NCBI RefSeq assembly: GCF_000156375.1
Contig: NZ_DS996359.1
Coordinates: forward strand, 856,665-920,664
From: Desulfovibrio piger ATCC 29098
GTDB taxonomy: Bacteria > Desulfobacterota > Desulfovibrionia > Desulfovibrionales > Desulfovibrionaceae
Length of the DNA: 64,000 nucleotides
Reading direction: 5' to 3'
Below the pieces are notes generated by a model that worked only from the letters and a program-made list of their open reading frames with translations, ran no database searches and was not told where the DNA came from. Shown here one piece after another: positions 1 to 64,000 of the stretch. A program made the position numbers and the translations under genes. Within the stretch, counting starts at the first letter, position 1; each line of letters begins with the position of its first letter.

Positions 1-15
1 GGTCGCTGTGCTCAT
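1..15 (-). CDS. start of an unidentified minus-strand gene, cut by the window edge
   Basis: A purine-rich ribosome-binding site (GAAAGGA on the minus strand, 26 to 20) lies 4 bases before an ATG at 15. A second ATG at 19 directly abuts it and is less likely. Only five codons are visible (M-S-T-A-T), so the product cannot be named. The gene follows the 18-codon ORF at 106-50 by about 34 bases, so the two are probably cotranscribed away from nikA. Confidence 0.3.
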
Positions 16-49
16 ACATTCCTTTCAGCAATTCACCTTGCGGCTATCG

Positions 50-106
50 TTATTTTTTACCTTTAATGAGTCCTGAGCCTACGCCATGCGGCTTGTTTTT
101 CCTCAT
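50..106 (-). CDS. 18-residue micro-ORF, possible leader peptide
   Basis: On the minus strand a near-perfect Shine-Dalgarno (AAAGGAGG, within 120-107) precedes an ATG at 106. It opens an 18-codon frame, MRKNKPHGVGSGLIKGKK, closed by TAA at 52-50. The peptide is basic (six Lys, one Arg), glycine-rich, and has one His and no Cys. It lies between the 126-189 inverted repeat and a second minus-strand start near 15, as expected of a leader peptide or small protein heading a divergent operon. I do not recognise the family. The ribosome-binding site is strong, but such a short frame could still be chance. Confidence 0.4.
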   Translation of the reverse strand: MRKNKPHGVGSGLIKGKK

Positions 107-125
107 CTCTCCTCCTTTGAAATAT

Positions 126-189
126 GTGGCATGTTTTTAAAAAGCGTGCTACGATTTTTTTGGTAGCACGCTTTTTAAAAACATGCCAC
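126..189. promoter_or_regulatory. perfect 27-bp inverted repeat with nested symmetry; candidate nickel-responsive (NikR-type) operator pair
   Basis: Bases 126-152 and 163-189 are exact reverse complements separated by a 10-base T-rich spacer. Each 27-base arm is itself a near-palindrome: half-sites of the form GTRGCAYG and CRTGCYAC flank an 11-base core built around T5A5. The element lies between the divergent micro-ORF (start 106) and nikA (start 208), where promoters must lie. The E. coli NikR operator is GTATGA-N16-TCATAC, also about 28 bp with GT/AC outer bases, so regulation by a NikR-like dimer at two sites is my inference. No U-tract follows the hairpin, which argues against a terminator. 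Confidence 0.55.
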
Positions 190-207
190 TAGTATGGGGA
201 GGTCCCT

Positions 208-1803
208 GTGGAAAAAATGAGGATGGTCAAACTGCTTTCATGCTGGCTGCTGCTCTGCGGCCTGATCCTTCTGGCCGGCTGCCAGGATCGGGACGGGGAG
301 AGGGTCGCCGCTCCGCGCACCGAGCTGGTCTACGCCAGCACCAAGGATATCCGGGACATCAATCCGCATCTGTATGGCGGTGAGATGGCGGCCCAGGGCA
401 TGGTCTTCGAGCCCCTGGTCATCAATACGGCGGAAGGGGTCCGGCCCTGGCTGGCCGAAAGCTGGGAGATATCGCCGGACGGCCGCGTCTACACCTTCCA
501 TCTGCGCCGCGGGGTGACGTTCAGCGACGGGACGCCCTTCGATGCCGAAGCCGTCCGCCTGAACATGGATGCCATCATCGCCAACCGCCTGCGCCATGCC
601 TGGCTGGACATGATCAACGAGATCGAGCGTCACGAAGTCGTGGACAGCCACACCTGGCGTCTGGTACTCAAGCATCCCTATTATCCCACCCTCATCGAGC
701 TGGGGCTGCTGCGTCCCTTCCGGTTCATCTCGCCGTCCTGCCTCATCGACGGGCAGACGCGTGACGGCGTGCGCGGCCTTGTGGGCACGGGCCCGTGGGT
801 CCTGAAGGAACACAAGGAGAACCAGTACGCCCTGTTCACGGCCAATGCCTCCTACTGGGGCGAGAAGCCTCGCTTGCAGGCCGTGCGCTGGAAGGTGATG
901 CCCGACCATCAGGCCATCCTGCTGGCCCTGCACAAGGGGGACGTGGATCTGGTGTTCGGGGCCGATGGCGACATGCTCAATCTGGACAATTTCGACGCCA
1001 TCCGTCGTGAGGGGCGCTACGCGGCGGCCATCAGCCAGCCCATCGCCTCGCGGGCCATACTGCTCAACGCCCATCAGCCCTTCACCCGGGAGCGGGACGT
1101 GCGCCTGGCCCTGCAGTACGCGGTGGACAAGGAAGGCATCGCCGCCACCATCCTCAACGGTTCCGAGACCGTGGCTCCCAGCCTGCTGGCCTCCACGGTG
1201 GCGTATTGCGACCTGCCGCTGGAAGCGCGCGGCCATGACCCGGAAAAGGCGGCCCGCCTGCTGGACGGGGCCGGATGGCTCATGGCGGCTGACGGCTGGC
1301 GCTACAAGGACGGACAAAGGGCCAGTGTGCGCCTGTACTACAATTCGCAGAACGCGCAGGAGCGCAGCATCGGGGAGTACATGCAGGCGGACCTGAAAAA
1401 GATCGGCGTGGAGATGAAGATCGTGGGCGAGGAGAAGCAGGCCTTTCTGGATCGCCAGAAGAGCGGCGACTTCGAATTGCAGTACTCCCTGTCCTGGGGC
1501 ACGCCCTACGATCCGCAGTCCTATCTTTCCTCGTGGCGCATCCCGGCGCACGGGGACTATCAGGCCCAGCTGGGCCTGGAACGCAAGGACTGGCTGGACG
1601 CGTCCATCACCCGCCTGATGACCGAGACCGACGAGGAACGCCGCAAGGCCCTGTATGCGGAGATCCTCGGCTATGTGCATGACGAGGGCGTCTACATCCC
1701 GCTGACCTATTCCCGGACCAAGGCCGTCCATGTGCGGGAGCTCAAAGGGGTATCGTTCGGCGTGTCGCAGTACGAGATCCCCTTCGAGAAGATGTATTTT
1801 TGA
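208..1803 (+). CDS. nikA: NikA, nickel-binding lipoprotein of a nickel ABC importer
   Basis: Periplasmic solute-binding protein, family 5 (SBP_bac_5), 531 residues. A GTG start at 208 sits 5 bases after GGGGAGG. The N-terminus is a lipoprotein signal with lipobox LAGC (Cys25). The sequence follows E. coli NikA rather than general peptide binders: NRLRHAW, LLRPFRF, GTGPW, YWGEKP and WGTPYDP are all present. Residues matching the E. coli NikA pocket (from memory: R97, W100, R137, W398, H416) appear as R129, W132, R169, W430 and H448 at a constant offset of 32. It heads the nikABCDE operon. Binding of nickel-histidine or a nickel chelate is inferred from the family. Confidence 0.9.
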   Translation: MEKMRMVKLLSCWLLLCGLILLAGCQDRDGERVAAPRTELVYASTKDIRDINPHLYGGEMAAQGMVFEPLVINTAEGVRPWLAESWEISPDGRVYTFHLRRGVTFSDGTPFDAEAVRLNMDAIIANRLRHAWLDMINEIERHEVVDSHTWRLVLKHPYYPTLIELGLLRPFRFISPSCLIDGQTRDGVRGLVGTGPWVLKEHKENQYALFTANASYWGEKPRLQAVRWKVMPDHQAILLALHKGDVDLVFGADGDMLNLDNFDAIRREGRYAAAISQPIASRAILLNAHQPFTRERDVRLALQYAVDKEGIAATILNGSETVAPSLLASTVAYCDLPLEARGHDPEKAARLLDGAGWLMAADGWRYKDGQRASVRLYYNSQNAQERSIGEYMQADLKKIGVEMKIVGEEKQAFLDRQKSGDFELQYSLSWGTPYDPQSYLSSWRIPAHGDYQAQLGLERKDWLDASITRLMTETDEERRKALYAEILGYVHDEGVYIPLTYSRTKAVHVRELKGVSFGVSQYEIPFEKMYF

Positions 1804-1808
1804 TGCGT

Positions 1809-1857
1809 CCCGCTCTCCGCTGTCCTGCAGGCATTCCTGGAGGGCAGCGGGAGCGGG
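1809..1857 (+). promoter_or_regulatory. intercistronic hairpin after nikA
   Basis: Between the nikA stop and nikB the sequence folds into a long GC-rich stem (arms from 1809 and to 1857, CCCGCTC paired with GAGCGGG, then CCGCTG with CAGCGG, with single-base bulges). There is no U-tract. Such hairpins after binding-protein genes commonly protect the 5' message so the binding protein is made in excess; that role is inferred. Confidence 0.45.
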
Positions 1858-1871
1858 GATGAAGGATGGAC

Positions 1872-2807
1872 ATGAAGCATTGCCTGTTGCGTCGTCTGCT
1901 GGGGCTCGTGCCGCTCCTGCTGGGGATATCGTTCCTGTCGTTCGTCCTCATCCAGCTCAGCCCCGGGGATCCGGCGGAAGTGGCCATCCGGGTCAACGAC
2001 ATCACCCCCACGCCGGAACTGCTGGCCGAGATGCGCGCGCAGCTGGGGCTGGACAGGCCCTTCCCGGAGCGCTACCTGCGCTGGCTCGCGGATGTGCTCC
2101 GGGGCGATCTGGGCACGAGCTATGTGAACGGGCGGCCCGTGGCCGGAGAGCTGGCCCAGGCCCTGCCGCCCACCCTGATGCTGGCGGGGACGGCCGCGGC
2201 CATCATGCTGGCATGCAGCCTGGCCGTGGCCCTGGTCTGTGTCCGCCATGAGGGCAGGGCGGTGGATCGTTTGCTGCGGGGCCTGCTCTTCCTGGGCACC
2301 TCCGTACCGGCCTTCTGGGCGGGGCTGCTGCTGATCTGGCTGTTTTCCGTCCATCTGGACTGGCTGCCCACCGGCGGCCTTGAGGGACCGTCCTCGCTGG
2401 TGCTCCCGGCCGTGACGCTGGCCTTGCCGTATCTGGCCGCCTATGCCCGGCTGTTGCGCAACAGCATGGTGCAGACCGCACAGGAGGATTTCGTCCTCTA
2501 CGCCCGGGCCTGCGGCCGCAGCCGGGGGGCCATCCTGCGCATGGTGCTCCGCAATTCCCTGCAGGCCAGCCTCACGGCTCTGGGCATGAGCCTGCCCAAG
2601 CTGGTGGCGGGCAGTTTCGTGGTGGAGTGCATCTTTGCCTGGCCCGGGCTGGGGCGTCTGTGCGTCACGGCCATCTTCAACCGGGATCTTCCCGTCATCC
2701 AGGCCTATGTCCTGCTGATGGCCGTGCTGTTCGTGGCCGGCAACCTGTGCATGGACATCTGTGCGTCCCTGTTGGATCCGCGCCTGCGTGAACGGGGGCT
2801 GCGATGA
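1872..2807 (+). CDS. nikB: NikB, nickel ABC transporter permease
   Basis: Inner-membrane permease of the BPD_transp_1 type, about 311 residues, with the N-terminal helix LLGLVPLLLGISFLSF and the DppB/NikB-type element SPGDPA. The cytoplasmic coupling region is seen near YARACGRSRGAIL and the following LRNSLQASLTALG. The ATG at 1872 is preferred over the in-frame ATG at 1866 because AAGG at 1862-1865 leaves six bases to 1872 and none to 1866. Its stop overlaps the nikC start (ATGA), so the two permeases are translationally coupled. It forms the translocation pore with NikC; nickel as substrate is inferred from nikA. Confidence 0.88.
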   Translation: MKHCLLRRLLGLVPLLLGISFLSFVLIQLSPGDPAEVAIRVNDITPTPELLAEMRAQLGLDRPFPERYLRWLADVLRGDLGTSYVNGRPVAGELAQALPPTLMLAGTAAAIMLACSLAVALVCVRHEGRAVDRLLRGLLFLGTSVPAFWAGLLLIWLFSVHLDWLPTGGLEGPSSLVLPAVTLALPYLAAYARLLRNSMVQTAQEDFVLYARACGRSRGAILRMVLRNSLQASLTALGMSLPKLVAGSFVVECIFAWPGLGRLCVTAIFNRDLPVIQAYVLLMAVLFVAGNLCMDICASLLDPRLRERGLR

Positions 2808-3634
2808 GGTGCGTACGGGCATTGCTGCATGACAGGGCGGGCCTGGCCTGTCTGCTGTTCCTGGGCATCGTGCTGCTGGCGGCCCTGCTGGCCCCGTGGC
2901 TGGCGCCCTGGGATCCGCTGGCCGTGGACGGCAGCCGCAAGCTGGCCCCCTGCGGCCCCGAGCACTGGCTGGGACGCGACATCTTTTCCCGTCTGCTCTA
3001 CGGGGCCCGGGCCACGCTGGGCGTCTCGCTGCTGGCCATGGGGGCCACGGTCACGCTGGGGGCCCTGCTGGGCATGCTGGCGGGCCTCGTGCGCGGACGG
3101 GTGGAGGCCTGCCTCATGCGTTTGTGCGACGTGATGCTCTCTTTTCCCGGCGAGGTCATGGTGCTGGCCATCGTGGGCATGCTGGGGCCGGGGCTGGAGA
3201 ACGTGGTGCTGGCCTGCGTGGTGGCCAAGTGGCCCTGGTACGCGCGCATGATGCGGACCGTCACCCTTCGCTATGCGGACAGGGACTTCGTGCGTTTCGC
3301 GCGCGTGGCGGGCTACGGCACGGGGCACATCATCCGGCGCCATCTGCTGCCCTGCGCTGCCGGGGAGATCAGCGTCCTGGCCACGCTGGATACCGGCGCG
3401 GTGATACTGATGGTCTCGGCCCTGTCCTTCCTGGGGCTCGGCGTGCAGCCGCCCACGCCGGAATGGGGCATGATGCTGGGCGAGGCGCGGGAGGTGATGG
3501 TCCTGTACCCGTGGCAGATGCTGCCGCCCGGGCTGGCCATCCTGCTGGTGGTGGCGGCCTGCAATTATCTGGGCGACAGCCTGCGTGATGCCCTGGACCC
3601 CAGGCACGCCATGCACAAGGAGCCTGTGCTGTGA
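2804..3634 (+). CDS. nikC: NikC, nickel ABC transporter permease
   Basis: Second permease, 276 residues, of the DppC/NikC type. It has an N-terminal transmembrane helix (LACLLFLGIVLLAALLAPWL), then the family element HWLGRDIFSRLLYGAR, then five more hydrophobic segments. The EAA-like coupling loop lies around FARVAGYGTGHIIRRHLLP and is followed by SALSFLGLGVQPPTPEWG, which is highly typical of this family. ATG at 2804 overlaps the nikB stop; its own TGA overlaps the nikD GTG. It pairs with NikB in the inner membrane. Confidence 0.88.
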   Translation: MRCVRALLHDRAGLACLLFLGIVLLAALLAPWLAPWDPLAVDGSRKLAPCGPEHWLGRDIFSRLLYGARATLGVSLLAMGATVTLGALLGMLAGLVRGRVEACLMRLCDVMLSFPGEVMVLAIVGMLGPGLENVVLACVVAKWPWYARMMRTVTLRYADRDFVRFARVAGYGTGHIIRRHLLPCAAGEISVLATLDTGAVILMVSALSFLGLGVQPPTPEWGMMLGEAREVMVLYPWQMLPPGLAILLVVAACNYLGDSLRDALDPRHAMHKEPVL

Positions 3635-4443
3635 GTCATGGACATCGGGCGCCGTTGCTGGAACTGCGGCATGTCTCCGTCACCGAGGGCCTGTCCGGCA
3701 GGCCGCTGGTGCAGGACGTGAGCTTTTCGCTGCAACGCGGGCACTGTCTGGGCATCGTGGGCGAGAGCGGCAGCGGCAAGAGCCTGCTTTGCCGGGCCCT
3801 GCTGGATCTGCTGCCGTCCGGGCTGGTCAGGAGCGGGCAGGTGCTTTTCGACGGCCGCGACCTGAGCCGTCTCGATCCCGCGGGCTGGCGGGAGCTGCGC
3901 GGCACGGGCATGGCTGTCATCCTGCAACAGGCCATGACGGCCTTCGATCCTCTCCGGCCTTTGGGAAAGCAGCTGACGGGGACCTTGCGGGACAGAAGAG
4001 GGCTTTCCGCTGCCCGGGCCCGGGAGGACGTCCGCGATGCCCTGCAACGGGTGGGCCTGCCGGAGACCGTCCTGGACAGCTATCCGCACCAGTTGTCCGG
4101 CGGCATGCTGCAACGCTGCATGATCGCCCTGACCCTGGCCCTGCGGCCCGCGCTGGTGGTGGCCGATGAGCCCACCACCGCGCTGGATGCCTGCCATCAG
4201 CGGCAGGTGCTGCGCTGTCTGGCCGACCTGGCCCGTGATGCTTCCCTGATCTTCGTCTCGCACGATCTTGGCGCGGTACAGCAGCTGGCCGATGAGGTGC
4301 TGGTCATGCAGGCGGGGAGCTGCGTCGAATACGGGCAGGCGGCACAGCTTTTCGATGCGCCGTGCCATGCCTGTACCCGGCATCTGGTCCGTACCCGGCT
4401 GGCCCTGTGGCGGGGCTTCCGGAAAGCCCTGGAGGACAGGTGA
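3631..4443 (+). CDS. nikD: NikD, nickel ABC transporter ATPase
   Basis: ABC ATPase of 270 residues: Walker A GESGSGKS (residues 44-51), Q-loop in [12 protein letters not shown], signature LSGGMLQR, Walker B LVVADEPT, and H-loop in VSHDLGAV. It starts with GTG at 3631, overlapping the nikC stop by four bases, and has no separate ribosome-binding site, so coupled translation is likely. It powers nickel import together with NikE. The C-terminus ([14 protein letters not shown]) is of the NikD/DppD type but shorter than most oligopeptide ATPases. Confidence 0.87.
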
Positions 4444-5261
4444 TGACCGGCAGGGACATTTTTCTTTCTGTGCAGGACATCTGGAAGACCTACGCCGTCC
4501 CGCATGGAGGGGGCTCCCGGCCCGTGCTGCGGGGCCTGGACTTTTGTCTGGAGCGGGGCGGGATGGCGGGCCTGGTGGGCGAGAGCGGCAGCGGCAAGAG
4601 TACGCTGGCGCGCCTGCTGCTGGGGCTGGACTGCCCCGACCGTGGCACCGTGCTGCTGGAAGGCCAGCCCCTGCGGCAGTGGCGGGCCCGGGGCGGAAGG
4701 CTCTCCGTGGTCTTCCAGGATTATATGACCTCGGTAAATCCGGGATTCACGCTGGCGGAGGTCGTGGACGAAGGTTTTGGCCCGGGCTGTCGTCTCTCCC
4801 GCCGGGAGCGGCGGTGGGAAGTGGACAGGCTGCTGGAGCGCGTGGGGCTTTCTCCTGCGCTGGCTGGCCGCCTGCCGCATGAGCTCAGCGGCGGACAGGT
4901 ACAGCGGGCCTGCATCGCTCGGGCGCTGGCCGCACGGCCGTCCTTTCTGGTGCTGGACGAGGCCGTGAGCTCGCTGGATGTCCCGGTGCAGGTGCTGGAA
5001 CTGCTGCGGGACATCCGCAGCGACATGACCTGTCTTTTCATCACCCATGACCTTCAGGCCGCGGCGCTGGTTTGTGACAGCCTGCTGGTCCTGGATCAGG
5101 GCCGCTGTGTGGAGCATCTGCCGGTGTCGCAGCTGGGGAGCGCCCGCAGTCCGCGCTTGCGGCGGATGCTGGAAACGGTGGTCCCGTTTCGCTCCGCCTG
5201 GGACGGAAGCTGGGATGACGCTGCCGGGGCAGAAGATACCGGTGACACAACGCAGAGCTGA
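4443..5261 (+). CDS. nikE: NikE, nickel ABC transporter ATPase
   Basis: Second ATPase, 272 residues from the ATG at 4443, whose A is the last base of the nikD stop (TGATG). Upstream in-frame ATGs lie inside nikD and are not used. Walker A is GESGSGKS, signature LSGGQVQR, Walker B FLVLDEAVSSLD, H-loop ITHDLQA. It partners NikD. After the gene come 193 bases with small hairpins and no recognised riboswitch before the methyltransferase start, so the last gene may be partly independently expressed. Confidence 0.86.
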   Translation: MTGRDIFLSVQDIWKTYAVPHGGGSRPVLRGLDFCLERGGMAGLVGESGSGKSTLARLLLGLDCPDRGTVLLEGQPLRQWRARGGRLSVVFQDYMTSVNPGFTLAEVVDEGFGPGCRLSRRERRWEVDRLLERVGLSPALAGRLPHELSGGQVQRACIARALAARPSFLVLDEAVSSLDVPVQVLELLRDIRSDMTCLFITHDLQAAALVCDSLLVLDQGRCVEHLPVSQLGSARSPRLRRMLETVVPFRSAWDGSWDDAAGAEDTGDTTQS

Positions 5262-5454
5262 ACGACAGGGACGTGCATGGCGTTCCGGTGTGGAGCAGGC
5301 GGTATAAAGAGTAGGGATATATGCCCGGCACCGGGGAAGGTGACCGGCCGTACCCTGTCATGAGGCGGGACAAGATCGAGTGATCGTGCCGCAGGGAAAG
5401 AGGCAAGTAGCAAGGCAAAACAGCCGGTCCCCGCGCGACGCGGCAAGGGAGTAT

Positions 5455-6234
5455 ATGATGGAGCAGAGTGTCACCATCCCCAAGGATGCCGTGACGGCCC
5501 GGCCCGGGCTCGACGGGCGCATCCGGCGCTACTGGACCCGGCGTTCCGATGCCTTCGGGCAGGTACGCCGTGAGGAATTGCAGAGTGACAAATCTTCCCT
5601 GTGGCGGGCGGAGATCCTGCCCTGGCTGCCGCACAGGGAAGACGGGACCGCCCTGCGCATACTGGATCTGGGGACGGGCGCGGGATTTTTTGCCATCCTG
5701 CTGGCGCAGGCGGGCTGTGAGGTCACGGGCATCGACCTGGGCGAGGGGATGCTGGCCCAGGCCGCCGCACTGGCCGATGAAGCGGGCTGTACGGTGGCGT
5801 GGCGCTGCATGAGCGCCACCGAGCTGGACTTTGGAGAGGCATCCTTCGATGGCGTCCTGGCCCGCAACCTGACCTGGACGCTGACGGATCCCGAGGCGGC
5901 CTATGCGGAGTGGTTGCGGGTGTTGCGCCCCGGCGGCGTGCTGCTCAACTTCGATGCCGACTATGGGGCGGTGGATTTCACCCGGCTTGCCGATGAGAAG
6001 GGACAGCATGCCCATGCCGATGTGGACGATGCCCTTTTGCAGGAAGGGGAGGATATCCGCCGGGCCCTGCCCCTGAGCCGCCGGGAGCGGCCCCGGTGGG
6101 ACATGGAAGCTCTGGCACGGGCGGGCTTTGTCCGTTGCAGCTGCGATACCGGGCTCAGCGGGCGGATCTTCGTCCGGCGGGACGCCACCTACAATCCGGT
6201 GCCCATGTTCGCCCTGCGCGCGTATCGTCCCTGA
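5455..6234 (+). CDS. class I SAM-dependent methyltransferase at the end of the nik operon
   Basis: A 259-residue Rossmann-fold methyltransferase. Motif I is LDLGTGAGFFA, followed by the acidic residue in VTGIDLGEGML, motif II-like ARNLTWTL, and LRVLRPGGVLLNFDAD (motif III). The start at 5455 (ATGATG) follows AAGGGA; an in-frame GTG at 5380 is possible but lacks a good ribosome-binding site. It lies on the same strand 193 bases after nikE and ends in a strong terminator. The substrate is unknown. Its place suggests a role linked to nickel, for example modifying a metal chelator, but nothing in the sequence proves this. Confidence 0.75.
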   Translation: MMEQSVTIPKDAVTARPGLDGRIRRYWTRRSDAFGQVRREELQSDKSSLWRAEILPWLPHREDGTALRILDLGTGAGFFAILLAQAGCEVTGIDLGEGMLAQAAALADEAGCTVAWRCMSATELDFGEASFDGVLARNLTWTLTDPEAAYAEWLRVLRPGGVLLNFDADYGAVDFTRLADEKGQHAHADVDDALLQEGEDIRRALPLSRRERPRWDMEALARAGFVRCSCDTGLSGRIFVRRDATYNPVPMFALRAYRP

Positions 6235-6299
6235 TCCCTCTGTGGCGGGGGGCGTCAGGGGCATGCCGTCTGCGGCTCAGGTTCGTTAAAGAATAAAAT

Positions 6300-6325
6300 A
6301 AGGGGATGCCCGTGGGCATCCCCTT
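6300..6325. terminator. bidirectional terminator between the nik cluster and the MucR-type gene
   Basis: A perfect 12-bp stem (6300-6311 with 6314-6325, two-base loop) with an A-rich left flank and T-rich right flank lies between convergent genes, serving the methyltransferase on plus and the regulator on minus. Confidence 0.85.
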
Positions 6326-6404
6326 GTTCATTTCTTTGCCATCCTGACGGATGCGATGGCTGCGGATCATGCCGCTCCTGGGAACCGGCCATGCCGCAAA
6401 GCCC

Positions 6405-6914
6405 TTAGGCGTTTTCGGCCTGCCGCTTTTCCTTGCGAGCCTGCTGGGCCCTCTGGACATTGCGTCGCATCTTGGCTTCGAAATTCCGGGACATCAGCTT
6501 TTGCTCGGAAGGATAGCCGCAAAGGTATTTGTACTCTTCCACATTGATGCCGTGGTTGGCCAGATGGCGGGAAGTCAGGGAGCAGGCCGCCTTGCCGCAC
6601 AGGCAGCAGGTGATGGTGTTGTCGGTGATGGCTTCCGCGGGATTGAAGACCAGGTCGGCCTTGGTGAAGATCTTTTTGGGGGCCGGGGCGGGCTTTTTTT
6701 CCTCTTCCACGGGGAGGGGCTCGGCCACGGGGGGCAGGGCGGCAGGCGCGGCCTCTTCGGCCTTCACAGGCTGCTCGGCCTGCGCATTGATGCGGCGCTC
6801 GATGGCCATATTGAGAAGTTTTGCCTTCTCGTATTGCTCCATGATGAATTCGATGGGCTGATCGCTATATTTGTTGAAAATAGCATTAAAAATATCTTTG
6901 TCTTCCAGAGCCAT
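6405..6914 (-). CDS. Ros/MucR family zinc-finger transcriptional regulator
   Basis: A 169-residue protein. The start at 6914 is chosen because AAAGGAGGG lies just upstream; an in-frame ATG at 6962 is farther from any ribosome-binding site. Residues 1-50 are helical, about 50-90 form an Ala/Pro/Glu linker, and the C-terminal half is a Ros/MucR DNA-binding domain with a C-X2-C-X10-H-X3-H finger (CCLC then H-LAN-H) followed by GINVEEYKYLCGYP, typical of the family. Such regulators bind AT-rich DNA and are frequent in Desulfovibrio; the targets here are unknown. The gene stands alone, and the AT-rich DNA upstream would suit autoregulation. Confidence 0.8.
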   Translation of the reverse strand: MALEDKDIFNAIFNKYSDQPIEFIMEQYEKAKLLNMAIERRINAQAEQPVKAEEAAPAALPPVAEPLPVEEEKKPAPAPKKIFTKADLVFNPAEAITDNTITCCLCGKAACSLTSRHLANHGINVEEYKYLCGYPSEQKLMSRNFEAKMRRNVQRAQQARKEKRQAENA

Positions 6915-6962
6915 AAAGTCCCTCCTTTTATTCATATGCCAGAGGTGAACGTATATGAGCAA

Positions 6963-7190
6963 TACTTGTATGGCAAGCGTTAATCCTTGATTTTAAGATT
7001 ATAAATTATTTGATAATCCGTTAACAGGGATGATAATCGTTGTATTTGTCGAAAATCCATAGCTGTCTATGGGGTCAGTCAGAATGGTGGAAGACTTCAG
7101 TTCTTCTTGGCCATTGGAGCAAATAGAAGTTTTGTTTGCCGGATTGTTTTCAATTTTATCTTCGTGAACGTCCCTGAACCTCAAAAACAG
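6963..7190. other. AT-rich gene-free strip downstream of tRNA-Ser
   Basis: Between the regulator's upstream region and the tRNA-Ser terminator lie about 230 bases visibly richer in A+T than the neighbours and holding no convincing gene. It contains the regulator's promoter region (a weak TTGCCA-N17-TACGTT on minus). It adjoins the 3' side of a tRNA gene, so it could be the scar of an old integration, but no duplicated tRNA 3' end was found. Confidence 0.4.
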
Positions 7191-7192
7191 AA

Positions 7193-7225
7193 AAAGTCCG
7201 CTCAGCTCAAGGCTTTGCGGACTTT
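7193..7225 (-). terminator. terminator of tRNA-Ser
   Basis: A 9-bp stem (AAAGTCCGC with GCGGACTTT) followed on the minus strand by a T-rich run, directly downstream of the tRNA 3' end. Confidence 0.65.
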
Positions 7226-7249
7226 CGTGAATCTTGGTGGTCTTTAGTA

Positions 7250-7344
7250 TGGCGGAGAGGGTGGGATTCGAACCCACGTACCGGCTATTAACCGATAACT
7301 CGATTTCGAGTCGAGCGCGTTACGGCCAACTTCGCTACCTCTCC
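7250..7344 (-). tRNA. tRNA-Ser (anticodon CGA)
   Basis: The minus strand folds as a class II tRNA. The 7-bp acceptor stem is GGAGAGG/CCTCTCC, with discriminator G and an encoded CCA at 7252-7250. The anticodon loop in CTCGACTCGAAATCGAG gives CGA, followed by a long variable arm and the T-arm GTGGGTTCGAATCCCAC. It reads UCG serine codons. Confidence 0.95.
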
Positions 7345-7384
7345 GCTCTTTGATGCCGTGCATGCACAGCAAGGCCGAAGGCAT

Positions 7385-7413
7385 TATTTAGTCTGTTTCG
7401 GTGAAAAAAGCAA
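7385..7413 (-). promoter_or_regulatory. candidate promoter of tRNA-Ser
   Basis: On the minus strand TTGCTT (7413-7408), a 17-base spacer and TAAATA (7390-7385) lie about 40 bases upstream of the tRNA 5' end. Confidence 0.5.
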
Positions 7414-7439
7414 TATGTTTTCTTGCAGCCTCGGCGCTA

Positions 7440-8153
7440 TCAGGCATCGTCCGTCCTGGTCTCGGGCAGCCAGTGCTCCAGCACGGTATCCCTGTGGGTG
7501 TCCAGCAGGTCCAGGACGGGCCGGGGCACCAGAAAATCCACGTTCAGGCCGTGCAGCCAGCGGTGGCGGATGCGCGAAGCGCTGACCGAGATCCACGGCA
7601 GGGGCACGAAGTGGACCAGACCGCCACCGGGCAGGCGCATGCGGCGGCTCCCGGGCAGGACAGGCTCGCAGGGCCGGGCTCCGGGCCACATGCTTTCCGT
7701 GGCGGCCAGGAAGTTTTTTTCCGAGCCTTCACCGCGCGGCACCACCACCAGCTGGCAAAGCTCGGGCAGCTCCAGCCCCCGGTGCCAGTGGGGCAGCAGG
7801 GCATAGTCCGGGTTGCCGAGGATGAAAAACAGGGGGCGTTCGGGCGTCTCTTCGCGGCAGGCCTGCAAGGTGTCCCAGGTATAGGAAAGGCCGGGGCGCT
7901 CGGCTTCCATGCGGTTGCACGAAAGGCCGGGCAGGCCGTCCAGACAGGCTTCCACCATGGCGGCCCGCAGGTCGAAGGGCAGCAGGCCGCTCACCACCTT
8001 GTGCGGCGGTGTGGCGCAGGGCATCAGCTCCACGCTGTCGGCCAGGGGGCGCAAGGTCTCAGCCATCTCGATGGCCAGACGCAGGTGTCCCACATGCGGC
8101 GGGTTGAAGCTGCCGCCGAACAGGGCACGGCCCGCTGCGCGCTTCCAGTCCAT
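7440..8153 (-). CDS. nadD: NadD, nicotinate-nucleotide adenylyltransferase
   Basis: Makes nicotinic acid adenine dinucleotide from NaMN and ATP in NAD synthesis. The 237-residue protein begins with the nucleotidyltransferase element ALFGGSFNPPHVGHLRLA (phosphate-binding GGSFNPPHxGH) and carries ISVSASRIRHRW near the end, the family's ISSTxIR motif in a variant form. The ATG at 8153 lies two bases after the proA stop (8156), so it is probably translated from a proA-nadD message. Length and motif order are normal. Confidence 0.93.
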   Translation of the reverse strand: MDWKRAAGRALFGGSFNPPHVGHLRLAIEMAETLRPLADSVELMPCATPPHKVVSGLLPFDLRAAMVEACLDGLPGLSCNRMEAERPGLSYTWDTLQACREETPERPLFFILGNPDYALLPHWHRGLELPELCQLVVVPRGEGSEKNFLAATESMWPGARPCEPVLPGSRRMRLPGGGLVHFVPLPWISVSASRIRHRWLHGLNVDFLVPRPVLDLLDTHRDTVLEHWLPETRTDDA

Positions 8154-8155
8154 GT

Positions 8156-9415
8156 CTATTGCCGCACCTGCCCCTGACCGAAGACCACGAACTTGGTGGT
8201 GGTCAGCTCCTGCACGCCCATGGGGCCGTAGGCGTGGAGCTTGGACGTGGAGATGCCGATCTCCGCGCCAAGGCCCAGCTGGCCGCCGTCGTTGAAGCGG
8301 GTGGAGGCATTGACCGCCACCATGGAGGCATCGGCTTCACGCAGGAAGCGCATGGCGTGCTCGTGGTCGTTGGTGCAGATGATCTCCGTATGGTTGGAAC
8401 CGTAGCGGGCGATGTGCGCCAGGGCCTCGTCCATGTCGTCCACCACGCGGACGGCCAGGACCAGGGCGTGGAATTCCTGGCCCAGATCGTCGGGGCTCTG
8501 GGCCTTGGCCGTGGGCCCCAGCAAGGGCAGGGAAGCGGGGCAGGCACGGAACTCCACACCGGCCTCGCCCAGGCGCCGGCCCACACGGGGCAGGAAGGCC
8601 GCGGCGCAGTCCTTGTGCACCAGCAGGCACTCCAGGGCATTGCAGACGCCGGGACGCTGCGCCTTGCCGTTGAAGACGATGTCCAGGGCCTTGTCCAGGT
8701 CCGCGTCCGCGTCCACGAAGGCGTGGCAGACGCCCTTGTAATGCTTGAGCACCGGCATGGTGGCGGCTTCGGTCACGGCACGCACCAGACCTTCGCCACC
8801 GCGCGGGATCATGACGTCGATGTACTGGTCGAGCTTGCACAGCTCGGTGACGGCGGCGTGATCCGTGGTCGTCACCAGCTGGGCCGCATCGGCGGGCAGG
8901 CCGGCTTCTTCCAGTGCCTGGCGCAGCAGGGCGGCCAGAGCGGTGTTGGAGTGCAGGGCCTCGCTGCCGCCGCGCAGGATCACGGCATTGCCCGCTTTCA
9001 GGCAGAGGATGGCCGCGTCGATGGTCACGTTGGGGCGGGCCTCGTAGATCATGGCGATGACGCCCAGCGGCACGCGCATGCGGCCCACCAGCAGACCGTT
9101 GGGGCGCTGCCACTGGCTGTCCATGGCACCCACGGGATCGGGCAGACCGGCCACATGCAGGCAGGCGGCGCGCATGTCCGCCAGTACGGCGGGATGCAGG
9201 GTCAGGCGGTCCATGCGGGGGGCGTCCAGGCCCCGGGCGCGGGCCGCGTCCAGATCCTGCGCGTTGGCGGTGCGCAGCTCGGCTTCCCGCTCTTCGAGCA
9301 GGGCGGCCAGACGGGTGAGGGCGGCGTTCTTGGCCGCGGGGCTGGCTTTGGCCAGCAGGCGGGCGGCTTCCTTGGCCTTTTGGCCGAGCAGGGTCATTTC
9401 TTGTGCCAAAGTCAT
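8156..9415 (-). CDS. proA: ProA, gamma-glutamyl phosphate reductase
   Basis: NADPH-dependent reductase that converts gamma-glutamyl phosphate to glutamate semialdehyde in proline synthesis. 419 residues, the usual length. Landmarks are VPLGVIAMIYEARPNVT (cofactor side), LCLKAGNAVILRGGSEA, and the catalytic Cys in RPGVCNALECLL. The start at 9415 is preceded by AAGGAG on the minus strand. No proB is adjacent. Pairing of proA with nadD is a common bacterial arrangement. Confidence 0.95.
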   Translation of the reverse strand: MTLAQEMTLLGQKAKEAARLLAKASPAAKNAALTRLAALLEEREAELRTANAQDLDAARARGLDAPRMDRLTLHPAVLADMRAACLHVAGLPDPVGAMDSQWQRPNGLLVGRMRVPLGVIAMIYEARPNVTIDAAILCLKAGNAVILRGGSEALHSNTALAALLRQALEEAGLPADAAQLVTTTDHAAVTELCKLDQYIDVMIPRGGEGLVRAVTEAATMPVLKHYKGVCHAFVDADADLDKALDIVFNGKAQRPGVCNALECLLVHKDCAAAFLPRVGRRLGEAGVEFRACPASLPLLGPTAKAQSPDDLGQEFHALVLAVRVVDDMDEALAHIARYGSNHTEIICTNDHEHAMRFLREADASMVAVNASTRFNDGGQLGLGAEIGISTSKLHAYGPMGVQELTTTKFVVFGQGQVRQ

Positions 9416-9441
9416 ACGGGCTCCTTGGGTTGGCTTGTCTC

Positions 9442-9470
9442 TCTATACGCTGCCGCAGGGAGGAGGGCAA
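9442..9470 (-). promoter_or_regulatory. candidate sigma70 promoter of proA-nadD
   Basis: Minus strand TTGCCC (9470-9465), 17-base spacer, TATAGA (9447-9442). The predicted start is about 20 bases before the proA ATG, giving a very short leader. Confidence 0.5.
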
Positions 9471-9639
9471 GGGGACGGCCCCCGCACGGGATGACGCCGA
9501 GCGTCCGGATTTCCTCCTTTTTTTGCAAGAGGGGCGCCCGGTGGAGAAGCCTGTTGCCTCTCCTGTTCCCGGCGTTTGCCCCTTTGGGAGGAAAAACGCC
9601 CGCTCAGGGGATTCCCTACTGCCGGCAGGGGGTTTTTCT
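9471..9639. other. non-coding stretch between the divergent proA and TPR-protein promoters
   Basis: The divergent gap spans 9416-9734. Besides the two promoters it holds GC-rich sequence with short self-complementary patches (for example CCCCTTTGGG) and no convincing gene or RNA. Confidence 0.4.
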
Positions 9640-9669
9640 TTGACAGAAGGCCGTCCCCTATCCTACATA
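9640..9669 (+). promoter_or_regulatory. candidate promoter of the TPR-iorAB operon
   Basis: A consensus -35 TTGACA (9640-9645), an 18-base spacer and TACATA (9664-9669), about 65 bases before the first gene. Confidence 0.5.
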
Positions 9670-9734
9670 AATAGACCGCACCGTGACAGCTCCGGCGACC
9701 GCGGGCGAAGCTTTTGCAAGGAGCACCGAAAGAA

Positions 9735-10442
9735 ATGAATCCTGTCAGACCTCAGAATACCCCTGAATCTCCTACCCTGCTCAATGACCTCAAGGCTGAG
9801 GTGAGCGCGGAAAGCGCACCGCTGCTGCAGTTCATCGTGCGCAACAGCGGGCTGATCGTGGGCGTGGTGGTCGTCCTTCTGGTGGCCCTGGTAGGCACCG
9901 CCGTGTGGCGCTGGCATCAGGGCGGCCTGCAGGCCGAGGCCCAGACCGAACTGGCGCGTATCGGCATCACCATGAAGGGCGGGGATCGCCTCAAGGCGCT
10001 GGACGACCTGGCAGCCAAAGCTCCCGAGAACATGCGCTACAGCATCTATCTGATGCAGGCCGAGTTCGCCATGCAGGATCAGGACTACAGCCGGGCCGAA
10101 AAGGCCTACGCCACGGCGGCCAAGCTGGATGCCGACGGCGCCATGGGCCTGATGGCCGCTCTGGGCCAGGCCGGCGCGCTGATCAAGCTGGATCGTCCCG
10201 CTGATGCCGTGACCCTGCTGCAGGGCCTGGAGAGCCGTGCCACCGAAGATGGCCGCGCCACCCTGCGCATGCTGCTGGGCGAGGCCGCCGAAGCGGCGGG
10301 CAAGACCGAGGTGGCCGTTGCCGCCTATGAAGCCCTGGCCGCCTCGCAGCCTGGCCTGGACGGTGAATTTTACCGCTCGCGCGCGGAAGCGCTGGGCGGT
10401 GGCAAGGCCGCGCCCGTGAAGGACGGCGCGGAGAACAAGTAA
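9735..10442 (+). CDS. TPR-containing inner-membrane protein, YfgM-like
   Basis: 235 residues. A polar N-terminus of about 35 residues is followed by one transmembrane helix (GLIVGVVVVLLVALVGTAVW) and a helical, alanine-rich periplasmic part with tetratricopeptide-like repeats. Its organisation matches the YfgM/TPR_21 family, which works near BamB and the SecYEG periplasmic chaperones in E. coli. The start at 9735 follows AAGGAG by 11 bases. It is the first gene before iorAB, with 46 bases between; a functional link to iorAB is not evident. Confidence 0.65.
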   Translation: MNPVRPQNTPESPTLLNDLKAEVSAESAPLLQFIVRNSGLIVGVVVVLLVALVGTAVWRWHQGGLQAEAQTELARIGITMKGGDRLKALDDLAAKAPENMRYSIYLMQAEFAMQDQDYSRAEKAYATAAKLDADGAMGLMAALGQAGALIKLDRPADAVTLLQGLESRATEDGRATLRMLLGEAAEAAGKTEVAVAAYEALAASQPGLDGEFYRSRAEALGGGKAAPVKDGAENK

Positions 10443-10488
10443 GAACGTTGGCGGCCCCTCTGCCGACGCGCACGGGCCGGGAGGACAC

Positions 10489-12342
10489 ATGAGCAAACAT
10501 CCTCTGCTGCACGGGGCGCGTGGCGAGCGCCACGTTTTGCTGGGCAATGAAGCCATCGTACGCGGCGCGCTGGAAGCCGGCGTGAACATGGTCACCTGCT
10601 ATCCTGGCACGCCTTCTTCCGAAGTGCCGGATACCTTTTATAAACTGGGCGGCGAGGGCCGCTACAAGATCGAGTACGCTGTCAACGAAAAGGTCGCCTT
10701 CGAAGTGGCCGCCGGTGCGGCCCTGGGCGGTGCCCAGGCCCTGGTGACCATGAAGCACGTGGGCCTCAACGTGGCGGCCGACCCGCTGTTCACCTCGGTC
10801 TACACCGGTCTGCCCGGCGGTCTGGTGGTGCTTTCCGCCGATGACCCCGGCTGCCACTCCAGCCAGAACGAGCAGGACAACCGCTATTACGCGCGTTTTG
10901 CTTCCCTGCCCTGTTTCGAGCCCGTGTCCGCCCAGGAAGCCAAGGACATGACCCGCGAGGCCTTCCGTCTGGCCCGCGAGCTCCAGCAGCCCGTGCTGCT
11001 GCGCACCACCACCCGCGTCAGCCACATGCGCGGCAACGTGGAGTTCGACGATCTGCCGGCAGGGCCCGCGCCCATCGTGGACTTCCAGCGCAATCCCGGC
11101 CGCTTCGTGCCCGTGCCCGCCGTGGCCCGTGGCCGTCACCGCTCCCTGCTGGAGATCATGGAAAAGGCCCGCGCCTTTGCCGAGTCCAGCCGCTTCAGCC
11201 GTGAATACGGTCCCGAAGGCTGCCGCCTGGGCATCATCGCCAGCGGCGTGGCCCGCAACTATCTGGCCGACGCCCTGGCCTCCGGCGGCTGGGAAGAGCG
11301 CGTGCGCGTGCTCGAGCTGGGCATGACCTGGCCCCTGCCCGAAGGCCGCATCGAAGCCTTCCTGCAGTCCTGTGACCGCGTGCTGGTGCTGGAAGAAGGC
11401 GAGCCCCTGCTGGAAGGCAGCGTGCGCGCCCTGGCCCAGAAGTGCGGCTGCAAGGCCCGCATCGAAGGCAAGGACGAGACCCTCACGGTGCTGGGAGAAT
11501 ACTCCACCACCCTGGTCCTGCGCCGCGTGGCCGACTATCTGGACTGCCCCTGCCCGGTCAAGGCCTCTTCGCCCGTGGTCCGCGAACTGCCCGTGCGTCC
11601 GCCGAACCTTTGCGCCGGCTGCTCCCACCGCGCCGTCTACTACGCCGTCCGTCACACCTTTGGCGACGACGCCTACTATTCCAGCGACATCGGCTGCTAC
11701 ACCCTGGGCATGCTGCCGCCCCTGCGCATGGCCGACTTCCTGGTCTGCATGGGCTCCTCCGTGTCTGCGGGCAGCGGTTTTTCCCGGGCCTCCGGCAAGC
11801 CGGTGGTGGCCTTCATCGGTGACTCCACCTTCTTCCATTCCGGCATGACCGGCCTGGCCAACGCCGTGTTCAACAAACACGACATCCTGGTGGTCATCCT
11901 CGACAACGGCACCACCGCCATGACCGGCCACCAGCCCAACCCCGGCATGCTGCAGGACATCCTCGGTGAAGAGGCCATGCATCTGGATATCGAATCCGTG
12001 GTGCGCGGTCTGGGCGTCACCGAATGCGTGAAGGTGCGCTCCTACAACCTCAAGGCCCTGCATTCGGCCCTGGAAGACATGCGCGACAAGAAGGGCGTGC
12101 GCGTCATCATCGCGGAAGAACCCTGCGTGCTCTATGCCCGCCGCCGTCTCAAGAAGACCGCCGCCCAGGTGGCCTATGTGGCTGAGCAGGGCGCCGATGC
12201 CCAGCGCTGCTTGGAAGAACTGGCCTGCCCCGCTTTCTACCGCAACGGCGAGGACGTGGCTGTGGATGAGAATCTCTGCACCGGCTGCATGGTCTGTCTG
12301 CAGGTGGCCCCCAAGGCCTTCAAGGCCAGAAAGCGCGCCTAG
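10489..12342 (+). CDS. iorA: IorA, indolepyruvate:ferredoxin oxidoreductase alpha subunit
   Basis: Thiamine-diphosphate enzyme that oxidatively decarboxylates aryl pyruvates from aromatic amino-acid breakdown to acyl-CoA, reducing ferredoxin. 617 residues: N-terminal pyrimidine-binding part (NMVTCYPGTPSSEVPDTFY), central domain, then the ThDP pyrophosphate site CAGCSHRAVYYAV and GDSTFFHSGMTGLANAV with NGTTAMTGHQPNPG. The C-terminal ferredoxin-like tail normally holds two 4Fe-4S motifs. Here only Cys580 (a CP motif) and Cys597, 600 and 603 remain, enough for a single cluster. GGGAGGACAC precedes the ATG. It is followed directly by iorB. Confidence 0.93.
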   Translation: MSKHPLLHGARGERHVLLGNEAIVRGALEAGVNMVTCYPGTPSSEVPDTFYKLGGEGRYKIEYAVNEKVAFEVAAGAALGGAQALVTMKHVGLNVAADPLFTSVYTGLPGGLVVLSADDPGCHSSQNEQDNRYYARFASLPCFEPVSAQEAKDMTREAFRLARELQQPVLLRTTTRVSHMRGNVEFDDLPAGPAPIVDFQRNPGRFVPVPAVARGRHRSLLEIMEKARAFAESSRFSREYGPEGCRLGIIASGVARNYLADALASGGWEERVRVLELGMTWPLPEGRIEAFLQSCDRVLVLEEGEPLLEGSVRALAQKCGCKARIEGKDETLTVLGEYSTTLVLRRVADYLDCPCPVKASSPVVRELPVRPPNLCAGCSHRAVYYAVRHTFGDDAYYSSDIGCYTLGMLPPLRMADFLVCMGSSVSAGSGFSRASGKPVVAFIGDSTFFHSGMTGLANAVFNKHDILVVILDNGTTAMTGHQPNPGMLQDILGEEAMHLDIESVVRGLGVTECVKVRSYNLKALHSALEDMRDKKGVRVIIAEEPCVLYARRRLKKTAAQVAYVAEQGADAQRCLEELACPAFYRNGEDVAVDENLCTGCMVCLQVAPKAFKARKRA

Positions 12343-12354
12343 GTGAGGTGTATT

Positions 12355-12963
12355 ATGCAACATAGCGACAAACAAAAGCGTCTTCGTATCTTCTTCACCG
12401 GCGTGGGCGGACAGGGCACCCTGACCGCCACCACCCTGCTGGCCCGCACCGCCCTGGATGCCGGGCAGGAAGTGGTGGCCGGCGAAGTCCACGGCATGGC
12501 TCAGCGCGGCGGTGTGGTGGAATCCGTGCTGCTGCTGGGCGGCTGGCGTTCGCCCAAGCTGGACCTTGGTGAAGCCGATATCCTGCTGGGCTTCGAACCC
12601 CTGGAGACCCTGCGCGGTCTGCCGTACCTGCGTCCCGGCGGCGTCATCTTCTCCAGCCGTGATCCCATGCCGCCTCTGAGCGTGTCTCTGGGCATGGCCG
12701 AATATCCTTCCATGGAAGAGATCGAGCAGAAGTCCCGCGCCGTGGCCAGCCAGTGCCATTTTCTGGCCTGCCGCGAGCTGGGCATCCAGGCCGGTGCCGC
12801 CCAGGCGGGCAACACCGTGCTGCTGGCCGCTGTCTGTGCCTCGGGCCTGCTGCCCTTCGGTATCGACGCCCTCAAGGCCGCCATCGAAAAATACCTGCCC
12901 GCCAAGTTGCAGGCCTCCAACCTCAAGGCCCTGGAACTCGGTCAGGCCGCCCTGCATATGTAA
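12355..12963 (+). CDS. iorB: IorB, indolepyruvate:ferredoxin oxidoreductase beta subunit
   Basis: Gamma-domain subunit of the 2-oxoacid:ferredoxin oxidoreductase superfamily, 202 residues. The opening GVGGQGTLTATTLLARTAL and GEVHGMAQRGGVV are diagnostic. The ATG at 12355 is preferred over the in-frame GTG at 12343 because AGGTGAGGTG sits at a good distance from it. It forms the heterodimer with IorA, and the 12-base gap implies cotranscription. The gene ends in a GC-rich palindrome and then a strong terminator. Confidence 0.92.
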   Translation: MQHSDKQKRLRIFFTGVGGQGTLTATTLLARTALDAGQEVVAGEVHGMAQRGGVVESVLLLGGWRSPKLDLGEADILLGFEPLETLRGLPYLRPGGVIFSSRDPMPPLSVSLGMAEYPSMEEIEQKSRAVASQCHFLACRELGIQAGAAQAGNTVLLAAVCASGLLPFGIDALKAAIEKYLPAKLQASNLKALELGQAALHM

Positions 12964-12987
12964 CAGCAGCATGGCTGTGCTGTTTTG

Positions 12988-13042
12988 TTGAGGGGCGGGG
13001 GAACCCCTCGCCTAGCGCGAGAGGTGTTCCCCCGCCCCTCAA
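12988..13042. repeat. GC-rich palindrome, member 1 of a dispersed family
   Basis: Arms 12988-13004 and 13026-13042 pair over 17 bp (GAGGGGCGGGGGAAC with its complement), with an inner GC-rich hairpin. A C-rich tail with AAAC follows on the plus strand, as in members 3 and 4. Confidence 0.6.
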
Positions 13043-13050
13043 ACTCCTCA

Positions 13051-13090
13051 CCCCCTCCCAGTGCACTTCAGCGGGGAGGGGGATTTTTTT
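13051..13090 (+). terminator. terminator of the TPR-iorAB operon
   Basis: A 9-bp stem (CCCCCTCCC at 13051-13059 with 13074-13082) followed by seven T residues. Confidence 0.8.
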
Positions 13091-13235
13091 ATGGATAGGT
13101 GTAGAGAATATTTGGGGGCAAGCAGGAAAGGAACCATCAGATATTGCTGAAAAGGCACAGCAACTGAGGGAAGAGCGGCAGAGTTGCTGGAGAAGCCTTT
13201 CGTCAGATTTGGAACGATATCCTTGCAAACAAAGA
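13091..13235. other. non-coding stretch between convergent operons
   Basis: Part of the 455-base gap between iorB and the amino-acid importer. Apart from the terminators and palindromes listed separately, I see no gene here. Confidence 0.4.
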
Positions 13236-13267
13236 AAGGCGCTGTCCGCGTGTGCGGACAGCGCCTT
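13236..13267 (-). terminator. terminator of the amino-acid ABC operon
   Basis: A 14-bp stem (AAGGCGCTGTCCGC and its complement around a GTGT loop). On the minus strand it runs into TTTCTTTGTTT, the proper tail for the operon ending at 13419. Confidence 0.75.
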
Positions 13268-13354
13268 CGTTCTGGCCTTGCAGATAAGGTTCCTTCCCTG
13301 CATGTCGGCGCAGTCTTTCTGGATGAAACGCGCTGGGGGAAGGGAGGGGAGTCT

Positions 13355-13405
13355 GAGGGGAGGGGAACCCCCTCTCGCGTTGGCAGAGGGGGTTCCCCTC
13401 CCCTC
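13355..13405. repeat. GC-rich palindrome, member 2 of a dispersed family
   Basis: A perfect 20-bp inverted repeat (13355-13374 with 13386-13405) around an 11-base loop, starting GAGGGGAGGGGAAC, just beyond the stop of the last permease gene. Confidence 0.6.
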
Positions 13406-13418
13406 AGGAAAAAGGAAA

Positions 13419-14090
13419 CTAGCGGTTGCCGAAGCCGGGGATGCTGTAGCGCTTTTCCAGCCAGCGCAGGCACCAGGTGGCCAGAGAGACCAGGATGAGG
13501 TAGTAGAGGCCCACGGCCAGGAAGACTTCCGTATTGCGGAAGGTGTCCGAGGCCAGCACCTTGGCTTCGCTCATGAGTTCGTTACAGGTCACGAGCATGG
13601 CAAGGGAGCTGTACTTGATGAGATAGATGATCTCGTTGCCGCAGCCGGGCAGGGCACGGCGGGCGGCCTGGGGGATGACGATCCAGAACACGGTCTGGAA
13701 GGTGGTCATGCCCAGGGCCTGGGCGGCTTTGATCTGCCCCTGGCGGATGGAGAGCAGGGCCCCGCGGATGTATTCCGAATGATAGGCGGCGCTGCAGAGG
13801 ATGAAGCTCAGCAGGGCGGCGCCGTAGGGTTCGAAATAGATGCCCATCTTGGGCAGGGCGTAATAGATCATCATCAGCTGCACGGCCAGCGGCACGCCAC
13901 GGATGATGGCGGTGTACCAGTTGCCCAGCCGGCTGCTCCAGGGGCCACCGAAGGCCCGCAGACATCCCAGTGCCACGCCGCCCACGAAGCCCAGGATACT
14001 GGCCGGGACGATGAGGGCGATGGACACTTTCAGGCCCTGGTTGAGGGCCGGGATGACGTCCTGGGTGAAAAAGGGGATGTCGATGACCAC
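13419..14090 (-). CDS. polar amino-acid ABC transporter permease (second permease)
   Basis: A HisM/GlnP-type permease of 223 residues, taken from a GTG at 14090 one base after the ATPase stop and preceded by GGAGC. A longer upstream frame would run inside the ATPase gene and is not credible. It contains the family run ALNQGLKVSIALIVPASILG and the cytoplasmic coupling loop IRQGQIKAAQALGMTTFQ with IPQAARRALPGCGNE. It forms the pore with the permease at 14838-15665. Substrate is a polar amino acid by family; which one cannot be read from sequence. Confidence 0.85.
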   Translation of the reverse strand: MVIDIPFFTQDVIPALNQGLKVSIALIVPASILGFVGGVALGCLRAFGGPWSSRLGNWYTAIIRGVPLAVQLMMIYYALPKMGIYFEPYGAALLSFILCSAAYHSEYIRGALLSIRQGQIKAAQALGMTTFQTVFWIVIPQAARRALPGCGNEIIYLIKYSSLAMLVTCNELMSEAKVLASDTFRNTEVFLAVGLYYLILVSLATWCLRWLEKRYSIPGFGNR

Positions 14091-14091
14091 G

Positions 14092-14841
14092 CTAGGCTCC
14101 CATATCCAGCAGGTGCGCGCAGAAGTCGCGGGTACGGGTGTTGCTGCCTTCGGCCAGCAGGGTCTCGGGCGCACCCTGTTCGATGATGACGCCACGTTCC
14201 ATGAACAGGATCTCGTGGGCCAGGGCGCGGGCAAAGTCCATCTGGTGCGTGGCCATGATCATGGTCATGCCGCCCTTGGAGAGGTCACGGATGACGGAGA
14301 GCACTTCGCCCACCAGTTCCGGGTCCAGGGCGGAGGTGGGCTCGTCCAGCAGGATGACCTTGGGATCCATGGCCAGGGCACGGGCCATGGCCACGCGCTG
14401 CTTCTGGCCGCCGGAAAGCTGGGCGGGGTAGAGCAGGGCGCGGCGGGCAAGGCCCACGCGGGCCAGCTCGTCCATAGCACGTTCACGGGCGGCCGCCGCG
14501 GACATGCCGCGCACCTTGCGCAGGGCGATGGCAACGTTTTCTTCGGCGGTGAGGTGATCGAACAGGTTGAAGTCCTGGAAGATCATGCCCACCTGGGCGC
14601 GGAAGGCGCAGAGCTTGGACTTGTTGGAGAAGTCGAGCTTTTCGCCTTCAAGGATGATCTCGCCCTTGTCCGGGGGGATGAGGCAGTTGATGCACTGCAA
14701 GAGCGTGCTCTTGCCCGCACCGGAAGGGCCGATGAGGACCTTGAGTTCGCCGCGTTTCATGTTCAGGGAGCAATTGTCCAGGATGGACTTGCCGCCCAGG
14801 CTTTTGCTGATGCCTTTTACCTGCAAGACAACTTCGTTCAT
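14092..14841 (-). CDS. polar amino-acid ABC transporter ATPase, GlnQ/HisP type
   Basis: 249 residues with Walker A GPSGAGKST, Q-loop MIFQDFNLFDHLT, signature LSGGQKQR, Walker B VILLDEPTSALDPE and H-loop MATHQMDFA. These are hallmarks of the PAAT (3.A.1.3) family. The start at 14841 overlaps the upstream permease stop by four bases (ATGA), implying coupled translation. It energises the two permeases on either side. Confidence 0.9.
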   Translation of the reverse strand: MNEVVLQVKGISKSLGGKSILDNCSLNMKRGELKVLIGPSGAGKSTLLQCINCLIPPDKGEIILEGEKLDFSNKSKLCAFRAQVGMIFQDFNLFDHLTAEENVAIALRKVRGMSAAAARERAMDELARVGLARRALLYPAQLSGGQKQRVAMARALAMDPKVILLDEPTSALDPELVGEVLSVIRDLSKGGMTMIMATHQMDFARALAHEILFMERGVIIEQGAPETLLAEGSNTRTRDFCAHLLDMGA

Positions 14842-15665
14842 GCGTTCTTTACCCCATGCTGCGTGTTTTTGGCCATGCTGCCCACCGTGCCGGCGGAGTA
14901 GCCGGGGATCTGGACCTTGTTTTCCAGGCGGCGCAAGAGCTTGAGCACGATCAGCGTCAAAACGAAATAGATGACCCCGGCCAGGGCAAAAAATGCCAGA
15001 TGTTCATGCGTACGCTGGGCCACGGCATTGACGCGGGCCATGATCTCCATGGTGCCCAGCAGGTAACAGACGGCGGAGTCTTTGAGGAGGATGGAAAATT
15101 CGTTGGCCCAGCCCGGGATGGAAAGGCGCAGGGCCTGCGGCAGGATGATGCAGGTGATGGCGGTCATATCACGCATGCCCAGGGCACGGGCGGCCTTGAG
15201 CTGCCCCTGGGGCAGGCTCTCGATGGCGCCGCGGAAGATCTGGGACTGATAGGCCGTGCTGATGCAGCCCATGACGAGGCAGGAGAGCAGGAAGGGCTCG
15301 AGGATCCAGCCCATGGAAAGGAAAAGCCCCTGGGAGAGGAAGAGCAGCACCAGGATGGGGACACCGCGGAAAAACCAGACATACAGTCCCACCAGACGGC
15401 GGGCCAGGGCGTTACCGTACACCTGCAGCACGGCCATGGGGACGCCCAGCACCAGCCCCATGCCCAGCGCCAGGGCCACCGAGCCCACGGTCACCAGCGT
15501 GCCGCCCATGATGAAGGGGAAGGCATCCACGATGGTATCGCCTACGATGGGGCGCAGGACGACGGCCAGGCAGAGCCAGGCCTGCATGAGGATATCCCGC
15601 AGGAAATCCAGGATCGCGCTGAAGGGAAAGATATCGGACATGAGAAAAACGGGCTGTATGGACAT
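14838..15665 (-). CDS. polar amino-acid ABC transporter permease (first permease)
   Basis: A HisQ-type permease, about 275 residues. Landmarks are GGTLVTVGSVALALGMGL, YVWFFRGVPILVLLFL, and the coupling loop SLPQGQLKAARALGMRDM followed by ILPQALRLSIPGWANE. The start is uncertain: ATG 15665 or the in-frame ATG 15641 (MSDIF). Neither has a clear ribosome-binding site, and a hairpin lies just upstream of the first. It lies between the binding protein and the ATPase in one minus-strand operon. Confidence 0.85.
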   Translation of the reverse strand: MSIQPVFLMSDIFPFSAILDFLRDILMQAWLCLAVVLRPIVGDTIVDAFPFIMGGTLVTVGSVALALGMGLVLGVPMAVLQVYGNALARRLVGLYVWFFRGVPILVLLFLSQGLFLSMGWILEPFLLSCLVMGCISTAYQSQIFRGAIESLPQGQLKAARALGMRDMTAITCIILPQALRLSIPGWANEFSILLKDSAVCYLLGTMEIMARVNAVAQRTHEHLAFFALAGVIYFVLTLIVLKLLRRLENKVQIPGYSAGTVGSMAKNTQHGVKNA

Positions 15666-15668
15666 GGC

Positions 15669-15695
15669 GAACCGCCGCGACAAGGGCGGCGGTTC
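15669..15695 (-). promoter_or_regulatory. hairpin between binding-protein and permease genes
   Basis: A perfect 10-bp stem (GAACCGCCGC, 15669-15678, with 15686-15695) with a 7-base loop and no T-tract. Placed between a binding-protein gene and its permease, it probably sets their expression ratio by message processing. Confidence 0.5.
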
Positions 15696-15739
15696 ACCTT
15701 GGGAAAGCGGCACAGGCCGCTGTATCAGTCAGTAAGGGG

Positions 15740-16483
15740 TTACTTGCTCAGGTACTTGGCCTGCAGTTCCTTCCAGTAGGGATCGGCCTGCAGCTTGCGG
15801 AAGCCTTCGTCGATAAGGGCGCGCAGTTCCTTGTCGCCCTTGCGGATGGCCACGCCGAACTGGTCGGGTTCGCCATGCACGCCGGCCTTCTTCACGGCCT
15901 TGCCGCGGGCGATGGCGTCACCGGCGGGCAGGGAGTCCATGAGGGCGGCTTCGATGCGGCCGTTGACCAGGTCTTCCACGGCCAGCGGACAGGATTCATA
16001 GAAGCGCAGTTCAAAGGGATAGCCCTTTTCCTTCTGTTCCTGCTTGATGGCTTCAGCTTCGGAGGTGCCGCGCTGCACGCCCAGCTTGATGGGCTTGGAC
16101 AGGATGTCGGCAGGGGTCAGCTTGGAGTCGGCAGGCACCAGGAACACGCGGGAGACTTCCCAGTAAGGATCGGAAAAATCCACCACCTTGCGGCGCTTTT
16201 CGGTGATGCTCATGCCGGAAGCGATCATGTCGATCTGCTTGTTGGCAAGGGCCAGCACGATACCGTCCCAGGCCACAGGCTTGTGGACGACCTTGAAGCC
16301 CATGGTCTTGGCGATCCAGTTCATGGCATCCACGTCAAAACCGGCGGGCTGGCCGGTCTTTTCATCGACATAGGCAAAAGGCGGATAGTTGGAGTCGATG
16401 CCGTTGACGTAGGTCTTTTGGGCAAAGGCCGGCACAGAGGCCAGCAGGCCGAACAGCAGGGCGCAAACAAAAAGTTTTTTCAT
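15740..16483 (-). CDS. periplasmic amino-acid binding protein
   Basis: Solute-binding protein family 3, 247 residues, from the ATG at 16483 (AAGGGA upstream). The Sec signal peptide MKKLFVCALLFGLLASVPAFA ends in AFA, and there is no lipobox, so the protein is soluble in the periplasm. The mature chain opens with DSNYPPFAYVDEKTGQPAGF and contains DGIVLALANKQIDMIASGM and RGTSEAEAIKQEQ, typical of the family. It is the first gene of the four-gene importer operon; ligand specificity is not evident. Confidence 0.88.
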   Translation of the reverse strand: MKKLFVCALLFGLLASVPAFAQKTYVNGIDSNYPPFAYVDEKTGQPAGFDVDAMNWIAKTMGFKVVHKPVAWDGIVLALANKQIDMIASGMSITEKRRKVVDFSDPYWEVSRVFLVPADSKLTPADILSKPIKLGVQRGTSEAEAIKQEQKEKGYPFELRFYESCPLAVEDLVNGRIEAALMDSLPAGDAIARGKAVKKAGVHGEPDQFGVAIRKGDKELRALIDEGFRKLQADPYWKELQAKYLSK

Positions 16484-16651
16484 GGTGCTTCCCTTGTAAA
16501 ATGTGAGGGCCGGGTATAACCTGATGCCGTATCGCGCGGCAACAAAATTTTTTAGCAAAAGCCGCGCACGGGCGCAAGTGAGAAGGCGTCACAAAGCCGC
16601 TCTCCTGCCCGTCCCCGCCTTTTTCTTCCTTATCGGAGACCAGAAAACCTG

Positions 16652-18049
16652 ATGGAATCCTCCCGTCTAGTACAGCGCATGCTGCAGGGCCTGGGGGTGC
16701 CACCCCGTGTCGTCCTGCTGGTGTTGTGCGACTTTCTTACCCTTTTGGCCTGTACCCTTTTGTTCGTGTGCCTGCGTGCCCTGTGGGGCGGCCTGGACAT
16801 CACCAGCTACGGCTGGATGCTCTCCATGCTTTTGGTGGCACCGCTCATGGGGCTGGCACTGGGACTTTACGGAGGCATCTCGCTGCCTGCCTATGTGGAG
16901 AGCCGCAAGCTCTGCGCCATGACGTCCCTGACCTTCGGTCTCATCCTCGTGCTGCTGTTCGCGGGCAAGACCAGCGTGGCCTATTCGCGTATCGTGCTCG
17001 TGGGGGCCTGGCTGCTGAGCATCTTCCTCTTGCCGGTGACCCGGCGTTTCTGCCGTCATTACTTCGGCAGGTTCCGCTGGTGGGGCACGCCCCTGGTGAT
17101 CCTTGACCGCAGCAATACGGGCCGGGAGCTGTGGCATTATCTCAAGCGTCACCCCTGGCTGGGCCTTTCGCCGGTGGACATCTTCACCCTGCCGCCGGAC
17201 ATGGAAAAGGCCAGACGTCAGCTGCGGGACGCGGAACGCCGCCATCCCGGGGCCATCGCCCTGATGCTGCAGCCGTCCGATGCCTATGCGGCCCGCTTCG
17301 TACACGAGGCCAGCCGCTATTTCGTCAAGATCCTAGTGGTGCCCGCCCAGAGCAGCGGTGTTCGCCAGCACTGGTTCCATGCCTGCGACCTGGGCACCGT
17401 GACAGGTTTCATGCTCATGCAGAACCTGCGCCGTCGCTGGCGGCAGCGTCTCAAGCGGGCCCTGGATCTTGTGCTCTGCCTGCCCGTGGTCCTGCTGGGC
17501 GCCGTGCCCGGGCTGCTGCTGTGCCTGCTGATCCGTTTGGACAGCCGGGGGCCTGTGCTGTACCGGCAACGTCGTCTGGGCAAGGACGGCAAGGCCTTTG
17601 ACGTCTTCAAGTTCCGCACCATGCGTCAGGATGCGGACGAGGTGCTGGCCCGGTATCTGGAGGAGAACCCCGACCTGCGTGAAGAGTGGGAAAAAGACCA
17701 CAAACTGAAGCATGATCCGCGCATCACCCGTGTGGGACGCTTCTTGCGCAAAAGCAGTCTGGACGAGCTGCCCCAGCTGCTCAATGTGGTACGGGGCGAG
17801 ATGAGCCTGGTGGGGCCGCGCCCCATCGTGGAAGCCGAGATCGCCAAATACGGGGAAGTCTATGCGGACTACTGCCGGGTGCGTCCGGGCATCACGGGCC
17901 TGTGGCAGGTCTCCGGGCGGAACAACACGACCTATGCGGAGCGGGTCAATCTGGACCGCTATTATGTGACCAACTGGTGCATCTGGATGGATCTCTGGAT
18001 CCTGGCCCGTACCTTCCCCGTGGTGCTCACCGGCTACGGCGCCTACTGA
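16652..18049 (+). CDS. wbaP: polyprenyl-phosphate sugar-phosphate transferase, WbaP type
   Basis: Transfers a sugar-1-phosphate to undecaprenyl phosphate to start O-antigen or exopolysaccharide units. 465 residues with four or five N-terminal transmembrane helices, a central Rossmann-like part, a further helix after KRALDLVLC, and the catalytic bacterial-transferase domain: [47 protein letters not shown] and [18 protein letters not shown]. The ending TGYGAY is usual for WbaP. GGAGACC lies before the ATG. It stands alone, with a terminator behind it. Galactose as the sugar is family-level inference. Confidence 0.85.
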
Positions 18050-18215
18050 CGGGGATGGAGGCCCCGCTCCCCGGCGGCAGATGGGCCTGCGGGACGCCGT
18101 AACCGTCGCGATCGTCGGGGAAAGCCCGCCCCATGCCGCATCACTGGCCGGATGCTGATTATCTCCGGCGTTTCCCGGATCGCGGACAGCATCGGGACAG
18201 TTCACACGACAAAAG

Positions 18216-18246
18216 AAAAGGACAGCCACGCAGGCTGTCCTTTTTT
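18216..18246. terminator. bidirectional terminator
   Basis: A 12-bp stem AAAAGGACAGCC with its complement around ACGCA, A-rich on the left and T-rich on the right, between convergent genes. Confidence 0.85.
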
Positions 18247-18267
18247 GTTTCCGGGGCTGTCCGTCTT

Positions 18268-19362
18268 TTACAGGCGGGCCATGGCGGCCTCCACCTCCTG
18301 GCGGAAGCCGGTCAGGAAGTTCTCGGTAGAGAATTTTTCCGCATGGGCATGCAGGCGCTGAGGATCGAAATCACCTTCGCACTGTTCGAAGCGGTGCAGG
18401 GCATCGGCCAGGCTCTCCGGGGTCTGCTCGGCGAAGAGCAGGCCGGTCTCGCCGTCCACCACGGTCTCGGTGGCCCCGCCGCGTCCGTAAGCGATGACCG
18501 GGACGCCGGCCGACATGGCTTCCACCGGGATGATGCCGAAGTCTTCCTCACCGGGGAAGAGCAGGGCCCGGCTGCGGGCCATGAGCTCGCGCACGGCGGC
18601 ATCGTCCTGACGGCCCACGAAGCGGACGCTGGGGCCTGCCTTGGCCTTGAGCTGCTGCATCATCTCGCCGTCACCGGCCACCACCAGCGGTCGGCCGAGG
18701 CGGGTGCAGACCTCCACGGCCAGATCCACGCGCTTGTACGAGGCCAGACGCCCGAAGCACAGGTAGTGCTCTCCTCCCGGTTCCGCACGAGGCGTGAAGG
18801 CCTTCGTGTCCACCGGAGGATGGACCACGGCGGCCTCGCGGCGCCAGTATTTGCGGATGCGCCGGGCCACATGGCGGGAGTTGGCCACGAAGTGGTCCAC
18901 CCGCTGGGCGCTGAGGCAGTCCCATTGCCGCAGGGAGGGCAGCAGCAGACGCATGGCCAGACGGGAGAGCCGTCCCGTGCTCCGCATGTAGGCCGGCCAG
19001 TTGTCCCACAGATAGCGCATGGGCGTATGGCAGTAGCAGACGTGCAGGCAGTCGGGCCGGGTGATGACGCCCTTGGCGGGCCCGGACTCGCTGGAGATGA
19101 CCAGATCGTAGTCCGTCAGGTCCAGCTGTTCCAGGGCATGCGGCATGAGGGGCAGGTACTTTTTGTACAGTCTGCGGCTGGCGGGCAGGCTGTTGATGAA
19201 GGTGGTGCTGATCTTGTGCTGCCGGAATTCGGGCAGGAGCTTTTCCCTGTCCACCACATGGGTGAAGATGTCCGCCTGCGGGTAGAGGCGGCATAGGGCC
19301 TCCAGCACTTTTTCGCCGCCGGCCATGTTGACCAGCCAGTAATGCACCAGAGCGACTTTCAT
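18268..19362 (-). CDS. GT4-family glycosyltransferase
   Basis: A GT-B fold glycosyltransferase of 364 residues, from the ATG at 19362 just one base after the fabZ stop. N-terminal domain: MKVALVHYWLVNMAGGEKVL. C-terminal glycosyltransferase 1 domain: YLCFGRLASYKRVDLAVEV, PLVVAGDGEM, FPGEEDFGIIPVEAMSAGVP (the E-X7-E donor-binding motif) and VIAYGRGGATETV. Cytoplasmic or membrane-associated; likely acts on a surface glycan or lipid A core. Acceptor and sugar are unknown. Its coupling to fabZ suggests envelope work. Confidence 0.85.
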   Translation of the reverse strand: MKVALVHYWLVNMAGGEKVLEALCRLYPQADIFTHVVDREKLLPEFRQHKISTTFINSLPASRRLYKKYLPLMPHALEQLDLTDYDLVISSESGPAKGVITRPDCLHVCYCHTPMRYLWDNWPAYMRSTGRLSRLAMRLLLPSLRQWDCLSAQRVDHFVANSRHVARRIRKYWRREAAVVHPPVDTKAFTPRAEPGGEHYLCFGRLASYKRVDLAVEVCTRLGRPLVVAGDGEMMQQLKAKAGPSVRFVGRQDDAAVRELMARSRALLFPGEEDFGIIPVEAMSAGVPVIAYGRGGATETVVDGETGLLFAEQTPESLADALHRFEQCEGDFDPQRLHAHAEKFSTENFLTGFRQEVEAAMARL

Positions 19363-19363
19363 G

Positions 19364-19828
19364 CTAGGCCTTGGGGCGGTCGCCGATGGCGGCAGTGATC
19401 TGGGCCTCGGCGGCCAGCTTGCCGTCCACATAGGCGCGGGCGTCCATCTTGCAGAGCTTGAGCTTCATGCGGATATTGTCGCAGTGCAGTTCCAGACGAT
19501 CGCCGGGCACCACCTGGCGGCGGAATTTGACGCCGTCCAGACCGGTGAAGAAGAAGAGCTTGTCCGAAAGGTCGCCTTCCATGCCGGAGACCGCCAGCAG
19601 GGCGCCGGTCTGGGCCAGGGCTTCAAGGATGAGCACGCCGGGCATGATGGGCGCGCCGGGGAAATGCCCCTGGAAGAAGGGCTCGTTGATGGTCACGTTC
19701 TTGTAGGCCTTGATATGGGAGCCAGGCACGCATTCCAGCACGCGGTCCACCAGCAGGAAAGGATAGCGGTGGGGCAGGATGGAGAGGATGCGCTGGATGT
19801 CCATGGTGATAGGCGTAGCGTCCGACAT
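19364..19828 (-). CDS. fabZ: FabZ, 3-hydroxyacyl-ACP dehydratase
   Basis: Dehydrates beta-hydroxyacyl-ACP in fatty-acid elongation. 154 residues with LPHRYPFLLVDRV, the hot-dog catalytic motif PFFQGHFPGAPIMPGVL (active-site His in GHFP) and the downstream Glu in EALAQTGA. AAAGGAG precedes the start at 19828. Its usual partners lpxD and lpxA are not next to it; instead a glycosyltransferase follows and ompH precedes it. Confidence 0.95.
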   Translation of the reverse strand: MSDATPITMDIQRILSILPHRYPFLLVDRVLECVPGSHIKAYKNVTINEPFFQGHFPGAPIMPGVLILEALAQTGALLAVSGMEGDLSDKLFFFTGLDGVKFRRQVVPGDRLELHCDNIRMKLKLCKMDARAYVDGKLAAEAQITAAIGDRPKA

Positions 19829-19911
19829 GGAAAACTCCTTTGATGGTATGATGGCGCAGTTTAGCCCGATGCCCGGCGCAAGACAAGGCGGCCTGCTGCC
19901 GGCGGGCGGGC

Positions 19912-19940
19912 AAAAAAAAGCCCCCTGCGGACAGGGGGCT
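19912..19940 (-). terminator. terminator after ompH
   Basis: A 9-bp stem AGCCCCCTG with its complement around CGGA; an A-run on plus becomes a U-tract on minus. It lies between ompH and fabZ, so fabZ may depend on read-through or its own promoter. Confidence 0.75.
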
Positions 19941-19963
19941 CGAGATCCGGCTGTACGGGGCGC

Positions 19964-20500
19964 TTACTTGCTGCCCTTGGCCTTTTCGTCCTTGTGCATC
20001 TTGTTGACCTCGGCCAGCACGTCCTGGGTCAGGTCCATGGTCTGGTCGGCGTAAAGGACGCCGCCGGCGGTGATGTCCACCACGAAGTTGAAGCCCTTGC
20101 GCTGGGCCACGTTGTAGGTGGCGTTGAAGACCAGGGTGACCATATCCTGGCGCAGCTTCACTTCGTCCTGTTCCACCTTGCGCAGGAAGTTACGGGTCTT
20201 CTGGTCCAGTTCCTGCTTCTTGCGGATGAAGGCCAGCTTCTTTTCATCAGAGGCCTTGGGGCCCTTCAGTTCTTCGGCGGCTTTCTTCAGGGCTTCGCCC
20301 TGCTTTTCCAGAGCGGCGCGCTCCTTGCCGTACTTGCTTTCCATCTGCTTCTTGGCGGCCTGGGCAGGTTCGCTCTGGGTGGCGACGGCCTGCATGTCCA
20401 CGACGCCGATCTTGGCGGCAGCAGGTTCAGCGGCATTGGCGGCAACGGCCCCCGCCATCATCAGGCAGACCGCAAGGGTCAGATACATCAGTTTGCGCAT
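19964..20500 (-). CDS. skp: OmpH/Skp family periplasmic chaperone
   Basis: 178 residues. Signal peptide with hydrophobic core LTLAVCLMMAGAVA ending ANA. The mature protein starts KIGVVDMQAVATQSE, the usual Skp opening strand, followed by a long charged coiled coil (about 50-130) and ends with VDITAGGVLYAD. Skp holds unfolded outer-membrane proteins for BamA. It sits in the same block as bamA, separated by the amidase gene. AAAGGGAG precedes the ATG. Confidence 0.88.
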   Translation of the reverse strand: MRKLMYLTLAVCLMMAGAVAANAAEPAAAKIGVVDMQAVATQSEPAQAAKKQMESKYGKERAALEKQGEALKKAAEELKGPKASDEKKLAFIRKKQELDQKTRNFLRKVEQDEVKLRQDMVTLVFNATYNVAQRKGFNFVVDITAGGVLYADQTMDLTQDVLAEVNKMHKDEKAKGSK

Positions 20501-20606
20501 GGAAAAAACTCCCTTTGATCGAATGCTCCGCGGATCGAGGATGCCGCCAGGCAGTGATTGTGTAGATTTTCTGGTAGCAAGAGGGAAACCTCTTGTTTAC
20601 CGTTCA

Positions 20607-22490
20607 TCACATAGCACCAGAGGCAGGGGGCGTCAAGGAATTCTGGGCCGTGCGGTTCTGCCGCACCCGGTCGCTGTAGCTCAGGATGCCCTCGGCCAGA
20701 CCTTCGGCCAGGATCATGCGGTAGCGGGCATCGAGCAGGTTGCGGGCCTCATGCGGATTGGAGCAGTAGCCCACTTCCACCAGGACGCAGGGCATGCGCG
20801 CGCCCAGCAGGACGATGAAGGGGGCCGCCCGGGTACCGTTGTCGCGCACGGTATAGCCGCGGCGCTTCAGGCGGGCCAGGGACTGTTTCTGGATGTCGGT
20901 GGCCAGCCGGCGGCTCTCGTACTGGCGGGCCGTGAGCATGCCGTCGGAAAGGATCTTCTGGACCTCGCCCATGTTCCTGTCGTTGCGGGCGTTTTCCTGG
21001 CTGGCCACGCGCACGGCGCGGGGGTCGCGGGAGATGTCCAGATAATAGGTCTCGAAGCCGTTGATGCCGCGGTCCTCATGGGCGTTGACGTGGATGGAGA
21101 CGAACAGGTCGGCCCCGGCCTGGTTGGCTTTGCCCGTGCGGTCGCGCAGGCTCACGGCCACATCCTTGCGCCGGCTGTAGATGACTTCCAGGCCGTTGTC
21201 CTCCAGCAGACGGCCCAGCCGCAGGGCGATGTCCAGCGTGATGTTGCGCTCGACCACGTCGTTGTGGATGGTGCCCGGATCACGGCCACCGTGCCCGGCA
21301 TCGATGAACACGCGCTGCACGGAAAGTCCCGGCTGTCCGGTCACCACATTGTTGACCCGGATGGTCTTGCCCTTGCCAGCGGAGGCATCCGCCAGCCGGC
21401 TGCCCGCAGCGGCGACCGGGGCCAGCTGCTGGCGCAGGGCCGTGGCCTGGGGGCGCATGTCGCCGCGGGGGTATTCCTTTTCCAGACGGGCCAGCAGGCG
21501 CATGGCCTCGGCGCGGTCCTTCAGTTCCTCGGCACTGATCTGGGCTGCCTGCAACAGGGCATCGTCAGCCAGGGCGCTGCCGGGGAATTCTTCCGGCACA
21601 CGCAGCAGCAGGGTGCGGGCCGTGCGATAGTCGGCGGCAAGGTGGGAACAGTCGGCCAGGGAGCGGGCACTGACACCGGCACGGAACAGGGCAGCCGCGC
21701 TGACCGTGGCGTTGGGCCGGCTCTGGTAGACCTGCATGAAATCGCCCTGCAGGTTTTCCCAGGGTTCCCGCCAGCAGGAGCGGCGCTTGTCGGCGCGCAG
21801 GAGCTCCATGGTCTTCTTGGCATTCTCATAACGCTGCAGGGCTTGGCGGGCATCGTCGGCCGGGGGGGTGTCGGATATCTGACGGGCAGGCTGCACAGCA
21901 GGACGCGCGGCAGTCTTGGCCGGAGCGAGTTCCTGCTGCAGGCGGCGTGCTTCGGCGTACATGTCGCCGCGAGGATAGTCCCGGCAGAGCCTGTCCAGCA
22001 GTTCCAGGGCGCCCCGTGTGTCCTTGAGCCTGTCGGCCCGGATACGGGCGGCGCGCAGCAGGGCATCGTCGGCCAGACGGCTGCTGTCGTGCTGCCGGGC
22101 CACTTCCTCAAAGGTCCCGGCGGCTTTGCGGGCGTCGGAGATGGCGAAGGAGCGGCGGGAAAGTTCTTCGTAGCATTCCGCGGCCTTGAACAGGGCCGCC
22201 GGCCGGTTGGGCCAGGTCGCGGCATTCTGGTGGATGGCATGGAAGGCCGAGGCCAGTTCTTCCCAGGGGGCACGCTGCATGCCGCGCTTGGTGTCTTGGC
22301 GCAAGGTGTCCATGTCGTCCTTGGCGGCTTCGTAGCGCTGCGCGGGGGAGAGAGTGGCGCCATGGCTGATGGTGTGGCAGAAGGCCGCCAGCAGGGAAAA
22401 GGCCAGGATGAATCCCAGAGGAGGCAGGATACGGGCCATCATGCCGGGGGACTGGGGACGGGGAGCGGGGGTGACTTTTTTCCTGGCCAT
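20607..22490 (-). CDS. N-acetylmuramoyl-L-alanine amidase with a duplicated TPR-like N-terminus
   Basis: Cleaves the glycan-peptide amide bond of murein. 627 residues: an N-terminal membrane anchor or signal (about 20-40), two homologous helical repeats (49-190 and 216-358), and an Amidase_3 domain from about 394 opening VFIDAGHGGRDPGT. Zn ligands are likely His400, Glu414 (VVERN) and His467 (SIHVNA), with the catalytic Glu in VLVEVGYCSN. AmiC-like proteins usually carry an AMIN domain instead of these repeats. It lies between bamA and ompH with terminators around it, so it probably has its own promoter near 22500-22640. Confidence 0.88.
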   Translation of the reverse strand: MARKKVTPAPRPQSPGMMARILPPLGFILAFSLLAAFCHTISHGATLSPAQRYEAAKDDMDTLRQDTKRGMQRAPWEELASAFHAIHQNAATWPNRPAALFKAAECYEELSRRSFAISDARKAAGTFEEVARQHDSSRLADDALLRAARIRADRLKDTRGALELLDRLCRDYPRGDMYAEARRLQQELAPAKTAARPAVQPARQISDTPPADDARQALQRYENAKKTMELLRADKRRSCWREPWENLQGDFMQVYQSRPNATVSAAALFRAGVSARSLADCSHLAADYRTARTLLLRVPEEFPGSALADDALLQAAQISAEELKDRAEAMRLLARLEKEYPRGDMRPQATALRQQLAPVAAAGSRLADASAGKGKTIRVNNVVTGQPGLSVQRVFIDAGHGGRDPGTIHNDVVERNITLDIALRLGRLLEDNGLEVIYSRRKDVAVSLRDRTGKANQAGADLFVSIHVNAHEDRGINGFETYYLDISRDPRAVRVASQENARNDRNMGEVQKILSDGMLTARQYESRRLATDIQKQSLARLKRRGYTVRDNGTRAAPFIVLLGARMPCVLVEVGYCSNPHEARNLLDARYRMILAEGLAEGILSYSDRVRQNRTAQNSLTPPASGAM

Positions 22491-22650
22491 GACACAGAAC
22501 TCGCTGGATAGTGGCTGCTCCCGGGAGGGGAACCTTGCCGTAGCCTTTACTTTGCAGGTCGTGTGCCATTAATGTTTTTTATTAGGATAATCAGTGTATT
22601 ATGAGCATGTATCTCGACTGTAGCCGGTGGAGCGTCTGTTTTTCGACATA

Positions 22651-22679
22651 AAAAAAAGCTCCCCGAAGGGAGCTTTTTT
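22651..22679 (-). terminator. terminator of the lysS-lolE-lolD-bamA operon
   Basis: Stem AGCTCCC with its complement around CGAA, flanked by long A and T runs, immediately after the bamA stop on the minus strand. Confidence 0.85.
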
Positions 22680-22702
22680 GACGCGGAAGGGATCAGCCCG
22701 GC

Positions 22703-25477
22703 CTAGAAGAACTGGCCCATGCTGAATTCCAGACGGCCCTGCTCGCGCTCGCCGTCGTAGTCCTTGGACAGGGGGTAACCGTAGGCCAGGCGCAGGTCGC
22801 CCATGGGCGAACGCCAGCGCAGTTCCAGACCGGCGGAGTAGACGATCTTGTCGTTGAGGTCGTCGGCCATGGTCTTGTGGTCGATGTTGAAACCGGCATC
22901 GAAGAAGGGCACCAGGGCCAGGCCCATGTCCTTCTGGAAGGTCCAGATGTATTCCACGTTCAGCACGCCCATACGGTCACCACCGATCTGGTCGCCGCCG
23001 TACTTGTCGTCGCGGGGCGAAAGGTCGGAGTAGGAGTAACCGCGCACGGTATCCATGCCGCCCAGCCAGAAGCGCTCGAACACGGGCACGCGGCTGCTGG
23101 TGTTCTGGAACACGCCGCCCACGCGGGCACGCAGGTGGAAGGTGTTCTCGGGATTGATGGACCAGAAGCCCTGCCAGTCGGCCACGGCCTTGATGAAGTT
23201 ATCGGTACCGCCCAGACCGCCGCCGCCGTATTCGGCCCACAGACGGGCGATGGTGCCCTTGGTGGGACGGGCGCGGTCGTCGGTGGTATCGCGCAGGATG
23301 CGGGCGGAGATGGCGCTGGTCCAGTTGGTGCCCTTGTAGTCGGAGATGTAGGGCGAAGCGTCGGCATCCACGTCATACAGGTCGTAGCGTTCCAGACGGT
23401 AGCCCAGGCCCACGGAAGTGTATTCACCGATGGGATAACCGAAGCGGATGGTGTCACCGATGGTTTCCTTGGTGAAGTCGTCCCAGTAGTCGTAGATGTA
23501 GTAGATGTCGTTGCCGAAGGACAGGTCGGTGTCGTAGATGCGCGGGTTGGTGAAGGAGAGCACGCCCGACGTACGGCGCCAGGAGAAGAAGCCCTGCAGC
23601 TGCACCTGATAGCCGCGACCGAAAAGGTTGCGCTCCATGATGGAGGCCGTCACACCCACGTCATAGTAGGTGGAGTAGCCGATACCGCCCATGAGGGCAC
23701 CGGTGTTGTCTTCCTTGACCTTGATCTTGAGGTCCACTTCGTCGGGACGGTCGGTGGGGATCAGTTCGCTGTCGATGGCGGAGAAGTAGCGCAGGCGGTT
23801 CAGACGCTCGGCGGAACGGCGCATCTTTTCACCGTCGTACTGGTCACCGTCGCCCAGGCGCATCTCGCGCAGGATGACGTTGTCGCGGGTCTTGGTGTTG
23901 CCGTCGACCATCAGACGGCGGATGAAGACCTTTTCCTTCTTGTTGACCATGTAGCCCACGTCCACCATGGGCTCGTCGCCTTCCACCTTCATGACGCGGG
24001 TATCCACCTCGGCAAAGGCGTAGCCGCGGTCGGTGTAGAAGTTGGTCAGGCGCTTGCTGTCTTCCTGCATGACGGTGATGGAGAAGTAGTCGTTGTCCTT
24101 CTTCCATTCGTCCATCTCGACCACGTCCAGCATGGCCTGTTCTTCGTCGATGATGTCACCGCCGAACTTGATCTCGCGGATCTTGTAACGGGGGCCTTCA
24201 TGGACCTTGAAGGTCACATAGATGCCGTCTTCCTTGTACTGCACGTCGGGAGCGGCCACCTGGATGTCCACGAAGCCCTGGTTCAGGCCATAGGCGGCGA
24301 TGGCGTTGGTGTCACGCTCCAGGTGCTCTTCCTTGAGCACGCCGGTACCGGTGAACCAGGAGAAGATATTGCGGGGCTTCAGGGCCAGGTACTTGTCCAT
24401 GTCGCCCTTGTCCAGCTGCTCCAGGCCGTCGATCTTGACTTCCTTGATATAGAGCTTGTTGCCTTCTTCCACCTGGATGACCAGCACGGCGCCGCGGCCG
24501 CCGGAGCGGCTGTCCAGACGGTAGCTGGAGCGGGCCAGGTAATAGCCTTCCTTGCGGTAGAGCTCGTTGATTTTCTGCAGGTCGTCGGCGATGAGCTGTT
24601 CGTTGAGCACGTTGCCGGACTTGGTGCCCATGGCGGCGATCACGTCCTCGGCATCGATCTCGTGGCTGCCTTCCACGATGAGGTTCTCGATGCGGGGCTT
24701 TTCCGCCACGGTGAAGACCAGCACGTTGCCTTCCATGTGGGCCTGGACGTCGCTGAAGTAGCCCAGTTCCCAGATGCGCTTGACTTCTTCGTTGATGTCG
24801 TTGGCAGAGGGAGTGTCGCCTTTGCGGATGGAAAGGCGCATGAGGACCACTTCGGGGTCCATGACCTGCAGGCCGCGCACCTGCACGTCGGCCAGGGCGC
24901 CCTTGGCGGTGCCCATGGGCACGAAGTCGGCGCGGCCGATGGGGTCGGTGGGTTCGGTGCGGGGAGCGCTGCTGGCCGCAGGGGCCGCAGCCGGAGCATC
25001 GGCACCGGCCAGCATGCCGGAAGCCTGACCGGCCATGGCGGCGGCGCATTCATTAAGGCTCAGCAGGGAGGGACGGTCGAAGTTGGCAGGCCTGGCCTGA
25101 CCTTCGTTCACCGGCACCAGCAGGGACTGCAGGGCAAAGCCTTCGCCGTTCTGCGTGAAGCTGCCGAACAGCACCAGGTCGGCTCCCGCTTTCTTGCCCA
25201 GTTCGCGGGCGGCGGCCATGTCGATGCTGCCGCCGCGGGAGGACAGCAGGCTGCGGGCCTTGTCCATGGGGATGACGGACAGACCGCGCTGCTGCATCTC
25301 CGTACCGATGATCTGCGGCACGTCCCGGGCCGCGTTGGGCATCTCAGGGCCGGCAGTGACCTGGAAGGGCAACACCAGCACCGTGTTTCCCGCGGCCTGC
25401 AGCGGGGCGGCTCCCCACAGGCAGGCCAGCAGGGCGAAACAGAACAGGCCCAGCCAATTACGCAAATGTTTTTTCAT
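22703..25477 (-). CDS. bamA: BamA, outer-membrane assembly factor with an additional N-terminal domain
   Basis: Inserts beta-barrel proteins into the outer membrane. 924 residues, against about 810 in E. coli. A signal peptide ends near LQAAG. An additional domain of about 150 residues (VLVLPFQVTAG, GADLVLFGSF), resembling TolB/CsgG/LpoB-like nucleotide-free folds, comes next, then an Ala-rich linker. POTRA repeats begin near 195 (ADVQVRGLQVMDPEVV) and continue to about 590. The barrel carries the loop-6 motif VRGYSYSD and ends in the phenylalanine beta-signal FSMGQFF. The start overlaps lolD by 20 bases, so translation is coupled. Confidence 0.93.
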   Translation of the reverse strand: MKKHLRNWLGLFCFALLACLWGAAPLQAAGNTVLVLPFQVTAGPEMPNAARDVPQIIGTEMQQRGLSVIPMDKARSLLSSRGGSIDMAAARELGKKAGADLVLFGSFTQNGEGFALQSLLVPVNEGQARPANFDRPSLLSLNECAAAMAGQASGMLAGADAPAAAPAASSAPRTEPTDPIGRADFVPMGTAKGALADVQVRGLQVMDPEVVLMRLSIRKGDTPSANDINEEVKRIWELGYFSDVQAHMEGNVLVFTVAEKPRIENLIVEGSHEIDAEDVIAAMGTKSGNVLNEQLIADDLQKINELYRKEGYYLARSSYRLDSRSGGRGAVLVIQVEEGNKLYIKEVKIDGLEQLDKGDMDKYLALKPRNIFSWFTGTGVLKEEHLERDTNAIAAYGLNQGFVDIQVAAPDVQYKEDGIYVTFKVHEGPRYKIREIKFGGDIIDEEQAMLDVVEMDEWKKDNDYFSITVMQEDSKRLTNFYTDRGYAFAEVDTRVMKVEGDEPMVDVGYMVNKKEKVFIRRLMVDGNTKTRDNVILREMRLGDGDQYDGEKMRRSAERLNRLRYFSAIDSELIPTDRPDEVDLKIKVKEDNTGALMGGIGYSTYYDVGVTASIMERNLFGRGYQVQLQGFFSWRRTSGVLSFTNPRIYDTDLSFGNDIYYIYDYWDDFTKETIGDTIRFGYPIGEYTSVGLGYRLERYDLYDVDADASPYISDYKGTNWTSAISARILRDTTDDRARPTKGTIARLWAEYGGGGLGGTDNFIKAVADWQGFWSINPENTFHLRARVGGVFQNTSSRVPVFERFWLGGMDTVRGYSYSDLSPRDDKYGGDQIGGDRMGVLNVEYIWTFQKDMGLALVPFFDAGFNIDHKTMADDLNDKIVYSAGLELRWRSPMGDLRLAYGYPLSKDYDGEREQGRLEFSMGQFF

Positions 25478-26141
25478 ACAGAGTCCCCGCTCTCAGTTCC
25501 AGACTACGATTCATGGTAGCGGCCAACTCGCGGTTGTGGGTGACAATCACGAGGGTCATGCCCAGTTCGCGGTTCAGTTCGCGCATCAGGGTACTGACCT
25601 GCTCACCAGTATTTTCGTCAAGGTTGCCCGTGGGTTCGTCAGCCAGCAGCACCCTCGGGCGCAGCAAAACGGCACGGGCAATGGCTACCCGCTGCCGCTC
25701 CCCGCCGGACAGGGTGGAGACCTTGCTCTCCACACGGTGGGCAAGGCCCACGCGTTCCAGCATGGTGCGGGCATCGGGCAGCACATCGGCCCGACAGGCA
25801 CCGCCTATCAGGGCCGGCATGGCCACGTTTTCCAGGGCCGAGAATTCCGGCAGGAGATGATGGAACTGAAACACGAAGCCCAGCGTCCTGTTGCGGAAGC
25901 GGGCTTTTTCGTCAGGCTTCATCTCGGACATGTCCCGGCCGTCAAAAAAGATTTTTCCACTGCTTGGAGTATCAAGAGCCCCCATAAGATGCAAGAGGGT
26001 ACTCTTGCCGGAGCCGGAGGTCCCCACGATGGCCAGCGACTCCCCTTCTTCCACGGAGAGGTTGATATCCTTGAATATCTCCAGGTTCTCCGGGCCGGAG
26101 AACCGCTTGCCCACATGTTCGAATTTGTAGAGCTCGGCCAT
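25458..26141 (-). CDS. lolD: LolD, lipoprotein-releasing ATPase
   Basis: ATPase of the LolCDE complex that extracts lipoproteins from the inner membrane for delivery to the outer membrane. 227 residues from the ATG at 26141; a GTG at 26147 is an alternative. Walker A GTSGSGKST, Q-loop FVFQFHHLLPEFSALENV (the LolD-typical HHLLPEF), signature LSGGERQR, Walker B VLLADEPTGNLD, H-loop VTHNREL. It overlaps lolE upstream and bamA downstream, forming a tight outer-membrane biogenesis operon. Confidence 0.93.
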   Translation of the reverse strand: MAELYKFEHVGKRFSGPENLEIFKDINLSVEEGESLAIVGTSGSGKSTLLHLMGALDTPSSGKIFFDGRDMSEMKPDEKARFRNRTLGFVFQFHHLLPEFSALENVAMPALIGGACRADVLPDARTMLERVGLAHRVESKVSTLSGGERQRVAIARAVLLRPRVLLADEPTGNLDENTGEQVSTLMRELNRELGMTLVIVTHNRELAATMNRSLELRAGTLYEKTFA

Positions 26142-26143
26142 GA

Positions 26144-27376
26144 TCACTCGTAGCGCAGGGCTTCCGCGGGCTCAAGGCGTGCGGCCTGCCGCGCCGGGTA
26201 CAGGGTTGCCAGGAAACAGAGCAGCATGGCGCTGGCCCCGATGATGAGCACGTCCTGCCAGGTGATGATGATGGGCAGGTGGTCCAGGGTATAGACGTTT
26301 TCGGGCAGCTTGATGAAGCGGTAACGCTTCAGCGCCCAGCCCAGGCTCAGGCCCATGCCGTAACCCAGCAGGGTGCCCACGAAGCCGATGATGGTGCCCT
26401 GGAGCATGAAGATGCGGCGGATCATGGAACGGGTGGCGCCCATGGACATGAGGATGGCGATGTCGCGGGTCTTCTCCATGACCAGCATGACCAGGGAGGT
26501 TACGATGGAGAAGGAGCCGATGAGCACCACCATGGTCAGCAGGATGAACATGCCGATCTTTTCCAGCTTGAGGGCCGCGAAAAGGTTGGCGTTCATCTCC
26601 ATCCAGTGGCGCACATAGAAGGGGGAGCCCAGGGTGTCCTGGACGCTCTGGGCGATGGCGTCGGCCTTGTAGACGTCGTCCACCATGATCTCGATGCCGG
26701 TCAGGAAACCGTCGGGCAGGCCGAGGATGTCGCGCGCGGCCTTGAGGTCCACGAAGGCCAGGGTGGCGTCGTATTCGAACATGCCGGTCTTGAAGATGCC
26801 CACCACCTCGAAGGGACGGATGCGCGGCGAATAGCCGGTGGCGCCCTTTTCCCCGGAGGGGGAGAGCAGGTTGACGCGGCTGCCCAGGCCGATGCCCAGA
26901 CGTTTGGCCAGCTCCTCGCCGATGACGATGCCCGGCGTGCCCTCACGCTTCAGGTCGGCCACGGAGCCGCGGCGGATCTCGCGCAGCATGCTCAGGACCT
27001 TGGGCGCGCTTTCGGGATCGATGCCGCGCAGCACCAGACCTTTGACGCCGCCGGCGGCGGAGAGCATGACTTCCGTATAGATGAAGGGCGTGGCGCCGCG
27101 CACATGTTCCACGGCCTCCACCCGCTGCACCAGGTCGGGGTGCTGCTGGAAGGCCGCGGGCACATACGACATGACGATGCCGTGGGCATTGGCGCCGATG
27201 ATCTTGTCACGCATGTCGGTGGTCAGGCCGTTGTAGACGCCCAGGACCACCACCAGGGCGCCGACGCCGAGGGCGACGCCCAGGATGGACATGATGGAGA
27301 TGATGTAGATGAAGGTCTGTTTGCGGCGCGAGAACAGGTATCTCAGCGCCACAAACAGCTCAAAGGGCATGCGCAT
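26144..27376 (-). CDS. lolE: LolC/LolE family lipoprotein-releasing permease
   Basis: 410 residues with the MacB-PCD/FtsX layout: one N-terminal transmembrane helix after FVALRYLFSRRKQTFIYIIS, a large periplasmic domain with GLVLRGIDPE, and three C-terminal helices (FILLTMVVLIGSFSIVTSLV, then TIIGFVGTLLGYGMGLSLGW, then the end). The motif MSMGATRSMIRRIFMLQG is diagnostic. Only one such permease gene is present beside lolD, so the complex may be a LolF-type homodimer; a second copy elsewhere cannot be excluded. It begins 7 bases after lysS. Confidence 0.9.
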   Translation of the reverse strand: MRMPFELFVALRYLFSRRKQTFIYIISIMSILGVALGVGALVVVLGVYNGLTTDMRDKIIGANAHGIVMSYVPAAFQQHPDLVQRVEAVEHVRGATPFIYTEVMLSAAGGVKGLVLRGIDPESAPKVLSMLREIRRGSVADLKREGTPGIVIGEELAKRLGIGLGSRVNLLSPSGEKGATGYSPRIRPFEVVGIFKTGMFEYDATLAFVDLKAARDILGLPDGFLTGIEIMVDDVYKADAIAQSVQDTLGSPFYVRHWMEMNANLFAALKLEKIGMFILLTMVVLIGSFSIVTSLVMLVMEKTRDIAILMSMGATRSMIRRIFMLQGTIIGFVGTLLGYGMGLSLGWALKRYRFIKLPENVYTLDHLPIIITWQDVLIIGASAMLLCFLATLYPARQAARLEPAEALRYE

Positions 27377-27382
27377 GCTTGT

Positions 27383-28969
<1,587 letters not shown>

Positions 28970-29187
28970 TGCAAACTCCTGCTTCGGGCATGGCCCGGCC
29001 CTCTTTCGGGCTCAACGGTTGAATGGCTAGAGGTATGCCATTCAGGCCCCGTCGTCAAGGTTCCGGGCCGGGGGACCTCTGCTGTGGAAGGGTGCCTTTC
29101 GGCCGGGAAAATGATAAAGTGGTCATACTTGAATTTCATTGAAGCATAGTTTACCGTTTTCAAAACGTAACCCCGCAAGGACCAAAC

Positions 29188-29751
29188 ATGAAAAAATTGA
29201 CCATCTCCTTTCTCGGCCGGGACTGCCCCGGCATCGTCTCCGCGGTAAGCCAGATCCTCGGGCAGACCGGCTGCAATATTATCGAGGTCACCCAGACCAT
29301 CCTTTGCGGTGAGTTCGCGGCCATCTTTATCGTCCAGGCCCCTGAAAACGTGACGGAAGAATCCCTGCACACCCAGCTGGCCCTGGGCCTGGTGGATGCC
29401 AAGCTCGACCTTTCCGTGCTGGTGCGCCCGGCCGTGGAAGGCCGCTGGGAAGACTCCGTGGTCAGCCAGCCCTTCGTAGTCACGGTGGACGGCCCCGACC
29501 GCCCCGGCCTCATCGCCGCCATGAGCCGCGTCTTTGCCCGTCACGGTGTCAACATCGACAGCCTCAAGGCCGTCCTGGGCCAGGATCACAGCAACCACGC
29601 CCTGTTCGTGTTCGAGGTCAAGGTCCCCGAAAATGCCGACCTCGGCCGCCTGCGTCGCGAGCTGGCCAGCGAAGGCCAGGCCCAGGGCCTGCGCGTCAGC
29701 GTGCAGCACCGCGACATCTTCGAAGCCGTCCATCGTATCGGCTCCTTCTAG
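29188..29751 (+). CDS. double ACT-domain protein, GcvR-like
   Basis: 187 residues holding two ACT domains: the first opens LTISFLGRDCPGIVSAVSQIL (about 3-80), the second FVVTVDGPDRPGLIAAMSRV (about 95-170). This is the layout of GcvR-type regulators and of small ACT-ACT proteins that bind amino acids. It lies 60 bases before the UPF0210 gene; that pairing recurs in many bacteria and archaea, suggesting the two proteins work together. Ligand and partner are unknown. AAGGA lies before the ATG. Confidence 0.8.
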   Translation: MKKLTISFLGRDCPGIVSAVSQILGQTGCNIIEVTQTILCGEFAAIFIVQAPENVTEESLHTQLALGLVDAKLDLSVLVRPAVEGRWEDSVVSQPFVVTVDGPDRPGLIAAMSRVFARHGVNIDSLKAVLGQDHSNHALFVFEVKVPENADLGRLRRELASEGQAQGLRVSVQHRDIFEAVHRIGSF

Positions 29752-29810
29752 GATCCCGTCCGTCCCGGAGCGCGGCAGGACCGCCTCCGCAAGTATCATA
29801 AGGAATATCC

Positions 29811-31193
29811 ATGCTTTCTGAACGCGAAGTTATCAATACGCTCAACATGCTCCGCAACGAGCATCTGGACGTGCGTACCGTGACCCTGGGCGTGAGCCTG
29901 TTCGACTGTGTCAGCCACGACATCGACCTCTTCACCGGCAACGTCAAAGCCAAGCTGCACCGCTATGCCTCCCAGCTGGTCAACGTCTGCAACGAAGTGG
30001 GCGACAAGTACGGCATCCCGGTGGTCAACAAACGTATCAGCGTCAGCCCCATCGCCGTGGTGGGGGCCCCCTTCGGCCCCGACGGCATGGTGCGCGTCTG
30101 CCAGGCCCTGGACGAAGCGGCCAAGGAAGCCGGCGTCGACTTCCTGGGTGGTTTCTCCGCCCTGGTGGAAAAAGGTTTCGCCAACGGCGACCGTGCCCTC
30201 ATCGAGGCCCTGCCCGAAGCCCTGGCCACCACGGACCGCATCTGCTCCTCCATCAACGTGGCCTCTTCCCGCTCCGGCATCAATATGGATGCCGTGGCCC
30301 TGATGGGTGAACAGATCCTCAAGGTGGCCCAGGCCACGGCCGACCGCGGCGGTCTTGGCTGTGCCAAGCTGGTGGTCTTCGCCAACATCCCGCAGGACGT
30401 GCCCTTCATGGCCGGTGCCTACCTGGGCGTGGGCGAGCCCGACGTGGTCATCAACGTGGGCGTTTCCGGCCCCGGCGTGGTCAAGAAGGCCATCGACCGT
30501 GCCCTGGAGCACAGCCGCAACGGCGGCAAGCCCATGACCCTGCTGGACGTGGCTGAAGTCATCAAGCGCACGGCCTACAAGGTGACCCGTGTGGGCGAGA
30601 TGATCGGTAACGAAGTGGCCCAGCGTCTGGGCCTGCCCTTCGGCGTGGCCGACCTTTCCCTGGCTCCCACCCCGGCCGTGGGCGACAGCGTGGGCGAGAT
30701 CTTCCAGAGCGTGGGTCTGTCCAGCATCGGTGCGCCCGGCACCACGGCCGTGCTGGCCATGCTCAACGATGCCGTGAAGAAGGGCGGCGCCTTCGCCTCC
30801 TCTTCCGTGGGCGGCCTGTCCGGCGCCTTCATCCCTGTTTCCGAAGACTCCAGCATCGAGGCGGCGGCCACCTCCGGCCTGCTGAGCCTGGAAAAGCTGG
30901 AAGCCATGACCAGCGTCTGCTCCGTGGGCCTGGACATGATCGCCATCCCCGGCGATACCCCGGCCAGCACCATTTCCGGCCTTATCGCCGACGAAATGGC
31001 CATCGGCATGATCAACCACAAGACCACGGCCGTGCGCGTCATCCCCGTGCCCGGCAAGGGCGTGGGCGAGGAAGTGAGCTTCGGCGGCCTGCTGGGCAAG
31101 GCGGCCATCATCCCCGTGCCCAAGGGCGACGCCAGTGCCTTCATCGGCCTGGGTGGTCGTATCCCGGCCCCCATCCACAGCCTGAAGAACTAG
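29811..31193 (+). CDS. UPF0210 (PFL/DUF711) family protein
   Basis: 460 residues, full length for the family. It begins [20 protein letters not shown] and carries [20 protein letters not shown], the conserved [32 protein letters not shown] and [18 protein letters not shown]. Proteins of this family are related to glycyl-radical enzyme folds but lack the radical site; no biochemical function is established that I know of. It forms an operon with the ACT-domain gene and ends in a strong terminator. ATAAGGA precedes the ATG. Confidence 0.85.
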
Positions 31194-31211
31194 CCGGCAG
31201 GCAATGACAGT

Positions 31212-31244
31212 AAAAAAGGACGGGATCTTTTCCCGTCCTTTTTT
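31212..31244 (+). terminator. terminator of the ACT-UPF0210 operon
   Basis: A 14-bp stem beginning AAAAAAGGACGGGA with its complement and T-run, 18 bases after the stop. Confidence 0.88.
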
Positions 31245-31491
31245 GTTTTGGGGCAAAAGGCGTCCGGCTCCTCCGGACGTCCGGGGCGGTGGCCGGGATA
31301 CGGGGGCAAGCGTGGTGACGGCTCATGCCGGGGCAGGCCCTCTCTTATCGTTGATGTATCGGCAGCGGCATCCCCGGCAAATGGAGAGAGCGTTCCTTCT
31401 TTTGAGAAGGTGGGTCGCTTTGTCCCGTGCGTGGCATCAGGAGGACAGGAGCGATGGCCGGAAAAGGCCGGACAGACAGGAGAAGCGAGTG

Positions 31492-32190
31492 ATGCCGGAA
31501 GGGAATTTTTTCCACTACGATCAGGCGGCTGTGGAGCATCTGGCGCGCAAGGACAAAAAACTGGCAGCGGCCATGCAGGCCATCGGCCCGGTGCGGCGGG
31601 AGGTCATGCCGGATCTTTTCCAGGCCCTGATGCATGCCATCACAGGCCAGCAGATCAGCATGGCTGCCCAGCGCACGGTCTGGGGACGCCTGTGCGCCCT
31701 GCTGGGGGAGGTCACACCGCAGGCCCTGCTGGCCCAGCCTCCGGCCGCCTTGCAGGCATTGGGACTTTCCGCGCGCAAGGTGGACTACATGCGCGGCATC
31801 GCCCGGCAGGTGGTGGACGGGGAACTGGATCTGCCGGGCATGGCCGCTCTGGACGATGCCGAAGTCTGCCGCCGTCTTGCCGCCCTGCGGGGCATAGGAG
31901 TCTGGACGGCCGAGATGCTGTTGCTGTTCTCCCTGCAGAGGCCCGACATCCTGAGCTATGACGATCTGGCCATCCGGCGCGGTCTGCGCATGCTCTACCG
32001 GCACAAAGAGATGCCGCGAGAGCGCTTTGAACGGTACCGTCGACGCTTCTCGCCCTATGGCTCACTGGCTTCGCTGTATTTGTGGGCCATCGCAGGCGGG
32101 GCCCTGCCGGAGCTGGATGACCCGGCGGAAGGCAAAAAGGGGAGTGGACGTTCTTCCAGGCGTGCCCGGGAAGCAGCGGTAAAGGCCTGA
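31492..32190 (+). CDS. AlkA-like DNA-3-methyladenine glycosylase (HhH-GPD)
   Basis: 232 residues from the ATG at 31492 with AGGAG upstream; the frame stays open much farther upstream but has no good start there. The HhH-GPD fold is seen in ALMHAITGQQISMAAQRTVW, the hairpin LAALRGIGVWTAEMLLLFS, and the catalytic aspartate in SYDDLAIRRG. No 4Fe-4S cysteines follow, so it is the AlkA rather than the Nth type. It removes alkylated purines from DNA. The basic C-terminal tail is not conserved. Monocistronic. Confidence 0.85.
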   Translation: MPEGNFFHYDQAAVEHLARKDKKLAAAMQAIGPVRREVMPDLFQALMHAITGQQISMAAQRTVWGRLCALLGEVTPQALLAQPPAALQALGLSARKVDYMRGIARQVVDGELDLPGMAALDDAEVCRRLAALRGIGVWTAEMLLLFSLQRPDILSYDDLAIRRGLRMLYRHKEMPRERFERYRRRFSPYGSLASLYLWAIAGGALPELDDPAEGKKGSGRSSRRAREAAVKA

Positions 32191-32351
32191 GCGGCGTCCT
32201 TTCTTTTATGGAAGCACGCCTTCCAGCCTTTAAGCGTATCGGAGAGGCTTGCTCCTGAAGGTACTGGCGCTCATTGTCTTGCCTATGGCATAAGCAGGGA
32301 TGCGGAGGGGCCCTTGCGTATCTGCCGGTCCCCTCCAGCCCGCATACTAAA

Positions 32352-32385
32352 AAAGGCCCTGCGGTGTACGTTCCGCAGGGCCTTT
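32352..32385 (-). terminator. terminator after the HbpS/GlcG-like gene
   Basis: A 13-bp stem AAAGGCCCTGCGG with its complement around an 8-base loop; an A-run on plus gives the U-tract on minus. Confidence 0.8.
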
Positions 32386-32403
32386 GCCGTTACAGGGAAA
32401 AAG

Positions 32404-32895
32404 CTACTTGAGGGCAGCGGCACCGGCCTTGGCCACGTTGGTGTCTTCGGCCACGGTACCACCGCTGACGCCGATGGCGCCCACGATGACGTTGTCGCGG
32501 ATCAGCAGCTCACCGCCGCCAAAGATCACCAGGCCGCCGTTGGTGGCTTCGATGCCGAACAGTTCCTGACCGGGCTGGGAAGCGGCGCCCAGCGTGGAGG
32601 TGGGCATGTTGAAGTAACGGGCCGTGACGGCCTTCTTGGTGGAGACGTCGATGCTGCCGATGAAGGCGCCGTCCTGACGCACGAAGGCCTTCAGGTTGCC
32701 GCCCGCATCCACGATGGCGATATTCATGGGCACGCCCTGGGCTTTGGCTTTGACCAGAGCCGCATCGAGCACCTTCTGGGCTTCGGCCAGGGTCAGGTCG
32801 CCGGGGAGCTGGGTCGCGGGGGCCTTGGTCTTGGCCTGGGCCAGACCGGCGCAGAGAACGAGAGCCAGAACAAGAGGAACGATACGCTTCAGCAT
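32404..32895 (-). CDS. exported GlcG/HbpS family protein (DUF336)
   Basis: 163 residues from the ATG at 32895, preceded by AAAAGGAG. Signal peptide MLKRIVPLVLALVLCAGLAQA. The mature part is a single haem-degrading/HbpS-like domain: LTLAEAQKVLDAALVKAKAQ, MNIAIVDAGGNLKAFVRQDG, STKKAVTARYF and the closing VGAIGVSGGTVAEDTNVAKA. Members bind haem or cobalamin, or have unknown roles; no residue here settles which. Alone on the minus strand. The AT-rich DNA upstream (32960-33000) should hold its promoter. Confidence 0.82.
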   Translation of the reverse strand: MLKRIVPLVLALVLCAGLAQAKTKAPATQLPGDLTLAEAQKVLDAALVKAKAQGVPMNIAIVDAGGNLKAFVRQDGAFIGSIDVSTKKAVTARYFNMPTSTLGAASQPGQELFGIEATNGGLVIFGGGELLIRDNVIVGAIGVSGGTVAEDTNVAKAGAAALK

Positions 32896-33053
32896 ACAGG
32901 ACTCCTTTTGCCCGCAAGGGCGTTTTTCTCCTGCTCTAGCACTGTGGCGGGGCATGGGCAAGCAATAAATATTTTTTTCACATGATGGTTGTGCAATCAA
33001 TCATCATACCCTGAGGCATGCGGGGCTTTCTCCGTTCGGCTCCCGTAACAAAA

Positions 33054-33080
33054 AAGCCGGCAGCGTATGGCTGCCGGCTT
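33054..33080 (-). terminator. terminator of the TSUP-DUF486 operon
   Basis: A 10-bp stem AAGCCGGCAG with its complement around a 7-base loop; the A-run on plus is the U-tract on minus. Confidence 0.8.
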
Positions 33081-33098
33081 GGTAGCAGGGAGGGAGGA

Positions 33099-33878
33099 TC
33101 AGGCTCCGATGAGGTAGGGCGAAATGAAGAAGCGCCAGATCAGGGTGGCCAGCAGCAGGGAGAGCGAGACCCAGAGGAAGCGGCGCACGGCTTCGGTGCC
33201 GACCTTGATGGCCAGACGGCTGCCCAGCCAGTTGCCCGCGATGTTGGCGGCCATCATGGGCAGACCGACGCTCCAGATGACGGCGCCGTTCCAGATGAAC
33301 AGGATCATGGCGCCGAGGTTGGAGGCAAAGTTCATGACCTTGGACGTGGCCGAGGCTTCGATGAGGCTGATGCGCAGGACCCAGTGCAGGGCCAGGATCA
33401 GGAAGCTGCCGGTGCCGGGGCCGAAAAAGCCGTCATAGATGCCCACGATGAGGAAGCAGAGCGGCGCCAGGATCCAGTAGCGGCGACCGGAGGTGAGCGG
33501 CGGCTTTTTTTGCTCCTTCTTGGGCATGAGGGTGGCCAGCATGGCGAAGGGCAGCAGGAGCACCAGCACCTTGCCCAGCAGGTCGGGCGAGATATAGAGG
33601 GCCAGCTCGGTGCCGATACCTGCCCCTACCAGTGAAAAGCCCACGCCCAGCAGGGCCAGCCGCCAGAGGATGAGGTTGCTGCGGGCAAAATTGAGCATGG
33701 CCACGCCGGTGCCCAGGCAGCAGCCCACCTTGTTGGTGCCCAGGGCCAGCTGGGGCGGCAGGCCGGAAAGCAGCAGAGCGGGGATAGTGATGAGGCCGCC
33801 GCCGCCCGCGATGGAATCGATGAAGCCCGCCACGAAGGCGGCGCAGGTACAGAAAAGGATGATAGCCGTGCTGACCAT
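33099..33878 (-). CDS. TSUP (TauE/SafE/YfcA) family membrane exporter
   Basis: 259 residues with about eight transmembrane helices. The opening AAFVAGFIDSIAGGGGLITIPALL and its internal counterpart FLIVGIYDGFFGPGTGSFLIL are the two repeats that define the TSUP family. Members move sulfonates, sulfite or other organic anions across the inner membrane. In a sulfur-metabolising organism a sulfite or sulfonate substrate is tempting but unproven. It begins one base after the DUF486 gene stop, so the two are cotranscribed. Confidence 0.85.
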   Translation of the reverse strand: MVSTAIILFCTCAAFVAGFIDSIAGGGGLITIPALLLSGLPPQLALGTNKVGCCLGTGVAMLNFARSNLILWRLALLGVGFSLVGAGIGTELALYISPDLLGKVLVLLLPFAMLATLMPKKEQKKPPLTSGRRYWILAPLCFLIVGIYDGFFGPGTGSFLILALHWVLRISLIEASATSKVMNFASNLGAMILFIWNGAVIWSVGLPMMAANIAGNWLGSRLAIKVGTEAVRRFLWVSLSLLLATLIWRFFISPYLIGA

Positions 33879-33879
33879 G

Positions 33880-34227
33880 CTACCATTCCTTGAAAATGAC
33901 GTAGGCGGCCAGCACGATGAGGGCGAACCCCAGGATATGGTTCCAGCGCAGGGTCTCGTGCAGATAGAAGACGGAGAAGAGCGAGAAGACCGTCAGGGAG
34001 ATGACCTCCTGGATGGTCTTCAGCTCCGCCGCGTTGAAGTAGCCGTAACCGATGCGGTTGGCCGGGACCTGCAGCACGTACTCGAAAAAGGCGATGCACC
34101 AGCTGATGAAGATGACCATGGGCAGGGCCATGCTCTTGTGCTTCAGGTGACCGTACCAGGCGAAGGTCATGAAGACATTGGAGAGCACCAGCAGGCCGAC
34201 TGTGGCGACCGGGACGGGGATCTGCAT
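33880..34227 (-). CDS. DUF486/DMT-like small membrane protein
   Basis: 115 residues with four predicted membrane segments. The sequence VGLLVLSNVFMTFAWYGHLK and the middle VPANRIGYGYFNAAELKTIQEV are characteristic of DUF486, a family of small transporters related to the drug/metabolite transporter superfamily. AAGGAG precedes the ATG at 34227. It is the first gene of a two-gene operon with the TSUP exporter. Function unknown. Confidence 0.82.
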   Translation of the reverse strand: MQIPVPVATVGLLVLSNVFMTFAWYGHLKHKSMALPMVIFISWCIAFFEYVLQVPANRIGYGYFNAAELKTIQEVISLTVFSLFSVFYLHETLRWNHILGFALIVLAAYVIFKEW

Positions 34228-34256
34228 GACAGGCTCCTTGGAGCAGATAAAGAAAA

Positions 34257-34280
34257 AACGCCTATGTTTCCACAGGCGTT
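34257..34280 (-). terminator. terminator of the downstream tRNA-Thr copy
   Basis: A 7-bp stem AACGCCT/AGGCGTT with loop ATGTTTCCAC and a T-run on minus; identical to the hairpin at 34394-34417. Confidence 0.75.
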
Positions 34281-34288
34281 GAAATTTC

Positions 34289-34364
34289 TGGAGCCCTTGA
34301 CCAGGATTGAACTGGTGACCTCATCCTTACCAAGGATGCACTCTACCGACTGAGCTACAAGGGC
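34289..34364 (-). tRNA. tRNA-Thr (anticodon GGT), copy 2
   Basis: A 76-base tRNA on the minus strand with CCA encoded at 34291-34289. The acceptor is GCCCTTG/CAAGGGC, the D-arm GCTCAGTCGGTAGAGT, the anticodon loop in CATCCTTGGTAAGGATG gives GGT, and the T-arm is ACCAGTTCAATCCTGGT. It is identical to the copy at 34429-34504. Confidence 0.96.
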
Positions 34365-34393
34365 GGTCCTATATGTCCGGGTTTCCCCAAAAA

Positions 34394-34417
34394 AACGCCT
34401 ATGTTTCCACAGGCGTT
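34394..34417 (-). terminator. terminator of the upstream tRNA-Thr copy
   Basis: The same AACGCCT/AGGCGTT hairpin with its T-run, lying between the two tRNA copies; it was duplicated together with the gene. Confidence 0.7.
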
Positions 34418-34428
34418 GTGTTGTTTGC

Positions 34429-34504
34429 TGGAGCCCTTGACCAGGATTGAACTGGTGACCTCATCCTTACCAAGGATGCACTCTACCGACTGAGCTACAA
34501 GGGC
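34429..34504 (-). tRNA. tRNA-Thr (anticodon GGT), copy 1
   Basis: The same 76-base tRNA as at 34289-34364, offset by exactly 140 bases; CCA encoded at 34431-34429. It is the promoter-proximal copy. Confidence 0.96.
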
Positions 34505-34521
34505 GTGCTCAACGAAGAAGA

Positions 34522-34550
34522 CTTCTACGGAAAAACTCCTCCGGGGTCAA
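34522..34550 (-). promoter_or_regulatory. promoter of the tRNA-Thr pair
   Basis: Minus strand TTGACC (34550-34545), 17-base spacer, TAGAAG (34527-34522), about 18 bases before the tRNA 5' end. Confidence 0.65.
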
Positions 34551-35127
34551 GCAATTTTTTCATTTTTTGCCGATAAAAAATTATTTGTAGATAATGCACT
34601 GAAATATATTAACTAGTTTCTAGATATTTGGGCGCATTCGTGGAGCGATGCTCCCTGAAACGGCAGCCCCCGATACGAAAAGGGCATTGATGGGCCTATC
34701 CGGCAGCCGGCATGGCAAGCGATGACGTGCAGGTGGCAGGGGCGGTTTATCTGCCCGGGCCATCCACAGGGGATGCCGGAATATCCTCCTTACCGCTACG
34801 CTTTCCATGGCCCCTCCGCCATGCGGGCATGGGATGCGTACCGGCATAGAACTGGTATGTGGAGGCCAGGCAAACAATGGGGATCGGCGCCCCGTAAGCC
34901 AGCCCGGCAAGGCGTGTGTCGTGCAGGCGGAGGGCAAGGTGGCAGGACCTGCGTGAGTTCCAGCATCAATAAAGAATGAAAGCCAAATCGGGCAAGGGCA
35001 GAGCGGCAAGGATGGGAGAAGGGAGCAAGCTGACTGCCCACAGAGGGAGCGGAGACAGTCCGGCGGCCCGCAGCCCGCAGCTTCAGGCCAGGCGCACGGA
35101 GAGGGATAAAAGTTTTAGGGGGGATGG
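34551..35127. other. gene-free stretch between tRNA-Thr and darP
   Basis: About 580 bases without a supported gene. The first 80 are AT-rich and lie upstream of the tRNA promoter; the rest is GC-rich with short open frames on both strands whose sequences look like noise. Confidence 0.4.
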
Positions 35128-35131
35128 GGGT

Positions 35132-35178
35132 GCAGGGGGAAGGGAGAGCCTTTTCCAAAAGGGGCCCCTTCCCCCTGC
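35132..35178. repeat. GC-rich palindrome, member 3 of a dispersed family
   Basis: Arms GCAGGGGGAAGGG (35132-35144) and 35166-35178 pair perfectly, with an inner CCTTTT/AAAAGG hairpin. On the minus strand a C-rich run and TAAAACTTTT follow. It lies 17 bases beyond the darP stop and may act as its terminator. Confidence 0.6.
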
Positions 35179-35194
35179 CAAAAAGCGGGGTTTC

Positions 35195-35743
35195 CTAGCG
35201 TTGTTCCAGCAGACGCATGATGCCCCGGAAGAGGGCGCGACGGGCATGGGGCGGGCGCCGGTCGTCTTCCTTGCGGGCTTCGGCCAGCAGCTTTTCCAGC
35301 TCCGGGCGTCCCGCGGCTTCGGCATCGGGCCAGGGGAAGGCGGCCAGAAGATCCTCCACGTCCGCCTCGGCAGCGGAGAGCAGCTTTTCCCGCCACTGTT
35401 CGGCCAGATGCAGACGGGCGGCGTCGGCCTGCTGCCCGTTCTTGCGGGCCTCGATGGCTTCGGCCAGCGGCCCGGCGTCTACCTCGCGCATGAGGCGGCC
35501 TATGAACTGGAGCTGGCGGCGCTTGCCTTCGCGGTTGCTGATGCGGGCATACAGGCGCAGGGCCTCCAGCAGGTCGGGCGTCAGGGGCAGCCTGTCCAGT
35601 TCGTTGACGGGCAGTTTGGTCAGTTCAGCGCCCAGATCCTGCAGGGCAGTGCTCTGGCGCTTCTTGGCCGAGCGGCTGAGCTGTTCGGGGGCTTCCTGAC
35701 CGTTGGTCTCCACATCCCATTGATATTGTTTTTTGCGCGGCAT
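35195..35743 (-). CDS. darP: DarP/YjgA (DUF615) ribosome-associated protein
   Basis: 182 residues, all helical and charged. The opening KSAKKR-like element (SRSAKKRQSTALQDLGAELT), LPLTPDLLEALRLYARISN and REGKRRQLQFIGRLMREVD are diagnostic for the family, which joins late 50S assembly in E. coli. The start lies two bases after the UbiA-family stop, so it is the last gene of a minus-strand operon moaB-ubiA-darP. Confidence 0.88.
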   Translation of the reverse strand: MPRKKQYQWDVETNGQEAPEQLSRSAKKRQSTALQDLGAELTKLPVNELDRLPLTPDLLEALRLYARISNREGKRRQLQFIGRLMREVDAGPLAEAIEARKNGQQADAARLHLAEQWREKLLSAAEADVEDLLAAFPWPDAEAAGRPELEKLLAEARKEDDRRPPHARRALFRGIMRLLEQR

Positions 35744-35744
35744 C

Positions 35745-36674
35745 TTAGAGCACCACTCCCAGGATGACGCCCACCAGCACCAGCGGCGAGATGATGCCGT
35801 TGAGGGTGAAGAAGACCATGTTCACGCGGCTGAGATCCTGCGGGCGCATCAGGTGATGCTCCCAGAACAGGATGGCGGACACACCTGCCCAGAGCACATA
35901 CCAGGGCCAGGCCAGACCGGCGGCGATACCGGTCAGGAACAGGAAGATGGACGTGACGGCATGGGAAAAGCCGGCGATGGCCAGCGCGGTGTCCGGGCCG
36001 TAGACAGAGGGCACGGAGCAGAGGCGGAAGGCCACGTCGAAATCATAGTCCTGGAAGGAATAGTAGATGTCGAAGGCGCCCACCCAGAAGGTCACGGCAA
36101 AGAAGAGCATGATGGGGCCCATGTCCAGCCCCTCGGGATTCACGGCCAGGGCACCGGCCAGCGGCGCCAGACCAAGGGTGGCCCCCAGCCAGAAGTGGCA
36201 GATGGCCGAGAAGCGCTTAGTCAGGCTGTAGACGGCGGCAAAGAGCAGGGCAGGCACCGAGAGGATGAGACAGACCGTGTTGATGGCCGCGCAGGCCAGC
36301 ACGAAGATGGCCGCCATGACCAGGGAGAAGATCCAGGCCTGGCGCACGCTGATCTCGCCGGTGACCAGATGGCGGTTGGCGGTGCGGGGGTTCTCGCGGT
36401 CAAAGGGCAGGTCGAAAATGCGGTTGATGCCCATGGCGAAGGAGCGCACGCCCACCATGGCGATGGTCAGCAGGATGATCTTGTCCCACGGCGGCATGCC
36501 GCCGGCGGCCATGACCGAACCGGCCCAGGCATAGGGCAGGGCGAAGATGGAGTGCTCGATGCGGATCATGCGGCAGAAAGAGACGAAGCCGCGGACGGAA
36601 AAACGTCCGCACAGCGCCCCCGGCCGGCAGGAAGGCAGGGAAAAACGGGGCAGGGTGAATTTGGGCAGTTTCAT
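35745..36674 (-). CDS. UbiA-family prenyltransferase, probably MqnP of menaquinone synthesis
   Basis: 309 residues, about eight transmembrane helices. The first Asp-rich motif is NRIFDLPFD followed by RENPRTANRHL, and the second is in YYSFQDYDFD, both for prenyl-diphosphate/Mg binding. The form MIRIEHSIFALPYAW is typical of the UbiA/MqnP branch. Desulfovibrio make menaquinone by the futalosine route, where MqnP attaches the isoprenoid chain; assignment to that step is inferred. The first 35 residues are a Pro/Phe/Arg-rich extension, and an internal Met at 36 could be the true start. Confidence 0.8.
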   Translation of the reverse strand: MKLPKFTLPRFSLPSCRPGALCGRFSVRGFVSFCRMIRIEHSIFALPYAWAGSVMAAGGMPPWDKIILLTIAMVGVRSFAMGINRIFDLPFDRENPRTANRHLVTGEISVRQAWIFSLVMAAIFVLACAAINTVCLILSVPALLFAAVYSLTKRFSAICHFWLGATLGLAPLAGALAVNPEGLDMGPIMLFFAVTFWVGAFDIYYSFQDYDFDVAFRLCSVPSVYGPDTALAIAGFSHAVTSIFLFLTGIAAGLAWPWYVLWAGVSAILFWEHHLMRPQDLSRVNMVFFTLNGIISPLVLVGVILGVVL

Positions 36675-36680
36675 CAGGGA

Positions 36681-37463
36681 TTAACCTCCACAGTCGGCGG
36701 GATCGCCGTGCAACTTGTCCAGCGCATGGGGCAGGGCGGGCAGGACAGCTTCCAGATTCTCCACGACAGCCTTGCGGCTGCCGGGCAGGTTGATGATGAT
36801 GCTCTGTCCCAGCACGCCGGCCACCGCACGAGAGATGGCCGCATGGGGCGTTTTGGCCAGGCTGGCCTGCATCATGGCCATGCTGAAGCCGGGCAGGGGA
36901 TAGTCCAGCACCGCGGACGTGACCTGAGGCGAGACGTCGCGCGGGCCCACGCCGGTACCGCCGCTGGTGCAGATGACGTCATAGCCCTGGTTCAGGGCCA
37001 GATCCACCAGCAGGGCACGCAGCTGCACCGCGTCGTCGGGCAGCAGGAAGCCCTGGCTGTGGCACAGGGGCAGGGCATCGCCCACCAGGGCGGCCATGGC
37101 CGGGCCGCTGGTATCGTCACGCATGCCCTGGGAGCCCTTGTCCGAAAGGGTCACCCAGGCCAGGGCACGACCCGTGCGCCGCGTCTCTAGGCTGATCTCG
37201 CCCACGGGCAGGTCCACCAGGGCGCGGGTCATCAGGCATTGCAGGGCGTGGCCGCCGTCATCGGCGGGCAGCCAGCAGCGGCCCGTGACGCGCAGCAGTT
37301 CCACATCGTTCGCATCATACAGGCCGGTGCCCACAGGGATGAAGGGGCACTGGCGCACCAGCGGGGAAGCCAGACGATGGCTGGGCATCCCTGCGACCCG
37401 GGCCACGGACAGGGGCATGAGGCCCCCTGCGGAACAGGCTCGCAAGGCAACAGAAAGTTTCAT
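36681..37463 (-). CDS. MoaB/MogA-family molybdopterin protein with an N-terminal extension
   Basis: 260 residues; the MoCF (MoaB/MogA) domain occupies about 100-255: WVTLSDKGSQGMRDDTSGPA, ICTSGGTGVGPRDVSPQVT and NLPGSRKAVVENLEAVLPAL. These bind molybdopterin during adenylylation. The first 100 residues have no family I can name and contain several Cys and Leu-rich segments. GGAGG precedes the ATG at 37463. It heads the ubiA-darP operon. Molybdenum cofactor is needed for formate dehydrogenases in such bacteria. Confidence 0.82.
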   Translation of the reverse strand: MKLSVALRACSAGGLMPLSVARVAGMPSHRLASPLVRQCPFIPVGTGLYDANDVELLRVTGRCWLPADDGGHALQCLMTRALVDLPVGEISLETRRTGRALAWVTLSDKGSQGMRDDTSGPAMAALVGDALPLCHSQGFLLPDDAVQLRALLVDLALNQGYDVICTSGGTGVGPRDVSPQVTSAVLDYPLPGFSMAMMQASLAKTPHAAISRAVAGVLGQSIIINLPGSRKAVVENLEAVLPALPHALDKLHGDPADCGG

Positions 37464-37588
37464 GCATCCTCCACAAACTGCCGGGACGGCAGATAACGGC
37501 CGCTATTGTAGCGGCAAGCACAATAAGTTACAAGGACGGCAGCCGTGGCCCGTTCCCGGTGCCCGGCAAGATCAGAAAAGGAGTTTTC

Positions 37589-38092
37589 ATGTCCACCACC
37601 CGCAGCCAGGACCAGACGCAGCACCTTCATGTGCTGGGGACCGGCAAGATGCCCGAATTGCAGGGCGGCCCCAGCACGGCGCTGCTGGAATCCTTCCCCA
37701 ACCGTTACCCCCAGCGTCCGTACGTCATCAGCATCGCCTTTCCCGAGTTCACGTCCCTGTGCCCGGTGACGGGACAGCCGGACATGGGCACCATCACCGT
37801 GGAGTACATCCCGGACCAGCTGTGCGTGGAATCCAAGAGCTTCAAGCTGTACATGTTCGCCTTCCGCAACCACCAGTCCTTCATGGAGACCATCACCAAC
37901 ACGGTGCTGGAAGACCTGTGGACCGTGCTCGAACCCTGCTGGTGCCGCGTCAAGGGCCTGTTCGTGCCCCGCGGCGGTACGCGCATCCATGTCTTTGCCG
38001 AGCAGTTCAAGGACATGCCCGAGGAAAAGGATGCCGCCGTCCGGGCCGCTGTCCAGGCCTGGCGTACGGAAAGCGATCCGCACAGACCGTAA
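37589..38092 (+). CDS. queF: QueF, 7-cyano-7-deazaguanine (preQ0) reductase
   Basis: NADPH-dependent nitrile reductase making preQ1 for queuosine tRNA modification. 167 residues, the single-domain form. The catalytic Cys58 and Asp65 lie in FTSLCPVTGQPD, seven apart as in B. subtilis QueF; the NADPH/substrate element is ESKSFKLYMFAFRNH (Glu81). The ATG at 37589 follows AAAAGGAG. No other queuosine gene is adjacent, and no preQ1 riboswitch was recognised in the 125 bases upstream. Confidence 0.93.
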   Translation: MSTTRSQDQTQHLHVLGTGKMPELQGGPSTALLESFPNRYPQRPYVISIAFPEFTSLCPVTGQPDMGTITVEYIPDQLCVESKSFKLYMFAFRNHQSFMETITNTVLEDLWTVLEPCWCRVKGLFVPRGGTRIHVFAEQFKDMPEEKDAAVRAAVQAWRTESDPHRP

Positions 38093-38101
38093 CGCAGTTG
38101 T

Positions 38102-38136
38102 CTCCGGCAGGAGCTTTTTTTCCTGCCGGAGGCGTT
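38102..38136 (+). terminator. terminator of queF
   Basis: An 11-bp stem CTCCGGCAGGA with its complement, then GCGTTTTT. Confidence 0.82.
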
Positions 38137-38206
38137 TTTCGATCTGCCGCTCGCCCGGTCCCGGTCCCAGCCGGTACCGGGACGTCTTTTTATTAAGGAT
38201 ATGCCC

Positions 38207-39871
38207 ATGAGCATTTCGCATGGCGATGCTTCCCGTCCTTCCGGCGGAGCCCGCATGGCCCGCACGGCAGGGATGCTGGCCTTGTTCACCCTGCTTTCCC
38301 GCCTGCTGGGACTGGTGCGCGACATGGGCATGGCCTGGCTGGTGGGCTGCGGGCCGGTGGCCGATGCCCTGGTGGCGGCCCTGCGCCTGCCGCATCTGCT
38401 GCGCCGTCTGCTGGGCGAAGGCTCCCTGTCCATGACGCTCACGGCCTGGCTGGTGCGGCACGATGTCGCGCATGGCCGGGAGGATCTGCTGCCCGCTCTG
38501 GCCTCCGGCCTGTTCCGGCGCCTCGTGCTGGTGCTGGGCGGCCTTGTCCTGCTGGGCATGCTGGCGGCGCCGCACCTGCTGGCCTTTCTGGCGCCCGCGC
38601 TTTCCCCTGAGGCCCTGGCGGAGGGCGGCAGCCTGCTCCGCCTCTGCCTGCCCTATGTTTTGCTGGCAGGGATGGCGGCCCTGGGCATGGCGGTGCTGCA
38701 TTGCCGCGAAGTCTTCTGGCTGCCCGCGCTTTCGCCCGTCATCTTCAACGTGGTGGTCATCAGCGTCATGCTGGCGGGCTGGCTGGCGGGAGGCACAGAG
38801 GCTGTTCCGGCGGCACTGGCCGCGGGCATGAGCGCCGGGGGACTGGCCCAGTGGCTGGCCCAGTGGGGCTATGCCCGCCACGCTTTCCCGGTGTCCGCCA
38901 TGAAGCGTCCGGCCGCCGCACCCTCGGGCCGCGAGCTGTGGGGCTGTCTGGGGCGCCTGCCCCTGGGCTTGCTGGGTGCGGCCGCACCCCAGCTGGTGAT
39001 GCTGGCGGCCATGGGACTGGCGGTGGGCAGCCAGATCGCGGGCCTGTACTATGCCGAACGCCTGCTGGAGCTGCCTCTGGGCCTGATCGGGACCTGCCTG
39101 GGCATGGCCAGCCTGCCGCGTTTGAGCCGTCTGGCCGGAGAAAAAGATTTTGCCGCCTTCCAGCGGGACATGGCCCTGGCCCTGCGCTGGGCCACGCTCT
39201 TGTCCCTGCCTGCGGCGGCGGGCCTGTGGGCCGTGGGCCCCTGCCTCGTGGACGTGCTGCTGCACCACGGGGAATTCGATGCCGCGGGGGTGCGGCAGGT
39301 GACCCTGGCCCTTTGGGCGTATTTGCCCTGCCTGCCCGCCTGCGCGGTGAGCCGCTGCCTGCTGGCGGGCTGCAATGCCTTGGGCGACGTCCGTCTGACG
39401 GCCTTGTCCTCGCTGCTTGCCGTTGTTTTTACGCTTGCAGGCGGGGCGTGGCTGTTACATAGTATGGCAAGGGACATATATTTTTGTTTGCCGGCTGCGG
39501 CGGCCAGCGCGGCCCTGTGGGGACAGACCTTCTGGCTCTGGCGGGGGCTGCGTCGACATTTGCGGCCTTTGTTGCCCGCGCCGGCGCTGCTGGACGGCAG
39601 GGCCTGCCTGCGGCATATGCTGGCCGCAGGGGCGGCGGGCGCAGGGGCCCTGGCGGTCCTGCGCCTGTGCGGCATGGCCTGCCCGCTGCAGGAGCTGTTG
39701 TCCGTCGTGCCGGTCCTGTTGCCCGGGGTGCCCGCAGTGGTGGCGCTGGTCTTGTCCGTAGGGGCCGGATGTTGTGCCTGGGGAGGTGTCCTCGTCCTGC
39801 TCGGGGATGCCGATATGCGCATGCTGGCACATAAGCTGCGCACAAAATTGCAAGGAGATTCCCGCTCGTGA
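38207..39871 (+). CDS. murJ: MurJ/MviN, lipid II flippase
   Basis: Moves the murein precursor lipid II to the periplasmic face. 554 residues, about 14 transmembrane helices, opening ARTAGMLALFTLLSRLLGLVRD, with the MviN signatures ADALVAALRLPHLLRRLLGEG and YYAERLLELPLGLIGTCLGMA. The ATG at 38207 is preferred to 38201 because AAGGA ends one base before 38201 but seven before 38207. Its stop overlaps the GTG of the next gene. Confidence 0.93.
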   Translation: MSISHGDASRPSGGARMARTAGMLALFTLLSRLLGLVRDMGMAWLVGCGPVADALVAALRLPHLLRRLLGEGSLSMTLTAWLVRHDVAHGREDLLPALASGLFRRLVLVLGGLVLLGMLAAPHLLAFLAPALSPEALAEGGSLLRLCLPYVLLAGMAALGMAVLHCREVFWLPALSPVIFNVVVISVMLAGWLAGGTEAVPAALAAGMSAGGLAQWLAQWGYARHAFPVSAMKRPAAAPSGRELWGCLGRLPLGLLGAAAPQLVMLAAMGLAVGSQIAGLYYAERLLELPLGLIGTCLGMASLPRLSRLAGEKDFAAFQRDMALALRWATLLSLPAAAGLWAVGPCLVDVLLHHGEFDAAGVRQVTLALWAYLPCLPACAVSRCLLAGCNALGDVRLTALSSLLAVVFTLAGGAWLLHSMARDIYFCLPAAAASAALWGQTFWLWRGLRRHLRPLLPAPALLDGRACLRHMLAAGAAGAGALAVLRLCGMACPLQELLSVVPVLLPGVPAVVALVLSVGAGCCAWGGVLVLLGDADMRMLAHKLRTKLQGDSRS

Positions 39872-40872
39872 AGCGGTCAGTTCTTATTTTCCTGACCAGA
39901 TACCGCCGCTGGGTGGCCCTGGCCTGCTGGCTTTTGGCCGTATTGCTCTTTCTGGCGCAGGCAGCGTGGAATATCGTGGCTGAGCGCGAGGCCGCACAGA
40001 ACCGTCTGCAGAACGAGGCAGGCCGTGTGGCCAGCCGTTTCACCCATCTGCTGGGACTGCACGGGGAACTCACCGCCGTTTCCACGGACGCCCTGGTCAC
40101 GGGGCTCATGGAAGACCAGCGCCTGTACGCCGTGACCGTACAGGTGGGGGACAGCCTTTTTTCCGGCCAGCGCCGCAATGAACACTGGGAGGCCGTGCCC
40201 TGGGACGGCGAGATCACGGAGAACACCGTGCAGGGCATGAGCCCGCTGCGCAGGGAAGGGCAGCCCGTGGGCACGGTGGAGGTCTATCTTGCCCGCCGTC
40301 TGGTGCAGGAAGGTTCGGACAAGGTCATGCAGCGCGAGACCTGGCGTTTCCTCATCAACACCCTGCTGCTCAGTGTTTTTCTGGCGGCGTTGTACTGGCA
40401 CTGGGGCGATCTGAGGCGCCTGCATTCCCTGGGGCTGCAACTTTTGCGCAAACAGGGCGATCCGGAGCCGGAAAAAGCCGAGGACCGGAAATGGCGGCCC
40501 GCCTCCGGTGAGGATGTCGCCGCCCCTGAGGATGCCCTGCCGGTGGATGCCATCCGGGGCAGGCATTTCCAGCAGGGGAACCCCGCAAGCTGGCATATGA
40601 CCGCGGCCCTGTTCCGCCAGACCTTTGCCCATGCGCCCATGCTCATGATGCGTTTGTATGCGGAGGATGAGCTGGAGGGGCTGTGCCATCTGGGGCGGAT
40701 GCTGCTTGCCGCAGCGCCCTGTCTGGGAGCTGTCCGCCTTGAAGATAGCGCCCGCGAGATGCTCAGTGCGCTGGAGGATCCCGGCTGTGAGGAGCGTGCG
40801 CTGGCCGTGGAGACGTGTGCGGCTGATCTTGAAGAAGTTTTGCAGGCCCTGAGCGGGGCCGCAGTGAAATAA
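39868..40872 (+). CDS. membrane protein with periplasmic sensor-like loop and degenerate HPt-like tail
   Basis: 334 residues, GTG start overlapping the murJ stop. A transmembrane helix at about 14-36, a periplasmic loop of about 120 residues (38-158) like small extracellular sensor domains, and a second helix at about 160-178. A charged linker follows, then a helical end (245-334). The stretch GRMLLAAAPCLGAVRLEDSA aligns with the HPt pattern H-T-L-K-G-x4-L-G-A, but Arg277 stands where the phosphorylated His would be. There is no kinase, GGDEF or methyl-accepting domain. Function unknown; neighbours are murJ and ftsY. Confidence 0.6.
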   Translation: MKRSVLIFLTRYRRWVALACWLLAVLLFLAQAAWNIVAEREAAQNRLQNEAGRVASRFTHLLGLHGELTAVSTDALVTGLMEDQRLYAVTVQVGDSLFSGQRRNEHWEAVPWDGEITENTVQGMSPLRREGQPVGTVEVYLARRLVQEGSDKVMQRETWRFLINTLLLSVFLAALYWHWGDLRRLHSLGLQLLRKQGDPEPEKAEDRKWRPASGEDVAAPEDALPVDAIRGRHFQQGNPASWHMTAALFRQTFAHAPMLMMRLYAEDELEGLCHLGRMLLAAAPCLGAVRLEDSAREMLSALEDPGCEERALAVETCAADLEEVLQALSGAAVK

Positions 40873-40881
40873 GGAGAGACT

Positions 40882-43512
40882 ATGGGCTTTTTTTCCGCAG
40901 TAAAAAAGTTTTTTGGTGGGGGTACCGAGGAAGCCAAAGAAACGCAGGCCGCAGCAGTCGAGAAGGAAGCGGCCGTAACTTCCGTGGCCCCGGAGGCGCC
41001 TGCCGCTGACACCGAAAGCGGCGCAGCCGAACCGGAAAGCACGCCGGAAGCGGCGACCGTCCCGGCGGCTGAAGAAGCCGCTGCCCCTGCTGAAGACGTC
41101 CCTGCGGACGAGGCCCCGGAAGCCGCGCCTGAGGCTGACGAGCCTGCGGAGGAAGAGGCCGGCGCTGAACGTGGCGGACCTGCTGCCGAGGCTGCGGAAG
41201 AGAGCGACGGCACCGAAGCCGTCGTGATGGATGCGGTGCCTGCCGACCAGCCTGCGGCGTCTGAAGCTCCGGCGGAAGCCGGGAGCGTGGTGGAAGAGGC
41301 GCCCGTGGCGGAAGCCGAGGCCCCGGCAGCTCAGGACGAGCCCTCCGTGGAGCCTGAGAGCGAAGCGGCTGCCGAAGCAGAAGAAGTCCCGGCTGCTGCT
41401 GCGGAAGATGAGATCCCTTCGGACGAGGTGGCCGCGACGGAAGCGGCTGCCGAGCCTGTGGCGCCGGAAGAAACTGCCGGTGATACCGCTGTGGAAGCGG
41501 ATTCTCCCGAACAGGATGACGTCAGCGTGGACACGGCTGCGGGCGTGGAAGACGAAGCCGCCGAAGCCTGCGAAGAGCCGGCCGAGGACGAGGCCGCTCC
41601 CGCGGACGCCAAGGAAGACATCCTTTCCGGGAAGGAAGAGACCCAGCTTGAAACGGAAGCTGTGGCTGCCGAGGTCGAGACCGTTGCGGAAGCTGCCCGG
41701 GAAGCGGAAGAAGGACCGCTGTCCGAGGAAGCGGCGGAGACCGGCGTTGCCGATACGGCTGATGCTGCTGGTGACGAGACGGCCGCCGTCGCCTCTGCCG
41801 GATCTGATGACGCTGTGGTGGAAGAAACTGCCGAAACCGGAACGGATGCCGTGGAAGAGGCCCGTGACGACGCCCGCGAAGAAGCGGAAGAAAAGCCCGA
41901 AGCGGCGGCGCCCCGTCGCAGCTGGTGGCAGCGCATCTTCGGCAGTGACGAAGATACGGCCCGGCCGGAAGCTGCGGCCCAGCCTGCTGATACCGAGGAA
42001 GCTCCCTCTGCCGAAGAGCGGGAGACTGCCGAAGAAGATCGTGCCGACGCCGTCGAAGTCGTTGAAGCCGACGCTGCGCATGCCGAAGACATGGACGCTG
42101 CCGGCGAAAGCGTGACGCAGGAACCTTTGACCGAAGAGGAAGAAGGTACGGAGAGCGCCGCTGCCGCCACGCCGGAACAGGACGAGCCCGTCGCCGAGGC
42201 CGTGACCGATGCGGCCCTTGCCGCCACTGCCGCTGCCGCGGCGACTGCCACGGCCGAACGTCCCACCGCGCCCGCATTGGAGACCTGCGGTCTGGATCCG
42301 GCTCTGGCCCAGTCCATGATCCTGCGCCTGCGCGAAGCCGAGCCGCGCCTTTCCGTCTGGCTGGGCATCGTGCTGGAAGGAGTGGAAGAAGCCGGGGACG
42401 AGCTCTGGAAGCGTCTGCGCTTCCTGCTGCGCTCGCTGGATGCGCCCGCTGCCGAAGTGGATGCCTTCGTGGATGACTTCCGTGGCTGGCTGGAGCGCAT
42501 GGAATACGTGCAGCTGGACGAATTCCGCTCCGAGTTGCAGTACCGTCTGACCCTGGCCCTGGATATGGAGGACGAGGAAGACGAGCGCAGCCGTCTGTTC
42601 CTCAAGATCAGCGAAGGTCTGAGCCGCACCCGCGAGCAGTTCTCCCGCCGTCTGGACAGCCTGTTCAGCAGCCACGGCGAACTCAATGAAAGTTTCTGGG
42701 AAGAGCTGGAAGAGCTCTTCATCATGGCCGACCTGGGCTACGAGCCTTCGCTGGAACTGGTGGAGCGCCTGCGTGAGCGGGCCCGCAAGGAGAACGTGAC
42801 CCGCGTGGAAGACGTGCGCGGCCTGCTCATGGCCGAAGTGGACGAGATCTTCCGTCTGCCGCGCCGCATCAGCGCCGTGAATCCGCCCGAAGTGGTGCTC
42901 TTCATCGGCGTCAACGGCGTGGGCAAGACCACCACCATCGCCAAGCTGGCCCATCGTGCCCGCATGCAGGGCAAAAAGGTCATGATCGCCGCGGCCGACA
43001 CCTTCCGTGCGGCGGCCATCGAGCAGCTGCAGGTCTGGGCCGAGCGCGTGGGCGCGCTTTTCCATGCCCGCCCCGCCGGTTCCGATCCGGCCTCCGTGGC
43101 CTACGAAGCCATGGACCGCGCCCTGGCCGAAAAGGTGGACATCCTCTTCGTGGATACCGCCGGTCGTCTGCAGACCAAGGTCAATCTTATGGAAGAGCTG
43201 ACCAAGATCCGTCAGGTGCTGGGCAAGAAGCATGAAGGCGCGCCGCACCGCTGCATCCTGGTCATCGACGCCACCACCGGCCAGAACGCCCTTTCGCAGG
43301 CCAAGCTCTTCAAGGAGGCCGCCGGTGTGGATGAGCTCATCCTCACCAAGCTGGATGGTACGGCCAAGGGCGGTGTGGCCATCGCCGTGGCCATGCAGGA
43401 AAAGCTGCCCATCACCTATGTGGGCCTGGGCGAAAAGCTCGAAGACCTGCGGCCCTTCAACGGCGCCGACTACGCCCGCGCCCTGCTGGGCGACCTGGAC
43501 CAGGGCAAATAA
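40882..43512 (+). CDS. ftsY: FtsY, SRP receptor with a very long acidic N-terminal extension
   Basis: GTPase that docks SRP-ribosome complexes at the membrane. 876 residues; the catalytic NG part is only about 562-876: N-domain ([20 protein letters not shown]), Walker A/G1 [10 protein letters not shown] (about 676), [19 protein letters not shown]3 DTAGRLQ, and G4 [10 protein letters not shown]. Residues about 15-455 are Glu/Ala/Pro-rich and disordered; 465-560 look like a folded helical domain. Amphipathic segments [12 protein letters not shown] at the start and [10 protein letters not shown] near 348 could touch the membrane. It lies 9 bases after the previous gene with AAGGAG between. Confidence 0.93.
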
Positions 43513-43535
43513 GCTTACGTCATCATAGGACAGAT

Positions 43536-43567
43536 GAGGGGGGCTTTCCGTGAGGGAAGTCCCCCTC
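43536..43567 (+). terminator. terminator-like palindrome after ftsY
   Basis: An 11-bp stem (GAGGGGGGCTT with AAGTCCCCCTC, one G-T pair) about 25 bases after the stop; it resembles the dispersed palindromes but is shorter. Confidence 0.5.
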
Positions 43568-43569
43568 TC

Positions 43570-44060
43570 GCATTCTTGTCGCCAAACAGGATGGTGCATC
43601 TCTGGCGGTCGTACTCCGGCGGATCGCGGCCACGACATCCGACGTGCGGAGGGACTGCCCGTGGCAGGGGCAAAACATCCCCATGCTGTTTGCTCCCGCA
43701 CAGACTGTTTTTGCTTGGGGAAGTTCTTCTGTTCGCACTGGAGGGGGCAGGGCAGAGCACGTGTCAGTCCTTGCAGGGGAGGGGACTTGGCGAGCGGGCC
43801 GGTCCGGCAGACCGGGGAGGGCCGTCTGGAAATTTTTTTGCGCGGAAGGCATGCCGGTAGCCGAAGAGGGATGTCTGCGCGGCTCCGGTACTTCTCTAAT
43901 TTTTTTCGTACGGCATGTGAAAAAAAGCCCAGTCGGGTCGATGTGAAAACATATTTTATGACACCCGGCTTCCTGGCTCGGACGGGCAGGGGCTTTTGCC
44001 TCTCAAAGCGGGAAAATCAGCAATAGCGCGAAAAAAAATCCTTCCCGCAGTGAAAAAAAC
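43570..44060. other. gene-free stretch between ftsY and the ribosomal promoter
   Basis: About 490 bases with several short open frames on both strands, none with a ribosome-binding site or recognisable protein. Composition becomes more A-rich toward 44030, next to the ribosomal promoter. Confidence 0.4.
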
Positions 44061-44089
44061 TTGACGCGTCGTCCCATTCCCGATAGAAG
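44061..44089 (+). promoter_or_regulatory. promoter of the S10-spc-alpha ribosomal block
   Basis: TTGACG (44061-44066), a 17-base spacer and TAGAAG (44084-44089), preceded by an A-rich run that could serve as an UP element. It has the same -10 hexamer as the tRNA-Thr promoter. Confidence 0.65.
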
Positions 44090-44096
44090 GAACCTC

Positions 44097-44609
44097 GCCT
44101 TGAGCAACAAGGCTGTTCCCTGGACGGCAGGGAAGGGCAGATTGAGTCTGTCCTGATGCACCCAAAGCGGTCGCTCCGCGGCGGGTTTTGACATGTGCAG
44201 GCGTTACCAGATGCCGAGACAATGTCGAGCCGTTCCAGCCCACACAGCGGATCCCACCTGGCGATCAGGTGACCCCGGGCTGTAAAGGTAAGGGGGGATG
44301 TTCCCCCATTTGGTGACCCTGCGGGACCACCCTCGTCACTGCTTCAGTCAGTGACAGGCCTGGGCTACGCCGGGAAGCATCACACGGATGATGCAGGCAC
44401 GCTCAGGCGTCCGTACCTTCCGATATATCTGATTCCTTCAGATTCTGTGATGTGCGCTGCTTCAAGCGCTTCTCTTCCCCAAGTTGTTGCCCAGTCTCCC
44501 CAACGGGTGAGGCCGACCTTCGGGCCCGTGGTTTTTGGCCCGCGCAAAGCTGTTAAGAAACCTGCGCCGAACCCAACCGGCCAGGATTTTTCAAACGGAG
44601 TAGGCAACA
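44097..44609 (+). promoter_or_regulatory. long structured leader of the rpsJ operon
   Basis: About 510 untranslated bases with many hairpins: GCCTTG/CAAGGC and CCCTG/CAGGG near 44096-44135; CACCTG/CAGGTG near 44252-44268 inside a CAGCCC/GGGCTG stem; GGGGG/CCCCC around ATGTT near 44297; GGTG/CACC with CCCGC pairing near 44325; GTCACTG/CAGTGAC near 44335-44355; and CGGGCC/GGCCCG just before rpsJ. In E. coli a shorter S10 leader binds L4 for autogenous control; a similar role here is inferred. I could not match it to a known RNA family. Confidence 0.5.
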
Positions 44610-44927
44610 ATGACGACAGTTAGCAGTGATCGCATTCGGATCAAGCTCAAAGCCTACGATTACCGCATCCTGGACAAGGCTGTTGCGGAAATCGTGGATA
44701 CGGCGCGCAATACCGGTGCCGGTGTGGCCGGGCCCATCCCGCTGCCCACCAATATTCATAAGTACACCATTCAGCGTTCCGTGCATGTGGACAAGAAGTC
44801 CCGTGAGCAGTTCGAAATGCGCATCCACAAGCGGCTTATGGACATCCTTGAACCCACGCAGCAGACCGTTGACGCCCTCGGCAAGCTTTCCCTGCCCGCT
44901 GGCGTGGACGTTGAAATCAAGCTCTAG
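44610..44927 (+). CDS. rpsJ: 30S ribosomal protein S10
   Basis: 105 residues. Contains [20 protein letters not shown] and [20 protein letters not shown], the usual S10 core with its ribosomal loop. S10 lies in the 30S head and also joins NusB in transcription antitermination. First gene of the ribosomal block; GGAG lies before the ATG. Normal length. Confidence 0.97.
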
Positions 44928-44939
44928 TGAGAGGCAGTC

Positions 44940-45569
44940 ATGGCTGAGAAAATGGGAATTTTGGGTCGTAAACTTGGTATGACCCGCATTTTTGCCGGTG
45001 ACGGCGCCGCTGTGCCCGTCACGGTGATTCAGGCCGGGCCCTGCCCCGTCACCCAGGTGAAGACCGTTGAAACCGACGGTTACAACGCTCTGCAGATCGC
45101 GCTGACCGAAGACAAGGAAAAGCACGTCAGCAAGGCCATGAAGGGCCACTTCGCCAAGGCCGGCACCGGCCTGTACCGCGAACTGCGTGAAATCCGCCTG
45201 GAAAACGCCCCTGAAATGGAACCCGGTCAGGAACTGACCGTGGAAATGTTTGCTACCGGCGACGTGGTCAAAGTGACCGCCAAGAGCATCGGTAAGGGCT
45301 ACCAGGGCCGCATGCGCCGTTGGAACTTCGCCGGTTCCAAGGATACGCACGGTTGCGAAAAAGTGCACCGTAACAACGGCTCCATCGGTAACAACACCTT
45401 CCCCGGCCACGTGTTCAAGGGCCGCAAGATGGCTGGCCATTGGGGCAACGAAACCGTGACGGAAATGGGCCTTGTGATCGTTGACGTTCGTCCCGCCGAC
45501 AACGTCATCCTGGTCAAGGGTTCCGTGCCCGGCCCCAAGAACGGGCTGGTGCTGATCCGCAAGCAGTAG
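44940..45569 (+). CDS. rplC: 50S ribosomal protein L3
   Basis: 209 residues. Opening [18 protein letters not shown] and the conserved extension around [17 protein letters not shown] with [16 protein letters not shown], which reaches into the peptidyl-transferase centre region of 23S rRNA. It is an early 50S assembly protein. It starts 12 bases after rpsJ with GAGAGG upstream. Confidence 0.97.
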
Positions 45570-45582
45570 AGGAAGCACAACA

Positions 45583-46206
45583 ATGGCTACCGTGAAAGTT
45601 TATGACCAGAACAAGCAGGAATGCGGCGAACTGACGCTTTCCGCCGACGTGTTTGAAGTTGAGGCTCGTCCCGAGATCCTCAACCTCGTGGTGCGTGCCC
45701 AGATGGCCGCCAAGCGCGCCGGTACCCACATGGCCAAGACCCGCGCCTTCGTTTCCGGCGGCGGCGTGAAGCCCTGGAAGCAGAAGGGCACCGGTCGCGC
45801 CCGTTCCGGCTCCAATCGTTCGCCCGTGTGGCGTGGCGGCGCCATCGTGTTTGGCCCCCAGCCCCGCGATTACAGCTTCAAGGTCAACAGCAAGGTGCGC
45901 GCCCTGGCCATGAAGATGGCTCTGTCGAGCCGTCTGGCCGCCGAAAACCTGCTGGTGGTCAAGGGCATCGAACTGCCCGAAGCCAAGACCAAGCATTTTG
46001 CCAAAGTGGCCGGTACTCTGGGCCTGAACAAGGCTCTCATCGTGACCGCCGAGGAAAGCGAAGCCCTGACCCGCTCCGCCCGCAACATCCCCGGCATCAC
46101 GCTGACCACGCCTGATCGTCTGAGCGTGCTGGAGATCCTCCGCCACAAGCAGCTGGTCCTGCTGGAAGGCGCCGTGGCGCCCGTGCAGGCCCGCTTTGAA
46201 AAATAA
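45583..46206 (+). CDS. rplD: 50S ribosomal protein L4
   Basis: 207 residues. The conserved rRNA-binding loop WKQKGTGRARSGSNRSPVWR and GGAIVFGPQPRDYSF line the exit tunnel. In E. coli L4 also represses its own operon through the S10 leader, so the long leader before rpsJ is a candidate target here. GGAAG precedes the ATG. Confidence 0.97.
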   Translation: MATVKVYDQNKQECGELTLSADVFEVEARPEILNLVVRAQMAAKRAGTHMAKTRAFVSGGGVKPWKQKGTGRARSGSNRSPVWRGGAIVFGPQPRDYSFKVNSKVRALAMKMALSSRLAAENLLVVKGIELPEAKTKHFAKVAGTLGLNKALIVTAEESEALTRSARNIPGITLTTPDRLSVLEILRHKQLVLLEGAVAPVQARFEK

Positions 46207-46218
46207 GAGGGGCAACTC

Positions 46219-46509
46219 ATGGAATTCACTCAGGTTCTTATCAAGCCCCTGCTGACGGAAAAGACCACCCTGCTGAAGGATGAGTCCCGTCAGGTGGCTT
46301 TCTATGTTCATCCCGGCGCCAACAAGCTTGAGATCAAGCAGGCCGTGGAAAAGGCTTTTGATGTGAAAGTTGAAGCGGTCAACGTGGTTCGCAAGGCTCC
46401 CTCCAATCGGGAACGCCAGGGTCGCGTGGTGGGCCGTAAGCCCGGCTGGAAGAAGGCCTATGTGACCTTGCGCCAGGGCGATAAAATCGAGTTCTTCGAG
46501 GGAGTGTAA
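46219..46509 (+). CDS. rplW: 50S ribosomal protein L23
   Basis: 96 residues, with [13 protein letters not shown] at the start and [20 protein letters not shown] near the end. L23 sits at the tunnel exit and docks trigger factor and SRP; both partners' genes (tig, ftsY) are also in this window. Its stop is one base before rplB. Confidence 0.96.
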
Positions 46510-46510
46510 A

Positions 46511-47341
46511 ATGGCTGTCCGTAAGCTGAAACCGACCTCCGCCGGGCGTCGTTTCCAGACGGTTTCCGACTTTGCGGAAATCACCCGGACGACCCCTGAG
46601 AAGTCGCTCACCGTGGGCCTGACCAAGAAGGCCGGCCGCAACAACCGTGGCCGCGTGACCAGCCGTCGTCGTGGCGGCGGTGTGAAGCGCCTGTACCGCA
46701 TCATCGACTTCAAGCGTAACAAGTTCGGCATCGCCGCCAAGGTTGCGCACATCGAATACGACCCCAACCGTACCGCCCGTATCGCCCTGCTCCACTACGT
46801 GGACGGCGAAAAGCGCTACATCATCGCTCCTGTGGGTCTGAAGCAGGGCGACGTGGTGCTGGCCGGTGAAGGTGCCGACATCAAGCCCGGCAACGCCATG
46901 CAGATGTCCCGCATCCCGGTGGGTACCGTGATCCACAACGTCGAGCTGTACCCCGGCAAGGGTGGCCAGCTCTGCCGCGCCGCTGGCACCTATGCCCAGC
47001 TCGTGGCCAAGGAAGGCAAGTACGCCCTGCTGCGTCTGCCCTCCGGCGAAGTGCGCAAGGTGCTGGCTTCCTGCGTGGCCACTGTGGGCCAGGTGGGCAA
47101 CATCCAGCACGAAAACATCTCCCTGGGCAAGGCCGGCCGCAACCGCTGGCTGGGTCGCCGTCCTCAGGTCCGCGGTGTGGCCATGAACCCCATCGACCAT
47201 CCCCTGGGCGGTGGCGAAGGCCGCAGCTCCGGTGGTCGTCATCCCGTGTCGCCCTGGGGTATGCCTGCCAAGGGCTTCAAGACCCGCGACAAGAACAAGG
47301 CTTCTTCGCGCCTTATCATTAAGCGCCGCGGCCAGAAGTAG
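46511..47341 (+). CDS. rplB: 50S ribosomal protein L2
   Basis: 276 residues. Carries [20 protein letters not shown] at the rRNA-binding N-terminus and the C-terminal [20 protein letters not shown] with the conserved histidine needed for peptidyl transfer. Standard length. Translation is likely coupled to rplW. Confidence 0.98.
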
Positions 47342-47350
47342 GAGTAGCAG

Positions 47351-47635
47351 ATGCCCAGATCTTTGAAGAAAGGGCCGTTCATCGACGGCCACCTGATGAA
47401 GAAGGTTGACGCTGCGGTGGCCTCCAATGACCATCGCGTGGTGAAGACCTGGTCGCGCCGCTCGACCATCCTGCCCGAAATGGTGGGTCTGACCTTTGCG
47501 GTGCACAATGGCAAAAAGTTTGTGCCGGTGTTCGTGACCGAAAACATGGTGGGTCACAAGCTGGGCGAATTTTCGCCCACCCGTACCTTCCACGGCCACG
47601 CCGCTGACAAGAAGGCCAAGGCCGGCAAGAAGTAG
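47351..47635 (+). CDS. rpsS: 30S ribosomal protein S19
   Basis: 94 residues: [39 protein letters not shown] and [17 protein letters not shown] are universal S19 features. It binds the 30S head with S13 near the A-site tRNA. GGAGTAGC precedes the ATG. Confidence 0.97.
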
Positions 47636-47644
47636 GGTAGAGAT

Positions 47645-47983
47645 ATGGAATCCAAAGCTATCGCGAAATTCCAGCGCGTGTCGCCCCGCAAGACCCGCCT
47701 TGTGGCCAAGAACGTGCAGGGCAAGGGTGTGGAAGAAGCCATGAACATTCTGCGCTTCACCCCCAACAAGCCCGCCGGCGTGCTGCTGAATGTGCTCAAG
47801 AGCGCCGTGGCCAATGCCTCCCAGCTGGGTGGTGTGAACGTGGACGCCATGGTCATCAAGGAAGTCATCGTGAACGAAGGCCCCACCTGGAAGCGCTTCA
47901 TGCCCCGCGCCCAGGGCCGTGCCACCAAGATTCACAAGCGTACCAGCCACGTTACCGTTATACTCGCAGAAGGGCAGGAATAG
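47645..47983 (+). CDS. rplV: 50S ribosomal protein L22
   Basis: 112 residues: FQRVSPRKTRLVAKNVQGK, then the tunnel beta-hairpin near GPTWKRFMPRAQGRATKIHK and the closing TSHVTVILAE. It contacts all six 23S domains and lines the exit tunnel. It begins 9 bases after rpsS. Confidence 0.97.
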   Translation: MESKAIAKFQRVSPRKTRLVAKNVQGKGVEEAMNILRFTPNKPAGVLLNVLKSAVANASQLGGVNVDAMVIKEVIVNEGPTWKRFMPRAQGRATKIHKRTSHVTVILAEGQE

Positions 47984-47986
47984 GCT

Positions 47987-48628
47987 ATGGGTCAGAAAGT
48001 TCATCCGTTTGGCTTCCGGCTGGGGTACAACAAGAACTGGCAGTCCCGCTGGTTCAGCAAGAAGGACTACCCTGCCTTTGTGTTTGAAGACAGCAAGATT
48101 CGCGCCTATGTGAAGAAGCTCCTGTATCATGCGGGGCTGGCCAAGATCGAAATCGAACGCGCCGGTGGCAAGATCCGTCTGATCCTGTCCACTGCCCGTC
48201 CCGGTATCGTCATCGGCCGCAAGGGCGTGGAAATCGAAAAGCTGCGCGGCGACCTCCGCCAGAAGTTTGGCCGTGAGTTCTCGCTGGAAGTGAATGAAAT
48301 CCGTCGTCCCGAAGTGGAAGCCCAGCTCGTGGCCGAAAACATCGCCCAGCAGCTGGAACGCCGCGTGGCCTTCCGTCGCGCCATGAAGCGCACGGTGTCC
48401 ATGGCCCGCAAGTTCGGTGGCGAAGGCATCAAGGTGACCTGCTCCGGTCGTCTGGCGGGCGCTGAAATCGCCCGTACCGAATGGTACCGTGACGGTCGCG
48501 TGCCGTTGCAGACCCTGCGCGCCGACATCGACTACGGTTTTGCCGAAGCGCACACCACCTACGGCATCATCGGTGTCAAGGTGTGGATCTACAAGGGTGA
48601 AATCCTTGACAAAGAGGTTGATCAGTAA
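47987..48628 (+). CDS. rpsC: 30S ribosomal protein S3
   Basis: 213 residues. The KH domain motif [12 protein letters not shown] is followed by the C-terminal domain [20 protein letters not shown] and [16 protein letters not shown]. It sits at the mRNA entry channel. It is slightly shorter than E. coli S3 because the tail ends soon after the conserved domain. Its TAA shares a base with the rplP start. Confidence 0.97.
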
Positions 48629-49041
48629 TGCTCGCGCCTAAGAAAGTTAAATTCCGTAAATGGCAGAAGGGCCGCCTGCGTGGCCTGGCTAGCCGCGGCG
48701 CCTCCATCGCCTTTGGCGATATTGGCCTGAAGGCCGTGCAGCACGGTCAGTTGTCCAGCCAGCAGATTGAAGCCGCCCGTATCGCCATGATGCGTCACAT
48801 CAAGCGTGGTGGTAAGGTTTGGATCCGCGTGTTCCCCGACCGCCCCGTGACCGCCAAGCCTCTTGAAACCCGTCAGGGTTCCGGTAAGGGGGCTCCGGTG
48901 GGCTGGTGCGCTCCGGTCAAGCCCGGCCGCGTGCTGTACGAAATCAAGGGCGTCAGCCTTGACCTGGCTCGCGAGGCTCTGACCCGCGCCGCCCACAAGC
49001 TGCCCGTGAAGACCATCATCGTGGTGAGGGAGGGCCTGTAG
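48628..49041 (+). CDS. rplP: 50S ribosomal protein L16
   Basis: 137 residues: [39 protein letters not shown] and [15 protein letters not shown]. It positions the A-site tRNA elbow. The start overlaps the rpsC stop by one base, indicating coupling. Confidence 0.97.
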
Positions 49042-49042
49042 T

Positions 49043-49261
49043 ATGGCTGCCAAGAAGAACGAAAAAGCCGCCATGGCCACTGCCGCCGAGCTGCGCGACA
49101 TGAGCGTCGAAGAGCTGCGTGCCAAGCTGGCCGAACAGCGCGAAGAACTCATGACGGCCCGTTTCAAGCATGCCACCGCGCAGCTTGAAAAGACTTCCGA
49201 GCTCAAGGCCATGCGCCGTCAGGTGGCTCGCATTTCCACCGTTTTGACTGAAAAGGAATAG
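49043..49261 (+). CDS. rpmC: 50S ribosomal protein L29
   Basis: 72 residues, two helices: ELRDMSVEELRAKLAEQREEL and ELKAMRRQVARISTVLTEKE. A short lysine-rich N-terminal extension (KKNEKAA) precedes the core. It lies near the tunnel exit beside L23. One base separates it from rplP. Confidence 0.95.
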   Translation: MAAKKNEKAAMATAAELRDMSVEELRAKLAEQREELMTARFKHATAQLEKTSELKAMRRQVARISTVLTEKE

Positions 49262-49273
49262 AGGGGCTGAACC

Positions 49274-49537
49274 ATGCAAGCTCTGGAAAATCGCAAGGGC
49301 AGAACCCTCACCGGTATCGTTGTCAGCGACAAGAACGACAAGACCATCGTCGTGCGCGTTGAAACGCTGGTGAAGCATCCTCTGCTCAAGAAGTATGTGA
49401 GGCGCCGCAAAAAGTTCACGGCTCATGATCCCATGAACGAATGCGGCATGGGCGATAAGGTTAAAATCGTGGAGTTCCGCCCCATGTCGCGCAACAAGCG
49501 CTGGCATCTGGTCTCCATCATCGAAAAGGCTGTGTAG
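49274..49537 (+). CDS. rpsQ: 30S ribosomal protein S17
   Basis: 87 residues, OB fold: [39 protein letters not shown] and [19 protein letters not shown]. It binds 16S rRNA in early 30S assembly. GAGGGG precedes the ATG. Confidence 0.97.
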
Positions 49538-49546
49538 GGTAGAACC

Positions 49547-49915
49547 ATGATCCAGGTAGAATCGACTCTTCAGGTGGCCGACAACAGCGGCGCCAAAAAG
49601 GTGGCCTGCATCAAGGTGCTCGGTGGTTCCCACCGCCGTTACGCTTCCGTGGGCGACATCATCGTCGTGTCCGTCAAGGAAGCCATGCCCCACAGCAAGG
49701 TCAAGAAAGGCGACGTCATGAAGGCCGTTATCGTCCGCACTGCCAAGGAAGTGCGCCGTATGGACGGCTCCTACATCAAGTTCGACGGCAACGCCGCTGT
49801 CCTGCTCTCCAACCAGGGCGAACCCGTGGGTACCCGTATCTTCGGACCCGTCGCTCGTGAGCTGCGCGCCGCCAACTTCATGAAGATCATTTCTCTTGCC
49901 CCCGAAGTGCTGTAG
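49547..49915 (+). CDS. rplN: 50S ribosomal protein L14
   Basis: 122 residues: [39 protein letters not shown] and [19 protein letters not shown]. It forms an intersubunit bridge and is the RsfS docking site in other bacteria. Confidence 0.98.
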
Positions 49916-49924
49916 GAGATGACT

Positions 49925-50257
49925 ATGAAAACGTATCGCATCCGCAAGGACGACAAGGTGATGGTCATCACCGGCAAGGACGCGGGCAAGATCGGCAAGG
50001 TGCTCAAGGTTCTTCCCAAGAAGGACCGCGTGCTGGTGGAAAAGGTCAACGTGGCCAAGCGCCACATGCGCCCCAACCCCTATGCCCAGCAGCCCGGTGG
50101 CATCGTGGAAAAGGAAATGCCCATCCACGTGTCCAACGTGATGGTGGTGTGCTCCGCTTGCGCCAAGCCGACCAAGGTGGGCTACAAGTACATTGAGTCC
50201 GAAGGCAAGCAGAAAAAAGTGCGCTTCTGCAAGAAGTGCAACGAAGTTATGGAATAA
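49925..50257 (+). CDS. rplX: 50S ribosomal protein L24
   Basis: 110 residues from the ATG at 49925; an ATG at 49919 directly abuts the AGGAG and is unlikely to be used. The KOW motif is at [20 protein letters not shown]. The C-terminus carries a CSAC...CKKC four-cysteine pair, a likely zinc site seen in many but not all bacterial L24 proteins. It starts 50S assembly. Confidence 0.96.
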
Positions 50258-50266
50258 GGTGATACG

Positions 50267-50806
50267 ATGACACGCCTTGAAAAGATTTATAGAGAGAAAG
50301 TGGTTCCGGTACTGCAGAAGGAGTTCAACTACTCCTCCTCCATGCAACTGCCCGGCATCGAGAAGATCTCTCTGAACATCGGTCTCGGCGCCGCCAGCCA
50401 GAACAACAAGCTGATGGAAGAAGCCGTGGCGGAACTGACCGCCATCGCCGGACAGAAGGCCGTGGTTACCCGCGCCAAGAAGTCCATCGCTTCCTTCAAG
50501 CTGCGTGAAGGCATGCCCATCGGGGCTCGCGTCACCCTGCGCAAGGATCGTATGTGGGACTTCCTGGACAAGCTGATGAACTTTGCCCTGCCCCGCGTGC
50601 GTGACTTCCGCGGTATCCCGGACCGTGGTTTTGATGGTCGCGGCAACTTTACCCTGGGCATCAAGGAACACACCATCTTCCCCGAAATGGAAGCTGACCG
50701 TGTGGAAAACCCCAAGGGCATGAACATCACCATTGTCACCTCGGCGACCACGGACAAGGAAGGCAAGTTCCTTCTGGACCAGCTGGGCATGCCGTTCCGC
50801 AAGTAG
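50267..50806 (+). CDS. rplE: 50S ribosomal protein L5
   Basis: 179 residues: [19 protein letters not shown], the 5S-rRNA binding part, [20 protein letters not shown] and [20 protein letters not shown]. It forms the central protuberance with 5S rRNA and contacts S13. GGTGA precedes the ATG. Confidence 0.98.
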
Positions 50807-50816
50807 GAGTAGAGCT

Positions 50817-51002
50817 ATGTCCCGTACCGCTCTTGAAGTGAAGGCTTCCCGTAAGCCCAAGTTCAGCTCCCGCGCCTACAATCGTTGCCCCATCTGCGGG
50901 CGTCCCCGGGCCTTCATGCGCCAGTTCGGCATCTGCCGTATTTGCTTCCGCAACATGGCCCTGCGCGGCGAACTGCCCGGTGTGCGTAAATCCAGCTGGT
51001 AA
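50817..51002 (+). CDS. rpsN: 30S ribosomal protein S14, zinc-binding short form
   Basis: 61 residues, [20 protein letters not shown] then [12 protein letters not shown] and [19 protein letters not shown]. The two CxxC pairs mark the short zinc-binding S14 type, against the long form of about 100 residues in E. coli. GGAG at 50806-50809 precedes the ATG at 50817. An intrinsic terminator follows, so this gene ends the first part of the ribosomal block. Confidence 0.96.
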
Positions 51003-51030
51003 TCCGCATCCCGGACTGATCTGAAAGATG

Positions 51031-51060
51031 GAGGGACTCCGAAAGGGGTCCCTCTTTCCG
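51031..51060 (+). terminator. intrinsic terminator between rpsN and rpsH
   Basis: A 10-bp stem GAGGGACTCC/GGGGTCCCTC closed by a GAAA tetraloop and followed by TTTCCGTTT, 29 bases after the rpsN stop. Confidence 0.65.
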
Positions 51061-51626
51061 TTTCTGGAGGCGGGCAGGGGAGAGGAGAGTGGTTCCCGGT
51101 TCCCCCTGCATCCGGCGGGCAACCCGGCAGGAAGGCTCTCTGCCGGTATCCTGCGCCAGTGTTTTCCTGTCGCTCCCGGCCTTTTGGGGAAGTGACGCAT
51201 CCCTTCCCGGGGTGCGGTCTCCACCGGCCGGTCTCCCTCCTTTTGCAGATTTTGCTTGCTTCCCGGGAGCAGATGGGCTATCTGCCCCTGCGCGCCGCCC
51301 GCTGCGCCATGCCGGAAAGTCCGGTGGAGCCGCGGCCATGCGTCGCATGCCGCACCGGAGACAGCTGTCGCTCCTGCAGTGGAGCAGCCCTGTTTTTACC
51401 CATGGTACGACGATCCGGTGCCCGATCCTTCGCATACAGGCCGGGATGCCCCGGCGGGACTGGCACCGGCATGACTCGGGAACGCCCTGGAAAGAGCGGA
51501 TTTTCAGGCCGTGAGCAAAAAAAACATTGCCTTTTGCTCCGGCTTGGGATATGGACTTTCGATTGTGTGCGGGAAGTGGCGGCATGGGGCCGCTAACCCC
51601 TCACGAAACCAACCTTAGGAGCTATC
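51061..51626. other. non-coding insert within the spc operon
   Basis: About 570 bases separating rpsN from rpsH where most bacteria have a few bases. Short frames exist on both strands but their composition and lack of ribosome-binding sites mark them as chance. Near 51513-51540 there is an 8-bp inverted repeat (GAGCAAAA/TTTTGCTC), overlapping the candidate promoter. Confidence 0.45.
51527..51555 (+). promoter_or_regulatory. candidate promoter for rpsH and downstream genes
   Basis: TTGCCT (51527-51532), 17-base spacer, TATGGA (51550-51555), about 70 bases before rpsH. Weak match, but it lies where a promoter is needed after the rpsN terminator. Confidence 0.35.
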
Positions 51627-51627
51627 G

Positions 51628-52008
51628 ATGTTGACAGATCCTATTGCGGATATGCTGACCCGTATCCGCAACGCACATTTGGCCCTGCACAAGGAAGTGA
51701 ATGTGCCGCGCTCGAAGATGAAAGAAGCCTTAGCCGCCATCCTCAAGCAGGAAGGTTACGTCGAAGACGTGGCTATCGACGACCGCAACATTACCATCAC
51801 GCTGAAGTACCAGAAGGGCAAGGCCGTCATCTCCGGCCTGAAGCGCGTCAGCACCCCCGGTCGCCGCGTGTATGTGGGCGCTCACCAGATCCCCAAGGTG
51901 CAGAACGGCCTCGGCATTTGCATTCTGTCCACGTCCAGCGGTGTGCTGGACGGCATGACCGCCCATGAAAAGAAGGTGGGCGGCGAACTTCTGTGTGAAA
52001 TCTGGTAG
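51628..52008 (+). CDS. rpsH: 30S ribosomal protein S8
   Basis: 126 residues: MLTDPIADMLTRIRNAHLA, VPRSKMKEALAAILKQEGYV, RVSTPGRRVYVGAHQIPKV and LGICILSTSSGVLDG. In E. coli S8 is the feedback repressor of the spc operon; here it becomes the first gene after the interruption. TTAGGAGC precedes the ATG. Confidence 0.97.
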   Translation: MLTDPIADMLTRIRNAHLALHKEVNVPRSKMKEALAAILKQEGYVEDVAIDDRNITITLKYQKGKAVISGLKRVSTPGRRVYVGAHQIPKVQNGLGICILSTSSGVLDGMTAHEKKVGGELLCEIW

Positions 52009-52017
52009 GGGTGCACC

Positions 52018-52557
52018 ATGTCTCGTATTGGCAAACAGCCCATTACCGTTCCCGCTGGCGTTGAAGTCAAGATCGGAACGGATGTTGTGGAAGTGAAGGG
52101 CCCCAAGGGTACGCTGCATACCCCTGTGTGCAGCCTGCTGAATTATGACCTCACCGACGGTGTGCTGACCCTGACCCGCGTGGAAGACGACCGTCACAGC
52201 CGTGCCCAGCACGGTCTGCGCCGCACCCTGCTCGCCAACTGCATCGAAGGCGTGACCAAGGGCTTCTCCAAGTCCCTGGAAGTGATCGGCGTGGGCTACC
52301 GCGTTGCCGTCAAGGGCAACATGGTGGAACTGTCCGTGGGCTTCTCCCACCCCGTGCTGGTGGAACTGCCCGAAGGCATCCAGGCCAAGGCCGAAGGTCA
52401 GATCCTGACCATCAGCGGCGCCGACAAGGAACTGGTGGGCGAAATGGCCGCCAAGATCCGTCGCATCCGCAAGCCCGAACCTTACAAGGGCAAGGGTATC
52501 AAGTATACCACCGAGACCATCCGCCGCAAGGTCGGTAAGTCCGGCGGCAAGAAGTAG
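52018..52557 (+). CDS. rplF: 50S ribosomal protein L6
   Basis: 179 residues: [39 protein letters not shown] and [20 protein letters not shown]. It lies near the sarcin-ricin loop and helps factor binding. It begins 9 bases after rpsH. Confidence 0.97.
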
Positions 52558-52571
52558 GTAGGGATTGCGTT

Positions 52572-52931
52572 ATGAAGCTTACCAAGAATGAATCCCGTCA
52601 GCGCCGCAAGGTCCGCATTCGTAAAAAGGTGCAGGGTACTGCCGAACGTCCCCGTCTGGTGGTGTACCGCTCCAACATGCACATCTACGCCCAGATCGTG
52701 AACGATCAGGAAGGCGCCACCCTGGTCGCCGCCTCCACCCTCAGCCTGGCCAAGACCGAAGCCGGTATGCATTGCAACCTGGCCGGCGCCGAGAAGGTGG
52801 GCATGGAAATCGCCCGTCTTGCCAAGGAAAAGAACATCACCCAGGTGGTGTTCGATCGCAACGGGTACCTTTATCACGGTCGCGTGAAAGCCGTGGCCGA
52901 CGGCGCCCGCGAAGGCGGCCTGGAGTTCTAA
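52572..52931 (+). CDS. rplR: 50S ribosomal protein L18
   Basis: 119 residues: [38 protein letters not shown] and [20 protein letters not shown]. It binds 5S rRNA with L5. One base separates it from rpsE. Confidence 0.97.
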
Positions 52932-52932
52932 T

Positions 52933-53445
52933 ATGCGTCAGGAAAATACCGAAACCAAACAGAACGAATTGGGCGAAATCGAAAAGATCGTCTCCCTGAA
53001 CCGCGTGGCCAAGGTGGTCAAGGGCGGTCGCCGTTTCAGCTTCAGCGCCCTCGTGGTGGTGGGCGACGGCAAGGGTGGCGTGGGCTACGGCCTGGGCAAG
53101 GCCCAGGAAGTGCCCGAAGCCCTGCGCAAGGCCACTGAACGCGCTCGCAAGAACCGCGTGCAGATTCCTCTGGTGGAAGGCACCCTGCCTTACGAAGTGC
53201 TGGGCCGCTTCGGCGCTGGTCGCGTCATGCTGAAGCCCGCCTCCGAAGGTACCGGCATCATCGCCGGTGGTGCCGTGCGTGCCGTCATGGAAGCCGTGGG
53301 CGTGCATGACGTCCTGGCCAAGGCCATCGGCACTAACAACCCCCATAACGTGCTGCGTGCCACCATGCAGGGCCTGATCTCCCTGCGCAGCGCTGACGAA
53401 GTGTCCGAGCTGCGTGGCAAGAAGCTCGAAGCCCCGAGGAAGTAA
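52933..53445 (+). CDS. rpsE: 30S ribosomal protein S5
   Basis: 170 residues: the N-terminal RNA-binding part [20 protein letters not shown] and [20 protein letters not shown], then [20 protein letters not shown] and [16 protein letters not shown]. It controls decoding accuracy with S4. Confidence 0.98.
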
Positions 53446-53448
53446 GTC

Positions 53449-53625
53449 ATGGCTGAAATTACGGTCAAACTCGTGCGTTCTCGCATCGGCACCACGCCGG
53501 CCCAGCGCAAGCTGCTGGACTCCCTTGGCCTCAAGCGTCGCGAACAGGTCAAGTTGTTCAAGGACACCCCGGCCATCCGGGGCATCATCGCCAAAGTTTC
53601 GCACCTTGTGGCCCTGGTGGACTAG
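53449..53625 (+). CDS. rpmD: 50S ribosomal protein L30
   Basis: 58 residues: MAEITVKLVRSRIGTTPAQR, LDSLGLKRREQVKLFKDTP, then AIRGIIAKVSHLVALVD. It is the short bacterial L30. It starts three bases after rpsE (AGGAAG overlaps the rpsE end). Confidence 0.96.
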   Translation: MAEITVKLVRSRIGTTPAQRKLLDSLGLKRREQVKLFKDTPAIRGIIAKVSHLVALVD

Positions 53626-53652
53626 TCCACGGCCGCAGGAGGAGTATATATC

Positions 53653-54117
53653 ATGCAACTGCACAATCTCTTTCCCTTCCCGGAAGAGCGCAAAACCCGC
53701 CGTCGTGTGGGCCGTGGTTCCGGTTCCGGCCTGGGCTGCACCGCTGGCAAGGGTAACAAGGGTCAGAACGCCCGTGCCGGCGGCGGTGTGCGTCCCGGTT
53801 TCGAAGGCGGCCAGATGCCCCTGCAGCGTCGTCTTCCCAAGCACGGCTTCAAGAACTTCCCCTTCAAGGTGACCTACGACGTGATCAACCTGGACCGTCT
53901 GCAGGAAGCCTTTGAAGGCAAGAGCGAGATCACCCTGGACGACATCTACGCCCGCGGCCTGGCCCGTCTGGGCGCGCCCGTGAAAGTGCTTTCCCGTGGC
54001 GAAGTGAAGTCGGCCATCAAGGTGGAAGCTCACAAGTTCAGCCAGGCCGCTGCGGAAAAGATCCGCAACGCCGGCGGCGAAGCCACCGAACTTGAAGCTG
54101 CGCAAGCGGCTGAGTAA
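53653..54117 (+). CDS. rplO: 50S ribosomal protein L15
   Basis: 154 residues: LHNLFPFPEERKTRRRVGRG, TAGKGNKGQNARAGGGVRPG and FEGGQMPLQRRLPKHGFKN, the glycine/arginine-rich extension that threads 23S rRNA. AGGAGT precedes the ATG. A long hairpin separates it from secY. Confidence 0.97.
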   Translation: MQLHNLFPFPEERKTRRRVGRGSGSGLGCTAGKGNKGQNARAGGGVRPGFEGGQMPLQRRLPKHGFKNFPFKVTYDVINLDRLQEAFEGKSEITLDDIYARGLARLGAPVKVLSRGEVKSAIKVEAHKFSQAAAEKIRNAGGEATELEAAQAAE

Positions 54118-54148
54118 TTATGCGCCATGCCGGTAACGGCAGGCGGAT

Positions 54149-54187
54149 GTCTTTGACCCCGCGCCGGAATGGGCGCGGGGTAAAGAC
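54149..54187 (+). promoter_or_regulatory. long hairpin between rplO and secY
   Basis: GTCTTT and AAAGAC enclose CCCCGCGCC/GGGCGCGGGG with a GGAAT loop, a stem of about 15 bp with small mismatches and no T-tract. It may be a processing or attenuation site that lowers secY expression relative to ribosomal genes. Confidence 0.45.
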
Positions 54188-54236
54188 GCTCCCGCGCATA
54201 TGCGTCCCTTACAGCGTAAAAGGTAACGAGTGATTC

Positions 54237-55550
54237 ATGGCATCAGCATCGGTTAATCCCCTCGGACAATCTTCTCTGGCCAAGCGCCTGGGCTGGACCT
54301 TCCTCCTTCTGTGCTGCTACAGAATCGGTGTGCATGTGCCCATCCCCGGTGTGGATGCCGCGGCCCTGGCCGCGTATTTCAAAAGCCTGTCGGGAACGTT
54401 GTTCGACATGTTCGACATGTTCTCCGGTGGCGGCCTGTCCAACGTGTCCGTCTTCTCTCTGGGTGTCATGCCCTACATCTCGGCGTCCATCATCATGCAG
54501 CTCCTGCAGGTGGTGAGCCCCGATATCAAGCGCATGGCCAAGGAAGAAGGCCAGGCCGGACGCCGCAAGATAACCCAGTACACCCGTTACCTGACCGTAC
54601 TGATCACCCTGGTGCAGGGCCTGTTCATCTCCATCGGGCTCGAATCCATGACCAGCCCCGACGGCACGCCCATCGTGCTCAATGCGGGCTGGCATTTCCG
54701 CATGGTGACCATGGCCACCTTCACGGCCGGTTCCATGCTCGTCATGTGGCTGGGTGAGCAGATCACTGAGCGCGGCATCGGCAACGGCATCTCCCTGATC
54801 ATCTTCTGCGGTATCGTGGTGGGCATCCCGCGCGGCATCATGCAGTCCATGGACCTCATCAAGTCCGGCAGCATGAGCATCTTCCTCGCGGTCATCATCG
54901 TGCTGCTCATGGCCGCCGTGCTGACGGCCATCGTGTTCGTGGAGCGTGCCCAGCGCCGTATCCCCATCAGCTACGCCAAGCGCCAGATCGGACGCAAGAT
55001 GTTTGGCGGCCAGAACACGCACCTGCCCCTGCGCGTCAATACGGCGGGCGTCATCCCGCCCATTTTCGCCTCGTCGCTGCTGCTGTTCCCGGCCACGGTG
55101 GGCCAGTTCTCCACCAATGAATACGTCAGGATGGTCACGGACTTCTTTGCTCCGCACGGCGTCCTGTACAATGTGCTCTATGTTGTCCTGATCTTCTTCT
55201 TCTGCTACTTCTACACGGCCATCATCATCGATCCGAAGGATATGGCCGAGAACCTGAAGAAGAACGGCGGCTTCGTCCCCGGCATCCGCCCCGGCGAACG
55301 CACCCAGGAATACATCGACACCGTACTCTCGCGTCTGACCCTGAGCGGCGCGGTGTACATCTCGGCCATTTCCCTGCTGCCCATGCTCATGATTGCCAAG
55401 TTCAACGTGCCGTTCTACTTCGGTGGTACCAGCCTGCTGATCCTTGTCGGCGTGGCCATGGACTTCATGAATCAGGTCGAGTCCCACATGATCTCAACCC
55501 AGTACCAGGGGTTGATGAACAAGGCGGCCCGCAAGGGCGGCCGCATGTAA
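54237..55550 (+). CDS. secY: SecY, protein translocase channel subunit
   Basis: 437 residues, ten transmembrane helices. Landmarks: RLGWTFLLLCCYRIGVHVPI, the plug region LFDMFDMFSGGGLSNVSVFS, LGVMPYISASIIMQLLQVV, and the cytoplasmic loop FVPGIRPGERTQEYIDTVLS. It forms the inner-membrane channel for secreted and membrane proteins with SecE/SecG. The start follows GGTAACGAG; an ATG at 54237 is the only good candidate. Confidence 0.97.
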   Translation: MASASVNPLGQSSLAKRLGWTFLLLCCYRIGVHVPIPGVDAAALAAYFKSLSGTLFDMFDMFSGGGLSNVSVFSLGVMPYISASIIMQLLQVVSPDIKRMAKEEGQAGRRKITQYTRYLTVLITLVQGLFISIGLESMTSPDGTPIVLNAGWHFRMVTMATFTAGSMLVMWLGEQITERGIGNGISLIIFCGIVVGIPRGIMQSMDLIKSGSMSIFLAVIIVLLMAAVLTAIVFVERAQRRIPISYAKRQIGRKMFGGQNTHLPLRVNTAGVIPPIFASSLLLFPATVGQFSTNEYVRMVTDFFAPHGVLYNVLYVVLIFFFCYFYTAIIIDPKDMAENLKKNGGFVPGIRPGERTQEYIDTVLSRLTLSGAVYISAISLLPMLMIAKFNVPFYFGGTSLLILVGVAMDFMNQVESHMISTQYQGLMNKAARKGGRM

Positions 55551-55575
55551 TTCTGGCAAAGAGAGCTGGAAAGTC

Positions 55576-56370
55576 ATGAAGAAGTATCAAGGCGCATTCA
55601 TCAAAAATGAGCGGGAGATCGCCTGCCTGCGCGAGGCCAACCGTATGGTGGCCAACATCCTGGATGCCATCGGCGATATCGTCAAGCCGGGCGAGACGAC
55701 CATGCGCTTTGAAGAACTGGCGCGTGACATGTGCGCCGATTATAAAGTGAAACCGGCCTTTTTGGGCTATTACGGCTACCCCTACGCCACATGCTGCTCG
55801 GTCAACGAGCAGGTGGTCCACGGTTTTCCCTCCCCGCGGCTGCTTGAGGAAGGGGACATCGTCAGCGTCGACATGGGCGTGGTCTTTGAAGGTTTTGTGG
55901 GCGACGCTGCGCGCACCTTCCCTGTGGGCAAGGTGAGCGAGGAAGCCTGCAAGCTCATGCGCGTCACGGAGGAGAGCCTCTATGTCGGCATCGAGCAGGC
56001 GCGTGCCGGTAACGATGTCTATGCCATCGGTATGGCCGTGCAGAACTATGTGGAAGCCGCCGGTTTCAATGTCGTGCGTCAGTATGTGGGCCACGGTGTT
56101 GGCGCCAAGATGCACGAAAAGCCGGAAGTCCCCAACTATCACCCCGGTGGCCGTGGGCTGACCCTGCGTAACGGCATGGTCATCGCCATTGAGCCCATGG
56201 TCACCGCCGGCAGCTACGAGGTGGACGTTCTGGAAGACAAATGGACTGCTGTGACACGCGACCGCCGACTGGCTGCGCATTTTGAACACAGTGTAGCCAT
56301 TACGCCGGACGGGCCCCGGATCCTGAGCATTTCGGACCGCGGCCTGAACCGGACGACAATTGGTTGTTGA
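55576..56370 (+). CDS. map: type I methionine aminopeptidase
   Basis: 264 residues. Removes initiator Met from nascent proteins. Metal ligands and active-site residues are seen in VHGFPSPRLLEEGDIVSVDM (His, Asp), GFVGDAARTF (Asp), VGHGVGAKMHEKPEVPNY (His), IAIEPMVTAGS (Glu) and EHSVAITPDG (Glu). It sits directly after secY, as in many bacteria; adk is missing from its frequent place between them. GAGAGCTGGAAAG precedes the ATG. Confidence 0.95.
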   Translation: MKKYQGAFIKNEREIACLREANRMVANILDAIGDIVKPGETTMRFEELARDMCADYKVKPAFLGYYGYPYATCCSVNEQVVHGFPSPRLLEEGDIVSVDMGVVFEGFVGDAARTFPVGKVSEEACKLMRVTEESLYVGIEQARAGNDVYAIGMAVQNYVEAAGFNVVRQYVGHGVGAKMHEKPEVPNYHPGGRGLTLRNGMVIAIEPMVTAGSYEVDVLEDKWTAVTRDRRLAAHFEHSVAITPDGPRILSISDRGLNRTTIGC

Positions 56371-56519
56371 CAGAGCAGGTAAAGATGGATAAAGGTTTCT
56401 GTTCCCGCTGCTAATGAGCGGTGAGCAGCCGTATTGACCGGGTTTGTGTTGTGCTTCCGGCAGCGGCAAACCTTGGTCACGCAAAGCCGGATGGCTTTGC
56501 CACTCATTGGAGACGAATC

Positions 56520-56633
56520 ATGAAAGTCAGACCTTCCGTCAAAAAAATATGCCCCAAGTGCAAGGTGATCCGGCGCAAGGGTGTTCTTCGAGTTATCTGC
56601 GAAAACCCCCGGCACAAGCAGCGCCAGGGCTAG
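56520..56633 (+). CDS. rpmJ: 50S ribosomal protein L36
   Basis: 37 residues, [20 protein letters not shown] then [17 protein letters not shown]. Zinc ligands are Cys11, Cys14, Cys27 and His32. GGAGACGAATC precedes the ATG. infA, often found just upstream of rpmJ, is absent here; the 149-base gap after map holds no gene. Confidence 0.96.
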
Positions 56634-56648
56634 GGCAGGAGACGTACT

Positions 56649-57017
56649 GTGGCGAGAATTGCAGGTGTTGATTTGCCTCGTGGCAAACGTGTGGACATTG
56701 CGCTCACCTATATCTATGGCATCGGCCGTGCTACGGCCCTGCAGATCCTGAGCACCACCGGTGTGAACTGGGAGCGCAACATTGATGATCTTTCCGCCGA
56801 CGAAGTGAACGAGATCCGTAAGGAACTCGAACAGAACTACAAGGTGGAAGGCGACCTCCGTCGCGAGATCTCTACCAATATCAAGCGCCTCATGGACATC
56901 GGCTGCTTCCGTGGCCTGCGCCATCGTCGCGGCCTGCCCGTGCACGGTCAGCGCACCCACACCAATGCGCGTACCCGCAAGGGGCCCCGTCGCGGTGTGG
57001 TGGGCAAGAAGAAGTAG
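56649..57017 (+). CDS. rpsM: 30S ribosomal protein S13
   Basis: 122 residues from a GTG at 56649, with AGGAG upstream. [33 protein letters not shown] and [20 protein letters not shown] are universal. It contacts L5 and the P-site tRNA from the 30S head. Confidence 0.97.
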
Positions 57018-57062
57018 GGCGCATTCCTTTTCACGCGAATTTAGCCAGATTGAGGTAATATC

Positions 57063-57452
57063 ATGGCCAGACCCAAGAAAGTGGTCAAGAAAAGAGAAAA
57101 GAAGAACGTGCCCGTGGGCATTGCCCACATCCAGGCTTCGTTCAACAATACCATCATCACCTTTACGGACACTCGCGGCAACGCCATCAGCTGGGCCTCT
57201 TCCGGCCAGAGCGGTTTCAAGGGTTCCCGCAAGTCCACCCCCTTCGCTGCCCAGGTTGCTGCCGAAACTGCCGCCCGTAAGGCCCAGGACAACGGCATGC
57301 GCACCGTGGGTGTGTATGTGAAGGGCCCCGGCTCCGGTCGTGAAGCCGCCATGCGCGCCATTGCCGCTGTTGGCTTCCGGGTTGCTTTCATCCGCGACGT
57401 TACGCCCATCCCCCACAATGGTTGCCGGCCGCCCAAGCGCCGTCGCGTGTAG
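57063..57452 (+). CDS. rpsK: 30S ribosomal protein S11
   Basis: 129 residues: the basic start [51 protein letters not shown] and [20 protein letters not shown]. It lines the E-site platform. GAGGTAATATC precedes the ATG. Confidence 0.98.
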
Positions 57453-57499
57453 TTGGCTGCCCGAGAGGCAGTGGTAATCAACGCAAGAGGATTCTTCAA

Positions 57500-58126
57500 A
57501 TGGCCAAATATACTGAAGCCAAATGCCGCATTTGCCGTCGCGAGGGCTGCAAGCTCTTCCTGAAGGGCGACCGCTGCTTTACCGACAAGTGCGCTTATGA
57601 TCGCCGTCCCTACGCTCCTGGCCAGCACGGCCGTGCGCGTAAGAAAGTCAGCGAATACGCCGTCCAGCTGCGCGAGAAGCAGAAGACCCGCCGCAGTTAC
57701 GGTATCCTGGAAAAGCAGTTCCGTGGATACTTCGAAAAGGCTGAAATGCAGAAGGGCGTCACCGGTACCAACCTGCTGGTGATCCTGGAACGCCGCCTGG
57801 ACAACGTGGTGTACCGTCTCGGTTTCGCCAACTCCCGTAACCAGGCCCGTCAGCTGGTGCGTCACGGCATCTTCACCCTCAATGGCCACAAGGTGACCAT
57901 CCCCTCGCTGCAGGTGCGCGTGGGCGATACCATCGAAGTGCCCGAAAAGAACCGCAAAATCCCCGTTCTGGCCGAAGCCCAGGAAGTCATCGCCCGCCGC
58001 GGTTGCCCCGCCTGGCTGGAAGCCGACGGCGCCGCTTTCAAGGGCACCGTGAAGGCTCTGCCGCAGCGTGACGACATCCAGTTCCCGGTCAATGAACAGC
58101 TGATCGTTGAACTTTACTCGAAATAA
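57500..58126 (+). CDS. rpsD: 30S ribosomal protein S4
   Basis: 208 residues from the ATG at 57500 (AAGAGG upstream). The N-terminus has a zinc-type set of cysteines, [18 protein letters not shown] then C again in TDKC, followed by [20 protein letters not shown] and the S4 RNA-binding domain [20 protein letters not shown]. It begins 16S assembly. Confidence 0.97.
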
Positions 58127-58137
58127 GCGGGGGCTTC

Positions 58138-59181
58138 ATGCTTATCAAACAGGGCGAACGCCTTATCAATGCGCGCAACTGGAACGAGCTCGTCAAGCCC
58201 GACCAGATCCTGCGCGACGAAGACACGGCCAGCAGCACGCACGGCAAGTTTGTTTGCGAACCGCTGGAGAGAGGTTACGGCACCACCATCGGCAATGCCA
58301 TGCGTCGTGTGCTGCTTGCCTCCCTGCAGGGTGCTGCCTTTGTGTCTGTGAAGATTACCGGCGTGCAGCATGAGTTCACCACCATCCACGGCGTCCTCGA
58401 AGACGTCACCGACGTGGTGCTGAACATCAAGCAGGTGCGTCTGCGCATGGACACGGACGAACCGCAGCGCCTGACGCTTCGCGTTGACAGCAAAGGGCCT
58501 GTTACGGCCGCCCAGATTCAGGCCAATCAGCATGTGACCGTGCTCAATCCTGAACAGCACATCGCCACCCTCACCGAGGACGTGGTGCTGGAGATGGAAT
58601 TTGAAGTGCGCATGGGTAAGGGCTATGTGCCTGCCGACATGCACGAAGGTCTGGCCGATGAAATCGGTTTGATTAAGCTGGACTCCTCCTTCTCGCCGGT
58701 TCGCAAGGTCGCCTACGCTGTGGAACAGGCTCGTGTGGGTCAGATGACCAACTACGACCGCCTGATCCTGGAAGTGTGGACCGACGGCTCGCTGACCCCT
58801 GAAGATGCCATCGCGTACAGCGCCAAGATCATCAAGGATCAGATCTCGGTGTTCATCAACTTCGATGAACGTGTGTCCGGTGACATGCGTCACGGCAGCA
58901 GCGACAGCGGCGAGACCAACGAGCATCTCTTCAAGAGCATCGACGATCTCGAGCTTTCGGTGCGCGCCACCAACTGCCTGCGCAGTGCCAACATCGCGCT
59001 GGTGGGCGAACTGGTGCAGCGTTCCGAGGCTGAAATGCTCAAAACCAAGAACTTCGGCCGTAAATCTCTGGACGAGATCAAGGAAGTCCTGCACGACATG
59101 GGCCTTGATTTCGGCATGAAGGTTGACGGTTTCGAAAAGAAATATCAGGACTGGAAAAGGAAGCAGCAAAATGAGGCATAG
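58138..59181 (+). CDS. rpoA: RNA polymerase alpha subunit
   Basis: 347 residues. The N-terminal dimerisation domain ([40 protein letters not shown]) is followed by a linker and a C-terminal domain of about 65 residues with [20 protein letters not shown] and [20 protein letters not shown] that binds UP elements and activators. GGGGGC precedes the ATG. Its end overlaps the rplQ start by 11 bases. Confidence 0.98.
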
Positions 59182-59575
59182 CAATTCCGGCAAAAAACTT
59201 TCGCGGACGCCTGCGCACCGTAAGGCCCTGTTGCACAATCTCGCCAAGGCGCTGCTTATCCACGGCCGCATCCGCACCACCGAAGTGAAAGCCAAGGAAC
59301 TCCGCGGCGTTGTCGAGCCGCTGATCTCCCTGGCCAAGCGCAACGACCTGCACGCCCGCCGTCTGGCTTACCGCGTGCTGTGCGACTACGCTCTGGTTAA
59401 GCGCCTGTTTGACGAAATTGGTCCCCAGTTCGCCGGTGTGCCTGGTGGTTACACCCGCGTGATGAAGCTGGCCATGCCCCGCAAGGGCGATAACGCTCCC
59501 ATGGCCATCATCGAACTGACCCGCCTGCCCGAAGCCAAGACGGAAGCTCCCGCCAAGGCTGAAAGCGCCGAGTAG
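59171..59575 (+). CDS. rplQ: 50S ribosomal protein L17
   Basis: 134 residues from the ATG at 59171 inside the end of rpoA; the frame stays open upstream but that part is rpo[21 protein letters not shown] and [20 protein letters not shown] open it; [20 protein letters not shown] and [10 protein letters not shown] follow, then an Ala/Glu-rich tail. Last gene of the block, closed by a strong terminator. Confidence 0.97.
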
Positions 59576-59622
59576 TTCCGATGACCGTGTCCGGCTCCGG
59601 CCGGATGAGGGAAAAGGATACA

Positions 59623-59647
59623 AGGGCCCCCGCAAGGGGGCCTTTTT
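59623..59647 (+). terminator. terminator of the ribosomal block
   Basis: Stem GGCCCCC/GGGGGCC with a GCAA loop and a T-run, about 50 bases after rplQ. Confidence 0.88.
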
Positions 59648-60095
59648 GCGTTCTTGGGACAAAGTCCGGGGAGAAGAGGAGGGGGGCGCCCGCACGGCAG
59701 GGTACTGCCATTCCTGTTCCCGTCCTGTGGTATGGATACCGCTGATTCGGAAAGATGAAGAGAGTGCCGGCCCGCCCTTCCTCTGTTCTCTCTCCCTCTA
59801 ACAGCTGCCCCTGCATCCTCGAACCACTGATCGACAAGGCAAGGCATCACGCTGCGGGCAGCCTGCGGGAGTGGACTTCTCGTGCATGGCCGATGATTTT
59901 GTCCCTGCTGTTGTCTTTCTGAAGACCCGCTTTCCTGTGCCGGTGCTGTTCGTTCTCTCGTGTCTCTTCCTTTGTTCCAGAGCGCAGCCTGGTGGCCTGA
60001 AGGCCTTCGCTCCTGTGGGTACGGCTTTGCCGATGGCGGGCTGCTCTGCACTGGCCTGCTTCTGAAGCGCGCGTTTTGAGGGGAGTGGGGGTGTT
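59648..60095. other. gene-free stretch between rplQ and selD
   Basis: About 450 bases with no supported gene. Short frames with no ribosome-binding site occur on both strands. It ends in the palindromic repeat at 60096-60150; a selD promoter must lie between that and 60280 but I see no good match. Confidence 0.4.
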
Positions 60096-60150
60096 TGAGG
60101 GGGCGAGGGGAAACTTTTCGGCGCTAGGAAAAGTTCCCCTCGCCCCCTCA
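60096..60150. repeat. GC-rich palindrome, member 4 of a dispersed family
   Basis: Arms 60096-60119 and 60128-60150 pair over 23 bp with one bulged A (TGAGGGGGCGAGGGGAA and ACTTTTC with their complements). On the minus strand AAACACCCCCACTCCCCTC and AAAAC follow, closely like member 3. Confidence 0.65.
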
Positions 60151-60279
60151 ACAACACATTCTTGATGTGCATCCTCCAGCCCCTTTCCCGGCATGACTTG
60201 CCAGCAGGGGGGCTTTCATGGCATGGACGGCCTGTGCCTGTGTGGCATCTTTTTATTTTTCAACAAAGCGAGGTTCATC

Positions 60280-61338
60280 ATGAAGTTGCTGGAAAAGGCC
60301 CGGGCCGCCGGCTGAGCGGCAAAAATGGCTCCAGGGGCCCTGGAGCAGCTTTTGCGGGGCCTCGCGCCCCGTGGATCGTCGGATCTGGAACAGCGCGTCA
60401 TTGCCGGGCGTGCCCGTAACGAGGACGCCGTGGTCGTGCGCATGCCTGCGGGCAAGGCCATCGTACAGACCGTGGACATCCTGGCGCCCATCGTCAACGA
60501 TGCCTTCTGGTTCGGCCGCATCGCGGCCTGCAATGCCCTGTCGGATGTCTATGCGCTGGGCGGGCAGCCCTGGTGCGCCATGAACGTGGCTTTTTTCCCC
60601 ACCTGCCTGACCGAGAACGATCCCGAGAACATCCTGGCCAATATCCTGCGCGGCGGCATGGATGCCCTGGAAGAAGCCGGGGCCGTGCTGGCCGGCGGGC
60701 ATACGGTGCAGGACGACGAGCTCAAGTACGGCATGGCCGTGACCGGCGTCATCGCCCCTGAGCATGTGGCCGCCAATGACAAACTGCGGCCCGGCCTGCG
60801 CCTGCTGCTGACCAAGCCGCTGGGCACGGGTATCCTGGCTACCGGTGTCAAGGCGCGCTGGGACGATCATGAAGAAAGCGAAGCCCTGCTGCAGCGCTGG
60901 TGCGGACGCCTCAACCGTATCCCCGGGGAGGCCATCGCCCACTTCCGCATCCCGGCCGCCACGGACATCACCGGCTTTGGCTTGGGCGGCCATCTGCTGG
61001 AGATGGCGCAGGCCTCGGGTGTCTGCGTATCGTTGCGGACGGAAGCCCTGCCGCTGCTGCCCCACGCGCTGGAGTATGCCCGCATGGGCCTCATCCCGGC
61101 GGGCAGCCATCTCAACCGCACCCACTGTGCTCCTGCCGTGGATGTGGCGTCTTCGGTAGATGAGGCGGTGGAAAGCATCGTGTTCGATGCCCAGACTTCG
61201 GGCGGCATCGTGCTGGCCGTGCCGGACGCTGAGATGGCTACGGTACGTGACTGGCTGGAGGCCAGAGGCGAGCTGGCCGTGGAGATCGGCGAGGTGCTGG
61301 AGGCGCGTCCCGACGGCAAGTATTTGCAGCTGCGGTAG
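60280..61338 (+). CDS. selD: SelD, selenide water dikinase, with in-frame UGA read as selenocysteine
   Basis: Makes selenophosphate from selenide and ATP. The true start is the ATG at 60280. The frame reads MKLLEKARAAG, then TGA at 60313-60315, then AAKMAPGALEQLL, matching the family's catalytic G-(C/U)-x-x-K, with Sec12 and Lys15. Taken as a stop, the TGA would leave a headless protein from 60325. A hairpin at 60328-60346 fits a bacterial SECIS. Later motifs: TVDILAPIVNDAFWFGRIAA, NALSDVYALGGQPWCAMNVA, LAGGHTVQDDELKYGMAVTG, ATDITGFGLGGHLLEMA and FDAQTSGGIVLAV. 352 residues, normal length. Sec in SelD is known in other bacteria. Confidence 0.92.
60328..60346 (+). promoter_or_regulatory. SECIS-like hairpin downstream of the selD UGA
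   Basis: GCTCCAGG and CCTGGAGC pair over 8 bp around GGC, starting 12 bases after the UGA with its apex about 21 bases away, a distance suited to SelB recruitment in bacteria. The sequence is also coding. Confidence 0.65.
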
Positions 61339-61556
61339 CAGGGGAGAGGCTCAGGCCCCTCATGTGCCGCAGGCAAGGCGGGAGCCTTTCCCAGTCACGA
61401 TCCCGGGCTTGCCACGGTTCTCCCCGGAAAGGTGGCATGCCGGAAGAGCCGAGTCCCCGCCAGCGACCCTGTGGCAAGGTTCGGGAACGTCTGTGTTCCT
61501 GTCGCCGGTTCCCGTGTCCCCTCCTGTCCGGTACTGAGGGGAGGGCTGGCCGAGGC
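61339..61556. other. non-coding stretch between selD and tRNA-Leu
   Basis: About 220 bases after selD with no gene recognised. No clear terminator for selD was found; the sequence leads into the tRNA promoter. Confidence 0.35.
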
Positions 61557-61585
61557 TTGCGGGAAAGGGGTGTCTGTGGTATAAA
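61557..61585 (+). promoter_or_regulatory. promoter of tRNA-Leu
   Basis: TTGCGG (61557-61562), 17-base spacer, TATAAA (61580-61585), placing the start a few bases before the tRNA. Confidence 0.65.
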
Positions 61586-61595
61586 AGTCATCTTT

Positions 61596-61679
61596 GCGAG
61601 AGTGGCGGAATTGGTAGACGCACTGGACTTAGAATCCAGCGGTTTATCCATACGGGTTCAAGTCCCGTCTCTCGCACCA
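61596..61679 (+). tRNA. tRNA-Leu (anticodon TAG)
   Basis: A class II tRNA of 84 bases including encoded CCA. The acceptor is GCGAGAG/CTCTCGC, the anticodon loop in CTGGACTTAGAATCCAG gives TAG, followed by a variable arm and the T-arm ACGGGTTCAAGTCCCGT. It reads CUA and probably other CUN codons. Confidence 0.96.
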
Positions 61680-61686
61680 GAATTTG

Positions 61687-61728
61687 CAAGGACGTCCCCG
61701 GCATGGCTGTGGGACGTCCTTGTTTTAT
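61687..61728 (+). terminator. terminator of tRNA-Leu
   Basis: A 12-bp stem CAAGGACGTCCC with its complement, then TTTTATCT. Confidence 0.85.
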
Positions 61729-62005
61729 CTGACTCTCCGGAAAGCGCTTTTCCCATGCCCTGCCAGCGGAATACAGGGACATCCTGTGTCCCGGCGATGT
61801 CGCAGGCAGCAGTCCCCCTCGTCATAGAGCCGACGATCAGTCCATCTACAGTCTGCGACGGGGTGGTGCTGCCCTTGAGCCGTCTCCTTCCGGGCCACAG
61901 CGGGCGATGCCGCAGCAGACCGCGGCACGGTTCTGGCCTCCCCCTGCCTGAGCCTGGGGGGCTTCCTTCCCCTTTCCCCGTTTCGCCAAAGGAACGCTTT
62001 CCATC
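61729..62005. other. gene-free stretch upstream of tig
   Basis: The tRNA-Leu to tig gap is about 585 bases. The sequence before the candidate promoter shows no gene; the stretch after it would be a tig leader of about 220 bases with no recognised riboswitch. Confidence 0.4.
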
Positions 62006-62033
62006 TTGACCGGCACGCTTCCGTGCTTATCTT
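62006..62033 (+). promoter_or_regulatory. candidate promoter of tig-clpP
   Basis: TTGACC (62006-62011), 16-base spacer, TATCTT (62028-62033). Confidence 0.4.
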
Positions 62034-62263
62034 TGACGGCAGAGAGCTGTCGGGAGACCGGCGCCCTGCCGCTTGAAATCCGCCCTTCTTTGGGCTATGA
62101 GAAGCGATTGTCGTGGCTGGCGAGTCCCTCGCCATGCCGGATGATGCGTGCCTTGCGCCGCATCATCATTCATAGAACTGCCGTGCGGCCCAGGTCGCGG
62201 TCGTCTTCGGGGCATCCCCGGGGCGCGGCGGAAAAAAGAGACTTTTCGTTAAAGGAGCGCCTC

Positions 62264-63586
62264 GTGGAATATACTGTTGAAGATTTGTCCCCGGTCAAGA
62301 AAAAGGTTGCCATCACCACTGATCCCAAGGAAGTGGAAGCCGCCATCATGGGCGCTGTCGCCCTGTACAAGACGTCTGTGCAGATTGACGGTTTCCGCAA
62401 GGGCAAGGTGCCCGCTTCCGTCATCGAACAGCGTTTCCGCGACCGCATCTACGAAGAGGCCCGCCAGGACCTCGTCAACGTGCACATCAATGAAGTGATG
62501 TCCAAGCTGAACGTGACCCCCGTCTCCGGCATCAACATGGTGGACGGCGAGCCTGTCATGGAACGCGGCAAGGGCATGAACTACAGCATCGAGTTCGAAG
62601 TGCTGCCCACCTTCGATCTGCCTCCCTACGAAGGCATGGAAGTGGAGCAGGAAAAGACCATCGTGGACGACGCTGAAGTGGAAGAAGTGGTGGAACGCAT
62701 CCGCCGCGACCGCGCCAAGCTGGTGCCCGTGGACGGTGACGGCCCGGCCGTGGACGGCCAGGTGGCCAACATCGACTTCTGCGCCTACGAAAACGGCCAG
62801 CCCCTGGAAGGCATCAAGGCTGACGGCTTCGATCTGGCCCTGGGCGAAAAGCAGGCCCTGGAAGATTTCGAGAACCTGGTCAAGACCATCAAGCTGGGTT
62901 GCGAAGCCGAAGGCGACATCACCTTCCCCGAAGACTTCCTGGCCAAGGACCTGGCCGGCAAGACCGTGACCATGAAGGTCAAGGTGCATGCCATCAAGGA
63001 ACGCCAGCTGCCCGCCGTGGATGACGAACTGGCCAAGGCCGTGGGCGTGGAAAACGTGGAAAAGCTCAAGGCCGGCATCCGCGAAAGCTACCGCTCCAGC
63101 CGCTACAACCTGAACAAGGGTTCCGCCCAGAAGTCCATGCTGGACAAGCTGGTGAAGATGGTGGAATTCGAACTGCCGCCCAGCATGGTGGACGTGCAGG
63201 CCCGCACCCTGCTGGCCGACATGCGCGCTCGCATGGAACGCCAGGGCAAGAGCCTGGATTCCCTGGGCAAGACCGAAGAAGAACTGCTGAAGGAAGTCCA
63301 GCCCCAGGCCGAAGAGATCACCCGCATGCAGGTGCTGCTGCTGGCCATCGCCAAGAAGGAAGGCCTGGACGTGAACGAGCAGGAAGTCAATGCCCAGCTC
63401 TACCAGCTGTGCATGCGCAGCGGCGAAGACTTCAAGCAGGTTCGCGAAGCCTATGAAAAGAGCGGCATGATCTTCACCCTGCGTGACCGCATCCTGGCCG
63501 ACAAGGCCATGGACGCCATCTACGCCAAGGCCCAGGTGAAGGAAGTGGAGCCCAAGGCTGCTGAAAAGACTGAAGAAAACAACTAA
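62264..63586 (+). CDS. tig: trigger factor, ribosome-associated chaperone
   Basis: 440 residues from a GTG at 62264 with AAAGGAG upstream; earlier in-frame starts lie in the leader. The ribosome-binding domain holds [16 protein letters not shown] (signature GFRxGxxP for L23 docking). The central FKBP-like PPIase region starts near [19 protein letters not shown]. The helical C-terminal arms form the substrate cradle, ending in a charged Glu/Lys tail. It is followed by clpP, the usual tig-clpP-clpX arrangement. Confidence 0.96.
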
Positions 63587-63729
63587 AGCGAGCGATGTCT
63601 GCACCACGGTGCAGATGTTTCCCGCATCTTTCCGGCGACGCTTCGTCGTCCGCTTTTGACGTACGCCGCGGCGGTTCTTCCGTCGCGGCGGCGTCGAATT
63701 TATACGGTTTAACTCACAGAGAGGTTTTC

Positions 63730-64000
63730 ATGTCCCTCGTCCCCATGGTCATCGAAACCACTGGCCGTTCCGAACGTGCCTACGATATTTATTCCCGTCT
63801 GCTCAAGGATCGCATCATCCTGCTGAGCAGCGAAGTGAACGACACTGTGGCCTCCCTTGTCTGCGCCCAGCTCCTGTTCCTGGAATCCCAGGATCCGGAG
63901 AAGGAGATCAACCTGTACATCAATTCTCCCGGCGGCTCCGTGACCGCCGGTCTGGCCATCTACGACACCATGCGTTACATCACCGCGCCCGTCAGCACGG
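63730..64000 (+). CDS. clpP: ClpP, ATP-dependent protease subunit (partial, runs off the window)
   Basis: The first 90 codons of clp[41 protein letters not shown] and [20 protein letters not shown], which fix the family. The catalytic Ser, His and Asp lie beyond the window. GAGAGG precedes the ATG at 63730. The 143-base gap after tig holds GC-rich inverted repeats (for example near 63600-63625) but no clear T-tract, so cotranscription with tig is possible. Confidence 0.95.

Follow-up and report, generated by a model that had tools for sequence, protein, structure and literature searches.

The region analysed is a 64,000-nucleotide stretch of the Desulfovibrio piger ATCC 29098 genome (hereafter the window), which starts directly after a 751-N assembly gap. 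Its left end holds a nickel importer operon, the remnant of a divergent gene, and a large inverted repeat lying between them. The features, in window coordinates, are as follows.

1-81, no strand assigned: end of an IS5-like insertion element, inside which the window starts, after the N gap
50-106, minus strand: detached start of a porin gene (some ten codons), continuing into insertion-element-like sequence
126-152, no strand assigned: putative operator 1 (arm 1), 27-bp NikR-like GTGGCAT-N13-GTGCTAC, scoring 35.3 bits on a matrix from which its own locus was left out and a near-identical relative was retained; arm kept in the relative G006
153-162, no strand assigned: spacer of 10 bp
163-189, no strand assigned: putative operator 2 (arm 2), 27-bp NikR-like GTAGCAC-N13-ATGCCAC
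208-1803, plus strand: nikA, nickel ABC transporter substrate-binding protein, GTG start (TIGR02294, 578 bits, cut-off 393)
1866-2807, plus strand: nikB, permease (NF045469, 431.8 bits, cut-off 380)
2804-3634, plus strand: nikC, permease (best match NF045473, 347.6 bits, just below the cut-off of 350)
3631-4443, plus strand: nikD-like ATPase (CntF 292.1, CntD 285.8, then NikD 249.6 bits, all below cut-off)
4362-5261, plus strand: nikE-like ATPase (best match TIGR02769, 210.2 bits, below the cut-off of 332.55)

The nickel importer and the split porin gene

NikB passes a nickel/cobalt permease model, and the best models for NikC, NikD and NikE are nickel or opine importers, all below their cut-offs. 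The nikE-like reading frame is a mechanical call, with the real start probably further in. Among the matches listed, the D. piger nikA shares 42-48% identity with its counterparts in other genera of the family and 63-67% with several Bacillota and Sutterella-type loci, which suggests an origin by horizontal transfer. A second nik-like operon is present elsewhere in the genome (G000:C43:117695-127783); its NikA is 46% identical, and no NikR-like site was found upstream of this second nikA by matrix scanning. A porin of the same subfamily as the one discussed below (65% identical) lies about 7 kb from that operon, and the same arrangement occurs in several relatives.

The preliminary description placed the repeat between a nickel importer operon and a divergent micro-ORF. 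The importer stands, and comparison with D. piger PG-251-APC-1 (L043) turns the micro-ORF, on the minus strand, into part of a split porin gene: its first codons, from window position 106 downward, match the start of a porin gene that in the latter strain is intact and divergent from nikA. The adjoining sequence (query 3/4-81/84) is 72-78% identical to eight plasmid records, annotated there as IS5 family transposase in five, as DDE transposase in one and without annotation in two. A second copy of the IS5-like end was not found in the assembly, and the gap hides the element itself. The body of the porin lies beyond the N gap (L005:3729-5240, 503 codons, NF033939 385.5 bits against a cut-off of 250) and belongs to the DESULF_POR1 family. 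Because about ten porin codons are followed by IS5-type sequence, the N gap and then 503 further porin codons, the micro-ORF is, judged from this order of sequence, the cut-off head of the porin gene and not an independent gene; the porin gene was probably split by the insertion element. The promoter of the split gene would now read into the element.

The inverted repeat and its resemblance to NikR boxes

A search of window positions 1-1000 returned a single inverted repeat, with arms at 126-152 and 163-189 that are each 27 nt long, 100% complementary and separated by 10 nt. Within either arm 10 of the 13 half positions mirror, so that both arms are near-palindromes in their own right, and 37 bp separate the two centres; the geometry given in the preliminary description was reproduced in full. 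By a rough estimate made outside any tool, a perfect 27-bp repeat at such closeness in 64 kb is far beyond chance (about 1e-10). A scan of the whole 2.87-Mb genome for GTRGCAYG-N11-CRTGCYAC, which the same description had proposed, recovered exact matches only at these two arms upstream of nikA and none with one mismatch among the matches listed. Looser matches remained at control level: with up to three mismatches the motif was no more than noise in the genome (107 places, the control pattern giving 104), and in the 64-kb window there were 4 matches against 3.55 expected. That the repeat might belong to a mobile element or dispersed repeat is suggested by the IS5-like end only 45 bp away, and was given next to no weight since the repeat is confined to a single locus of the genome, occurs without the insertion in G051, and has a single-site form at nikA in many species.

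No sigma-70 promoter match was found in window positions 1-330. The TGGCAT/C sequence resembles the -24 element of sigma-54 promoters. A sigma-54 promoter was considered on the basis of this outer half and set aside, no GC being seen by eye at the -12 place in the D. piger sequence.

The genome encodes a NikR (G000:C41) that scores 218.4 bits on PRK04460 (cut-off 105), 120.7 on NikR_C (cut-off 22) and 151.1 on TIGR02793, the last being below its cut-off of 175.45. In a genus sample of 61 genomes, comprising 60 drawn genomes and that of D. piger ATCC 29098, NikR_C was present in 55. Two genomes with nikA sites gave no NikR_C match (G020 and G060), and their assemblies are 79% and 74% complete.

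A 2004 study predicted NikR boxes of 27-28 bp in the delta-proteobacteria Geobacter, Desulfovibrio and Desulfotalea, with the forms GTGTTAC-N13/14-GTAACAC and, reversed, GTAACAC-N13-GTGTTAC (PMC545781). Both arms at the D. piger locus are built as 7+13+7 bp and fit this operator size, with half-sites 13-14 bp apart. Each agrees with the reversed form at 10 of its 14 half-site letters, and the nikA locus of G050 carries an exact reversed box at the orthologous site. Host group, length, reversed half-site layout and nickel-import targets are shared with the published boxes, and two such sites upstream of one gene cluster are given for Desulfotalea (PMC545781). The differences are the 4 of 14 half-site letters changed in each arm, and for its set of genomes the available part of that source reports no transporter of the NikABCDE type, nor does it describe a mirror pair in a nikA-porin region. 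The likeness to E. coli NikR operators noted in the preliminary description holds for size, the E. coli operator likewise being a 27-28 bp inverted repeat before nikABCDE; its consensus, quoted in PMC545781 as GTATGAT-N13/14-ATCATAC, is different, and the delta-proteobacterial box is the closer comparison. The four changed letters could also mean that the arms belong to another regulator with a palindromic box, such as a Fur, Zur or ModE relative, whose boxes exist in these bacteria (PMC545781). This was judged very unlikely: the published Fur, Zur and ModE boxes have other letters and spacing in the same source, the orthologous loci provide a link to the exact NikR box, and further places with the motif precede DUF4198, CbiQ and TonB-receptor genes.

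Across the 61 genus genomes, GTRRCAY-N13-RTGYYAC matched exactly at 26 places compared with 15 for the backward control, so that a good part of the genus-wide matches is chance. The genes that they precede are nevertheless not random: 10 places lie at nikA, 4 before genes for DUF4198 proteins (a group that includes NikK), 3 before CbiQ genes, 2 before TonB-plug genes and 7 elsewhere. A nickel gene was not recognised at the 5 of these last 7 places that were inspected, all but those in G015:C132 and G040:C64. The sites before TonB-plug receptor genes (L140:1501-1527 in G010 and L133:1501-1527 in G034) raise the possibility that these are nickel receptors.

Within the D. piger ATCC 29098 genome, one DUF4198 gene is preceded by a NikR-like site of 20.4 bits (L193:318-344, G000:C42); in 5 Mb of random sequence nothing scored above 18 bits. 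There is one exact forward-type box (L196:3001-3027; G000:C36:126680-126706), flanked by a gene for a monomeric [FeFe] hydrogenase (TIGR04105, 572 bits) and by hydG (920.7 bits), after which comes hydE. This position recalls the published prediction of NikR control of an Fe-only hydrogenase (PMC545781), and the box could possibly be a nickel-dependent switch of [FeFe]-hydrogenase maturation. With two mismatches the forward-type pattern occurs at 5 places against 9 for the control, which is noise; one site of this level, no commoner than control, is at the start of a nickel/peptide-type ABC permease gene (L197:1977-2003; G000:C38:23776). The reversed-type motif, at the one-mismatch level, occurs at 8 places against 5 for the control. 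Six of these, in addition to the two arms, score at most 14.7 bits, and the best of the six (C37:151757), by a flavin-reductase-like ORF named by eye, was taken as chance. Outside the genus, nikA-like genes at an E value of 1e-100 or better occur in 31 of 199 genomes of the same family, and sites above 12 bits were present at 2 of the 24 loci scanned.

Conservation, spacing and the adjacent porin

In the genus, 28 nikA loci were found at 65% identity or more, from which two without upstream DNA were left out (G015 and G012, in which the contig starts within nikA). The comparison of related species proposed in the preliminary description found the motif conserved upstream of nikA across the genus: 25 of the remaining 26 loci have a site above 12 bits, and the 26th (G016) has a 28-bp form. 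Two sites above 12 bits are present at all 15 loci with an adjacent divergent porin, D. piger ATCC 29098 being counted among them with its porin split, and at none of the 11 without, which include G020, where only about 200 bp of upstream sequence is available and the neighbour is not really visible. Ten of these 11 have one site, that of G054 being weak and far (15.6 bits at -414), and the eleventh is G016, whose 28-bp form is missed by the 27-bp matrix. The matrix used for this count left out the locus being scored and kept its close relatives; when it was trained without that clade, the second site scored below 9 bits in G052, 17.4 in G042 and 15.1 in G013. At least three changes on the nikA tree are needed to account for the two-site state, two of them forced by well-supported branches, and the independent evidence for the link between site and porin is therefore a handful of events.

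The clearest case is the close relative G006, in which no porin match was found in the locus and genes for a type I restriction-modification system (HsdM, HsdS and HsdR, L123:1063-7473) lie upstream, where relatives have the nik-linked porin. Arm 1 is intact there (37.4 bits) and arm 2 has decayed (5.9 or 10.6 bits in two matrix scans), a loss of the second site with the loss of the porin. Contrary cases are G050 and G016, where a divergent porin lies about 575 and about 1059 bp away, respectively, and a second 27-bp site is missing. A search of 16 genomes with the porin gave 17 full-length matches that were at least 61% identical, of which 7 are beside nikA, 8 are within about 10 kb of a second nik-like operon and 2 are on contigs without a nik match; all remaining porin matches were at most 51% identical, except for two N-terminal fragments in G050 (62 and 66%).

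These comparisons bear on whether both arms could be NikR sites for nikA only, as tandem operators giving tighter repression, with the porin incidental. The closeness of arm 2 to nikA (163-189 compared with a start at 208), the absence of a sigma-70 promoter match, and the more distant divergent porins of G050 and G016, which have no site of their own, all fit such an arrangement. It was considered unlikely, given that the second site follows the adjacent porin in 15 of 15 loci and in none of the other 11, and that in the porin-less G006 the decayed arm is the nikA-proximal one. The assignment adopted here is that arm 1 presumably serves nikA and arm 2 the divergent porin gene.

Nine loci have their arm centres 35-39 bp apart and the other six 45-47 bp, or approximately 3.5 or 4.5 helical turns. 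When the loci were collapsed by hand to eight lineages, a small sample, the spacings clustered at a half turn (mean phase 5.3 bp in a turn of 10.5 bp; p about 0.014 by the Rayleigh test), which places the two centres on roughly opposite faces of the DNA.

Arm 1 and the reverse complement of arm 2 agree at 27 of 27 positions in D. piger ATCC 29098, at 26 of 27 in G051 and at 10-21 of 27 in the other 11 pairs, so that the perfection of the arms is local and not required. Two sites drawn independently from the matrix are expected to agree at 16.9 positions (standard deviation 2.3), and at 26 or more with a probability of 3e-5. Homogenisation of inverted-repeat arms by template switching has been described (PMC8604942, PMC7202029) and may have acted here, where a recent inverted duplication would look alike.

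The preliminary description had also raised control through a cruciform or an RNA hairpin, to which a terminator can be added. The 27 perfect pairs around a 10-nt loop would suit either structure, and one terminator-like match was obtained at 125-153 on the plus strand, with 0.5 expected. Such a function is extremely unlikely, and terminator, hairpin and RNA family were all rejected, because relatives do not preserve the pairing of the arms: in 11 of 13 pairs the 10-21 matching positions are at or below the level of independent sites, and in those 11 the core 13 bp pair at only 4-9 of 13 positions. Rfam returned nothing at gathering level for window positions 1-400, and its nine weak matches all scored far below gathering level, eight of them being microRNA precursors aligned to the repeat.

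Proposed mechanism and biological significance

The locus is best read, with reasonable though not high confidence and from comparative sequence data, as carrying two NikR operators, one for each divergent promoter (nikABCDE to the right and the DESULF_POR1 porin to the left), whose arms were presumably homogenised by template switching. The conservation across the genus, the presence of a NikR gene, the layout of the published boxes and the occurrence of the motif before metal-import-type genes all support two NikR-like operators between divergent units, as the preliminary description proposed. When nickel is plentiful, nickel-loaded NikR tetramers would occupy both 27-bp sites, with arm 1 closing the promoter of nikA and arm 2 that of the porin, and the inner- and outer-membrane steps of uptake would be turned down together. 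With the centres separated by approximately half-integral helical turns, the two tetramers would occupy more or less opposite sides of the DNA and could bind next to each other. That the larger repeat is perfect would be a by-product: two inverted near-palindromes form a quasipalindrome, which template switching during replication can homogenise. A more far-reaching version is doubtful, though conceivable, namely that tetramers side by side on opposite faces jointly close both divergent promoters, which would be tightly packed, that the porin subfamily serves specifically to carry nickel, or a nickel chelate, across the outer membrane, and that site and porin form one evolving module in which the second arm is lost with the porin.

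The E. coli nikABCDE operon has a single NikR operator and is not known to have a divergent porin. The arrangement in Helicobacter pylori is closer in several respects: NikR acts in divergent regions (nikR-exbB and ureA-Nrr2) and controls the outer-membrane porin-like genes hopV and hopW (PMC5385501), and two NikR operators lie on one promoter without looping or compaction, according to the available part of PMC5007355. It differs in its box and genes (PMC5385501, PMC5007355), in that a single operator serves both ureA and Nrr2 (PMC5385501), and in that the paired operators on ParsR, whose centres are 103 bp from each other, are intertwined with Fur (PMC5007355). No title or abstract describing a nikA-porin pair under NikR was found in the open-access literature on NikR, porins, Desulfovibrio, D. 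piger and nickel. NikR at divergent promoters and on porin-like genes is thus already known, and the two-site layout seen here is unusual.

The locus is also an instructive example of a conspicuous palindrome in which perfect symmetry is probably not what matters for function, and G006 is a natural experiment in which an operator decayed together with the loss of the gene that it presumably served. If the proposed reading is true, it shows how NikR could couple nickel uptake across the inner and outer membranes, and it singles out a porin subfamily through which nickel may cross the outer membrane of Desulfovibrio, gut and sediment bacteria that use [NiFe] hydrogenases.
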